Source: Halicephalobus mephisto (lineage: Eukaryota; Nematoda; Chromadorea; Rhabditida; Panagrolaimidae). Taken from it: DNA of 64,000 nt. The stretch covers positions 124,001-188,000 of the forward strand of contig SWDT01000248.1 of assembly GCA_009193035.1 (NCBI GenBank), given 5' to 3'. The notes under the pieces were generated by a model. The model had not been told where the DNA came from. It was given only the letters and a program-made list of their open reading frames with translations, and made no database searches. Shown here in pieces: positions 1 through 64,000 of this stretch (position 1 is its first letter; each line of letters begins with the position of its first letter). Made by a program: the position numbers and the translations under genes.

Positions 1-3000
1 GTTATCCATTTTCCTTTTTTTACTTTGTTCGAAGATCCTTGGAGTTCTCCGGATTCAGAAGACCGAAGACCTCCTTCTCCAGACTTACTGTCGAGAGGGA
101 CAATTTCTAATCCTAGACAATCCGACTCCGAAGAAGTCTTCGTGCAGCACTGGTATCCGCCGATCGTGTTGACACACCACGTCCCGGCGCCTTCTGAACA
201 GGGCCTGGGGTTCCAGAGACATTCATCAACATCTTAAAAAGCAAAATTCATAAAAATGTTAGTTGTGCGTGAGTATTTTTTTGTTAGATGTGTTAAAAAA
301 TGCAAAATTGTCATTGCTGATTTTCTGGATATTGGGAATTAAGAAAATCCTAAACCAACCGATGCACATTCCACTTGTTCGACTCCATTCAAAACCAGTG
401 TTGCATTTACATCGACTTTCAAAACACCTTGAATTTTCCGGACATGTCGAATTTTGATTCGATGGACTACATCCCGGGAGCTCAAGACTGAAGACGATTC
501 CGTTACTCAAAATGGTTTCTCCCTCGGCATCTGAATCGTTGGATCGGCCTCGGGTCACCACAATTACACCACCTGACGAATTTTGTTGTTTTTCGCCTTT
601 TTCGATAATTTCTAAATTTAAAAATAAAAAAAATAAAAAATAAAATTCCATACGAGTAAGTCCGACTTTTCTTCCAGAAGCTGTTAAAAATCCTCCAGAT
701 GACCTTTCTCCGAAATCAATTTGTTCATCTATAGCATTCACGTCTAATCCTCTGCATTCTGGCTGAACAGAATCCCATCCACAACAAATATGTCCTCCAA
801 TCATGTCGACACACCATTGACCAACTCCGGGACAAATTGATTCATTTTCACATTCGTTCACATCTGGAATTTTTCCCGTAATAGGATGTTTCTGTCTTCA
901 ACTTTTAAATTCCAATTTTTATATCTTTAATTTAAAAATAAAAAAATAAATAATTTTTTATCTGTTATATAATATTTTAAAAGCCATTTTGGGTAAGTTT
1001 CAACTTAAAAAAAAGTTTTTATATAAAATTCCAAATATCCTTAAAATCCAAAGTCAGTCTTCAGAATCCTGGATTTTGAAAGTTAATTTCTGATTTTCAT
1101 TTTAGATTCAGAATCTATGGGTTTTATTACAGTATTACAAGTGCTTTTTGTTCGATTTTAAGGATATTTAAAATTAAAAAATCAGAATTAAAAATTAGCC
1201 TTCAGAATCTTGAAATATAAAAATTAATTTCTGATTTTCATTTTAGATTCAGAATCTATGGGTTTTATTACAGTATCATAAGTGCTTTTTGTTCGATTTT
1301 AAGAATGTTTAAAAAATTCTAAAATTAGAGTTAAAAATTAATCCTCAGAATCTAGGATTATAAAAATTAATTTCTGATTTTCATTTTAGATTCAGAATCT
1401 ATGGGTTTTATTACAGTATTACAAGTACTTTTTGTTCGATTTTGATTCTAAAATTGGAATATGAATCCTTGGGACAGAAATGTAACATAACTTTTTTTTC
1501 ACTGATCAAAGATTATTTGGATGTCCTTTTTCACTCACCATTGCAGCGTACTTTAGGGTCACCTTCAAAACCATCAAGACAAGTACATGTTTGATTGAAG
1601 CAGACCGCGTGAAGGCCACATCCGCCCGAGCAGTAGGCTCCTTTTTCTTAAAAAAAATCAAAATTACGAAATTTAAAAAAGGTTTAAATTTCTACAGAAA
1701 TTAAACCTTGAAAATTTGGGTTAATGAAAAAATATCAACCTTCGATACATTGCTGATCATCCATTTTTGAATCGCAACAGATATAGCCTCCTTCAATATT
1801 CACGCATTTTTCGTCTTTTTGGGCTTCGCAGGGATTTTCAGGAGCTTCACATTCATTGATATCTGGAAAATAATAATCACATTATTGTAAGAATATAAAA
1901 ATTTTACAAAATAGTCCTGACACGAATTTTCGAAATTTCAAAGATATTTTAGAAATTTTTAGAATTTTCAATTTTAAATATTAATTTCGAAATTATTATA
2001 AAATTTAAAAAAATGAAATTTTACGAAATAGTCCTGACACGAATTTTTAGAATTTTAAGGACATTTTAGAATTTTCAATTTTAAACATTAATTTCGAAAT
2101 TATTATAAAATTTAAAAAATATAAAAATTTTACAAAATAGTCCCGACACGAATTTTCGGAACTTTAAAAACTTCTAGAATCTTAAGTTCCGAAATTATAT
2201 CATTATAAAAAAATAAAAATGAGTATTTTTTTGAGAATGATCTTAAAACGAATTTCTAGAATCTTTTAAGAATTTCTAAAATAATAGATTCCAAAAATTT
2301 TTGTTAGATTCTAGAATATTATAGAAATTTCCATAAAATCCTAAAAAATTTCTAAAATTTAAAAAATTTCTAAAATTATAAAAGATTTTTTAGTTTTTAT
2401 AAAATTCTAAAAAATTTTTTAAATTTCAAAGAATGCGAAAGTTTCTACAAAATTATATTAAAAAATAAAAACTAACCAGTACATGAAAATCCGTCTCCAG
2501 CGTAGCCAGTTTCACAAATGCACATTTTCAAAGAAGCGAGACAGAATCCGTGACGATGACAAACATCTTCGTTCTGACTACAGTCGGTCAAAGCTGAAAA
2601 TTATTTTCATCAAGCTCAAAAGCGATTTCCATACGAGAGCAAGTATGTCCGTCTCCTGTGAATCCGTCTTCGCAGCTGCAGATGTAGCCTCCTACCGTAT
2701 TCGTGCAAGATGCTCTTTTGTCGCATTTTCCGTCTTTTTTGCATTCATCGATGTCGACGCAGATTCCGTCGATGAATTCGTAGCCTTTGCTGCAGACGGA
2801 AACACAATCATAATTCCCTACAGTATTCTGACAGAAAGTGCCCTCAGGGCAAGTGTGAAGACCGGCTTCGCACTCGTCGACATCGGCGCACTTCTCCAGG
2901 GGCGTGCCTCTGGGCATGAAGCCCTCGGTGCAGTTGCAGAAGTAAGTCCCCGGGAGATTCACACATCGGGAGTAATCCGTACAACGGGCCAATCCTTCCG

Positions 3001-3765
3001 AACACTCATCGACGTCCACACAGTCGTATCCGTCGCCTTTGAATCCAGGAAAACACTCACATTTGTAAGCTCCTACAGTATTCGTACAATGAGCTAACCA
3101 ATTACAAGGTTTTTCTTGACATTCATTTTTGTCTAAAAAGTTATTTTTATTCAATTTCCAGGGAGAATTACGGACCTGAAAATTCACAACTTTCTCCGTG
3201 GTAGCCGGAATTGCAGTAACATTGGGCCTTTTCTCCGTCGTAAAGACAGGCTCCTCGATCATTGCAAGTTGAGTTACATTTTCCTTCTAAAAAATTTAAA
3301 AAATTTAAAAAATTTAAAAAATTTAAAAAGTTAAAAATTTTAAAAATTTAAAAAGTTAAAAGTTTTAGGGATTTCAAACATTTTTGAAAATAATCAAAAG
3401 TTTCGAAATAATCAAAGAAATTTTCTAATTTAAAAAACAGAGAAAATTTAAAAAATGAAAAAAATTATAAAATATTTTAGAAAATTATAAAACTAACCAC
3501 AATAAGGAAAACTTTCATCATCCATGGCAGGATTACTGTAACAATCGACTTTTCCGTCACATAGCACCGAAATGTCGTGGAGATGGATATCTTCTGGATT
3601 TTCTGAATGTTGGCAGATTACTGTAGCCATATCAAAGTTGACCACAAATGTCGGTCTCATTTCAGGCATGGAGATGTTGACGAAATTTTTCGTAAGACCA
3701 TAACTGTTGTTTATAAAAAAAATAAATAAAAAAAATTTTATCAGCAATCGGTGGAGGACCTCCAT
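1..3765 (-). CDS. EGF-repeat extracellular protein, N-terminal part (fibrillin/MUA-3/MUP-4 type), runs off the left edge
   Basis: Nine exons read leftward: 3765-3498, 3286-3176, 3132-2635, 2593-2477, 1862-1740, 1646-1539, 863-654, 611-360 and 232 to beyond base 1. All internal junctions are phase 1, as is usual for shuffled EGF modules. Residues 1-23 look like a signal peptide (MEVLHRLLIKFFLFIFF). Next comes a stretch ending CDGKVDCYSNPAMDDESFPYC, which resembles an LDL-receptor class A module. It is followed by a compact EGF (CNSTCNDRGACLYDG), several calcium-binding EGFs (DKNECQ, DVDECSEG, DVDECEAG, DIDECKKD, DINECEAP, DVNECENE, DVDECLWN) and some Cys-rich modules ending in CC. About 640 residues lie inside the window. 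Secreted or transmembrane matrix and attachment proteins have this plan, and nematode MUA-3 and MUP-4 combine LDLa with many EGFs. The family call is an inference: the diagnostic C-terminus is outside the window. Confidence 0.85.
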
Positions 3766-4264
3766 TGCCGAAAAACCGATTTTTGGCAGTTTGTCGGATT
3801 AGCCAGGGAAATCCAAAACGAGCCTATTTGCCCGTTTACAGTAATCAATCTAAAATTTAAAAAATTATTTTTATATAAATTTAAAAAAAATTATTTTTAT
3901 ATAAATTTTCGGAAATTTTAAAACTGTCAAAAGTAAAAAAACGAGGACAAAGCGATTAGATTTCGAATGAAAATTGCCAGATTTACCGTTTTTTCCGCTT
4001 CCACAAAGTTCGTTTTTTTTACGCGGAAGTGCAAAAAGTACGAAACAAATTATTATGAGAATTAAAAGCAAATTTTCTTTTATGGAATTTCTTCGAAAAA
4101 AAGTTCGCAAAACTTTTAAAAAATAAAAAGTTAATTTTAACACAAATTTGAAAATTAATTTTTTTTAAAATTTTTATAAAATTTATTTTTTTCTAAATTA
4201 TTTTGAATTTTTTAAATTTAGAAAATTTAAGATTTAAATAAAATTTAAAATTGAAATAAAATAA
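3766..4264. other. 5' flank of the EGF gene with a coding-like stretch
   Basis: On the minus strand, 3849-3740 reads open in a frame that contains QIGSFWISLANPTNC. It follows an acceptor-like TTTTAG and would run into the proposed first EGF-gene exon in another frame. Further left, 4143-3992 (-) encodes a hydrophobic run (ENLLLILIIICFVLFALPR). I could not join either to the EGF gene in phase. They may be 5' untranslated sequence, an alternative first exon, or chance. Confidence 0.25.
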
Positions 4265-4755
4265 AACTTAAAAGTTGATAGAACTGTCAGATTTTTTATT
4301 TTTCTTTACAGAGGAATTAAAAAAATTTAAAATAAATTTAAAAAATTTAAAATCTAAATAAAAATAAAAAGTTAACAAAATTGTCAGATTTTCTATTTTT
4401 ATATATTTTTCTTTACAGAGGAATTCAAAAAATTAAAAATAAATTTTGTACATTGAAAAATTTAAATAAAATTTAAATAGAAAGTTAACAAAATTGTCAT
4501 TTTATATTTTTATATTTTCATGTACCTCTCTACAGCGGAATTTAAAAAATTTAGAAAATTAAAAAAATTTAAAATCTAAATAAAAATTAAAAGTTAACAA
4601 AATTGTCAGATTTTATTTTTTTATGTACCTCTCTACAAAAGAATTCAAAGAATTTAGAAAATTTAAAAAATTTAAATAAAATTTAAATAGAAAGTTAACA
4701 AAATTGTCAGATTTTATTTTTTTATGTACCTCTCTACAGAGGAATTCAAATGTTC
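4265..4755. repeat. Tandem repeat, five units of about 97-113 bases
   Basis: Five diverged copies each contain GTTAACAAAATTGTCAGATT followed by a T-rich stretch and CTCTACAGAGGAATTC. They begin near 4274, 4371, 4484, 4592 and 4693. Confidence 0.8.
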
Positions 4756-4908
4756 AAAAAAATCAAATATTATTTTTTTAAATTTTAACGGTGATTTTCG
4801 AAAAAAGTCAAAAATAAAATGACCTTCAAGAGCCAAAGATAAAGTTGTGTCAAAAAAGGTTTCAAACAAGGAACAGTTTCAATCCAAATTTGAAGTCAAT
4901 GGAGCATC

Positions 4909-5725
4909 ATGGAAGATGTCAAGGTGAGCAAGCCCTCGGGCCTGTTATTGAGTGGTTCATCCATTTTTGGAACATTAGTTGACTTGGGCGTAAATTCAAA
5001 AATCTCTTGACACGTCCTATTGTCAAGAGGTCGGAAACAAGAATATTGTTTCATCTGGTCCAAGTACTTGTTTGAATATTTTTATTTCTTTTCAATTATG
5101 AACAAAATTCGCGAAAAAATGCCGTTTTTGCGCAAATAGATTTTTTCATAAATGAGAATCCTAAGTGAGCACTTGTGTAACTTAATGAACAGGTCCCATA
5201 TGGGGTATTTCGTGTCTCTACACAAAAACTGTAACTTTCGGCCCAGTAACAAATACAAATCGTCAGTATTACTTTTTAATTTTCGTTACAAAGGTTAAAT
5301 ATTCATTTTTGTTACTTTTCGCAATTTTTATGGAACCAAAAAGTTATATTTTTTGTGTATTGGAGGTGCTGTTGAATAGTGACTAGAAAGCTCTGATTTG
5401 AGTTCGAAATAAACACTATCCAAAATCTTTATACGCAAAAAAAAATACTTTTTGGCACAGTAACAAATACAAATCCTCATTATTACTTTTTAATTTTCGT
5501 TACAAAGGTTAAATATTCATGGAAAATATAATAATTATATTTACTTTTGTTACTTTTCGCAATTTTTACGGAACCAAAAGTTATATTTTTTGTCTTTAGG
5601 ACGACAGGGACGACTCTTCGAGAAGGTCATCGAATATGTTCAGTGCCGAGGTCTATCAAGAAGTCAACATCAAAATCAAAACTGATCTGAACAGCAATAA
5701 CGTCCTGATCCAGAAAAACCACTAA
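4909..5725 (+). CDS. Possible two-exon micro-gene, unknown function
   Basis: Exon 4909-4923 (MEDVK) is followed by a donor GTGAGC and an intron of 676 bases. The acceptor TGTCTTTAG ends at 5599, and exon 5600-5725 is open to TAA, giving 46 residues. The second exon is richer in G+C than its surroundings and is rich in charged residues (DDRDDSSRRSS, EVYQEVNIKIKTDL). Against it: the alternative frame across the same junction is also open for about 36 codons, the intron contains two MITE copies, the acceptor lies at the edge of one of them, and the IKIKTDL part resembles a simple repeat seen near 40.8 kb. It may instead be the last exon of a transcript whose start I cannot see. Confidence 0.3.
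5219..5359. mobile_element. Palindromic MITE (CACAAAAA...AACTTTtGG family), copy 1
   Basis: The sequence starts TACACAAAAACTGTAACTTT and ends AAGTTATATTTTTTGTGTA, so the two ends are inverted copies of each other. The core carries CAGTAACAAATACAAATC and TTACTTTTCGCAATTTTTA. Further copies lie at 5430-5594 and 39105-39892. Confidence 0.7.
5430..5594. mobile_element. Palindromic MITE, copy 2
   Basis: This has the same inverted ends and core as copy 1. The spacer between copies 1 and 2 (GAATAGTGACTAGAAAGCTC) also recurs between the copies at 39.65 kb, so the pair was duplicated as a unit. Confidence 0.7.
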
Positions 5726-7166
5726 CAGTTCTGACAAAAATCTTATCGATCGTATTTTTAAAGTTTTTATATCGTGTTTTTTGTGATTTAACAAGTTTAA
5801 TTACCCAAATTTGAAAGAAAATTTCGAAACAAACCGAAGACACGACCCTTCCGAAAAAAACCGAATTAATTTTTCACAAAAATTTAACAAATCAATCTAT
5901 TCGAATTCTGTAATCAAATTCCTAATTTTAATTTTATAAAAAATTTTATAAAGACAAAAATAAAAATATTAACTAATTTATTCGAATATTGCAAGTAAAT
6001 TCCTGATTTTAATTTTATAAAAAATTTCTATAAATGCGAAAATAAAAAAGTTAATTAATCTACTCGAATGTTGCAAGCAAACTGCTGATTTTAATTTTAC
6101 TTAGATTTTGATGTCGACCTCTTTACAGACCTCAGTCACAGGTTGATCGTGGCAGTTACTCATCAATCTGTGACTAACCTTTGTTTCGAAAAACCACAAA
6201 ATTTACAACAAAAATTGTGCAATTAACCAATTAGAAAAAATTATACTATTGTAAAAAATTAAAGATAATTATTTCGAAACAGTCTTGATACAGATTTTTG
6301 AACTTTTAGGAACATTTTAGAAATTTCTAAGATTTTCGATTTTAAAAATTAATTTCGAAATTATAAAAACTAAAATTAAAAATTGTTACGAAATAGTCTC
6401 GACACGAATTTGTGGAATTTTAGGAACTTGAAATTTTTTAGATAATTTTAAAACTTTTTTTAACTTTTTAAAAAATTTTAAAAATCCGAGTTTTTAAAGC
6501 AATTTTTAAAGTTTTCAGAATTTCTTATTACATTCTAGAAGTTTTAAAAAAATTCTCAAAATTTCTACAGAGTTCTGAAAAAATTTAAAAGTTTAGAAAA
6601 TTTCAAAAAAATTTAGAAAAATTTAAAAGTTTAGAAAATTTCAAAAAATTTTTATATTTTTGAATTTTTATACGAATTTCAAAATTTTTCACGAAATTTA
6701 ACAATTCTAAAAATATAAATGACAGTAAAAATTAAACGTTTGTTATTTTTGAAGAATTTCGTTTTCTTCAAAAAGGAAAATAAAGCCGATGGGGCGAGAC
6801 GGTGTCGAAAGATGAAGTCGTTTGACCGTTGGCAATCAAATGTCAAGGTCTTTGGGAGAAAGTGGACCGCAAATTTGATCAGGAAAAACTGTCATTTCAA
6901 AACTTTCTCTAACAATCAAGATCTTTTCTTTTCGCTTTTCTTCCAAACAGAAATTTTACCGACAATGACCTAGTTTCACTTTTTTGATAATAGAAGATTA
7001 AGTTTTTTAAAAGATCATAGTTAATTAAAAAGTAAAATTTAAATTCGTTGTTAATAAAGTTGGAAAATTGACGGAGAAGTTTGTTGAACACTAGAGGATG
7101 TGGGGATAAGAAGAATAAAGTTTATCATTACGGGCTTAATCCTACACGACACGATAGAAAGATAAG
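5726..7166. other. A+T-rich intergenic sequence with a short tandem repeat
   Basis: Bases 5880-6085 hold about three copies of a roughly 95-base unit (TATTCGAAT...CTGATTTTAATTTTA). At 6185-6105 (-) a short frame ends in EVCKEVDIKI-stop, similar to the end of the doubtful exon at 5600-5725 on the other strand. The open frame at 6719-6973 (+) has no family features and looks like chance. Confidence 0.5.
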
Positions 7167-7597
7167 TACACACAAAAAAGACACATGATATATAATGTAT
7201 CTGATAAATGAAAACTGTTCTGATTTATTGGATATATTATATTTAATATATCAATGTATTAAAACAACTTTGATATATTAGATACATGATATATAATGTA
7301 TTTGATAAATGAAAACTGTTCTGATGTATTGGATATATTATATTTAATGTATCGATGTATTAAATACGATATCTATACATTGTATTTAATATATCGATGT
7401 ATGAAAACAACTCTGATATATTAGATACATGATATATAATGTATCTGGTATATTAAGTTAATATTAATGTATTGTATTTAATAGATCAATGCATTAAAAC
7501 GAGTCTAATGTATCCAATACATTATTTCAATGTAACGATGCATTAAATATAACATATCTGATACATCAGAGTTATTTTATTGTATTTTTTGTATGTA
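7167..7597. mobile_element. Non-autonomous TIR element filled with satellite, copy 1
   Basis: The left end is TACACACAAAAAA and the right end is TTTTTTGTATGTA. The interior is an array of diverged units built from GATATATTAGATACATGATA, TGTATCGATGTATTAAA and similar words. The same ends and interior occur at 28000-28374 and 29618-30053. Confidence 0.75.
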
Positions 7598-9315
7598 GGT
7601 AAACATGACACCAGGATGAGGGTTTGGGATTCGTTTTACATCCCAATATGGACTGTTGTTGTGGATGAGTAAATTCTAAGACCATGTTAGTGATGATGTT
7701 GATCCTGATCCATGGGTTCCACAGATCTTATTACAAAAGTAATTACACAAGTCTACGAAAGTTACAAATAAAACCTAAAAAATCACACTAGAGTTCCAAG
7801 CAATCTGCATGGTGTTCGATAACTTCCAATTACTGTAGTTTATTTATATCCGATTTCCTGAACAAGTGGATTTAGTGTCATTTCTAACAACGTTAATACT
7901 ATTTATATATTGATGACTTTTTAGAAACTTCTTGAATCGAAAAATATTTCAACGGATACACTCATTTGAAACAGCCATAACGACAAATGGGATGATCTCG
8001 TTTCAGTTTCCATTAGAATTTGCAATTACCAGACTGAATCGACCATAAACCCCCTTCTGTGAAGAATATTCGGAAATTAATTGACGAAATATTATTCTAT
8101 TTGACGGAAAAACTGAAATTTCATTGATATCTGTTTTATCGATCGAGATAGTAAGAATTGTATTTATAAATTTCGTAATTCAAAAATCGAAAAACAATGA
8201 GAATATATATTTCGACATGGGGAAATCCTCAAGGCCGTTTTTGTTTAGTTTCTGTAACAAAAAACTAAACAAAAATGTGTCTACCATTAAACCGAAACAT
8301 AAATTGGAGAATTATTTGGGGGTATTTCGAAACTAATCGAATTATAAGGACAATGAAAATCTTTGAGGAATTTCCAATAATCTTGTTTATGTACAATTTT
8401 TGTCAAACATTATTTTTGATATATCAAATGCTGCAAATTTCACACATCTTAATGTTACTGTAGTCTTAGCTTTAATATCTACCATAAAACTCTAATAGAT
8501 GGACAGCCCATTTTTCAACTTTTTAAAAATTGTGCCCTTCAAATCGAGTTTTTACAGTAACTTAGGATATTTATAATTCTTCATCAGAGAAAACAATTCG
8601 GACCCTACAAATCGTAAAAAGTCAATCATAAAGGTGAGCAAAATCATACGCAAATATTAGGACTTAGTATATTGTTGGAAAAGGTTGTATTCCATCCACG
8701 TTCCTCTTCTTCTGCTCGTCTATAACGGTACCCTTCTAGTAGAGGTGTCCTTCAAATGGAGGTGCTCTTTTGTTGGAGTTTTTACAGTAACTACTCAAGA
8801 CCAAACTAGAATTCATTGATATCGTACTATTTGGAAACTGTACAATGTACTTCGATACAGTCATCTACAACTCCTTTTCCCAATTAGATTAGGGTCGAGT
8901 GTTCGGATTCTAGTTCTCCAGGTCTCTCTGTCATACGTCATACTGGGATCGAGTCCTCGTAATTCAAAATCTTTCTTTATCACACTTCTCCAATTTGTCT
9001 TCGGTCAGTAGTATATATAGGGGGGGTCTAGGACACTTTTCCCTCCACTTGCCCAATCCCGGGCATACGGGATTACGTGTAATTTAACCAAATTTATATA
9101 ACTTTACTAAAAAGGATACGTGCCCTCACGTATAAATCCAACAAATATATTTATTAAAAATTATATGGGGCATTACGTGTGATTCCGGCAAAATATACAT
9201 TTTTACTAAATGGATACGGCCCTCCTGTGTCCCTCCGGAGGGCTTGCGCGATTTTTATGCAATTTAGTCAATTTTTCTTGATTATAAATGTTTATTAAAA
9301 CGTTAAAACCATTCT
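7598..9315. other. Intergenic sequence with remnants of repeats
   Basis: No supported gene. Around 8500-8770 there are diverged copies of a word (TCAAATcGAG-TTTTTACAGTAACT) resembling the ends of the MITE at 16180. Bases 9059-9235 hold two tandem units of about 115 bases (GGGATTACGTGTAAT... and GGGCATTACGTGTGAT...), each followed by GGATACG and CCCTC. The open frames at 8124-8463 (+) look like chance. Confidence 0.5.
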
Positions 9316-9545
9316 AAAGTATTAGAGAATCAGTCGTTGAGAAAATCCAACTCCAACCTGGCCGAGTTTGACTTTGGTCAAACGAAGACCCTTCCTCTTT
9401 TGTTCTATGCTTATGTTGAGATAAACAAGCTTAATTGCTAATAGTAAGAATCAACAGTTTTCCGTCCAAGATGTCACATCATCGACATCCAACCAATAAC
9501 AACACCTTTACTACTTAGATTACTACACTGCTATCTGAATAAATA
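9316..9545. repeat. Left arm of a long inverted repeat
   Basis: Bases 9316-9467 match the reverse complement of about 12888-13049 almost base for base (CCAACTCCAACCTGGCCGAG, CTTCCTCTTTTGTTCTATGC). A weaker match continues to about 9545 against 12810-12888. The left arm therefore also carries a decayed piece of the coding sequence found at the right arm. Confidence 0.85.
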
Positions 9546-9649
9546 GAAAATTCAAGCGATATAACTGGCGTTACGTATCAGGAATGACACGATTACACTG
9601 TTTCGAACAGTTATATTTAACCAGTTTCATCAGTATAATATCCAAAGAT

Positions 9650-11351
9650 TTAGTTGAAAATCAAAGGAATCAACAGGAGAACAATAGACAGACCGGGCAA
9701 GGAACTAGAACCTCCTTGGTCACTCATAGTTGAGTCATCAGAAAATACAAACCCTATAAACGGTGCCTGATAAAACTTTGAGTTTACGCTTCCAGATGTA
9801 AAATCAATCTCAATGTTTGTAACACCAGTAAAATTCATATTGACTTCTGAATTACTGTCTATATTATAGGACTCGACTTTTCCATCGGCTTTCAAAGTAA
9901 CTTTGTCGTTAGAATTATTCCTATAACTGATTACTGCAAACATATTTAATTGAGGGTTCTTGCATGTTTCACCAGGCTTAATTGAGAAATGACAATTCAT
10001 GTTACTACAGTAGGCATATGAATCAGGTACTCCTGTTATGGAAAATTTTGTAGAATTCCTGCAGGGAACTGTAATTGTCGAAGGGCCACATGTACAGGCT
10101 GCAATTAAACAATCAGACTTTTAGATTCTACAGTATTTTTCAATAACTTACGGACGTATTTTTGGATTATAGTAAATCCAGCTTCGACGATGCTTCCATC
10201 AGAAGCGAAAATCAAAACAGCATCACCAGCGTTTTCGAGTGCATTATACGATTTCGGAAAGAGTTTATGATAACCATTTGAAGAATCTTTGACTTCCAAA
10301 TTGTCTCCCTGGCTTTCTAAAAAATACTGCTTTGTCGAAAACGTCATTATATGATTTGCCTTTTCAGGAAATTGGATTGAACAATTAGAATCAGCCTTAT
10401 ATCCATGTGCTGAATTGAAGTTTGAAATAACTGTGCTATCTGTGTTAGAAGTTTGGTTTACACGTGGACAAGTTGCATTTGAGGAACTTAATGGTTTGTC
10501 GACAGCTGAGACAAATAGAGCGATATTGATATTATTATTACTGGTGGATGAAGGCTCGTATCTAATTGAAAAGGCTGATCCATCATATCTATATACACCG
10601 GTTGTGCTCAAATTATAAGATGGTCCTGAATCATTGATGATGATCACATTTTCCCCGTCTCTAAGAGTCTCAACCACAACTTTGAACATCATATTGGAAG
10701 ACACATTAAAATTCCATTGACATAATTTTGGTATACTGGAGTTAGTTTTTACCGCAATGATAGGGACCGCAGACTGGTTCGTCAACCTGAAGGTTTTATT
10801 TGCCATTATGCAGCTGGAATCAGAATCGCTCGAATCAGGGGCAAAAACAAAGGCTTGAAAGGCAGCCCAATCAAGCTCATTATTTTTGTCTGTGGATTGA
10901 ATGGTAAAAGTGGAAGTACTTCTGCCTGGGAACAATGATACACATCTATAACTATCATAAGAGCTGAAATGTTTAAAATATTTTAATTTAAAAACTTGAT
11001 CTACTTTTGAACACATCCTGTATCAGCATCTTCTTTTTGGATCACATGAGATTGAACAAAATTCTTTGAATTGCTTTTACCACCAGTCCAACTGTAACGA
11101 ATATTACCAGTGGTGAAAATGAAAAAAATTCCAGTGTTCGGTTTGTCAATTCTAGAGAATTTAAATCCACATGGGGTAGTCAAATTGTTAGAAATAAGTG
11201 ATTTGGGAAATCCAGGAGATTGAATAGGAATCATATCTCCTGCAGCTAAGTTAACGGCAGTGTTACCTGAACTACACTCCTGTTTATCTCGGAGTTCCGC
11301 TTTTACCAGAGCCAACAGAATCACAAAAAGAAGAATCATTTTCTGGATCAT
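9650..11351 (-). CDS. Secreted CUB-like domain protein, probably GPI-anchored
   Basis: Three exons, 11351-11005, 10963-10152 and 10098-9650, with introns of 41 and 53 bases, give 535 residues. A signal peptide (MIQKMILLFVILLALVKA) is followed by a CUB-type start (IPIQSPGFP), a second CUB-like block (SNCSIQFPEKANHIMTF) and a Cys-rich segment with YCSNMNCHFSI. The C-terminus is a small Ser/Gly spacer followed by LPGLSIVLLLIPLIFN, typical of a GPI-attachment signal. Nematodes have a large CUB-like (DUF141-type) family, many members of which are induced by infection; placement in that family is by recognition. The N-glycosylation sites are numerous. The gene sits inside the inverted-repeat segment 9316-13049 and is intact, so it may be cargo of a mobile or duplicated segment. 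Confidence 0.85.
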
Positions 11352-12098
11352 TGTATCGAGAAAAATCTCCTGATCGAATGAAATGTCTTTATGTTTTATC
11401 CTTAAAAAGAACCAATAAACTATGAAGCTTTCCTCTTATCTTTATATGAAGTAGGAGTGACATCATTTAAAACAAGACATTCATGATAACTCTAATATGA
11501 TTGTCGCGACATTAAGCGTAGGAAGAAAGGAGCGATCGTTCAGAAGAAATGATTCTGCTTCCAGGAATGGAACTGGAAAAGGTCGCTCTCGTAGCTTAAG
11601 GAAAAAAGCACTTGCTCGGATAGCAAGATAATGCGGGTTCGATGCCTGCCGAGAGATGTTTTTCCTTCCATATTAGTTTCGAACTAGATGAGGCCAGATC
11701 TAGTTTTCCGACAATGGTCGTCAGAACAAAATCTTGGAGTATAACTCGGATTATTTTCGTTATTGGATAATGTTGTCACGATAAAGGCTCAGTACCCGGA
11801 TTTATGATTGAAGAACGAATCAGCGATAGTTTACGTCAATATCATTGTTTGGAAGTTTTCATCTAAGAAAAGATAAAAAACTGTGGGATGAAAAAGGATT
11901 CAATCCTACTGCCAATGATATTTAATTCATCTTTCATTCGAGCTTAATTTCCTATCCCTTCAATTGTCAAAGATCAATGATGAGTTCTTATTCTGTTCGA
12001 TTTATCAGCACATTGTCTCTAAATTAGTTGATATTAACAATGATTTGGTTGATTTTAAGAACATTAACATTTTTATTGAATTGGATTTCAAAGAAGTA
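11352..12098. other. Intergenic sequence between the CUB-like gene and the membrane-protein gene
   Basis: Apart from the tRNA-like sequence at 11585-11657 I see no gene. The first 150 bases are presumably the CUB-gene promoter. Confidence 0.5.
11585..11657 (+). pseudogene. tRNA-like cloverleaf (tRNA pseudogene or head of a tRNA-derived SINE)
   Basis: The 73 bases fold as a canonical cloverleaf: acceptor CTCTCG/CGAGAG with the outermost pair mismatched, D arm GCTT/AAGC, anticodon arm CTTGC/GCAAG and T arm GCGGG/CCTGC with loop TTCGATG. A perfect B box (GGTTCGATGCC) and an A-box-like TAGCTTAAGG are present. The anticodon loop TCGGATA lacks U33 and would read GGA (Ser), yet there is no long variable arm, so it is unlikely to be a working tRNA. 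Confidence 0.6.
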
Positions 12099-12790
12099 TC
12101 ATAAGGAAATTTTATTATTAATGTTGTTTTCAGTATACGGAGGAATTGTTTTAAATCCAGAACCTGTTACATTTTTTCCAATCAGATAATCGACAAATTC
12201 TTTATTTTTCTTTGTTAATTTCTTTTTTCTAGGTTTTTTGGATAAGACTTTATTTTCATCTTTATTTGATTTATCAATTGCTTTATTATCATTATTAATT
12301 TCAAGTTGACTCATTTCACAGTCATCATGAACTTTGATCAGCTCGATTTTATTAATAGTATTTTCGTCTAATAGTTTATACTTATTATTTTTTCAGTCAT
12401 CGAAAATACTAACGCCATTTATTATTTTAAATTTTTCAACTCTTATTTAATGAGAGAACAGATGGGAAGTTAGTTAAACTTGCCTTTCTTTCAACTTTAA
12501 GAGGTCTCATTTCTATTTTTTCGGTTGGAATTGATTCTTCGTCTTCAATCGAAACTAATTTAATTCTACTTTGTTCCCTTTTATTTAAAGAAAACTGGTG
12601 ATACAACATAAATCAAAGATCTAGCAATAAATACATAAATTAGTGTCGAAACAATTGTTACATAAATTCTCCAATACTTCAACCAATACGATTCGAATAA
12701 ACTATCCAAATCGTTTAGGATTTCATGAGGAATCATCGAATTCTGTTCATTTTCTTTTAACTCCACTTCAGCATTTGACATTTGCCTCAT
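12099..12790 (-). CDS. C-terminal part of a single-pass membrane protein, unknown; possibly remnant of a mobile element
   Basis: Open exons 12790-12635, 12594-12441 and 12367-12099 join in phase through a 40-base and a 73-base intron. The frame stays open upstream to about 12907, so ATG 12790 may not be the true start. The encoded piece has an acidic stretch, a hydrophobic segment (YWRIYVTIVSTLIY) and a charged tail with KKPRKKKLTKKNKE. If the first intron is not spliced, the hydrophobic segment lengthens and the frame ends at 12581. The piece overlaps the right inverted-repeat arm, and a decayed copy of its beginning lies in the left arm. It resembles the anchor end of a glycoprotein, but I recognise no family. 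Confidence 0.4.
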
Positions 12791-12809
12791 CTCGTTTAGT
12801 AATTCTTCT

Positions 12810-13049
12810 TCGATGTCAGTGTAGTATAGGGGTGTCAGTATTGATTGGGTGTCGATGGTATGACATTTTGGGAGCTCCTTGATTAGGCGGAAAACTGTTG
12901 GTTCCTACTATTAGCAATTAAGCTTGTTTATCTTAACATAAGCATAGAACAAAAGAGGAAGGGTCCTCGTTTGACCGAAGTCAAACTCGGCCAGGTTGGA
13001 GTTGGAATTTCTCAAAGACTGACTCTCTAACACTTTATTCTCACTTCAC
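12810..13049. repeat. Right arm of the long inverted repeat
   Basis: This is the counterpart of 9316-9545 in opposite orientation. The strong match is 12888-13049; the weaker match, 12810-12888, runs into the open frame of the membrane-protein gene. Confidence 0.85.
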
Positions 13050-13858
13050 AGGCGTCGGCTGACTGGGCGGAACTTTGGGCATCCTGTCTAGACCATTTCC
13101 GGTTTAACTCCGATCTTTATGCCTACACTATCATGCGTAATTCCCCGTGATGGGGGAAAGTGCGCCAGATAGCCCCATTTATAAACTACTCTAATTTGTC
13201 TTCGGTCTACCCTTCTTTCTTTTTACTTCTTTCCTCATCTCTCCAGTTTGGTGAAGTTTGACACGTAATGTTGACCTTTCTTTCCTTCAAGACCTCTGCT
13301 AGCTCACTGGATTTTCTATTTAATATGCCTAGGTTGAATGTGATAATTCTTAGTTTCTAGGTGTTTCTCGAATTTGATTGGACTAACTTCTTTAACCTCT
13401 GTCATCCTCGGTCTTGGGGTAACCCTTGCCTTCCTTTTACAGATATCGGGTGAGGTATCTGCACGTCACTTAAGGGAGACGCCCTAGCTTCACCGGTTAA
13501 CTGAATAGAACTTGAATCCATTTTCACATTGTAGCAAAGTTTTTACGATCGGCTGCCCTACCTGTCATCAACCCTCCTCCTTTCTCAGCTCGGGCTTGGG
13601 ACCGTCCATGGCGGAGTTACTTCGATACAGTATTAAATTCAATTTAAAGTATTTCATTAATTCATTTGACTTGGTGAAAAATTACGTTAATTAGTTTTCT
13701 TTGATCACCTGAAAGTCTTTAGTAATTCCACTTCATCATTACCCAGTCATGAATTCAAAGATAACATTCGTAAGTTTTTTTTTCAACACAAGGAGGCCTG
13801 CATGTAACAATTCCAGCGATTTGTAGATTTCGGAATTCTGAATCAAATAGAATATAAT
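13050..13858. other. G+C-richer non-genic stretch, probably retroelement debris
   Basis: There is no continuous frame. On the minus strand, 13620-13540 carries CCATGGACGGTCCCAAGCCC followed by AAGGAGGAGGGTT, and 13510-13420 carries GTGACGTGCAGATACC. These look like the untranslated leader of a retrotransposon rather than host sequence. The word AATTTGTCTTCGGTC is shared with about 8991. Confidence 0.35.
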
Positions 13859-14084
13859 TATTGGGATTTGGTGGAGGAACCGGGATAGCTTAGAGATCAC
13901 GAGTAGGGGATATTAATATTTCTTTATTAATATAGACACCAGAATAGACAAGTAAGAATAGGGAGATGCACACTGATATCTGGGGTAACCCTTCGGCTTT
14001 TATACCCTTACAATTTAGAACGCGCGAGCGTGAGTTAACGCGCACTGGGAAACCATGAGAAATAGGGACTAACTGGTCCCAACA
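13859..14084 (-). mobile_element. Solo LTR with 5-base target duplication
   Basis: On the minus strand it begins TGTTGGGA and ends TCCCAATA. It contains a TATA box (TATAAAAG) at about 13996-14003 and a poly(A) signal AATAAAG near 13922. It is flanked on both sides by ATAAT (13854-13858 and 14085-14089). The 226-base length, TG-type start, promoter, poly(A) signal and perfect 5-base duplication are diagnostic of an LTR-retrotransposon insertion reduced to a solo LTR. Confidence 0.9.
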
Positions 14085-14157
14085 ATAATATTGCAGAATT
14101 CAGTTGGATTCTTACTTTTATCAAGCACTTCGTCAAAGAATAATCTTAAGCATACAT

Positions 14158-14390
14158 TGTTGTTAGATCGCCATGAACCAAACCGGTTTATGAGGGTGTT
14201 GTGGACGCATAGTCCCCATGACCAGAGATATTCAGAATACCGAAGTCTTAACAGTCCCTTCTCTCCACGGAGGAGTATAAAAGGGAACACTTCAGTGTAT
14301 CGGTGTGTCCTCCCTGAGTGTAGCTCTGATATTTAGTAATATTGTTCCTATTCTTATATTTGTGTCTTATTGTTAAGTAAAGACATAACA
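14158..14390 (+). mobile_element. Probable second solo LTR, opposite strand
   Basis: The stretch begins TGTTGTTAGATC (or TGTTAGATC at 14161) and ends AGACATAACA. A TATA box (TATAAAAG) lies at 14276-14283, with a downstream GTAAAG. Size and layout match the neighbouring LTR, but I found no target duplication, so the ends are uncertain. Confidence 0.5.
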
Positions 14391-14421
14391 GAGAGAAATG
14401 AGAAATGTTCTTGTTTATTAC

Positions 14422-14750
14422 TGTTATGACTTCTTGGTATGTGTGTGGATAGTGAGATAAAAAAGGTCTTTATTAAAACTGAAACATAACATCGAACAAT
14501 TCAACGATAAATAACGCCCTAATATTAATGTTTTGTAGTACTTCTGTAATCGTGCCGGAATCTAGCATTCAAGGAAGACACGAACCTCAAGTTTCACCAA
14601 TTACCAAGAAAGATACTAGTAATAAGTAATATCGATAACTGTCTATGGAAGTCGTGCTGGACTCGGCTTATATACTCACACAATTCGGTTATATAAATGT
14701 ACCAGTCTACGACTGATCCAAAAATCACTAGTTATTTTCGCAATCCAACA
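14422..14750 (-). mobile_element. Probable third solo LTR
   Basis: On the minus strand it starts TGTTGGATTGCG and ends AGTCATAACA. It has a TATA box TATATAAG at about 14667-14674 and AATAAAG at about 14468-14474. The flanks ATTAC and ATTAG match at four of five bases, consistent with an older target duplication. Confidence 0.65.
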
Positions 14751-14987
14751 ATTAGCAAAAGTAACTTTCTAATCATATATATTAAATTTGCTCTTGTTGT
14801 CCAGAACAGGACCTTCATGTAGAGCAGGCTTGAATTTGTAAATTCAGCTCTACACAAAAAATTTTTCTTTTCAAAGATGATCGGAATTTTCAATATTTCA
14901 AATTTTATACTTCGAATTTAGCAACATCGTTGTTAAATTCTATTTTGATAATCAGGAATTATCACATTAACCGTATCAGGGAACAAG

Positions 14988-17900
14988 TCAAGATCGCATT
15001 TGTGAAGAATCATTTTTGAAAGCAAAATCGTCTTTTCGCTTGGGGGACAGGTACGTGTCGTCAGAATCGAATTCTGCCGAGACTCCACTGTCGTTCTGTC
15101 CCAATTCTTGCTGAAAAGAATCACCAAATCCATCTGTCTTCGGACGGACGAAGGATCTGAATTGAGAAGTTTCTGATTTTTCTTCAAAGCTTTTTGGTTT
15201 ATTTTTCTGAACTGAATTTGAAGGAACATTGGATTCTAATGTAATTGAGGAATTTCCGGGGTTATTTTTCGAACGATCTTTCTTTTCTATAACAGCATAA
15301 ACAGCCGTAGGAGATTCATATTCGATTAGAACATCTTCGAAAGTGTCATCTAAGATTTTTGAATTCTCTTCTAATTCTGAATTTGGAGCCAGACCAGTTT
15401 CGAAAACCATCGGGGACTTCTTGGATTCTACTTCACTATCTTCCAAATCGGAGTCTGAAGGACCCGCAGTTTGATTTTCTGCTTTTTTTTGGTTTCTGTA
15501 GTAAACGCTATAGTAATCCTTTCCCCCATCCAGCTTCAAGTAGGAATATTCTTCAGTAACATCTTCTAGTTGAAGAGCTAGGAGATTTCTGATGGAAGAG
15601 AAATCAGGTCTCTCTTCTGGATCTTTGGCCCAACAGGACTTCATTATAGCATAACTGAAAAACTTTTAAAACTATTTTCGTTAATTTTGATTTTGTTGCA
15701 AAAAAAGTTAAAATTAAGAAAAAAAGGAGTAAAATTCAATGATTAAGGGTAATCATTCTAAACAGTTCACTAAAGAAAGAACTCATTCACAAGAGGTTGA
15801 AGATACATTCAAAGAGTTTTAAAGTATATTTAAAAGATAATAGAATATATTTAAAAGGTATTAGAGTATATTTAAAAGGTATTAGAGTATATTTAAAAGG
15901 TATTAGAATATACTTAAAAGGTATTAGAGTATATTTAAAGGGTCTTAAGGTCCATTCAAAGAGTCCTAGGGTACATTCAAAGGATATTTCGAGCTCCTGG
16001 AGGTGTTTAGAGATTTACTCATAAAAGGTTCAGAAATTCATCAGAGGATATTTAAGACTACATTCATAGGGGTATTCATTCACAGGTGATTTAAAGGATT
16101 TTAGGATTCATATTTATAAAAAATTCTCAATATAATTGAAATTCAATTTTAAACTTTTAAGAAAATCTATAAACGGAAATACCGTATTTGCTCTAATAGA
16201 GGCACATGTGCCACAATTTTTCAACTGATCTGTTAGAGATGTGCCACTATTAAAGGTGTGCTTCAAATAGAGACTGTGCCACTATTTTTCGATTAATGCG
16301 TTAGGGTACGCCACTATTAGAAATGTGTCTCTATTAGAGCAAATATGGTAACTCTGAAAGTACTAAGATGATGAACATACTAAATTTGCGAAAACTAAAG
16401 AATTTTTTATGAAAATTTCAGTAAAAAACTCCAAAAAATTAATTTTTTTAATAAAAAAAACTTACTATTCGTCTGGACAGTTGTCAGGTTGGGGAATTCT
16501 GTTTCCAGAATCTAGGAACTTTAACATGTCGGTCCGTTGGATTCCAGGATACGGTATTCCTCCGAGAGTGATAATCTCAAACATCAGAATTCCAAAAGAC
16601 CAAACATCTGATTTAGTCGTGAATTCGTAGTTTCTGATGGCTTCTGGAGACATCCACTTGATCGGTAATCCTCCGCCTCTGCTTGTGTGGTCGGGATTTT
16701 CTCCATGGATGTATCTGCAAAGTCCGAAATCCCCGATTTTTGCGGAACTTTTTTCATGAACAAGGATATTTTTAGCAGCGATGTCTCGATGGACAAATCC
16801 CTTCTGAGCCAGGTATTCCAAACCACAACTAATCTGAACGGCAAACATCAGAAGCTGCTTCACGGTCATGATCATCCCGGTGTTGAACTTGTACTCACCA
16901 TAAGGATTACTGTAGTCAATATTCTGCTCATCCAATTTCAACATATATTCGCATCTTTGCCTGAGGAAATGAAGCAAATCGCCGTCGGAACAGTACTCGA
17001 CGACGAGACAGTAAGGTTCGCTCTCGGTGATGCAAGCCATCATGTTGACTAATCTCTCGTGGTACCCTAGTTTCTTCATCAACTCGATCTCCTGGAAGAA
17101 TTCCAACTTGCATATTTCATCAGCGTCTTCTGAAAGGATCTTGACAGCTACTGGACAGTTTTCCACCTTCATCAAGTTGGCTCCAAGAGCAGACTTGGCG
17201 TCTCTGGTTGCTTCCGCTTTCCCGATCAATTTTCCGAAATAAACTGCTCCGAAAGTCCCCGAACCGAGTTTTTCGTCTTCATATATGGTGAGATCGCTTC
17301 TTTCAAGTTCCCATAAATCTTTTCTGGAAACAAATTAATAAAAGTAAAAATCGATATATGGAAACTTACTTGAAAAAAGAGACATTGGATTTCCTCGCCT
17401 CATTTCCACATTGTTTTTCTAAATCTGCTAATTTGCGAGTTCTTTTCACGTTCTTATGACATCGGTAGACGAATAGAAGCATTGCAATTAAGATGAATGA
17501 AATAATTCCAACGACGATCCCAACAATGTTTGAACCAGACGTTTTGTAATCACTGGAATTAATCAAAATTTTGTCTGATTTTATTTTTATAACCTTGTTG
17601 ATGACATTAATTGATGGAAATGTCAGATTTTTCGGATCAACTACGCCACAAATCATCACGCCGTACAGTTTGTCCATCGTCAAATTCGTCAAAACGATCG
17701 AATTCGGAGTCGTCTCACGGCAGTCGTTATCCTCAGTCAGATTCAGACAATTAGAAGCTTTTCCGCTTATTTCCGTCATTTTTACACCCAGAAGAGATTC
17801 CTAAAAAATAAATATTTACAAAATTAATTAAAAATAAAAAATATTAGAAAACAAAAAAAATATTTCAACTAAATTTTAAATTCCCATTTGTGACATACTA

Positions 17901-20298
17901 GTATTTAAGTACGCCAAAATAAAAACAATTATCTGCACAAAATTAGATATACAAAAACACAAAAATATAAAATCTAAGGCAGTGGAAATTAAAATTTAAT
18001 TTTTCATATATGAATTTTCATTATTGTTTAATCCTTGGGTTTCATATATAAAAAATCGAATATTTTACAAAAAAACCAACTACATTGTGCGATTTTTAAT
18101 AATATCAACATATAAAAAATAATAAAAATCGAAAACGGCAAATTTTAATGTTTCATATATGAATTTTCGTAATTATCTAATTTCTGCACATCATATATAA
18201 ATAATTAAATACTTAACAAAGGAGTTGCTTACATTGTGCAATTTTTAATATATCGATATACAAAAATATAACATCTAAAAAAATTAATTTTATTTTAACG
18301 GTTCATATATGAATTTCATTTTTATATATTAATGTACTTCCTAATGATCACTTTAGCTACGATTCCACAGAAAACTACCCTATGAGAAGAGATATTTCAG
18401 AATTTAATGCTCAGAACTTTAATAAAAACTACCTTATCGCCTGGGGCATGTACATTATTGGATTCATTCATGGATAGCGAAAAACAAAAAAATTTCAAAA
18501 AATATATTTAAAAAATTATATAAAAAGTTTTAAAAAATGTATTTGAAAAATTATATAAAAAATAAACTTACTTCTTGACTGGAATCATATGGTTGAGCGT
18601 CGCCATATAAAGCTACATAATAAATAAATTTTTTTTCGTTTATGGGTCTTAAATAAGGAACAAAACTGATGTTGATTGAAATTTTGGAATTTTTATTTCC
18701 CCAGTCAATATTATCCATATCAATCAAGTTGTAATTAAAGTTGTCTATCTGTCCACAAATCGGCCCTGGATGAAGATTCGATTTTTGACAATCGCTGTTT
18801 TCAACATTATCACAACCTGAAAACTACATTACTGCAAAAATTCGAAATAAAAATTATCGAAAAACTATTCGAAAATGAATTTTTAGGAAATTTAAAGAAA
18901 TTTTAGGAAATTTTAAATTTCTAGGAACTTTCACGAGAGTTTTAGAAGCTTCTAGAATCTCCAATAAGAGTTTTGGAAGCTTCTAGAATCTCCAATAAGA
19001 GTTTTGGAAGCTTCTAGAATCTCCAATAAGAGTTTTAGAAGCTTCTAGAACCTTCCATTGGGTCCTGGAGGATTCAAATTTGAAAAATAAAAAATTACTG
19101 ATTTGAACATTGCCGTAGTCGTTGGTTTGAGGGTGGAGGTGATTACTGACGTCACATTGTTTGGAATGCACTTCTTGGACACTGTAGCTGAATTTACATC
19201 GACGATACATGATATCCGCCCCGAATTTGGTCTGGATAGTGTACGGATTGGAACCTTTATGAAAATCAGGAGCAGGGACGGTTTGAGTAATATCTGTCAG
19301 AGCACAGGACGACATATGGAACACCGGGATCACGTCCAGATCCGTGTCAGTAAGGGGCCAATCAGACGAATATCCAAAAATTACGGTAATTATGCCATTG
19401 GTTTCATCGTCGGGACTTTTGTCGAACACCATGGAGATGAGTTTCAACCTAGGAGAGACCCGGGGTCGGGGGGAGGGGATCAGGATCGGCACTGAAAGGG
19501 GTCCAATTCCGAGTTCCCCGGACACAGCCCGGATCTGAACGGACCATTCAAAACATAATTCGTTCTGGGACAACTGGATACTCTTCACAAAAGGTCCAGC
19601 AACAGTCTGAAATTGACAAAAAACAATTTTAAAATTAATTAAATAAAAATCGTAATTTAAAAAACAATGTGCAATTTTTTTGAAATTTCGAAATTTCTTA
19701 TTGAATTTTATTTTTTTTCCTAAATTTTAAAAATTATCGAAAATTTTAAATTTTTAAAACAAACAAAATTTTTTTGAAAATATAGAATTTCAAAAAAAAT
19801 ATTAATTTTTAAGATAACCTTTTTTAAATTTTTATTTTTAAAATAATCTTTTTTGAAGTTTTTTATTTTTAAAACAATATTTTTAAAATTTTTTATTTTT
19901 AAAATAAAATAATTTACCAATGTTTTTTCATCAGAAAGATTGTCTGCGGGATGATAAGAGACTTCGTAAAAATCAGCCTGAGGCACGGGATTCCAAAAAA
20001 GTTGAATATTGTACTCTGAATCGGATTCGGAAGTGATATTTTCCACAGATTTTAGTTGATTTCCAGAAGTCTTGAATGACTGGATAACGGGCAAATCTCG
20101 ACAAGAATCCCAACAATTACCGTCATCTTTTGCACATAAACGAGGATTACTGTATTCTTCACATTTTTCTTGACAAATTCTGAATTCATTTCCTTGATTA
20201 CTTTTGACGCAAAAAGCCATACATCTTAATCGACAAACACGTCCTTGACCTTTAATCAAGTTAAATAAAATCAAAAATAAAATTATTCGAAATAACAT
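14988..20298 (-). CDS. Receptor tyrosine kinase with Cys-rich and fibronectin III-like ectodomain
   Basis: Six exons, 20298-19918, 19606-19099, 18816-18572, 17800-17370, 17323-16466 and 15654-14988, total 3090 bases and 1029 residues. Order: signal peptide (MLFRIILFLILFNLIKG), a compact Cys-rich block of about 50 residues, fibronectin III-like segments (LFWNPVPQADFYEVSYHP), a transmembrane helix at about 469-490, then the kinase. Kinase motifs are intact: LGSGTFGAVYFG, VAVK, HRDIAAKN, DFG, WMSPEA and DVWSFGI. The activation segment lacks the usual paired tyrosines. The C-terminal tail has several tyrosines (EYSYLKL, YYSVYY) that could recruit SH2 proteins. A nematode RTK of the HIR-1/F09A5.2 kind is a candidate orthologue, but that is recall, not alignment. 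The intron 15655-16465 carries a MITE and a 21-base tandem repeat. Confidence 0.92.
15795..15960. repeat. Intronic tandem repeat, about 21-base unit
   Basis: About seven copies of AGAGTATATTTAAAAGGTATT lie in the last RTK intron. The open frame they create (KGIRVYLKGIRVYLK) is a repeat artefact. Confidence 0.85.
16180..16350. mobile_element. MITE with 27-base inverted repeats and TA flanks (Tc1/mariner-like)
   Basis: The left end, TA-CCGTATTTGCTCTAATAG, is the inverse of the right end, CTATTAGAGCAAATATGG-TA. The TA dinucleotide on both sides fits Tc1/mariner insertion. It lies inside an RTK intron. Confidence 0.8.
18935..19060. repeat. Tandem repeat of a 31-base unit
   Basis: About four copies of GAAGCTTCTAGAATCTCCAA-TAAGAGTTTT lie in the RTK intron 18817-19098. 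Confidence 0.85.
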
Positions 20299-21665
20299 TT
20301 TAATTCAGATTTTTATCCTCTGAGGATTAGTCTTCTATCAAGATTCCAAGATCATCAAAATCTGAAAATTTAAAAATAATTTGATACAAAACCCAATTTG
20401 AAAAAAAATTTTTTTTCATTAAATCCGAAAAAAAAAACGAAAATTCATAGACAAACCAGTCAGAATCGAAAATGATTCTGTTTTTGTGTTTTCAACAAAA
20501 ACGAAACCATGATTGGGTGAAAATCAATCAAAAAAGTAACTTTAAATAAAACTGATAAAATCTGAAAAAACAAAAATATGTCAATTTTTGAAAAATTTTA
20601 AAAATCAGATTTTTTTGATAAATTAATTTTTAAAAAATAATCCAAAAAAGTAAAAATAAATCAAATAATATATTTAAGTAAAATTAATTTTAAAAAATTT
20701 AATAAATAAATCACTTTAATGATAAAAAAGAAATTTCAAAAGTTACATTATTTGACGAACGAATTAAGAATAGGAATTTTTTTCGTCATTGTATTTAAAA
20801 AAAAAAAGAGAAAAAAATATCACAACGAACTTATTTGAAAAAAATAATTTTAAATCAATTTAACCAATTTTGAAAAAAATAAAATAATTATTGATTTTAT
20901 TTTAACACGTACTTAATCGAAATATTTCTACAGTATTGTAGATTTCGAAATTCTAAGTTGACCGATATACGGTATATCAAGGTCAAATACCAAATGACTT
21001 CAGAAAATCGGACACCATTATTGTCGACACAGTAGAAAATGACAGTAATGGAGAACGGCAGATGATTCATCAATCCAAGAGGCAAATGGACTTCTACGTT
21101 TCACGATTAACGTACTTGATTCGCGTTTTGTGTTTATCGTAATTACAATGCTTTAAGTAATCGTAATGTATTATGTTTTATGTATTATGTCTTATTTTGC
21201 CGCGACTGTTGTAATTATCATTTTCTTTTGTTTAATTACCCAAGTTCGAAGCAATAAAGAGACTGATACAAATCGGTAATAAGAAGGATTACTACGTTTA
21301 ATTACGAATAAAACCGTCGAATAGACATTCAATTGCAAAAGAACTTGATATAAAGAATAGAGAGTAAAGGTACTCTAATTTTTTAACCCAATGAATGCTT
21401 ATTCATCCATGGATGTCGGAGTCGGATCAGAGTGACCTGATCACCGACGTAAGCATTGGCCTCTATTGAGCTTTTCCTTTTGGAGCGTTTTTATGTCTCA
21501 AGAAGTTTTGCAATAGAGTTACTTTCGCATTACAAACCGACAGTATTAAATTTGAACCAAATTATCCATCGGAATTTTGTGCCAAGAACATGTTTTGGTA
21601 TTTTTCATTTTATTTTCTCTCATGTTTTCTTTAGAGTATTTTAAATGCTATAACTTACTGTTGGA
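20299..21665. other. Intergenic, upstream of the RTK gene
   Basis: The sequence is A+T-rich up to about 20890, then ordinary composition. The open frames at 20897-21085 and 21456-21644 lack any coding signature. No repeat or RNA gene was recognised. Confidence 0.5.
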
Positions 21666-22054
21666 TCAAATACTATCTATTTGAGCACAAGCCACACAGC
21701 GTTGGTCCCGAAGGGAAATACCTTGAGGACCAACAAAAGGCATATGGTTGTGTGTTGACGGCAATTTAAGATTGCACAATACTTTGGTAAGAGTTGTTTC
21801 ATATCTCGTGCATCTGGTCCTATAAAGTTGTTTTATATATTTCTCGTCTACTTGCGGATCAAGAACCCCTAACCACGATCTAACACTTATTTTTTGTATT
21901 TCGAAGTTTTTTATTTTCAAATCATAAATGAATCCTTTTTTGTCTTCAAAATCTTTGATTTGTGATAAAAGTAAATTTAGTTGTGTAATTTCGCTAAATA
22001 AGTAATATTTCCTCTGTATGTATTGAGGATTAATTTCGAATTTATTGAAGTGTA
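21666..22054 (-). CDS. Orphan open frame, about 130 codons, no clear start
   Basis: The frame is open from just after a stop near 22056 down to TGA at 21666-21668. Its composition looks protein-like, especially the last 80 codons (SVRSWLGVLDPQVDEKYIK, MPFVGPQGISLRDQRC). The first in-frame ATG is far inside, so it is either an internal or last exon, or a fragment of a mobile-element gene. I recognise no family and no partner exons. A CXXC (CVAC) lies close to the C-terminus. Confidence 0.4.
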
Positions 22055-22055
22055 T

Positions 22056-24398
22056 TTTTTATTTTTTACTTTGTTGTTGATCTTTAAGCATTGTGATTGT
22101 AATAATGAAGAAATCTTTATTGAATTTAAAAATTAACATAGTACAGTAGGCAAAATACTTGGATTGCTTTTATTGATTTTTCTGAAATTGATTAATTTGT
22201 TTTCAAAACATGAAATTTTCGATTTAATTATTGTTTGTTTAAAATTGTTTATTGTCAGAATTATTAATGAAACTGATTTTTGTAGAGAAACGCCACAGTT
22301 AAAAGTCAGTAAATGACTCTAGTTATTTCAGATGTCTATAAAGTACAATATATAATTTTATAGTAACTTCTTACATAATTGTTCTTTACATTGACATAGT
22401 TCTTTGTAAATTTGCCAAAATCAAATGTTTTTATTAGCATTGGATATAGTTCCCTGACAATTATACTTGTAGTGAGCAGTCGTTATTGAACATCGATCGA
22501 AGTAAGTTTCATTAATGAGGAATTAGAGATTAGTTAAATAATCAGGAAATGACTTTTGATAACGAAATTAAGCTGCTCTTGGAAAAGCAATTCTTCAATG
22601 ATTTTCATATTTTTCTATTTCAAGGACAGATAACAAATGACATCCTAAGCAAATTAATTTTTATTTGTTTAGTAATAATATATTAAATAACTTTGATTTT
22701 TATTGCTGTCATCAGGAATAGATAGATTCAATACCGTAATGCTGATTGCAGAATTTGAATCACATCAGTATTAATCGAAATCATCAATAATGCATCCAAA
22801 ACGTCACTAATTCAAGTAGTGCATAATCCATTACTGGATCCATAGCACCATGTATATATGTACTTTTAGAATTCAGTTTAGTAGTTTCTTCTTTCTTTTA
22901 TTAGTAAAAATTATTTCAAATACAGTAAAACTAGGATATAAAATATCTTCCACTATAACATATCTTTTGTTATAGCATACGGTCTGAATGAGTGTGTTCG
23001 GTTAGTCTGTCTTCAAATTTATCCCCTCTATAATATATTTTTTCTTATAACATACGCTTTGGCCGGTCCCTAGGGGGTACCTTATATCCAAGTTCGAATG
23101 TATAGTGAATGGTAGTACTATAACGTCTTTGTAGTTGGAATCTGTGAAATTTATATGCGAATGGAAAACTTCAGTAAGCAACTCAATTCTTAATTAAGGA
23201 TGGATTTCAATATTTCATATGAATTTAAAGACAATAGAACTACTTGCTAAGCGAAACAGTATTATTCATACATCCTACATGATAAAAGCAATAGTTACTA
23301 TCGTTGAATAGATGACAATTTCTATCATGACTCTTTATATCCCCACATTAATCTCCCCTAAAATAAGTTGAAGATCATATTGTATCATTTATTATTTTGA
23401 CACTATCAAATTTCAGGACTTTGATAGTTCATCGTTTGAAGACACATCATGTAGTAGTTTTTTTCATTTTTTGTCATCGGTCAAATCTTGCATCCTTATA
23501 ACAATGCAGGAAAAACCACAATATTTATGAGCTCAGCACGCATTGTTTTTAACTTTGTTTAATCTTCCTTCTCCTAGAGTTCATTAGTGAGATTATAGTT
23601 TAAATCCACTTATTGTCCGCAGTAAATGTGTTATTTCACTTCTTCTGATTTCCCCTCAACTCAATACAAATCACATTCGGGACATTTATTCGACATGAAT
23701 TTAGTTTTATCCAGATTCATGTTTAGTCCTACTCGTCATGTTATGCAAAATCTCATTATTTTAATAATCGAAACCAAACTACCTACTGAGAATTGACAAC
23801 ATCATAGGGAACTAATTGATTTGAATAAACATACTAGGGAATGATAACAACCAATACTTCATTATACTATAAAGCTGAAATTAATAAACTTTCAAAATGA
23901 ATTAAACTGAAACTCCGAGAAAGGAAACAAACACGACCTACCAACCAGATTTCCATCGTGTGGAAACTGACAACGCCCAAGAGAATCTTTAGAACACACT
24001 TCCCGGCTTGTTCTAAGAACTCATTTTGATGACTATCACAACTCTAACTACCATATTGACTCATTCAATGCTTAACATAGGGACCAACTCGACCAGTTAC
24101 TGCTGTTCCTTTAAAATCCAAAAACCTAATGTTATTCGTTCTCAAAGTAGTAGCTCTTTATTCCACAAACTGGGACACGTCGAAGCATGACATTCAAGTC
24201 AACTTAATGAGTATCGAAAAGAGTTCAAAAGGAATTGCTATCTTATGTGACGTCACTAGGATATAACGCTTATTAAAAAAATTAGCTACTGGCACGCAAT
24301 AAATAAGAGAAGAGCCGGGACACCAATTAGTATATACAATAATCATTATTTTTTAAATAAGCTTCGGCAGCACGGCATATAAAGCCGAATTTACAAAA
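22056..24398. other. Long intergenic stretch with one decayed MITE
   Basis: No supported gene. Apart from the element at 22921-23105 I see neither tandem repeats nor RNA genes here. Confidence 0.5.
22921..23105. mobile_element. Decayed MITE of the CAGTAAAACTAGGATATAA type
   Basis: The left end ACAGTAAAACTAGGATATAA is matched by an eroded inverse at the right end (CTTATATCCAAGTTCGAATG). In between are TATAACATA words and GGCCGGTCCC, a layout common in short nematode DNA-transposon derivatives. Confidence 0.5.
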
Positions 24399-25747
24399 TC
24401 AGTTCTGTGGAGATGAAACATTGCGATTTATGAACTCGAGCAGACGGCGGGCATATTGATCAGGTTTGACCGTGGAAATGTTTTCTGCTTCTGATCCGTA
24501 TTTTACCGACTTGGCTGCCGACGCAGTCCGCTTCTTGACACCGTAGTAAGTGAGAATATCAACAAGACCAATAAAGTAGATCAGCTTCTTTGGCGATTCT
24601 AAAACGATTGATTCCAATTACTCTTTCGAAAGAAGACAGACCTGAACTAGAAGGGATTCCGAAGAATTCATCGTCGAGATTGAGATCGCTAGTCAGTGAA
24701 ATGAATGCGCCAACAGAGGCAATAGGGCTTTCCGGAGGAGTTTGAATGTCTTCACCGGAATCAGGATCAGATGAATGGGTCTGAGCGGCCAAAGCATCAG
24801 CTTCTTCCTTTTTTCCCTGCTCAACATCGTGAATTCCGACGAGTAAGGAGTAGTCCATCAACCTTAATCGCGTGAGGAAATCAGTATCGCTCTTCAGCAA
24901 AGACATGAGTTGTTCCTTGGCATCTGCAGGCAACATAAGCTTGTAATTGTCCTCCAGAAAATCGTTGTCCTTTAATGTTGGCAGTTCTTTGCTTTTTTCC
25001 TTTTCACTTGCTTGTCGTTGAACGGTAGAACCTTTCAAATCGTATTTCTTGTGTATGCCATACTTCCCGCCGAATATATTCCGCATAACGAGCAAATAGG
25101 TTTCCGAGTTATCGACAGTGATCCGGTAAAGGCCAAGGAATTGCGGAAGCAGAGTCTTCCCGTGTCGTTCGACAACATACTCATGATACTGTCTGAGAAT
25201 CGCGTGAAGTTCAGCGACAGCTTCAGAATCAATCACTTTGATCACAAACTTCCGGTCGAAGGAGACAAATAATCTGGAAGCGCCACTGCTTTCATGAGGA
25301 TCTACTTCGGGTTCGTATGAAGTCAGTGAAATCTGCAATTACAGGATGATTTCATATATAAAAATACTCGGAACTCACCAGGTATTCAGACTGATCAACA
25401 CCGAACTGTTCTCTTATGTTCCGGAACACATTGGGACAGTAATCCTTGACTTTGAAGTGACTGGGCATGTTGTCCTTGTTGAAGGCATGGTAATCGATTT
25501 TGATCTTGGAAAAGGCTTTGAAATCATCGGGCATCAGTAATCCAGGAGGTGGAACGTGCATCAACTCTCCGATCTGAAAGAAGCTTGGAATCCGAAGATA
25601 CATAAACTGACTTACAGTGTGGTTGACTCCCCACATGAACACCGATACAACAGGTTCTTTGGCTCGGAACACCTTCCATTTCGGGATCAATGGTTTTCCC
25701 CGTTTGATCTTGCCCAAGGATCTTGGGGTCTTCTTTTTGGAAGCCAT
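24399..25747 (-). CDS. ppk-2: Type II phosphatidylinositol-5-phosphate 4-kinase (PIP4K)
   Basis: Exons 25747-25379, 25332-24642 and 24598-24399 give 419 residues, the normal PIP4K length. Motifs: the start of the lipid-kinase fold ([19 protein letters not shown]), [13 protein letters not shown] with the ATP-contacting Lys, [20 protein letters not shown], an insert rich in Ser/Asp/Glu, then [20 protein letters not shown] and a C-terminal [10 protein letters not shown]. The enzyme converts PtdIns5P to PtdIns(4,5)P2. Caenorhabditis has a single type II gene, ppk-2, and the symbol follows that. An acceptor-like TTTTATCAG lies 8 bases upstream of the ATG, as expected for spliced-leader trans-splicing. 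All three junctions are phase-consistent. Confidence 0.93.
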
Positions 25748-27999
25748 ACAAGCTGATAAAATGACAACTTAGATATATCTCCACATATATAAATGAACTC
25801 AAATCCCGAGAGACCTTAGTTAGAACGCACAAAAGAAGCCAGTGCATTTATTATCGATGGCACAAGTTGGGTTCAGAGGGAAACGCAAACTGGTCCTCAA
25901 TAATTGAAAACGCTCAAGGATGGAACTAAAGACAAAAATAAAACCAGGGGCACATGACTGGGAAGGTACCTCATGCTATTATAGAGTTATCAAACAGCGT
26001 TCAATTCAGTTTCGAAATACAACGTGAGCAAAGAAACACGGGACTCGTATGTAGTCGTTAAAACTCAAAGTTCGATATATAAATTTGCACATTTCGCGAT
26101 AATGCAAACCTGAACGACACGGTTCCCAAGGTCCGTGTGTTCACGTCAAATTGAAAGAAGAATCAATAGCATTAGAATTTCCAAATCCGGAAAGCAAAAT
26201 TCGATTTTGTCAATAACAAACAAAGACGCGACGTTGCGTTTCGAAAAACGAATTTCACAACGAAAATGAAAAACACCAATCATTCGCATAGTATCGTATT
26301 TTTTATTTTAAAAATATTTGTTTTATAAATATTCTAAATCTAGAGTTCATCGGATTTATCGACCGGAAACACGGCGCTAGAGACTTCGATTTTTGTCCTA
26401 CACTATTGGACATTTACGATTTCCGCAACGAAATGCCAAAGCTCGCATTGTCCTTCTGGTTGCCTGCGGCGTGCCAATGGCTGCTTGTCTCAGGGACAAA
26501 CTTTACATGTTGAGATGTCCAAACTCTTATTAACTTCTTGTTTTACAACTATTTCGAATTTTCCAAGTAAACAGGAAATTAGAACATAGATCTGCGCAGT
26601 TTTGAATTTTATATTTAAAAAAAAAATAATTCATTTTCGACTAAGTGTCAATTGTGAATTTTTTGAACGTTTATTAAAGTTTTCATATATGAAAATTAAT
26701 TCTCAAAAGTGGATGGAAGGTTTTAAAGATTATATAATTTAATTTAGAAGGTTTTGGATGTACTGTAGGTTTGGAAATTTAATAACGAAATTACGTAAGA
26801 TTTACGAAATCCTCATTGTGGGAAATCGAAATTGTCACGTAGATTTCTAGTTTCTGGAAATTAAAAATTCATGTCGGAAAAATTTTGAAAAAATTTTCGT
26901 GTTTATCATATTGTGATGTTTAACTTTCTAAAAGTAGAAAACTTCAATTTTGAATACGTTCGATTCATCGAATTGGAAAATCAAGTGACGAAAAGTGGTT
27001 TTTTTGAAAAATCAACAAAAACATGATTTTTTGACGTTTCGTAAAAGTTGTGCACATGGGTTCAGATCACGAAATTAAAAAATGAACAACATGAAAATTT
27101 TGAATTTTTATTTTTGAAATTGAAAAATCAAATCATAAAGAAAATGCAAAACCAAAACGAAAAGCCTCTGGCAAAGTACTTCCTGCGATGAAAAGCTTAT
27201 CCTTAGAAAATCCGCATTTATCATTAATTTCGGCTTTTTGAAGAAATTTGTTCAAAATGGATTTGATAAAACTTAAAAAACTATAGTGACGAGTGCAACA
27301 CTTGAAGAAAAACTTCTGACAGCTGTCAATCCACTTGGTTATGAGGTCCATGAGATGATTTTGACGACATTGGCAAAAGCTTATAATTTTCCCATGTATT
27401 TCAACAAACGGATGTTGCTGAATGAGTAATCAGTCATATTTTCTGGAATTGACATTTTCGATACTTTGGTGCAGTTTCCAATTCAAAAAACGTCGGGACT
27501 AACCTTGGCAGTTACTAGTCTAACATGTTTAGTAATTTAATTTCAGAACTCCTTTTTATCAAAGTTGACAGTTGGACTTTGAGGTCAAAGCTCGGATTTT
27601 TCTTTCTGAGACAATATTCATGGATTTTTTCTGTTTCAAAAGTCTTACTTAATTGATAGAATTTGATATCTTTGCTCAGTTTTTATCAAAATTAATAATC
27701 AAAGTTCGAAGTCATACTTTGGACTTTTCTTTCTGAGACTTAATATCTAGATTTTCTGGATCAAAACACGACTCACAAGTTCTAAGTATTGATTTAGGTA
27801 CTTTTAAAATAAAAGAATTCATGAATGCGGTCTTAGATTGGAAAATTCAAATCTTGATTTCGAACTCTGACCTTCAACTTTGGTAAACAAACTCTTGAAT
27901 TTACTAATAACATCTTAACGATCAGGATTAAGGTATAAAAAGCTTTAATTTCACTAATAATTCATATCGAGATTTATCTTTTCTTTAATTGTACTTTGC
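25748..27999. other. Intergenic, upstream of ppk-2; two doubtful coding-like segments
   Basis: On the plus strand an open segment at about 26178-26288 ends at a donor-like GTATCG. It continues in phase after 52 bases at 26341-26512 (GFIDRKHGARDFDFCPT). If translation starts at the ATG near 26264, the product would have 64 residues. On the minus strand 27433-27133 is open for about 99 codons and includes KDKLFIAGSTLPEAFRFG. Neither matches a known family. Bases 27480-27950 belong to a dispersed repeat also seen at 50440-51000. Confidence 0.3.
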
Positions 28000-28374
28000 T
28001 ATACACAAAAAATGGATAAATGATATATAATATATCTGATACATCAAAGCCGTTACAATGTATCGATGCATTATATTTAATGTGCTGATATATTAAGTTG
28101 ATATCGGTGTATTATATTTAATGCATTAATATATTGAGACGGCACTGATATATCAGATATATTGTATTTTATGCATCGATATATTAAGCTGATATCCATG
28201 CATTGTATTTAATGCATCAATATGTTAGAAGGACTCTGATATATCGGATACATTGTATTCAATATAGCGATATACTAAGTGTAATGTCGATATAGTGTAT
28301 GTAATTTATCGGTACATCAAATATAGTGTATCCGATACATTCGAGCTATTTTAATGTATTCTTTTTTGTGTGTA
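28000..28374. mobile_element. TIR element filled with satellite, copy 2
   Basis: The ends are TATACACAAAAAA and TTTTTTGTGTGTA. The interior is units of about 65-70 bases with TGATATATCAGATATATTGTA and TGCATCGATATATTAAG. It is homologous to 7167-7597 and 29618-30053. Confidence 0.75.
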
Positions 28375-28762
28375 GATTTCTTAGAATACATCTGTGCTTA
28401 GTAAATGATATCTCTGCCACCCACCTTCCTCCCCCAAGAACTCCACAAAAACGATAAAGTTTTATTTTTCTTTAAATATTTTTCAAATCTTTAAGAGAAA
28501 TTTAAGATATCACAATGGCTTTCAACAACCTTCTGAGTGTATGCGTATACGAGATAGAAGTCACGGAACAACTGAATTGGAAATAAGTTTTAACAACCAG
28601 AAAGATCGAAGCTCTTTTGTATTGCACAGTCCTGAAGACTTGAAGAAATGTAAAATAATACACGAGTTTTGCAATATTTTACTTGTGCCTAGAGTTTAAA
28701 TAAGGCTTCTGAAAAGAGTTATGAGAATGGAAAGCGAAGTAATGCACAAGAGAGGTGATTGA
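28375..28762. other. 3' flank of the KH-domain gene
   Basis: Nothing coding was recognised. This is probably the 3' untranslated region and terminator region of the KH-domain gene. Confidence 0.5.
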
Positions 28763-31369
<2,607 letters not shown>

Positions 31370-32334
31370 CTACAAAAATTACAGTAACTTTAAAAATCCA
31401 AATGTTTAAAATTTTAAATGAGAACCACGAATAATGAAACAATAGAACTGAATTGTTCTTAGCCAAGGAAACAACATCCAGACTTGCCACAGGGGAGATG
31501 AAAAAAGTGAGCGACTTTGGTTCCACGAAGCTCGGGGATCTTTTTGAAGAAAGCCGCGCCTACAATTTGACTACTGCCAAACAAAAAACAAAAATTGGAT
31601 AAGTTGGTGTCATCAGATGGACTCCCTTTGCGCAATAAGTTTATTTAAAAAATTAAAATTTCCGAAAAAAATTAAAATTTTCAAAAAAAATTAAAATTTT
31701 TGAAAATAAATTTTGAAAATTATTAAAATTTTAAAATTTTTTGGTAAGTAAAAATCCGAAAATTGAATCATTTTTGTTTTTAAACAAGATTGGATTCAAA
31801 TGTAAAACAAAAAGAAGAAATAACGACCGAAATTGGCCTCATTTGAGTCCTCAACGGAAAAGAATGTTGACAAATGACTTTCGCAAACGACAAAACTAGC
31901 GTCTTCCAATAGAATTAAAGACGTTAAAAACATCGAGAATATCTGATAAGAATTTCAACAGTAAGAAATATGACTTATCAAAAATATTGAAAAATTTTAG
32001 TTGTTAACGAAAAATACGGAAAAGGACGAGAAAGCTCACAAGTATCCAATGTCCTCTTGAAAACAAATGAGCACAAAAGACAAGAATGAAAAATTCAAAA
32101 TGTTTGTTGAATAAGATCGCGGCGGTCTTTTTGGCTTTGACAGTCAAGCAAGTCCGGCCACTTGAAATCTGAAGCAAGCAAGTGTACTACCTATAACATT
32201 GTCGGCGTAATCTCTCAAAACAAACGGTAGACCATGTTTTTTAAGTCGGAGATTACAAACTCAGGAATCGGAAGGAGTACTAAGTGGACCATGATTATCT
32301 TTAACTTAGAAGTAACTACCTGCTAGGAAAAAAC

Positions 32335-32800
32335 CAGACTAAAAAGAAAGTACCTAAAGCGACGACTTGAATATCAGGGACGTGAGATACTGTAGGGCAT
32401 AAATGAAGTTTTTTTGTTGTGTTGAAACTTATTATGTGGATATTGAGATAAAAACTAGGTTAAAAAGAAAGTACCTAAAGCAATGGCTTGAATATCAGGG
32501 AATGCGAGATACTGTAGGACATAAGTAAAGTTTTTCTGTTATGTTGAAACTTATTATATGAATATTGAAACAAAAACCAAACTGAAAAGAAAGTACCTAA
32601 AGCGATGACTTGAATATCAGGAAACGTGAAATACTGTAGGGCATAAGTAAAGTTTTTCTGTTATGTTGAAACTTATTATATGAATATTGAAACAAAAACC
32701 AAACTGAAAAGAAAGTACCTAAAACGATGGCTTGAATATCAGGAAACGTGAAATACTGTAGGACATAAGTAAAGTTTTTCTGTTATTGTGTGGGAGTTGT
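32335..32800. repeat. Tandem repeat, four units of 122 bases
   Basis: Units begin near 32346, 32468, 32589 and 32711, each with GAAAGTACCTAAAGC...GACTTGAATATCAGG...ATACTGTAGGRCATAA. Copies are highly similar, so the array is young. Confidence 0.95.
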
Positions 32801-35800
32801 TAGATTAATTGTATTTTTTCATTGTTTTAATAAGGATTAATATACTACTTTTGTTTTCTAGCTTAACACTACTCAAAAAAACTGGAATTTCGAAACAAGA
32901 CCTAAAATACCTCCACAGAGGAAAGAAATCGAGTAAAATCTGGGCAACGACAATGGGTTCTCAAATCTCTCATCAACATCATCGAAAAATTCCATTTATT
33001 TATTCGGAGACAAAGACGGCCAGCGGCTTAGCCGAGTATAATTCTAATGTGGTCCGTTGCTCTCGAGAAAGTGATCAGTGTTGACTTTGTGAAATTGATC
33101 TAATCTATGTTAAATTAACAAAAAAATAATTTTAAATATAAAAATTTAAAAATTTAAATAAAAATTTAAAATTAAAATTAAAAATATAAAATAAAAATAA
33201 AAATATAAAATTTAAATTTAAATTCTACATTGAACAAGAAAACTAAAGCTGAGTGGCAAAATAGATGGTGGCAAATCGAACCTCCACGCGGAAAAGCGAA
33301 GCGCCAACGGAATACTGGTTAAGCAAATATTTGCAGAAGCGCGGGTACGGAGGGGAAGGGGAACCATCGGTTCTCGATGGTCGATTTTCTCGATCTCTAA
33401 CCTCAGTCTAGGTTGAAGCTTATTTTTCGAAAATTATTCAAAATTAGGAAATTTTAAACAATAAATTTTTCTTTAATTTTAAATCTCTGGGGGATTAACT
33501 CGATATATCCGGATGACCGTCTTTAGGACCTTCGTTCAGATCCTCGTCGGTCTTCGAACAGCCACTTAAGATAAACAATCATCGTCCAAAACGGGAATGT
33601 CCCTGGGTGAATCCAGAAATTTCAAAATCAGTTTATTTTAAACAATTTTTCGAAATTAGATTTATTTTAAATTCGAAATTTTTGACAGTACCTAGATAAT
33701 CCATAATCCAATTTCCCTAAACTACTGTCTGAAACTAGATAATCCGAAAAACGTTTAAATCTTGATTTTTTCACGTTTCTATTTACTTAAAAAAAACCAA
33801 TTTGACAGCTATGATCAACCGAAAGATAATTTTAAAAATCATTATTAAAAAATAAATTCTAAAAAATAAATTCTAAAAAATAATTCTAAAAAATAATTCT
33901 AAAATTGATAAAATTCAAATATGAAGATTTTAAAAATTTGTTAAGAAATAAATGAATTTTTTTTAATTTTTAAAATTTTGCTTAATTGTATTGCTGTAAA
34001 AAATAATAATTTATTTGATTAATAAAATTAAAGTAAAAAATATTTCAAAATTATTGAAAATAAGCGAATTTTTAAAATTTTACATTTTTATATAATTTTT
34101 GTTTTCTAAAAAAGTAAAAATTGAATTAATTGTAAAATTAATCATTGAAATTTAAATAAAAATATTCTGAAAGTTATTGATTAAAAGTTCGTTCAACAGA
34201 TAAGTGAATTTGCTTAGGTTCTTTCGAAATACGATATGTGAAATTCCATACTTTTATCCAATTGTCATTTTCTAGAAAAATAAAAACATAATTAATTACA
34301 GTAAACACTGATTAAAATAATTTTAAATAACTTTTTTAAAATAAATTTTTTTAAAATTTTTATATTTAATTCCATACTTTTACCCAATTGTCATTTTCTA
34401 GAAAAATAAAAACATAATTAATTACAGTAAACAATGATTAAAATAATTTTAAATAAATTTTTTAAATAACTTTTTTAAAATAATTTTTTTTTAAATTTTT
34501 ATATTTAATTCCATACTTTTACCCAATTGTCGTTTTCTAGAAAAATAAAAACGTTATTAATTACAGTAAACAATGATTAAAATAATTTTAAATAAATTTT
34601 TTAAAAAAGTTCACAAAAATAAACAAATTTGTTTAATTTTTAAATTTTTAAATTAAAAAAAATATTTGATAAAAATTGAATAGATTTCGAACATGTATCG
34701 AATAAACTACAAAATGGATTATAACTTGTTTCAACCGACCACTTGGAGTAAAGCGACTTCCCTTGATAGACCTACAGTAAACTGGTCACTTCGAAAAACA
34801 AATGCACTTGAAATGTCCCAAAAATAAGACTTTTGGCTTTTCCGAGGAATTTGACAACTGTCGTTGGAAAATGTCCAAAGAAGGAAATCATAATTAAACT
34901 CGACAAGATGCCACAATTTTGTTTCAATAAATCAAGGAAAAAGTAGAATATATTTTATAAAATTTCCCGAAAAATAAAATATATAAAATTTTCCAAAAAA
35001 AATTTATATTTTACGAAAATCTCCAAAAAATTAAATATATTTTATAAAATTCTCCAAAAAATTAAATATATTTTACGAAAATCTTCAAAAAAGTAGAATA
35101 TATTTCATAAAAGTTCCCGAAAAATAAAATATATAAAATTTTCCAAAAAAAAATTTATATTTTACGAAAATCTCCAAAAAATTAAATATATTTTATAAAA
35201 GTTCCCGAAAAATAAAATATATAAAATTTTTTAAAAAGTTAAATATATTTTATAAAATTCCCCAAAAAATTGAATGTTTTATAACGTCTTCGAAAATTTA
35301 AATATATTTCATAAAATTTTTTGAAAAATAAAATATATAAAATTTTTTAAAAAGTTAAATATATTTTATAAAATTTTCAAAGAAAAATTGTCAAAGTGAA
35401 ACGGAAAAGGTGAGGCTTTCAGGATCGGAAGAGCAGTTGAGAAAATTCGAAAGGTGCTAAAGAAGAATAATAACAAGCCTGGAATGAAAGACCGGTGTTT
35501 CCGCGTCGTTCTGAGAGATTCTTATCAGATGACGGCCCCGACGAGAATCACTATTTGCTTTCCGAGTCTCCATTTTTAGAGAAAAATAAAGAAACCGATA
35601 AAGTATGAATGATTAATTTTAACTTTTATCCGTCCAAATAAGGTCAGTTTTTTTTGCGGAAAATAAACCCTGAGGCGATTGGGCCATTTAAAGTACAAGT
35701 AAAAATTCGTCGAAAAATGTCCGCTTGTCAATCATTTTTATACACATTAAACACATATACACCTGCTAGTGTCGTCCCGGCTTGCCAGCAAACCCATCGG

Positions 35801-37339
35801 TGATCACTAAAAGCAGCAAGAAGTTTTCCCAAAAATTCATAAAAATCCACCTTGGTTTGAGATAAGTGTCCGTAAAAATCCGAAAAATAAACAACTTGTA
35901 TAATATTATAAAATTTAAAAAATAAAAAAATTACGAAATTTAAAAAAATTACGAAATTTTAAAAAATACAAAATTTTAAATTTTCAAATTTTCTAAGATT
36001 CTAAAAATTTATAAATTTATGAAATTATAAAAAATAAAAATTTTGCAGAATTTTATAAAATTCTGAAAAATTTTATAACTTATATAAAATTTTAGAAATT
36101 CAAAAATATATGAAATTTTGCAAAATCTTAAAAATTCAAGAATATATGAAATTCTGACAAATTATATAAAATTTTAAAAATTCAAGAATATATAAAATTT
36201 TAGAAATTCAAAAATATATGAAATTTTGCAAAATTTTGGAAAATTTTAAAAATTCAAAAGTTTATGAAATTCTGACAAATTATATAAAATTTTAAAAATT
36301 CAAGAATATATAAAATTCTAGAGATTTTAGCAAAACAAAATTTAATTGGAGAAATTCGATCCTGATAAATATGAAATAAGAACCTGAATTCTAGGGTCAA
36401 ATCATGAGAACTTTGTAAGAAAATAGTTTTATAGATTAATCCAAAAATATTTTCGTAAAAGATTTTCAAAAAAAAAATGTCGGAGAAAAATTTCAAAATA
36501 AAACAAAAACGATCAAAAAAATCACATTTTTTCGATATATTAAATCCAGAAAATCAACCACAAGTTAAAAGAACAATTTTTCGGACACTCATCTTCGTCA
36601 TCGCTGCTGTCAACGAGATATGTGATATCCAGGAGGGCAAGACAGGTGGGAACAAGATTTCGCCAAGTCGCTCCACCTCGGATATTGCCCTGTTCTTGAG
36701 TGTGAAAACCAGGATATCTTGACAAATAAGAAAATAAAAAAAATTTAAAAATTCCAAATAAGAAAGTAGAAAAATTCGAAAAAAATCTAAAAAATTCTAA
36801 AAAATTCTAAAAAAAATTTAAAAAATTCTAAAAAAATTTAAAAAATTATAAAAAAATTTTAAAAATTATAAAAAAAATTATAAAAAAATTGAAAAAATTA
36901 TAAAAAAAATTTAAAAAATTCCAAAAAAATTTAAAAAATTTTAAAAATTCGAAAAAAAATTTAAAAAATTCCAAAAAAAAATAGTTTTTTATTTTTAAAA
37001 ATCTTAAAATTTAAGAAATTTTTAAATTTCAAAAATAAATTTAAAATATTTTTTTAAAAATTTTAAAATTAACTATAATTGAAATAGTTGAATATTTTTT
37101 ACTTTTAAATTTAAAAAGAAATATTTTAAATTTGTTCTATCCTAAAATTGGGAGACGGAAAACTGACGGTGCTTCTCCACAAAATGCTTCGCCATTCCAT
37201 AAGTATGCAAATTGGCGAATTATTCATAGTGAAAAGGAGGCTAAAAGTTGAAGCTGAAATCCGGCTTCTTGGACAAACATCGAAACAAGTATTCTGTTTC
37301 CCAAATAAGGATTGTTTTTATCCAAAGCTGTCAGATTTG

Positions 37340-37870
37340 AAAGTCATCGAATTTCCTAAATTCTGGAATTTACAATTTCCGAATTTCCAGAATTTCGAGT
37401 TTTTAGAATTTTAGAATTTTCAAAATTCCGAATTTCCAGAATTTCAGAATTTTCAAAATTCCAAACTTTCAAAATTTCGGAATTTCCAGAATTTTGAGTT
37501 TTCAGAATTTTTGAATTTTCAAAATTCCGAATTTCCAAACTTTCAGAATTTTCAAAATTCTAAACTTTCGAAATTCCGAATTTCCAGAATTTTCGAATTT
37601 CTAAAACTTCGAGTTTTCAAATATTCAGAATTCTGAATGTTCCTATTTTTGGACCTTCAGAATTTTCCAATTTTAAAATATTCAGAATTTCGAATTTTCA
37701 AAAATCCGCATTTTCCAATTTTAAAATACTCAGAATTCTGAATCTCCCAAATTCCGAATTTTCCAATTTTCGGATTTCCAAAATTCCGAATTTTCCAATT
37801 TCCAAATATTTAGAATTTCAAATTTCCAGAATTCCGAATCTTCTGAATTTCGAATCAGTTTCATTCAATT
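37340..37870. repeat. Short-period degenerate satellite
   Basis: Dozens of variants of GAATTTCCAGAATTTTCAAA form the array. The open frame on the minus strand (NFENSEILEIRNFENSKIL) is a by-product. Confidence 0.9.
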
Positions 37871-38722
37871 CGAAAATCCGAAATTCTACGGTTTTGATTT
37901 TGTCAAAACAGAATTGGGGAACAGTTGGTGTCCTTTGTCCTTGTATTGAAAACACGAAAATAACGGTGTGATTCATGGATCTCAATTTCAAAGAAAAAAA
38001 ACTTTAAGCTTGATTGGGCACATTGTCATCCAGTGAAGACAATCCATGGTCCCCCATGGAAACCACACCTCGAGGACCGGATAAAACTAAAATCACACTA
38101 TTATGGAACAAAAAAGGACATTGTTACGAAATTTCTAAAAAGCTTAAAAAAATAATTTTAGAAATTTTCAAAAAATAAAATTTTTAAAATTTTCAAAAAA
38201 TTAAATTTTTAAAATTTAGAAAGTTTATATAAAAATTTTCATTTTCAAAAATTTACATTAAATTTTCGAAAATTTATAAAACTTAAAAATGTGTGTAAAA
38301 TTTTTTAGAATTTTTTCAAAATATTTTTTTTTTGATTTTATAAAATTTTGGAAAATTAAAAAAATTCTGGAAAACTTTAGAATCATTCATCGGATTCTGG
38401 AAGTTCATTATTGAATTTTTAATTCTAAAAAAATTTAAAAAATTTCGAAAAAATTAAATTTTGTTTTTTAAGTTTTATTAAAATTTAAAAGTTTAAAATT
38501 TTAAAAAAATTCAGAATTTTATATTAAAGAAAAAAGTTGGTCGAAATTGTGACTTTCAGAAGTCGTCTCAGTTCCGCGATTACGGTATGGTTCCTATTTT
38601 GGGACAACCTGGAAGTTCCTCTAAGTCACGCATTTCCGTTCAGGACCTTTTTCAAACAACAACATTTTCTTGGAATATCTCTACTTACAGATCGGAAAAG
38701 AAAACTACGATCCATTGAAATT

Positions 38723-38994
38723 TTAGACTTTCGTTCTGGCTGAAAGAGATGCCGCTACTTTGGCCACTTTGGCTACTTCTTTTCTTTTAGCGTTCATTCT
38801 CCTGTTAGTAAACTTGAGCCGCTCATTGCTGCCAGGACGAACTTCTTCGTTTGCAAGTACACGGTGCTGACTGCGTTAAACGACTTCCCAAGCACAATGC
38901 CCTGTGGCAGGATTTCGGTCATCCTAGACGAAGAAGCGGCTAACCATCTCCGACTGATGCACTCTTCCCCGATTGTTGGAGGTTCAAATTTCAT
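38723..38994 (-). CDS. Small protein of 76 residues, unknown function
   Basis: Exon 38994-38843 (50 codons plus two bases), an intron of 41 bases (GTTCGT...CTAACAG) and exon 38801-38723 to TAA join in phase. The stretch is clearly richer in G+C than its surroundings. The product starts MKFEPPTIGEECISRRWL, has a moderately hydrophobic middle (GIVLGKSFNAVSTVYL) and a strongly basic Ala/Lys C-terminus (RMNAKRKEVAKVAKVAASLS). The basic tail suggests a nucleic-acid or ribosome-associated small protein, but this is only composition. If the intron is not spliced, the first frame stops after 66 residues. No family recognised. Confidence 0.5.
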
Positions 38995-39104
38995 TTTTGG
39001 CGTTTTACACTAATTGCATGCAAAGCTTAATTTCGAAAACCGAAGGGATGTGGAATTTCCGGAGGCAATTACGTGATAACATAGTTAGTGAATCTTGTTC
39101 GAAG

Positions 39105-39892
39105 CTGCACAAAAAAAACATATTTTTTGGTTCAGTAACAAATACAAATCGTCAGTATTACTTTTTAATTTCCGTCACAAAAATCAAATATTCATGAAAA
39201 ATATAATAATTATATTTACTTTTGTTACTTTTCGCAATTTTTACAAAACCAAAAGTTATATTTTTTGGAGTAAAGTTGACTCTTCCTTGTCAATTAATTA
39301 TAATATATAAAAAAGCACACTTTTTGGCACAGTAACAAATATAAATCTTCATTATTACTTTTTAATTTTCGTCACAAAAGTCAGATATTCATGAAAAATG
39401 TGACGATTGTGTCACATTTCGCAATTTTTACGGAACCAAAAGTTACGTTTTTTGAAGTAAAGTTGACTCTTCCTTGTCAATTAATTATAATATATAAAAA
39501 AAATTCTTTTTGGTTCAGTAACAAATACAAATCTTCATTATTACTTTTTAATTTTCGTCACAAAGGTTAAATATTCATGGAAAATATAATAATTATATTC
39601 ATTTTTGTCACTTTTCGCAATTGTTACAAAACCAAAAGTTATATTTTTTTGTGTATTGGAGCTGTTTTTGAATAGTGACCAGAAAGCTCTGATTTGAGTT
39701 CGAAATAGACACTATCCAAAACCTCTACACATAAAAAAGCACACTTTTTGGCACAGTAACAAATACAAATCCTCATTATTACTTTTTAATTTCCGTCACA
39801 AAAGTCAGATATTCATGGAAAATATAATAATTATATTCATTTTTGTTATTTTTCGCAGTTGTTACAAAACCAAAAGTTATATTTTTTTGTGA
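39105..39892. mobile_element. Array of four palindromic MITE copies
   Basis: Copies lie at about 39105-39268, 39305-39454, 39495-39655 and 39727-39892. Each has inverted ends (CTTTTTGGttCAGTAAC... and ...ACcAAAAGTTATATTTTTT). The spacers GTTGACTCTTCCTTGTCAAT and GAATAGTGACCAGAAAGCTC are repeated, so the array grew by duplication. Confidence 0.75.
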
Positions 39893-41265
39893 AATTGGGA
39901 CTACTTAAAGGCCGACGAACACGTGATGTAGTTGATCTCGATTGTTCACAAATCTCGTTTACAATTTAATTTTTAACATCTTAAAGATGAATATTCAAAC
40001 AAACAAAACTTAAATAAAAAATGAAATGATTTTTTTGAAATTCCTCAAAAAATGAAACATCATTGTAAAAATTTAAAAAATAGAAAATCTCACAAATCGG
40101 ATAAAATTCATTTTTTTAATTTTTAAAATTTAAAAAGTTACTTATTTTTTGGAATTTCCGAATTCCTGCGAAAAATTAGAAAATTTTATAAAAATTAAAA
40201 AATAATTGACGTGATATGGACTTCCAATAGCGGAGGAAAAACATAATTTCTGAAGATATCTTTTATACAATAATATTTTTCATATAATAAAGTTACAAAA
40301 CTTAATTCTAAAATAATAGGAATTACTGTCGTCATGACGAGGACTTTCGTGGTAGGAGTTTCTATTTTGTTCCACCTCAGTAATAAAACTGGTGATCTTA
40401 CTAAAATCGACTCTTTTATCTAAATTTTATAATTCTCTAAAAGCATTAAAATTTTATTTTTTATCTAAATTTTAGAACTTTCTAAAAACATTAAAATTTT
40501 ATTTTTTATCTAAATTTTAGAACTTTCTAGGAAATCCTGGAAATTTATGTTGAAACAATTTATAAAACATTTTACAAAAGTATGATATTTAAAATACAAT
40601 TATAAAATAATAAAAAACAAAAACTACTGCAAATTAACAAAAATATACAATTGTATAAATTACAATTTTACATTGATAGACCAAGACTGAAATTTGTGAA
40701 ATAATTAAAATCAAAGTCGACTTCGAGGTCAAAATTGCAGTTTGCACGCAAAATTGGAGCAGACAGACCTAAGTGTTGTCTACAAGCTGCAAATTTGATT
40801 TTGAGGTTGAGGTCGATTTCGAAGTTGATTCTGAGGTTGAAGTCGATTTTGATTCTTATGTCGACTTTAACTTTAAAGTCAACTTCGAGTTTGAAATTGA
40901 TTATAATTTTGAAGTCAACTTTGACTTGAAATTGATTTGAAGTTGACTATAATTTTGAGGTGAACAGTAATTTCGAAATTGATTCTGATTTTGAAGCCAA
41001 CTTTGATTTCGAGGTCAATTTCTAAATTGATTTTAACTTTGAACTCAGTTATGATTTTGAAGTTAACTATGATTTTGAAGTTAATTTTAACCTTGAAGTT
41101 AACTATGATTTTGGACTTAATTTTAACCTTGAAATCAACTTTGACTTTGATGTCGACCGTTCTATAGTCTTTGGCAGAGAAATAACCATGTTGGATCCAC
41201 TTTAAACAACTGTTTAAGAGTCAATATTTGCTGAAAATATACTGTAGAAGAAACCTATATTTTGA
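39893..41265. other. Intergenic, 3' side of ift-20
   Basis: 40790-41160 is a purine/pyrimidine-skewed simple repeat of GAAGTTGATTTTGA-like units; its open frames (ILKSTLTLKSTSSLK) are artefacts. A palindrome TCGTCATGACGA lies at 40329-40340. No gene seen. Confidence 0.6.
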
Positions 41266-42303
41266 TCAAATAGGTAATCTTAATTTTTGTAGAAATTCAT
41301 TTTGTTGAGTTTCTAATTTTTGAAGGTGTTGTAATTCGATTTTTAACCTTTCCAATTCAACTTGTTTTTCGTGAACAAGAATCTAAAAAATTATATTTTA
41401 AAAATTATATTTTAAAAATTATCCAAATTGATTAAACTTACATTTAATTGTTGTTTTTCTTCCAATTTTTGGTTTTCGGATTGTTTTGCGGCGTTTTGGG
41501 CACTCATCGCCTTCAGTCTTTCAGAATCCGCGATTTTTCCCAGCTTAAAAATTTCACTTTCATAAATAATAAAAATGTAAATAAATAACTTACTTCTGAC
41601 ATCATTTTAGCCACAGAATCCACAAGTTCATCAAAACGAGTCAATTTTTCGACGAATTTCGTTGTTTCTTCATTTAATTGCGAAGAATCGTGAATTAAAT
41701 CTAAAACAATTTAATATAAAAAAAGCAAACAAATTTTCATAAAAAAACTTAAATTTTTACATAAAAAAATTAAACTTTCATATATAAAAAAAATTTTTAC
41801 ATAAAAAGTCAGATTTTTATATATAAAAAAACTTAAATTTTCATATATAAAAAACAATTTTTCACATATAAAATTAAATTTATAAAGAATTAAGTTTTTG
41901 TTTTTTAAAATAGTCTAATTTTTACATATAAAATTAAACGAATTTATATCTAAAAAATTAAATATGTCTTTGTATATAAAAGGTAAATAAAGTTTTATAA
42001 CAAAATTCAAATTTTATTTTTTAAAAAAGTTGAATTTTTTATATATGAAAAAACTTTAATTTTTACATATAAAATTAAACAAATTTATATCTAAAAAATC
42101 AAATATGTCTTTGTATATAAAAGGTAAATAAAGTTTTATAACAAAATTCAAATTTTATTTTTTTTTAAATTCAAATTTTATTTTTTTTAAAATTTAAATT
42201 TTATTTTTTAAAAAACTTGAATTTTTACATTTAAAATTAAACAAATTTTACCTGGATTGACAAGGCGGACTTGGTTTAATTCATCTATGACGATGTTATC
42301 CAT
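41266..42303 (-). CDS. ift-20: Intraflagellar transport protein 20
   Basis: Exons 42303-42252, 41700-41594, 41543-41442 and 41382-41266 give 125 residues (human IFT20 is 132). The order of conserved blocks matches the family: DELNQVRLVNP near the N-terminus, then FVEKLTRFDELVDSVAKMMSE, a coiled coil from about residue 54 (KIADSERLKAMSAQNAAKQS), and VELERLKIELQHL with QNEFLQKL at the end. IFT20 is an IFT-B subunit that links Golgi-derived vesicles to cilium assembly. Each of the four exons is under 120 bases, too short to stand out as a long open frame. A perfect X-box lies 68 bases upstream of the ATG, which independently supports ciliary-gene identity. Confidence 0.93.
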
Positions 42304-42370
42304 TTTTAGAAAATTTGGAAAAAAATATGGAAATTATTCAAAAAGAACTATTTTTCGGAAAATATGGAAT

Positions 42371-42384
42371 GTCGTCATGACAAC
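42371..42384 (+). promoter_or_regulatory. X-box (DAF-19/RFX site) of ift-20
   Basis: GTCGTCATGACAAC matches the consensus GTHNYYATRRNAAC at all 14 positions. It lies 68 bases upstream of the ift-20 ATG, the usual distance for nematode ciliary genes. Confidence 0.9.
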
Positions 42385-43149
42385 CAAAAGCGCGAATTTT
42401 TCTTGTTCGAAACCAGACTTCTAATGGGATTACGGTAGGGCACTTTTCAGAAGAGTACTGCATTCTTGACTTTCGCAACATTTTTGATTAAAAATAATTT
42501 TCAAATTTTGATTTTTAAGATGAGTGTTTTTCTATTTTTAAATTTGGAATTTTTTGATTTTTTTAAATTTTTTGAAAAATTTTTATTTTTTTAAATTTTT
42601 TCAAAAATTTTTATTTTTTTGAATTAAAATTAAAATTTTAAATTATGTTCAATTTTTGGCGTTTTTAAAAATAATTTTAATTATTGATTTTTTGTTTAAA
42701 GTTGATTTTATCGATGGAAAAGTATTTTCAAAAAGTTATGCCCTGAGGCAGTGCCGTCAGTCTGAGGTCATCAAAGGTGGTTGAAGAGATGGATGATCGA
42801 TTTGTAAAAATGTCAAAGTTGTTCTAATTTAAAAATACTAAAATGTACTTTTTTAAATAAAATTCAAAAATTTACTTTTTTTAAAAAATAAAATTCATTT
42901 TTTTTTAAATTTAAAAATTTACTTTTTTTAAAAATAAAATTTACTTTTTTTAATGAAATTAAAAATATATTTTTTTAGAAAATAAAAAATCCAATTTTTT
43001 AAATATTTTATTTTATAGATCCTTTATCACCCTATATTTTTAATTACCCATTTTTTGGAATATTTAAACATGGAAAAAATTGCGTTTTCATGTTTATTTT
43101 TTTTTATTTTCCACTTTATTAAAAAAAGAAATTTTCAATTTTATTAATT

Positions 43150-43490
43150 AAAAAATCTCGTCCATTTTATTATTAAAAAAAAAATAAATTCTTAATTTTA
43201 TTATTTTAAAAAAAATAAATTTTGAAATTTTATTATTTAAAAAAAAATAAATTTTTAATTTTATTATTCAAAAAAAAAATAAATTTTTAAATTTTATTAT
43301 TTAAAAAAATAAATTCTTAATTTTATTATTTAAAAAAATAAATTTTTAAATTTTATTATTTTAAAAAAATAAATTTTTAAATTTTATTATTTTAAAAAAA
43401 TAAATTTTTAATTTTATTATTTAAAGAAAAATTATTTTTTGATTTTGTTATTTAAAAAAAATTATTTTTTCAATTTTATTATTAAAAAAA
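43150..43490. repeat. Tandem A/T repeat, about 30-base unit
   Basis: About ten copies of AAAAAAATAAATTTTTAAATTTTATTATTT. Confidence 0.9.
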
Positions 43491-44009
43491 TGTCAAACTT
43501 TTGTTATCCTTAGTTTTCAAAACGGAGTCCTCATCCACTCTTCCGGCTAAGCGTTTTTGCCGATGGCAATTGTTCACGACATTTGGATGAGGTAAAAAAA
43601 ACGATGCAAAAGTTTGCTTATCGTTATTTAAAGCTATTTCCAAATTTGACGAAAAAGAAACATTAAATTTTTATTTTTTTTGACTTCTGAAAAAATTTTT
43701 TTGAATTTTTTTTTGATATTTAAGACCAAATTTCGATCGTTTTTTATTCATCATTTTCAAAATTTTTAAATTTCTTTAAAAATAAAAAAAATACAGTATT
43801 TAAAAATTTTTTTATTTTTATGCCCTGAGGAAAAATTTTAAAAATGAAAAATATTTTTGAAATTTTTTAATTAAAATTTTTTAAAAAGTTTAAAATTTAA
43901 TTTTTTTTTGAGGAAAATTTCGAATGAATAATTAAATCGTTTTTGTAAATTTCGATGATTAAGAATTTTTTACGAAATATTTTTGTTTTTTTGAACGAAG
44001 TATTGTAAT

Positions 44010-44400
44010 TTTGAAAATCATAAAACTTTGAGATTTTTGAATTTTCACGAAAAAAGAGGAATTTTTATAAAAAAATTTGTTATTCTACCGTAATCGACTT
44101 TTATTTTTTACCTAAATTTTAGAAATATTTAAAAAGTTTAAAATCATAAAACTTTGAGATTTTTGAATTTTCACAAAAAGTGATGAATTTTTATAAAAAA
44201 ACTTGTTATTCTACCGTAATCGACTTTTATTTTTTACCTAAATTTTAGAAATATTTAAAAAGTTTAAAATCATAAAATTTTGAGATTTTTGAATTTTCAC
44301 AAAAAGTGATGAATTTTTATAAAAAAACTTGTTATTCTACCGTAATCGACTTTTATTTTTTACCTAAATTTTAGAAATGTTTTTTTTATTTTTCGAAATT
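44010..44400. repeat. Tandem repeat, three units of 126 bases
   Basis: Units begin AAAATCATAAAACTTTGAG at about 44014, 44140 and 44266 and contain TTATTCTACCGTAATCGACT. Confidence 0.95.
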
Positions 44401-45754
44401 TTGCTAAAAATAAAAAATTCTATAAAAACGGAAAATCAGGTAATTCTACCATAATCGATTTTTTTAAATTTAAATTTTAAAATTATTTAGAAAGTTTAAA
44501 ATTTAAATTTTTAATTTTCACAATAGTGTAATTTTAAAAATTTTTGAATTCCTGCGAAAAACGATAAAAATAGAAAAATGGAAACCTGGCAATTATTTAA
44601 AAAATAAACTCAAATTTTTTTTATCCAAGGTTTAAGTTTTTTAAAAAATCAAAATTTTTTTTTAATTTTTATTTTTATAATTTTTTTTTAATTTTTATTT
44701 CTATAATTTTTTTTAAAATTTTTATTTTTATAATTTTTTTAAAATTTTTATTTTTATAATTTTTTTTTAATTTTAAATTTTCGTGAAAAAATTGAAAAAT
44801 ACGGTAGATGTGAGAATCCAGACTGAAGTCAGTTTGTGATTTTTTATTTTTCGTGATAATTCTGAAAATTTAAAATAATTTTGAAAAAAATTTTATTTTT
44901 GATTTTTTCGAAAGTTTAAAATTCGCGCCAAAAGTGAGAGATGTTTGTAAAAATGGAAAATCTGTCCAAAATCGACTCGCGATTTTTCGAAATTTTAAAA
45001 ATTTTAAAATAATTTTATTTTTGATTTTTTTAAATTTTTTCAAAAATAAAAACTTCGAAAAACTTAAAAAATTTGAAAATTAAAGTGAAAAATTAATAAA
45101 TAAAAACAACAAAAATCAATTTTAATAGAATTTTCAAATTTTTCATTTTTCTAAGATAATTTAATAAAAATTTTCTTTTTTCCTTTTAATAAAAATCTAA
45201 TTTTTACAATTTTCAAACTTCCGCAAAGGAAGTAAAATTTATTTAAAAATTTTTTAAATTTTTTTAAAAATATTAGAAAATTTAAAAAAATTAAAAAACT
45301 TAAAATTTTTAAAATATTAGAAAATCTAAATTTTTAAAATTTTTGTTTTTAAAAAAATTAGAAAATTAAGAATTTTTAAATTTTCATTGTTTTTTATAAA
45401 ATTATAATTTTAAATGAAGTAATTTATTTTTTTAATGACCGATTATTTTTTATTTTCTATTTAAAAAGGAAATGTTTTCGATTCCCAAACCTGAGAATGC
45501 CTTCCGAAAACACTGACGATGAATGTGTGAACGTAAACATTGATGGACAAGGAAAGGCGGAGATTCCGTTTTTCGCGCGGACCTGTCAAAAACGGCACTA
45601 AAATTTCCAGGATTCTGTCGATAGCATGTTTAATATTTTAAGTCCCAGAAAATCCAGAATAGTGTTGAATTTTGTGGATAACTTCCTCGATACTTATTAT
45701 TCATGGAATTTAAGGGATATTTTTGGATTTGCAGATACCATACTTGGAACTTTC

Positions 45755-46170
45755 CTAAAAAACTTCAAATTTCTAAGTTTTTAAAAGATTAAATAAATTT
45801 GGAATTTTTATAATTAAATATTTAAAAATTTTCAATTTTTAAGAAAATTAAAATTGATTTTATTTAATAATCTAAAAAACTTCAAATTTCTAAGTTTTTA
45901 AAAGATTAAATAAATTTAGAATTTTTATAATTAAATATTTAAAAATTTTCAATTTTTAAGAAAATTAAAATTGATTCTATTTAATAATCTAAAAAATTCC
46001 GAATTTCTAAATTTTCTAAAAAACTTTAAAAAGATTAAATAAATTTAGAATTTTCATAATTAAATATTTAAAAAATTTTCAATTTTTAAGAAAATTAAAA
46101 TTAATTTTATTTAATAATCTAAAAAATTCCAAATTTTTATAATTAACAATTTTTAAATATTTTTAATTTT
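45755..46170. repeat. Tandem repeat, about four units of 117-130 bases
   Basis: Units begin CTAAAAAACTTCAAATTTC (or CTAAAAAATTCC) near 45755, 45872, 45989 and 46119. Confidence 0.9.
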
Positions 46171-46315
46171 GTAGAAAATTTATATTAATTCTAAATTACC
46201 TATACAATTGAATAATATTTTTCGAATTTTGCAAATGACGTATTTTGTGACATAGGTTATTTACAGACTGAAATTGTTTATTAAATTTTTTGGGGAACTT
46301 AATTGACACTTGAGT

Positions 46316-46963
46316 CGCACGACAGATGTTCCCCAGCGACAGTTCCTCCCTTTCGACTCGCGATTTCGAAATTCTTTCTAAATTAATTTTTTCCTCATTT
46401 AACTCACATGTGAAGTTAATTTAACTACTAGAAAAACCGATATAAAAATATAGAAAATTATGTAAATCCTACGAAATAGAGATAGTAAATATCGTAAAGT
46501 TTATTTTTTTCGTTTTTATATCAATTTTATTAATTATTTAATTAGTATCTTAGGAAGTAATACGACTATTAAAAAACCGATATAAAAATTTAAAAAATAA
46601 TATAAATTTTATAAAAATAAAAAAAATAAATATTGTTTGAAAATATTCGTTGTAAAATTTATTTTTTTCATTTTTATATCGATTTTGCCAATTATTTCAT
46701 TAGAATCTTAAAAAGTAATCTAACTACCGCAAAAATCTATATAAAAATTCAAAAAATAATATAAATTCTATAAAAATAAGGAAAATAAATATTGTTTGAG
46801 AATATTCATTGTAAAATTCATTTTTTTCGTTTTTATACCAATTTTATCAATTATTTCATTAGAATCTTAAAAAGTAATCTAACTACCGCAAAAATCTATA
46901 TAAAAACGAAAAAAACTATCCTATGAAATAGAGGCAGAAAATATTGCTGGGGAACATCTCGTG
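46316..46963. mobile_element. Fold-back element with inverted ends and internal tandem repeats
   Basis: The left end CACGACAGATGTTCCCCAGC and the right end GCTGGGGAACATCTCGTG are inverse copies with a two-base gap. Between them are three to four units of roughly 160 bases (ACTACCGCAAAAATCTATAT...TTTTTTCGTTTTTATATC). Confidence 0.65.
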
Positions 46964-47224
46964 AAACCGATAATTGTGGGTTATCTATAGAAATCAATAA
47001 ACATTTTTGGATTCTGTGAATAACTTAATTGATATTATTTGTAAATTATTCCTAGAAAATGAAAAACGTTTCTGAGTTTTATGCGTAACTTAATTGAAAC
47101 GTAACTTGTTCACTGAATTCAAACACATTTTGGGATCTTGGAGATAGTTGATACTTTTAAATTACCGTCATGATCTAAGACATGTTTGTGGACTTTGCAT
47201 GACTAATTTTACACTTGTAAGTTA

Positions 47225-47500
47225 TCTATACAGTCTCTAAGCACTCTCTGGTTTCTGTAGACAATTTATTTCATACTTATAAGTCATCTATAAAAGACAA
47301 GATGTTTGTAGACTCTGTAGACAACTTATAAATATGAAATAAGTCGACTCCAGAATCTATAAACATTTTATATCTTCTGTAGGCAACTTATTTCATACTT
47401 ATAAGTCATCTATAAAAGACAAGATATGTTTGTAGATTCTGCAGACAACTTATAATTATGAAATAAGTCGTCTCCAGAATCTATAAACACTGTATGTTTA
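47225..47500. repeat. Tandem repeat, about 122-base unit
   Basis: Two good copies plus a partial one carry TTTCATACTTATAAGTCATC...AAGACAAGATGTTTGTAGA. Each unit contains an internal near-palindrome (TATTTCATACTTATAAGT and ACTTATAAATATGAAATAA). Confidence 0.85.
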
Positions 47501-49269
47501 CTGTAGACAACTTCCTTGATGTTATTAAACTACTATAGAATCTAAAAGGATTCTTTTGGTTTCGTGAATAACTTACGTAATGTTTCTTCATGTTATCCAT
47601 AAAACTGAAAACTTTCGGATTCTGAATAAACCTTCAATTAAGATAGCGTAGTCCAAACTGAAACCTCGATTGTGTGACTAAGTCCTCTTGAAGGCTCTTC
47701 TTCACTCGAAAGGCGAATCCGTGAAAAGAATGCAAAATTTTTCTTAAATAAATGTTTCTTATTTTATATTCAACTTTTTTAAACTAGAAATTTCCTAAAA
47801 TTCTCAAACATGATTTCCGCTGAACCCGGGACTATTATTATAATTCGATTTTTGTTAAAAAAAATTTTCAAACTATTTTTCGAATGTTTTGAATTAAGTA
47901 AAGAAAAATTGAGTTTTCTGTGTTCCTCTTTTTTGGACTCTTTAGGTCTTTTAACAGATCCCCTGAGGTATATTTTTTATGTATTTAGTTTTTTTGTCTT
48001 CCAGCTCGACGACTTCAATTTTATTCGCTCAACTGATTTGTTCTAACCTTCGCAAATTTTTTTTTGAAATTTTTGAATTTTTTTTTCCTGAAATTTTTGA
48101 ATTTTTTCTGAAATTTTTCTTTAAATTTTAAAATTTTTGGATTTTTTTCAGAAATTTTAAAATTTTTTTAAAAATTTTTTTAGAAATTTTAAAATTTGTT
48201 TTAAAATTTTTCTTTAAATTTTTAAATTTTTTCGGAAATTTTTAAAATTTTTTTAATTTTTGGATTTTAGAGTTTTTTTAGAATTTTTTTGAAATTCTTG
48301 GAAGATTTTAAATATTTTTAAAGTATTTTGAAATTTAATAAAAAGTTGGATTTTTGAGAAATTTGAATTCTAGGAATTTTTACAAGTGTGAAAATTCGTG
48401 TTGGGACTATTTCCTGGAAATTTTTGTGTCTGATTTTTAAAATAGTAACACCAAAAGTGCATAGTCTTTCAGAACTTAATAGAAAAGTTTGAAAAAAATT
48501 TAAAATTGAAAATTCCGAAATTCTCTAAAAAATCTAAAATTGAAAATTCTAAAATTTAAAAATTCGTGCTGGGACCATTTCGTAATATTTTTAATTTTTG
48601 TAAGAATTTTATTATGATTCCATGAAAAGCTTCAGAACTTAATAGAAAAGTTTGAAAAAATTTAAAATTGAAAATTCCGAAATTCTCTAAAAAATTTAAA
48701 ATTGAAAATTCTAAAATTTAAAAATTCGTGCTGGGACCATTTCGTAATATTTCTAATTTTTGTAAGAATTTTATTATGATTCCATGAAAAGCTCCAAAAT
48801 TTAATAGAAAAGTTTGAAAAAATTTAAAACTAAAAATTCCAAAAATTCGTGCTGGGACCATTTTGTGAAAAATTTTCAGATTTTTATGTTGAAATTCTAT
48901 AAAAACTTCTAAAACTTATTAAAAATAAAATTGACATTTAAAACTAAAAATTTCCAAAATTCTTGTCGGGACCATTTTGTGAAAAATCTTTATTTTTAAT
49001 AATTTTTTATTTTTAATAATTTTTTTACTTTTGACAAATTTTTATTTTTAAGAAAATTTTCAACAGAAAATGAAAGATATTTAAAAAAGTGACTTTTGTT
49101 TCCGATTTTTTAGAAACAGATCCGATTTCAGTCGATCTAATCCTTTCAAAAATGCCATTTTTCACGAGTTTTTTGTTTTTTTCATTTATTTTATGGAATT
49201 TGTTTGATTTTGACATAAAAAGTTTTTTTTAGAAATCTTCAAAAATAAAAATTTACCGTATGTCAAGGG

Positions 49270-52200
49270 ATGTCAGTAACATGCCGGCTCTCTGGTGAGC
49301 TTTATCCGGCACAATTATTCCGATCGATAGCTTGTGCTAGATGTTTATTTTTCATTTATTTCGTTACTGCTCCATATTCAGAAAGATACAGTTTCAAAAT
49401 ATGCGAAACAGGTCTTCTGATCTGCGATCCTATGACGGACGGACCCTGTTCCTGCACCGAAACCCCCAACAACGTTTTTAACATTCCTGAATTTTCAATA
49501 AATAGGTAACTAATTTTAGAAAATAAAAAATAATAAAAAAATAATAATTTTAGAAAATAAAAAAAAATAAAAAAAAAAATTTTAGAAAATAAAAAATAAT
49601 AGAAAAAAAAATTTTAGAAAATAAAAAATAATTTGAAAAATAATAAAAAAAATTTTAGAAAATAAAAAATAATAGAAAAAAAAATTTTAGAAAATAAAAA
49701 ATAATTTGAAAAATAATAAAAAAAATTTTAGAAAATAAAAAATAATAAAAAAAAAATAATTTAAAAAATAATAAAAAAAAATTTTTAGAAAATAAAAAAT
49801 ACTAGAAAAAAAATTTTAGAAAATAAAAAATAATTTAAAGAAGTAATTTTAGAAAATAAAAAATAATAAAAAAAAATAATTTTAGAGAATAAAAAAAAAT
49901 GATTTTCAAAAATTTTGAAAAAAAAATACTTAAAAATTCCAAAAAAATTTTTAAATTTTACGAATTTGAAAATGGAAAAAATTCTTAAAATTAGGAATTT
50001 TAAATTTTAAAAAATAAAGAAATTTTTTAAATAATAAATAATTTTTAAAATAATAATTTTAAAAATAAAGGAATTTTTTTAATATAATAAATAATTTTTA
50101 AAATTAAGAAATTTTTAAATAACAATTTTAAAAATGATAAATATTAATTTTTTTAAGTTCTTTATCGATACCCTTGGAGTACCTTCATCTGAAGCCAGAT
50201 CTGCCCCCGGATTTCGTAATCATTACTCAGCAATGTTGCGAAGCTGCCACGAAGTGCTGTGATAACGTCCTGTCTTCGGATTCTGGAAGCACGAATCTGG
50301 AGACCAGCTACATCGTCTCCAGAGAAGTTCCAAAACGCGGACCGAAAAGTTTGGCTTTGAATTTGGGTAATTTTATTTTTTAAATAATTTTAAAAAAATT
50401 TGGACATTTTTAAAATTAAAAAAAATTCAATATTTCGATTTATGAAAATCGGCAGTTACAGTTCGAAGTCAAAATTTGGATTTTTCGTGTCGAGATAACA
50501 TTCATGGATTTTTTCTATTTCAAAATTACCTAAATTGATAGTTAAGACTTGATATCTGTAACTCGGTTTATCAAATTCGATTTTCAAAGTTCTGGATCAA
50601 AATTGATCGTTAGAGTTCGGAGTCAAAATTTGGATTTTTCGTCCTGAGACACAAGTGACGTTTTGGTTCGAAAAAACTCAGATATCAAGTTTTATCAATT
50701 TAAATAACATTTTTGAAATAGGAAAAATTGAAAATGTTGTCTCCACACGAAAAATTCAACTTTGATAATTAACTTTGAAGTCGAACTCTGACTGTCAATT
50801 CCTATGTCCAACTTTGACTTTGATAGTCAACTTTGAATTCGATTTTTGATGATCAACTTTGACATAAAATTCTGACTGTCAATTCCTATGTCCAACTTTG
50901 ATAGTCAACTTTGAAGTTGAACTTTGAATTTTAACTTTGATGACCAACTTTGACTTTAATTTTTGACTGTCAACTCCGATGGAAAAGCACCTAAACTACG
51001 GTAATAAAACCCGTAGATTCTGAAGTCCAACCCTCGATTTTCACTTCTTATCCAGAATCCCGAATACTGTAGTTTAAGTACTTTTTGAAATTTGAAAACA
51101 TCTAAATTTCGGACAAAGTTTTGTGAAATAATTTTTAATTTTTAATTTTTCAGACGAAAGTAGCAGTTGTCCAGCCACGTGGGACGGATGGCAATGTTTC
51201 GAACGGTCGCCTCCGGGTACGGTATACAAAAGATGTCCGAATTACATTTTCGGAGACAAGTTGCGATATGACGTCGACATCGGAGACAAAGTGACTAAAG
51301 AGTGCCTCAGGGACGGGGAATGGTTAAAAAAAGACTGGGGAAGTACTGCGAGCGAATGGACGGATTATTCAGGATGTGTTGTAAATCAACAATTTACATT
51401 AAAATTAATATCAGGAATAATTGCATTTTCCGTTACAGTAATCGCCATAATTCCCGCAATTATAATCATATCTTGTCATAGTGCTTTGAAAAAACAAACG
51501 GTCTTTAGAATTCACAAAAATCTACTTTATTCATTTTTATTTTCTGGATTATTTTATCTTTTTAATTGTTTTTTTTTCGTCATCGACGGTGCTATCGGAG
51601 ATCAACTGTATTTCATCAATCATGTATTTTTATTTTTATTTTTAAATTTCGTAATTATTCAATTTCAGATAAGTTGCAGAATCCTTTTCACTCTCCAATT
51701 ACGGTACTTCAGATTGTCCACCTTCACCTGGATGCTCGGCGAAGGGGTCTATCTTTACAGACTTCTGATGTGTACTTTTTCTTCAGAAGCCGAATCTCTG
51801 AAGCCATATTATGTTTTTTGTTGGGGTATTTTTTCGATTTTCTATAATATTAAATATTTAAATTTTTTATTATTTTAAATTTCTTAATTTTATTTTTTTT
51901 CGATTTTTTATAATATTAAATATTTAAATTTTCTAAAATATTAAATTTCTTTATTTTATTTTTTTTCGATTTTCTATATTATTAAATATTTAAATTTCCT
52001 AAAATATTAAATACTTTTATTTTAAATTATTTTTTCGGTTTTCTATATTATTAAATATCTAAATTTTTTATTATTTTAAATACTTTCGTTTCAATTTTTT
52101 TTCCGATTTTTTATATTATTAAATATTTAAATTTCTTAAGTTTTAAGTTTTAAATTTCCTTTATAAATTAGTTTATTTTTTTTGTAAATTATTTTTGATT

Positions 52201-54203
52201 TTCAGGTTTCCCATTGGTAGTTACCATTGCCTACAGTGCTTTGAGGCAGATTTTTGACAATGAGGAATGCTGGGTTTCTCCTTCAAAAGTGTTCTGGATC
52301 GAGTGGACCATCATGGGGCCTTGTTTGATCGCCTTATGTGTGAGTTTCATTTATAGCACTATTTCAATTACGAGGAACAAAACCAACAAAAGTTTTCTCA
52401 GTTTTGCCTCGGGTCAAATAGTTTCATTTCCGGAAAAAATAAAAAATAAATGAAAAATTTCAAAAAAGTTGGTCGAGTTTATCATTGAAAAGGAAAAAAG
52501 GGCCTGACAAATGGAGGAAATTACTACCAGGTCAACATCCGTTTATTCTGAATTTTAAAAAGGCAAAAAAGATCCGAAAAATTAATACCTAAATTATTTT
52601 TTATAAACTGGTCGAAAAGATCATTTATTTTCTTCCATGGTCTAATTTTGGCCAGTCACTTTCTTTCTTGGTTTAATTTTGGCCAGTTATTTTCTTTCTT
52701 GGTCAGATTTTGGCCAGTCATTTTCTTTCGTGGTCTAATTTTGGCCAGTCATTTTCTTTCTTGGTCAGATTTTAACCAGTCATTCAGTTTTTTTTAATTT
52801 AAACCATTTATTCATTTTTTGATCAAAATCAGACCTTTTATTCCTAAATCCAAATATCGAAATTGATAATATTGCGTTATTTTTTAAATGAAATTTTATA
52901 AAATACCAAACAATTTCATAAATCAAAAAATGGATTATTTTATTTACAAATTTACTTTTTAGATAAACCTGCTTCTTGTTTTGATGATCCTCTACGTCCT
53001 CATCAAGAAGCTCCGATACAACCCTCATCTGGAGCCAGTCCAGTACACGAAGGCCGTCAGAGCCGTCTTCATGCTCGTTCCCGTGTTTGGACTCCATTTC
53101 CTCATCACCATCTACCGTATCCAGAGTGCTTTGCACCAAATAATAAACCTAATTCTGGACGGGATGCAGGTTGTATTTTTTAAAAATTAAAAAAATTAAT
53201 TAAGTAAATTTCAGGGATTCGTAGTGGCGTTGATCGTGTGTTACACGAACAAAACTGTCCTTGAATGTGTCAAAAAGTGGATTGAAACACATTTGGAAGA
53301 ACGAAAATTAAGGTTGGATTATTAAAAATTAAATTAAAAATAATTTCCGAAATTTCTCAGAAAGTCTAGAATTACAATTAAACTATATTATTACAAAAAT
53401 TAAAGTTTTAAAATTTTTTTGAAAAGAATTTTTTAGAAAAGTTGGAATTTTAGGTAAAAAATTAATTAAAAATCACGAATCGATTTTAACGTAATCGCCG
53501 AATTTGGCATTTTTGTTAAATTTCCACTTTTTAGGCAAAAGTTTAAAAAATATAAAAGCAGTTTTAACGAAATTGTTTCGAAAAAAATTTCTCAAAAAAG
53601 TTGTGAAATTTAGGTAAAATAGGAAAAAACCACGAGTCGATTTCGGTACAATTGCCAGATTTATCTTTTAATTTTTATAAATGTTTCTCATTTTACGTGA
53701 AAATTCAGAAAAAATCAAAAAGTTTCGAGAAAAAACTAAGAATTTTTAGAAAATTAAGAAATTTTAGGTAAGAAAGAAGGAAAAAGAGAATGACGAGAGA
53801 GAGAGAGGGCAGCGCGAGTCGATTTCGGTACAATTGCCAGATTTACCATTTTTATAAACTTCTCTCACTTTGCGCGCGAATTCAAAAATTAAAAATTTTA
53901 AATTAAAATATATAAAATAATGATTATAGAAGACGATCTGAAGACCAACGAATCCACTTCAAACGTTCCATAGAAACCAGTTTTGCGATAGAAAAACTGT
54001 ATCCACCACCAACAAACAACTTGGATCATAGTAATTCAAAAAAAAATTCATTGATTCATGATATATCCAGGGATAGTGACGACAACGAAGAAAGCATCGA
54101 TATGAACGGGATTAATTCAGCTCAATCCGGGCTTTCAGCGATAACTGATATGAACGGCGTGACAACAATCGTTCCACCAAAGAATACTGCTAATTTTGTT
54201 TAA
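49270..54203 (+). CDS. Secretin-family (class B) neuropeptide GPCR
   Basis: Eight exons, 49270-49505, 50158-50366, 51154-51623, 51669-51825, 52206-52339, 52963-53169, 53215-53312 and 53930-54203, total 1785 bases and 594 residues. The extended N-terminus has paired cysteines (QQCCEAATKCC), followed by a hormone-receptor domain: CPATWDGWQCF, PPGTVYKRCP, VTKECLRDGEW and a final Cys before TM1. Seven helices follow, with class B marks FTWMLGEGVYLYRLL in TM3, NEECWVSP in ECL2, AVRAVFMLVPVFGLHFL in TM6 and LDGMQGFVVALIVCYTNK in TM7. The cytoplasmic tail is Ser/Asp-rich. Nematode relatives are the PDF receptor PDFR-1 and SEB-2/SEB-3; I lean to PDFR-1-like because of the long N-terminus, without proof. 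The start codon is uncertain: an intron could lie inside the first exon (GTGAGC to ATATTCAG). Confidence 0.9.
49540..49890. repeat. A-rich simple repeat in the first GPCR intron
   Basis: About a dozen variants of ATTTTAGAAAATAAAAAATA. Each carries TTTTAG, so the array is full of potential decoy 3' splice sites. Confidence 0.85.
52630..52790. repeat. Tandem repeat, about 33-base unit, in a GPCR intron
   Basis: About five copies of TTTTCTTTCTTGGTCTAATT-TTGGCCAGTCA. Confidence 0.9.
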
Positions 54204-54311
54204 TTTTTTTCATTAAAATTATTTATTGAAAACAATGAAAAAGGATGTACATTGGGGTATTTGTATTATTTGTACAAATAAAAATAAATAAAATTCACTA
54301 GATTTTCGAAA

Positions 54312-55637
54312 TTAAAGAGCGAGTAAGCCTTCGTCATACTGGTAATTGGGATATTCTAAGAAATCCGTAGGGACATTCATCCCATCGAAACAACTGGAGT
54401 CGATACTTGTGGATTCATACGGGTAGGTAGAATCCATCAAAGAATCACATGTGTTCTCGGAGGTGCATTGAGTATAACTCGGACTCGGGAGCTGAAAATA
54501 AAATTGTATAAAATTATGAATTATACGAAATCAGTAAAATTAAATAAAATCAAATTGGAAATTATGAATTCAAAGTAGAAATTACATAAAACCAGTAAAA
54601 ATTAAATGAAATTAAGTTAGAAATTGCATAATTTCGAATCAGATCTTATGAAAAACCAACTGTAAAATTAAATAAAATAAAAAAACTAACCTCGCAAGTG
54701 TTTAATTTCGTATACTCCGTTTCTGTTTGAACTTTTTCAAAAGAGTTATAATCCTGATCAATTGTCTCCGTCTCAATGCCCTGGAAGTCGGGGAAGCCGT
54801 CTTCCAGGAGGTCGTTGCAGAGTTCGTCGAGATCGATGCCATCTGTGACTTCGGCGAGTTCTTTAATGAGCATTTGCTGGGACGAGAACTCGGGATCAAT
54901 GTGCTGATTACGGTCAGAAGGGTCAACAAGATATGCCGATGTTTCATCACTTTCGTAGAAGACTTGTTTGGCTCCACATCCGGCAACCATATCTGTTGAT
55001 CCTCGGATACCCGTTCCCACGGCAGGGGTCCGCAAATGGATGCTGCTGATCCAATAGTATCCTGAGGATCTCCAGATACAGTAACGTTAGGCGAAGGCAA
55101 ACTGCTTCCATTTCTGGCGATGGTAACATTGGCTTCTGAGAGCTTCTGTTCCAAATCCGCAACACGTCCACGAAGGTATCTGGTCTCCGCAATGAGCTGC
55201 TTAACGGCATCTTCCAATTTCTCGCTTCTGGCCTTCTTGCGATCACGGGCAGTCTGAGCCGCGACTCTGTTCATCATCATCCTTCGTTGCTGGCGTTCTT
55301 CCGGGGTCAAGTGATTCAGATTCTGACGTTTCCTAGTAGCTGTAGGTGGACGAGAAACGTCATCTGAAAGAAGTTCCGTAATGGAGCTCAAATCGACGGA
55401 TTCAGCGATGCCAGTCGGCCGTTTGGCAGGTTTCGGCGCCACAAGAACGTTATTCGTCTGACGTTTCCTAGAAACCGGCATCACAGCAGGAACAATCCGT
55501 GGTTGACAAGAGGTAGAAGTCGGAATTGCAATTCTCCGTTGTGTATTCGGAACTACTGGTGGATGTCTGAGTGGACGTGGAGCCCTCGTCGCGGTCTTGT
55601 TCGGCTGAGCTGGGAGAATAACGATATTAGGTGTCAT
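54312..55637 (-). CDS. xbp-1: bZIP transcription factor XBP-1 of the unfolded protein response
   Basis: From ATG 55637 the unspliced frame runs to 54702 (311 residues). It contains the XBP-1 basic region (LNHLTPEERQQRR, NRVAAQTARDRKKARSEKLE) and a leucine zipper. A 23-base IRE-1 intron at 55045-55023 shifts the frame. The spliced form continues through 54691, then a normal exon 54491-54312, giving 367 residues with an acidic, Tyr/Ser-rich activation domain (LIKELAEVTDGIDLDELCND, YPNYQYDEGLLAL). An acceptor lies about 15 bases upstream of the ATG. In the known pathway, ER stress activates IRE-1, which excises the intron so that XBP-1s induces chaperone and ERAD genes. The gene lies downstream of, and in the same orientation as, the DnaJ gene, but has its own upstream sequence with a UPRE. 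Confidence 0.95.
55016..55052 (-). promoter_or_regulatory. Paired IRE-1 cleavage hairpins bounding the 23-base xbp-1 intron
   Basis: On the minus strand the 5' hairpin is GGAT-CAGCAGC-ATCC (55052-55038) and the 3' hairpin is CCC-CTGCCGT-GGG (55028-55016). Both have 7-base loops of the form CNG|CNGN. Cutting after the third loop base removes exactly 23 bases (55045-55023) and moves the bZIP frame into the long downstream frame. Confidence 0.9.
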
Positions 55638-55781
55638 TTGCTTCGCGTCCACTAAAAAGTACAAATCATATACAATTAAACAAAAATTAAGAAAATTAAA
55701 AATAAAATTCATATAAAAACACGGAAATTTTAGGTAAAAAAAAATACATTTTCCCATGTAAAAAATTTGCGAAAAAACCAA

Positions 55782-56371
55782 CTATATATAAATTTATATG
55801 TAAAAAATCAATTACAAGTGAATAATATTTAAATAAAAACGAATTTTATATATGGAAATTTTAGGTAAAAATCAATTAAAAACACGAAATTTTTGGAAAC
55901 TGATTAATTACAAATAAAAAAAATTTCACCCGAAAATCAACAATAAAAAAAGAAAATTTAGGTAAAAAACACTTACATATGGAAGAAATTTAGACAAAAA
56001 TTAATAAAATACTTTTGAAATTTAGTTTAAAATAATTTTTATAAAAAATCAATAGAAATAAACTGACAGAGAAACCAATTTCGAAAGAGGCGCAATGACT
56101 GGAAGACAGAGCGAGTCGGTTGTCTCTCTAGTCCACGTCAGCATTGTCGAAATTTGCTGACGACTCCTTCGCTCATTGGCTGCACCCCTTAGGGCGGAGT
56201 TTTCTGGAAAATTCTCCGATGACGAATCAAAGTAGGATCGATTTTATTTATAATCAGCTGTTCTTTAAATAGAAAAATTAATCCAAGTGAAAGTGGCTTT
56301 GCAAAACCCCATATGACTAGCTGTCCATCAACCACAGCAAGTCTAAATTAAGAAATCAAGGAAAAAATACA
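55782..56371. promoter_or_regulatory. xbp-1 upstream region with a UPRE
   Basis: The segment between the DnaJ gene stop and xbp-1. It contains CCACGTCA at 56133-56140 (reverse complement TGACGTGG), the XBP1/ATF6 UPRE core, in a locally G+C-richer stretch, plus CATTGG nearby at about 56175. Distance from UPRE to ATG is about 0.5 kb. Confidence 0.65.
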
Positions 56372-58005
56372 TTAACCGAAGAATTTCCCGAAGAATCCGC
56401 TAGATTTGCCTTGTGTAGCGAGTTCAGACGGAGCAGGACCGAAAGCGGCTTCAGATTCCTTCACCAGCTCCTCGTAGACAGTGTCCCTCAGTTTCAGCAT
56501 CTCCGTAACTTCCGTTTCTTCCTTTTTCAGGCGTTCTTTAGCAGCTTCCCAGCGTTTCTTGAGATCCATATACTCCTGTTGGAAAGTAGACATGACTTCC
56601 TTCTTCTTCAGCAACTCCGGTTCCAAGCTCGTGATCTTAGTCACAGTTTCGGTGCTGTGGGGAGCAATTGGGAGGAAAGAAATTTTAAATTTTCCTTCTT
56701 GAAGAAAGTTATCACCATAAACAGCAACCAAATGTTTTCTTTCTTCCAGAGTATGACCTCCTAAAAAAGAAAATTCATACACAAATTGTCAAATCTCACA
56801 TAAATTACGGCAATTCTATATATAAATCACGTAAAGGGTTCATATATGGATATATAGAAATCTATATATGGATTATATGGAAATTCATATATGAGTTTTT
56901 TAGGGATTTATAGATTGTACAAAAATTCATATATGAGTTTTTTAAGGATTTATAGATTGTACAGAAATTCATATATGAATTCTTTAGGGATTTATAGATT
57001 GTACAGAAATTCATATATGAATTCTTTAAGAATCTATATATGGATATATGAGGACCTATACATGAATTACAAAAACCCACGTCAATTTTGTAAAAATTCA
57101 TGTATTAATTTTATATGAAACCAACCTTGGGCTTGAAGGGCATCTAGGAAGTGGAAACTAATGGGAGTGTCGCGGTCCTCCATGTAGAACTTCATGGGTA
57201 TGAATTCGCTCAGATTGTTTTTAGTAAATGGAACGAAAAATAAATCCGCTACAGTATGAGACTTCTTTTTTTGACTTTCTTCCATCATTCTGACTCCGCC
57301 ATCTCGATCGAACAAAACTAATTTAAACTTACTGCTAGAACTGGATTTGCAACGGATGATGACTCCATTTTCTTGGTATTCTGATTTCATGTCTATGACG
57401 AAAAATTTGGCATCTTGGGTCTTGACGGTTTCGCTTATCGCGATCGCCGGTTGAAGAACGGGGACATTTGCAAATTGACGTTCTGTGTGTTCTCGGGCAT
57501 TCGACAGGACCTTCGGGGAGACCGTGGTCGGGATGGGGACGCCGAGTTTGCTGAACATGGCCCCGAAGAAACGGCCTGAAATTTCGTCGTTGATATATGA
57601 AAATAATAAAACAATGTCATCAAAGCGATAAATAGTAATTTAATTTAAATAAAATGCACTTACCGACAGATCCGAGCTCAGATATGTCGATTCCGTCGAA
57701 ATCAGAAAGCGAAGTCCCGGGTCCGCTGACGTCATACTGACGACGTTTATTCGGATCAGAAAGGACACTATAAGCAATCGAGATGCGTTTGAAGGTTTCC
57801 TGAGCTGAAATATTACGAAATAAAAAATAAAAACAAAAATCACTTAACCTTGGACGTCGCCCGGGTTCCGGTCAGGGTGGTACTTCAGGGCCAGTTTCCG
57901 ATAAGCGTTTTTTATCTCCGACTCCGTGGCATTCCGAGATACTCCGAGAATCTCGTAAAAATCCTTCACATTATCAGAAATTCCCGGCTTATTGTCGTCA
58001 GACAT
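56372..58005 (-). CDS. J-domain co-chaperone of the ARG1 type
   Basis: Exons 58005-57849, 57804-57664, 57575-57126 and 56760-56372 give 378 residues. An N-terminal J domain has [20 protein letters not shown] and the HPD at residues 43-45, needed to stimulate Hsp70 ATPase. After it comes the conserved block [20 protein letters not shown], a signature shared with plant ARG1 proteins, then a large domain ending [14 protein letters not shown] and a coiled coil rich in Lys/Glu ([20 protein letters not shown]). The C-terminus [10 protein letters not shown] is short and aromatic. It begins 507 bases from uso-1 in divergent orientation, so the two may share a promoter. Intron 56761-57125 contains a 39-base tandem repeat. 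Confidence 0.9.
56880..57030. repeat. Intronic tandem repeat, about 39-base unit
   Basis: Three to four copies of ATTCATATATGA-TTTTTTAGGGATTTATAGATTG-TACA lie in the last DnaJ-gene intron. Confidence 0.85.
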
Positions 58006-58511
58006 CTTGAATCATTTTTTTACAAAAATTTAAATCACGATATAAACCACGCTCAATGAAATTGGAAAATTAAGTTCATATATGAAAAACTATCTACTAC
58101 ATAATCCGAAAAAATAAATATCTGGTTAATTAAATGTAAAAAATTACATTAAATTTTAAATTTTAAAAACGTTTGCGAAATTTCAAAAACCAGTCATCCT
58201 AAAAATCATCAATAAAAAGCCATTCATGTCAGAAATTATTGATTGACAAAATAGTTTTTCCAAAAACTTGTAAATAAAAAAATCAGTTTTTCCAAAAATA
58301 CTGGCAGGAAAGTTAGTCATTCCAGAATCATCGATAGAATTGTTAGTCATTTCAAAAGTTATCGAGTGAAAACCCAAAAACCTTGGCGAAACGCGAACAA
58401 ACGGTCTTCCATGTCATCTTGACAGCGATAATTCTGTCTTTGACTTGAATTTTATTTATTTTTTTACTTTTTTTTCAGATTTAGTATGATCTTGTAAGAC
58501 GAATAATCCAG
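58006..58511. promoter_or_regulatory. Divergent promoter region between the DnaJ gene and uso-1
   Basis: There are 506 bases between the two start codons. Bases 58190-58375 hold four diverged units (CAGTCATcCTAAAAATCATC...). A TTTTTTTCAG acceptor at about 58470-58479 probably receives a spliced leader for uso-1. Confidence 0.5.
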
Positions 58512-61500
58512 ATGGCTTTCTCACTTCGTGGATTTTTCGGTCCCTCAGGGGAAGTAGAACGGGAAAGGGACGATGAAGTTGTGGAAAAATTGGTTTTGCG
58601 GTTGGAGCCGAGCAGTTCCTTCGAGGATCGGAGGGATGCCCTGAAGGCCCTCCGAGCCATGGCCAAGGTCGGTTATTTTTGTGTTTTTATATATGAAATT
58701 TAAATATTTAGAATTACCGAGTAACTGTAGCCACTCACGGACTGCATTACTACATAAGTATCCTCGTCAACGAAACCGATGTGAAGGATTTGGTTGGTCC
58801 GACTTTGGAAATCCTCAGTGAATGTCTAAATCCTGAGGACGAATCCTTCGAAAACGATGACTTCGGGAACCAATTCACGTTGACCCTGTTGCATCAGAAC
58901 AACTTCATCACGGCGCTTTTCAACGTCCTCGAAACCCCGGATTTCCTCGTTCGTCGGAACGTTGTCCAATTAATGACCATACTCGTTCGTCACAGCCATC
59001 GTGAGGTCCAAGATGCCGTTATCAACCAGCCAGCCGCTGTTTCTCGTATTGTGGATCTGCTTCATGACACTCGGGAAGTCATCCGGAACAGCGTTGTTTT
59101 GTTTTTGACCGAACTTGCCCGAGGAGATTCCGCCATCCAGAAGTTACTTGCTTACGAGAACACATTTCAACTCCTTTTCGAAATTATTGATCAAGAAACA
59201 GCCGATAGTAAGTTTTTTTTAAAATAAAAAATTAAACTTTCATATATAAATTTTAAAAAAATTAAACTTTCATATATAAATACTTAAAAAATTAAATTTT
59301 CATATATATAAGTATTTATATATGAAAGTTTAATTTTTTTAAAATTTATATATGAAAGTTTAATTTTTTAAAATTTATATTTAGAATTTTTTTTGAATTT
59401 ATATATGAAAAAAGAAAAAACTCGCTTTTTTAAGTTATATGTAGAATAGAAAAATTGGTTTTTGAATTTATTTTAAAAAATTAATTTTTGGAATTTTATA
59501 TATATTTACACATTGTTGTTAACCTTCAAAAATGGATATCGGTTTTTATATCTCACGTATCCTGATCCGGGAAGTTCTAAATCCACTTCAGAAGGAATAT
59601 ATTGTGAAAAATTTCGAAATCATAAAATTACGAAATAACTATTACCGGAAAACTTAAATTTCAAATTAATTTGGTTTCTGAAAATTTATTTTGATAAAAT
59701 TAAAAAATTTATATTTTACTTTTAATTTTTCAGGTATTGTTGTGGAGGACTGTTTGTTTGTCATACTGAATTTGCTCAAAAAAAATAGCAGTAATCAAGA
59801 ATTTTTCCGTGAAGCGAATCTTATCCAACGATTGACTGAATTGGCTCGTATGTTTCTGTGTCCTCCTGAAGACAGCGTTGATTACGGTGCTACAGAATGG
59901 CCAGAACAAAAAACATCAAATTTTATATTTATTTTGGAAATTGTTCGAAGTTTAATTTCACCTGAAAATTTCCACAACGGTATTCATGGTTGTCAAAATT
60001 CCTTTATGCAATGTGGAATGGTGGATTTGCTATCCAGAGTTCTTTTGTCCGATCTTGGAGTTTCGGTCGAAGTCTTGATCGAATGTAACGTTACTGTAGC
60101 TGAACTTATTCGTGGAAATTACAGTAATCAAGATTTCTTTGCCAATTCAAGCCTGAACGATGACGAAATCCACAGGTAAGTATTAATTTAAAAAAAAATA
60201 ATTTCTAAAAATTTTACAAAAAAACAAATTTTTAAAAAAAAATTTTACAAAAAAAAACAAATTTTTTTTGAAAATTTTACAAAAACTTGGAAACAATTTT
60301 TTTTTGAAATTTTAAAAAATTTATATTCAAAAAATTTTGGAAAAACTTAATTTTTTTACAATTATGTGATTTTTTGGAATTTTGAAATTTTATAAAAGTG
60401 GAAAATTTGGGAACTTGTTATTTTGGTTTTTAAAAATTTTTTTTTAAATAGTAATTTGGTTTTTAACGGTTTTAAATTTTAGATCTGCTCTGTTGGTTTT
60501 ACTAATGTCGATGACTGCTGATAAGTTGAATTTTCACGTTCGAACATCGGCTTTTTATTGTTTTACGTCATTTCTTTACGATAATTTAAAAGGAAAAACA
60601 AAAACTATAGAATCGCTTTTGCCATCAGATAATCCTCAACCAGATGATTACACCTTTGGTGAACATATTTGTCGAGCTATTTTGAGTTCTGAATCGGTTC
60701 AAGTTTGGTTCGGAGCCTGTATTCTGATGCATTGTCTCACTGATGCGGATGAACTGAAATCTCAGCTTCTTAGAGTTAGATTGTCGACTCCTGGACAAGA
60801 ACCGGCTTCTTTGTTGAAACATATCAGTAAACAATTGGTGAGTTTTGTTTTTTGAAATTATTATTTAAAAAATTACTAAAGTTTAATAAGATACCGTAGT
60901 ATTTGGTGTATTTTTTAAATTTTATATGGTTATTAACAATTAAGAATGGATAGTGGGTTGTGTACTCTGTGTGATCTTAGTTTAGAAATTTCTGATTTTT
61001 TTAAGATGAATATATTTGAAAAATTGATTTAGAAATTTCTAATTTTTTTAAGATGGATATATTTGAAAAATTGATTTTGAAATAAAAACACGAAGTAATT
61101 ATTGCATAAAATTAAAATCCTTATGTAGACTACTGTAGTTAATAGAAACTTTTTAACTCGTTTTGAAATTATTCTGTGAAAAATTTTATTTTTAAAATAA
61201 TGACTAGAATTTTGTAAAGATTTTTAAAATCTAATAAAATTAATACCAATATTTGAAATTTAAAAATCTTCAAATTTTCGGAAATTTGTACAAAATTAAT
61301 TTTCAAAAAACTTAATTTTTTATTCCTAAAATAGTGTAATTGCAATTTTGTAGTTTTTAGAATCTAGTAGAAGTTAAGAATTCTTGAAATTTCTAGTTTT
61401 TTAAAAATGATTTTGAATTTTTATTATTTAAAAAGTTTCCAGATGGCTCCGGGTTCTCGTAAACTTCAAGTTCGGTGTGGACTTCTGATGTTCCTCGCAA

Positions 61501-63301
61501 CTTGGCTTCATAAATGTAATTCTGCTATTGATAGTTTTATATCTGTGGATGATAATGTTTTATTTTTAACAACAGAAATGGGTTTGTTTTTAAATATTAT
61601 TAATTTTAATTAAAATAAATTTTAGCTGGACAAGGATTTTACGATATTACGGAAAGTGAACAACAACTTGTTCAAGGATTGATTGCTTTTGTTTTGGCGA
61701 TCTGTGTTCAAGGATGGGAACCAGAAAATCCGGAAAAAAAGTAATTTTTTTACAACTTTTATATCCCAATGAAATTTTGGATAGTGATTGAAAATAGAAA
61801 ATCACTATCCAAGAATTTCACTGGAGCTGTTTTCTGGATAGTGATCGAAAGAGTAACTTAAATCACTATCCAAAAAAAATGGATAGTGATTAGGAAATTT
61901 GAGCCAAAATGGACACTATTCAGGAATTTTACTGGAGCTGTCTTTTGGATAGTGACTTGGACAGCTCCAATGAACTTTTGGATAGTGACTGAAATGGAAA
62001 TTTTTTAGGAATGGATTTATTCAATTATTGGAGAGACGTGTTGGGAAAGAAAGGATTGCCGAAGCCTTGGATGGTTTAAGTCGTTCGGAATTTTATATTC
62101 AAGCTGCTCAACGACCACAACCTCTTGCTAAAAATCCTCAAGATTTAAAATTGGAATTTCAATTTACAAAAATGGTAAAATCACTAGAATCAACATTAGT
62201 GAAAATTTTTCGACCTAATGGAACAGTCGTTTCATCAGCTTCAGAAGCCGTAGTTGCATCTTACAAGAAGCTAATTAAGCAACAAGATGAACAAATAGCG
62301 GCTTTGACTCAAGAATTAAAAAATTTAAAAACAGAAGATTCAAATGTTAATGAAAAAGAATTTTTAACAAATGGTGTATCGGAGAAAAATGAAATAATTG
62401 AGAATTTAAAACAAGAATTGGCAAATCAAACTAAACGAGCAAACGAAATGGCCGATGCTTACGTTTGGGTCGAAAATGCAAAAACGTAAGTTTGTTTTTT
62501 AAAGGTTATAAAATAATTAATTTTTTCAAAGTTTATGTATAGGAAAATTTACTTTTTAAAGTTTTTATATAAGAAAATTCATTTCTTTAAAATTTTTATA
62601 TAAGAAAATTCATTTCTTTAAAATTTTTATATGAAAAAAATTCATTTTTGAAGTTTTTATATAAGAAAATTCATTTCTTTAAAGTTTATATATGGAAAAA
62701 AATTTATTTTTGAAGTTTTTATATAAAAAAATTCATTTCTTTAAAGTTTATGTTTTAAAAAATTAGTGTTTTTAAGTTTATCTAAAAAAGGAAAACAAAT
62801 TTTAAACTGATTTGGTTGTCGGAAATTCGTTTTGGGAAAATTAAAAAATAGTAGTAATTAATACGTTGTAGGTTGAATGCCCAATGGCAGAATGAAGTGG
62901 AAACTTTACGTGGTTGGCTGAAACAATGGCAAGAATTTAATGTTCAACAAATTCCTGAACCTCATAATGCATATTGTCAACAATTAATTACGGAAAATAG
63001 AACTATGGAAACTCAACTTCATCAAGGATGGACTGCTTTTGAGAAATTAACGGCTGATTATGCAAATGCTATCAAAAATATAGAATATTATAAAAATTAC
63101 ACCGCAGAATTGGAAAAAAAGTTATTTTTATTTGAAAATAAGCAAGATATTCCTAAATCTCAGGATAATTATCAACAATTAACAAAAGAACACGAGGATT
63201 TACTGGTTTTACTTGCAGAACAAGATGCGAAACTGACGAATTATAAACAACGCCTCAGGGCTCGTGGAGAACCTGTGTCTGATGATGAAGCAGAAGCTTA
63301 G
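58512..63301 (+). CDS. uso-1: General vesicular transport factor p115 / Uso1
   Basis: Eight exons, 58512-58667, 58712-59207, 59734-60175, 60483-60837, 61443-61581, 61626-61740, 62009-62485 and 62872-63301, total 2610 bases and 869 residues. The N-terminal two thirds is an armadillo-type helical head ([78 protein letters not shown]). The rest is coiled coil ([37 protein letters not shown]), ending in an acidic SDDEAEA. This is the p115/USO1 plan. The protein is a Rab1 effector that tethers ER-derived COPII vesicles to the Golgi. It is somewhat shorter than the vertebrate form through a shorter coiled coil. A poly(A) signal AATAAA lies at 63395-63400. Confidence 0.95.
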
Positions 63302-63624
63302 TTATTAACTTGTTTTTTAAGTAATTATTTATTTATTTATTATCACTTAGGAAATTATAATTGGTGATGGATCAAATTGGGATGTGGATTTTTAAATAAA
63401 ATTTAATTATTAAAAATTTTTTATTTAATAGATTTTATTTTTAAAAAAATTTTAATAACTTTTTTTGGGGATTTTTTTTGAAAAATTTTTATTTGAAAAA
63501 AATTTTTTGGAAGTTTTTGTTTGAAAAATTTTATTTTTTTTTTGTTTTTGTTTAATAAATTTTTTTTGGAAGTTTTTGTTTGGAAAATTTTTTATTTTGG
63601 ATAATACAGTAATGAGGAAAGAAT
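63302..63624. other. Convergent 3' intergenic sequence
   Basis: This carries the uso-1 3' end and low-complexity T-rich sequence; nothing else seen. Confidence 0.5.
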
Positions 63625-63791
63625 TCAAGGTCTGTTTGCGACGAATTGACTGATTAATGGACGACGGATACTGTGTTTAGTACAGAGATCTTCGAAATTG
63701 GATTTTGTAAAGAAATTTTTGATGAAATCAAAGTCGATAGAATGGAAATGTAATTCTTTCAAAGGTTTTGGATTTTTGAAAATTGGATTAT
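63625..63791 (-). CDS. Last exon of a gene that continues beyond the right edge
   Basis: The acceptor AAATTTCAG at 63792-63800 leads into an exon of two bases plus 55 codons to TGA at 63627-63625. It reads FKNPKPLKELHFHSIDF, KSNFEDLCTKHSIRRPLISQ and ends VANRP. Codon use and the clean acceptor support a real exon. I do not recognise the protein. Confidence 0.65.
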
Positions 63792-63844
63792 CTGAAATTT
63801 AAAATATTAGTTTCTTTTGCGATTTTTAGAATTTTAAACAATTT

Positions 63845-64000
63845 TAATTTTTCTACAGTAATCCGAGAATCTGAAGAATTTTACTTTTTTACAGTAACCT
63901 AAACTTTAAAAGTATTATTTTAATTTTTCTACAGTAATCCGAGAATCTGAAAATTTTTAATTTTCTACAGTAACCTAAACTTTAAAAGTATTATTTTTAT
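63845..64000. repeat. Tandem repeat around CTACAGTAATCCGAGAATCT
   Basis: At least two to three units of about 65 bases alternate TTTTTCTACAGTAATCCGAG and TACAGTAACCTAAACTTTAA. The array lies in an intron of the partial gene and continues to the window edge. Confidence 0.85.

Follow-up and report, generated by a model that had tools for sequence, protein, structure and literature searches.

The minus strand of the window (the whole 64-kb stretch of DNA that was analysed) carries a complete xbp-1 gene model for Halicephalobus mephisto, a deep-subsurface, heat-tolerant nematode. Upstream of a pair of hairpins, 197 codons are common to a spliced and an unspliced product and include an XBP1-type bZIP domain; several of the nearest relatives of this protein, among the matches listed, carry the name X-box-binding protein 1. 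Downstream of the bZIP domain lies a match to the Rfam family RF04247, the non-canonical Hac1/Xbp1 intron, followed by a stretch that is open in two frames. The features are the following:

55046..55637 (-): coding exon of xbp-1 common to both products, with the ATG at 55637
~55304-55140 (-): bZIP domain of xbp-1, matched by Pfam PF00170 and PF07716 (bZIP_1 and bZIP_2), both over the cut-off
54998..55070 (-): whole RF04247 element, with an outer 7-bp stem GATCCTC/GAGGATC and an inner closing stem around both hairpins
55037..55053 (-): 5' splice-site hairpin, a 5-bp stem TGGAT/ATCCA with the loop CAGCAGC at 55048-55042
between 55046 and 55045 (-): predicted 5' cut, after loop position 3
55023..55045 (-): putative 23-nt IRE-1 intron, sequence CAGCATCCATTTGCGGACCCCTG, inside the RF04247 match
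55016..55028 (-): 3' splice-site hairpin, a 3-bp stem CCC/GGG with the loop CTGCCGT at 55025-55019
between 55023 and 55022 (-): predicted 3' cut, after loop position 3
54691..55022 (-): dual-coding stretch, where the acidic tail of XBP-1s begins in one frame and the XBP-1u tail is encoded in the other
54702..54704 (-): stop codon of XBP-1u in the unspliced frame; the exon ends 11 nt further on
54492..54690 (-): predicted ordinary spliceosomal intron of 199 nt, GTTAGT...TTTTCAG; P0001, a relative described below, aligns across its junction
54312..54491 (-): last coding exon of XBP-1s including the stop codon, from frame reading and alignment to the relative

The first-pass annotation, made from the sequence letters, had two 7-nt loops, CAGCAGC and CTGCCGT, bounding exactly 23 nt, and the segment does lie where it was placed, at 55045-55023 (-). 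With the 23 nt retained, the bZIP frame ends at 54704-54702, the stop already named in that annotation, and the resulting product, XBP-1u, is 311 aa long with a tail of net charge +16 over 114 residues. With the 23 nt removed and the ordinary intron skipped, the frame switches, joins a normal exon and ends at 54312, giving XBP-1s of 367 aa; its new tail of 170 aa has a net charge of -30, and the acidic C-terminus claimed for this frame is thereby borne out. The length once given to the second frame, 129 codons, needs correcting, as the stretch from the junction to the first stop with the ordinary intron left in comprises 125 codons (322 aa less the 197 shared). The openness of the unspliced frame is not significant in itself, the frame being open in 5453 and 4585 of 20000 codon shuffles.

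A scan of both strands of the 64-kb window counts 50 heptaloops of the form CNGNNGN with stems of at least 3 pairs (30 on the plus and 20 on the minus strand). A hairpin pair spaced 14-60 nt apart, one of whose stems has 4 or more pairs, occurs once, and this is the xbp-1 pair; with the stricter CNGCAGN, the same search of both strands returns no such pair. The match to RF04247 is full-length, scoring 42.1 bits (E 2e-6) against a gathering cut-off of 41, and is the sole match reported in the 59.9-Mb genome at E up to 10, with 73 of the 1288 first-look candidates scored. Among unrelated control genomes, seven of 14 have RF04247 matches below the cut-off (E up to 10) and none has one above it. 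The margin of the H. mephisto match over the cut-off is narrow, 1.1 bits, and the protein evidence therefore weighs more. Two further Rfam matches of low score fell short of their gathering cut-offs and were taken as chance.

In the predicted ensemble, the pairs of the outer stem have probabilities of 0.97-1.0. When the 73-nt core is folded in isolation, the closing-pair probability is 0.70 for the 5' hairpin and 0.26 for the 3' hairpin, and the minimum-energy fold is one without the 3' hairpin and with an extra pair inside the 5' loop; the energy of this fold is -28.9 kcal/mol versus -27.7 kcal/mol with both loops forced, a cost of 1.2 kcal/mol. The 3' hairpin gains nothing from a change in temperature, its probability staying at 0.23-0.26 across 25-45 C, and the probability of the 5' hairpin drops from 0.85 to 0.55 from 25 to 45 C. 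The 3' hairpin is predicted to be a minority structure because its stem has only three pairs; according to two studies, a stem of at least four pairs is asked for under each loop (PMC8416019) and about five stem pairs have been described (PMC3149027). The H. mephisto element shares both heptaloops and the closing stems with RF04247 but differs from the family consensus in having C in the 3' loop where the model has A, and in its shorter 3' stem, the outer pairs of which are flagged as non-standard in the Rfam alignment. By the folding model, the case is weakest at the 3' hairpin, though the energetic cost is small, and the binding of IRE1 may help this hairpin to form.

The protein comparison is based on 170 sequences, consisting of the H. 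mephisto protein and 169 retrieved ones and including the best 120 of 1201 hits from 7987 scored candidates; the set is redundant in species and partly made up of unnamed metagenomes, and its counts represent non-independent events. The closest named relative among the matches listed is a Halicephalobus protein. P0001 (Halicephalobus sp. NKZ332) aligns to the spliced product with 260/368 identities, reaching the last residue of both, and the tails of XBP-1s and P0001 are identical at 118 of 169 positions. The unspliced tail, for its part, is identical to P0002 at 88 of 115 positions, to near the end of the unspliced frame, and the shared part at 153 of 196. Each of the two products thus appears, as far as gene predictions tell, to be recorded in relatives.

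At the junction itself, six residues are absent in P0001 and five in P0003, the simplest explanation being that their gene models place a longer conventional intron across the 23 nt. That these two proteins reach the second frame in such a manner suggests longer-intron models and is what one might expect if a conventional spliceosomal intron joined the two frames and the hairpins were incidental. We find this explanation highly improbable: the 23-nt segment starts with CAG and ends with CTG, not GT..AG, the hairpin pair is unique in the window and matches RF04247, and codons for both loops at the 23-nt spacing are found in 104 of the 170 sequences, among the matches listed. Less probable still is an assembly error or a decayed gene, a 23-nt indel having broken one long frame; two overlapping frames with neither spanning the whole gene could be read so, but relatives extend along the length of both frames and the unspliced arrangement recurs in many of the retrieved proteins, among the matches listed.

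Turning to the processing machinery, a profile search finds one IRE1-type RNase domain in the genome (E 5.5e-31), and the IRE1 ORF aligns to solved IRE1 kinase-RNase structures from the last part of the kinase through the RNase domain (E 1.4e-74), with the RNKKHHY stretch unchanged. RtcB is present in two neighbouring pieces that together match positions 13-426 of the 426 in the profile, and archease is found once in the genome. The RNase domain lies at L009 (G000:C122:290356-293676), in the form of partial exons. Programmed ribosomal frameshifting instead of RNA cleavage could also lead translation to the second frame, and the protein comparison strictly demands only a frame change, but with an RNA element that matches the IRE1 substrate family and with both IRE1 and RtcB present, its chances are minute.

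We consider the 23-nt segment to be, with a probability of roughly 0.96, the IRE-1-excised regulatory intron of H. mephisto xbp-1, and the gene to hold an apparently intact switch of an already known family. A complete IRE-1 intron of xbp-1 had been proposed in the first-pass annotation, and the proposal is well supported by what is established here: the anatomy of the locus, two open frames with relatives in both, the match to the Rfam family and a genome that encodes the enzymes. By analogy with the family, the switch would be controlled by stress, proceed by cleavage and ligation, and involve targeting to the ER and activation. In unstressed cells, the transcript would be read as XBP-1u, consisting of the bZIP domain and a basic tail with a hydrophobic run, and the latter may draw the transcript to the ER membrane. 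When ER stress sets in, IRE-1 would cut after the third base of each heptaloop and release the 23-nt segment, the RtcB ligase would join the ends, and reading would pass to the second frame and its acidic tail, producing the active transcription factor XBP-1s. The 23-nt deletion would be countable directly in RNA-seq, providing a read-out of IRE-1 activity.

Among the known systems, the element resembles that of C. elegans xbp-1, likewise a nematode gene, from which IRE-1 removes 23 nt (PMC2553261); the comparison made here is one of gene and segment length. With vertebrate XBP1, it shares the two heptaloops and the frame switch, and its unspliced tail holds a candidate counterpart of the vertebrate hydrophobic segment (PMC9217131 and PMC8674358), whereas the vertebrate intron is 26 nt long and that of H. 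mephisto 23 nt. For H. mephisto, the genome paper describes the ER stress gene ARMET as induced 44-fold by heat and gives IRE1-dependent decay as one possible reading of the heat data (PMC6872716); "XBP" and "IRE-1" were not found in a search of its main text.

The 3' loop, CTGCCGT, had been interpreted as a change that is tolerated although it affects a key position of the loop, and as one belonging to this species, and neither part of the interpretation stands. Across evolution, loop positions 1, 3 and 6 (CNGNNGN) are reported to be nearly invariant (PMC9217131), and all three are kept in H. mephisto. The motif used in human IRE1 work is CNGCAGN (PMC8674358), and single-base mutagenesis with yeast Ire1 is reported to give CNG|(C/A)NGN, so that position 5 is free (PMC8104961); CTGCCGT fits both this pattern and CNGNNGN. 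The unspliced frame reads the 3' loop as codons CNG-NNG-N, and the amino acids of the relatives therefore show position 5, a Q in a relative indicating A and a P indicating C. The decoding presupposes L/Q/P/R in the first and Q/P/R/L in the second codon of the 3' loop, the bases being deduced from amino acids, and it leaves out 66 of the 170 sequences: 12 have the 5' pattern without its 3' partner and 54 have neither, and P0010 (Panagrellus) is not decodable by the peptide pattern. A first decoder, allowing several intron lengths, was dropped because it picked false 5' sites, such as SAEN within the zipper and an incorrect SAE in vertebrate entries.

Among the 104 sequences that fit the 23-nt spacing in the matches listed, 57 have Q (A) and 47 have P (C); an L-P-W reading, compatible with CTGCCGT, is found in 12 of the sequences listed, H. 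mephisto included. Of the 47 nematode-named entries listed, 12 are not decodable and 35 are, with A at position 5 in 23 (Q) and C in 12 (P). The named P-type entries include Haemonchus, Ostertagia, Ancylostoma, Nippostrongylus, Angiostrongylus, Ditylenchus and Panagrolaimus superbus, and the named Q-type entries Ascaris, Toxocara, filarial worms, Pristionchus and Mesorhabditis. Because P occurs at these frequencies both among the decoded sequences and among the named nematodes, C at loop position 5 is, judging by the decoded residues, widespread among the related sequences examined, and a loop consensus of CNGCAGN is too narrow.

The tail of XBP-1u contains a further feature:

54888..54932 (-): HR2-like hydrophobic run ILLTLLTVISTLIPS, u-frame residues 236-250, with a Kyte-Doolittle value of 2.09 over 15 residues

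The run occupies a position like that of HR2, the segment that brings the vertebrate XBP1u mRNA to the ER (PMC9217131), and in Drosophila, both HR2 and a C-terminal pausing region are reported as conserved, with the suggestion that this applies across metazoans (PMC4138184). A hydrophobic run similar to ILLTLLTVISTLIPS is found in P0002. In the H. mephisto gene alone, the support for the run is modest because synonymous-codon shuffles also reach the same hydrophobicity: of 20000 shuffles, 267 or 2310 attained the 15-residue value and 1145 or 6216 the value over 19 residues, according to the null used. A nematode-type signature, S/P/T/A-A-x-x-I, is carried by 100 of the sequences listed, a class that includes H. 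mephisto and whose unnamed members are not proven nematodes. In 77 of these 100, a 15-residue run with a Kyte-Doolittle value of at least 1.5 is located within 60 residues after the splice site; the 23 without it include several gene models crossing into the spliced frame. All six Panagrolaimus-like entries, P0004-P0009, are below the threshold, and the run is present in 25 of the 35 named nematodes among the matches listed.

Vertebrate XBP1 combines HR2 with a C-terminal pausing peptide, whereas H. mephisto lacks the tryptophan pausing motif in both of its forms, WWG..Q.SW.P and the vertebrate-like WG one, as do all 100 nematode-type sequences listed; within the full set of matches listed, the motif occurs in 26 of 170 sequences with a strict pattern and in 29 of 170 with a looser one that covers the vertebrate form. 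We also considered the basic C-terminus as a substitute for the pausing peptide and rejected it: XBP-1u has a basic C-terminus because the opposite frame is acidic, and the charge of the last 25 residues, +10, compares with means of 8.8 and 7.8 in shuffles that keep the spliced protein. It is conceivable, though we would bet against it, that nematode XBP-1u keeps the hydrophobic ER-targeting segment, encoded in the frame opposite to that of the acidic activation tail, and has lost or never had the C-terminal pausing peptide, its mRNA reaching IRE-1 without a pause. Such a pause-free route to IRE-1 could perhaps go through plain SRP recognition; alternatively, nematode XBP-1u possibly contains a different pausing sequence. 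Our search of open-licence papers turned up none on HR2 or a pausing motif in nematode XBP-1u, and such a paper may exist in print. What would be new biology here, and is only suggested by these patterns, is that nematodes target this mRNA to the ER without the known pausing peptide.

Regarding the start of the gene, the annotated start of P0001, MLTCAREKEMDAKKM, lies further upstream, and a similar ATGCTGACGTGG stretch is found in the window at 56144 (-). An acceptor-like TTTTTAG precedes TGGACGCGAAGCAAATG (56144-55637, -), and upstream of 55637 there may be a trans-splice site or the real first exon. The window also contains two matches to TGACGTGG, which we take to be the core of the UPRE bound by XBP1:

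56133..56140 (-): TGACGTGG site ~500 nt upstream of the xbp-1 ATG, a weak candidate for a self-regulation site
57077-57084 (-): second TGACGTGG site, from the motif scan of the window

The two matches in the window compare with an expectation of 0.36, and two or more were seen in 3 of 100 shuffles; the site upstream of xbp-1 would allow self-induction, and we regard the case for it as weak. A neighbouring gene on the same strand, seen in the interval 57600-56372 (-), has its stop at 56372, and its apparent intron, ~57080-56800, contains short near-repeats.
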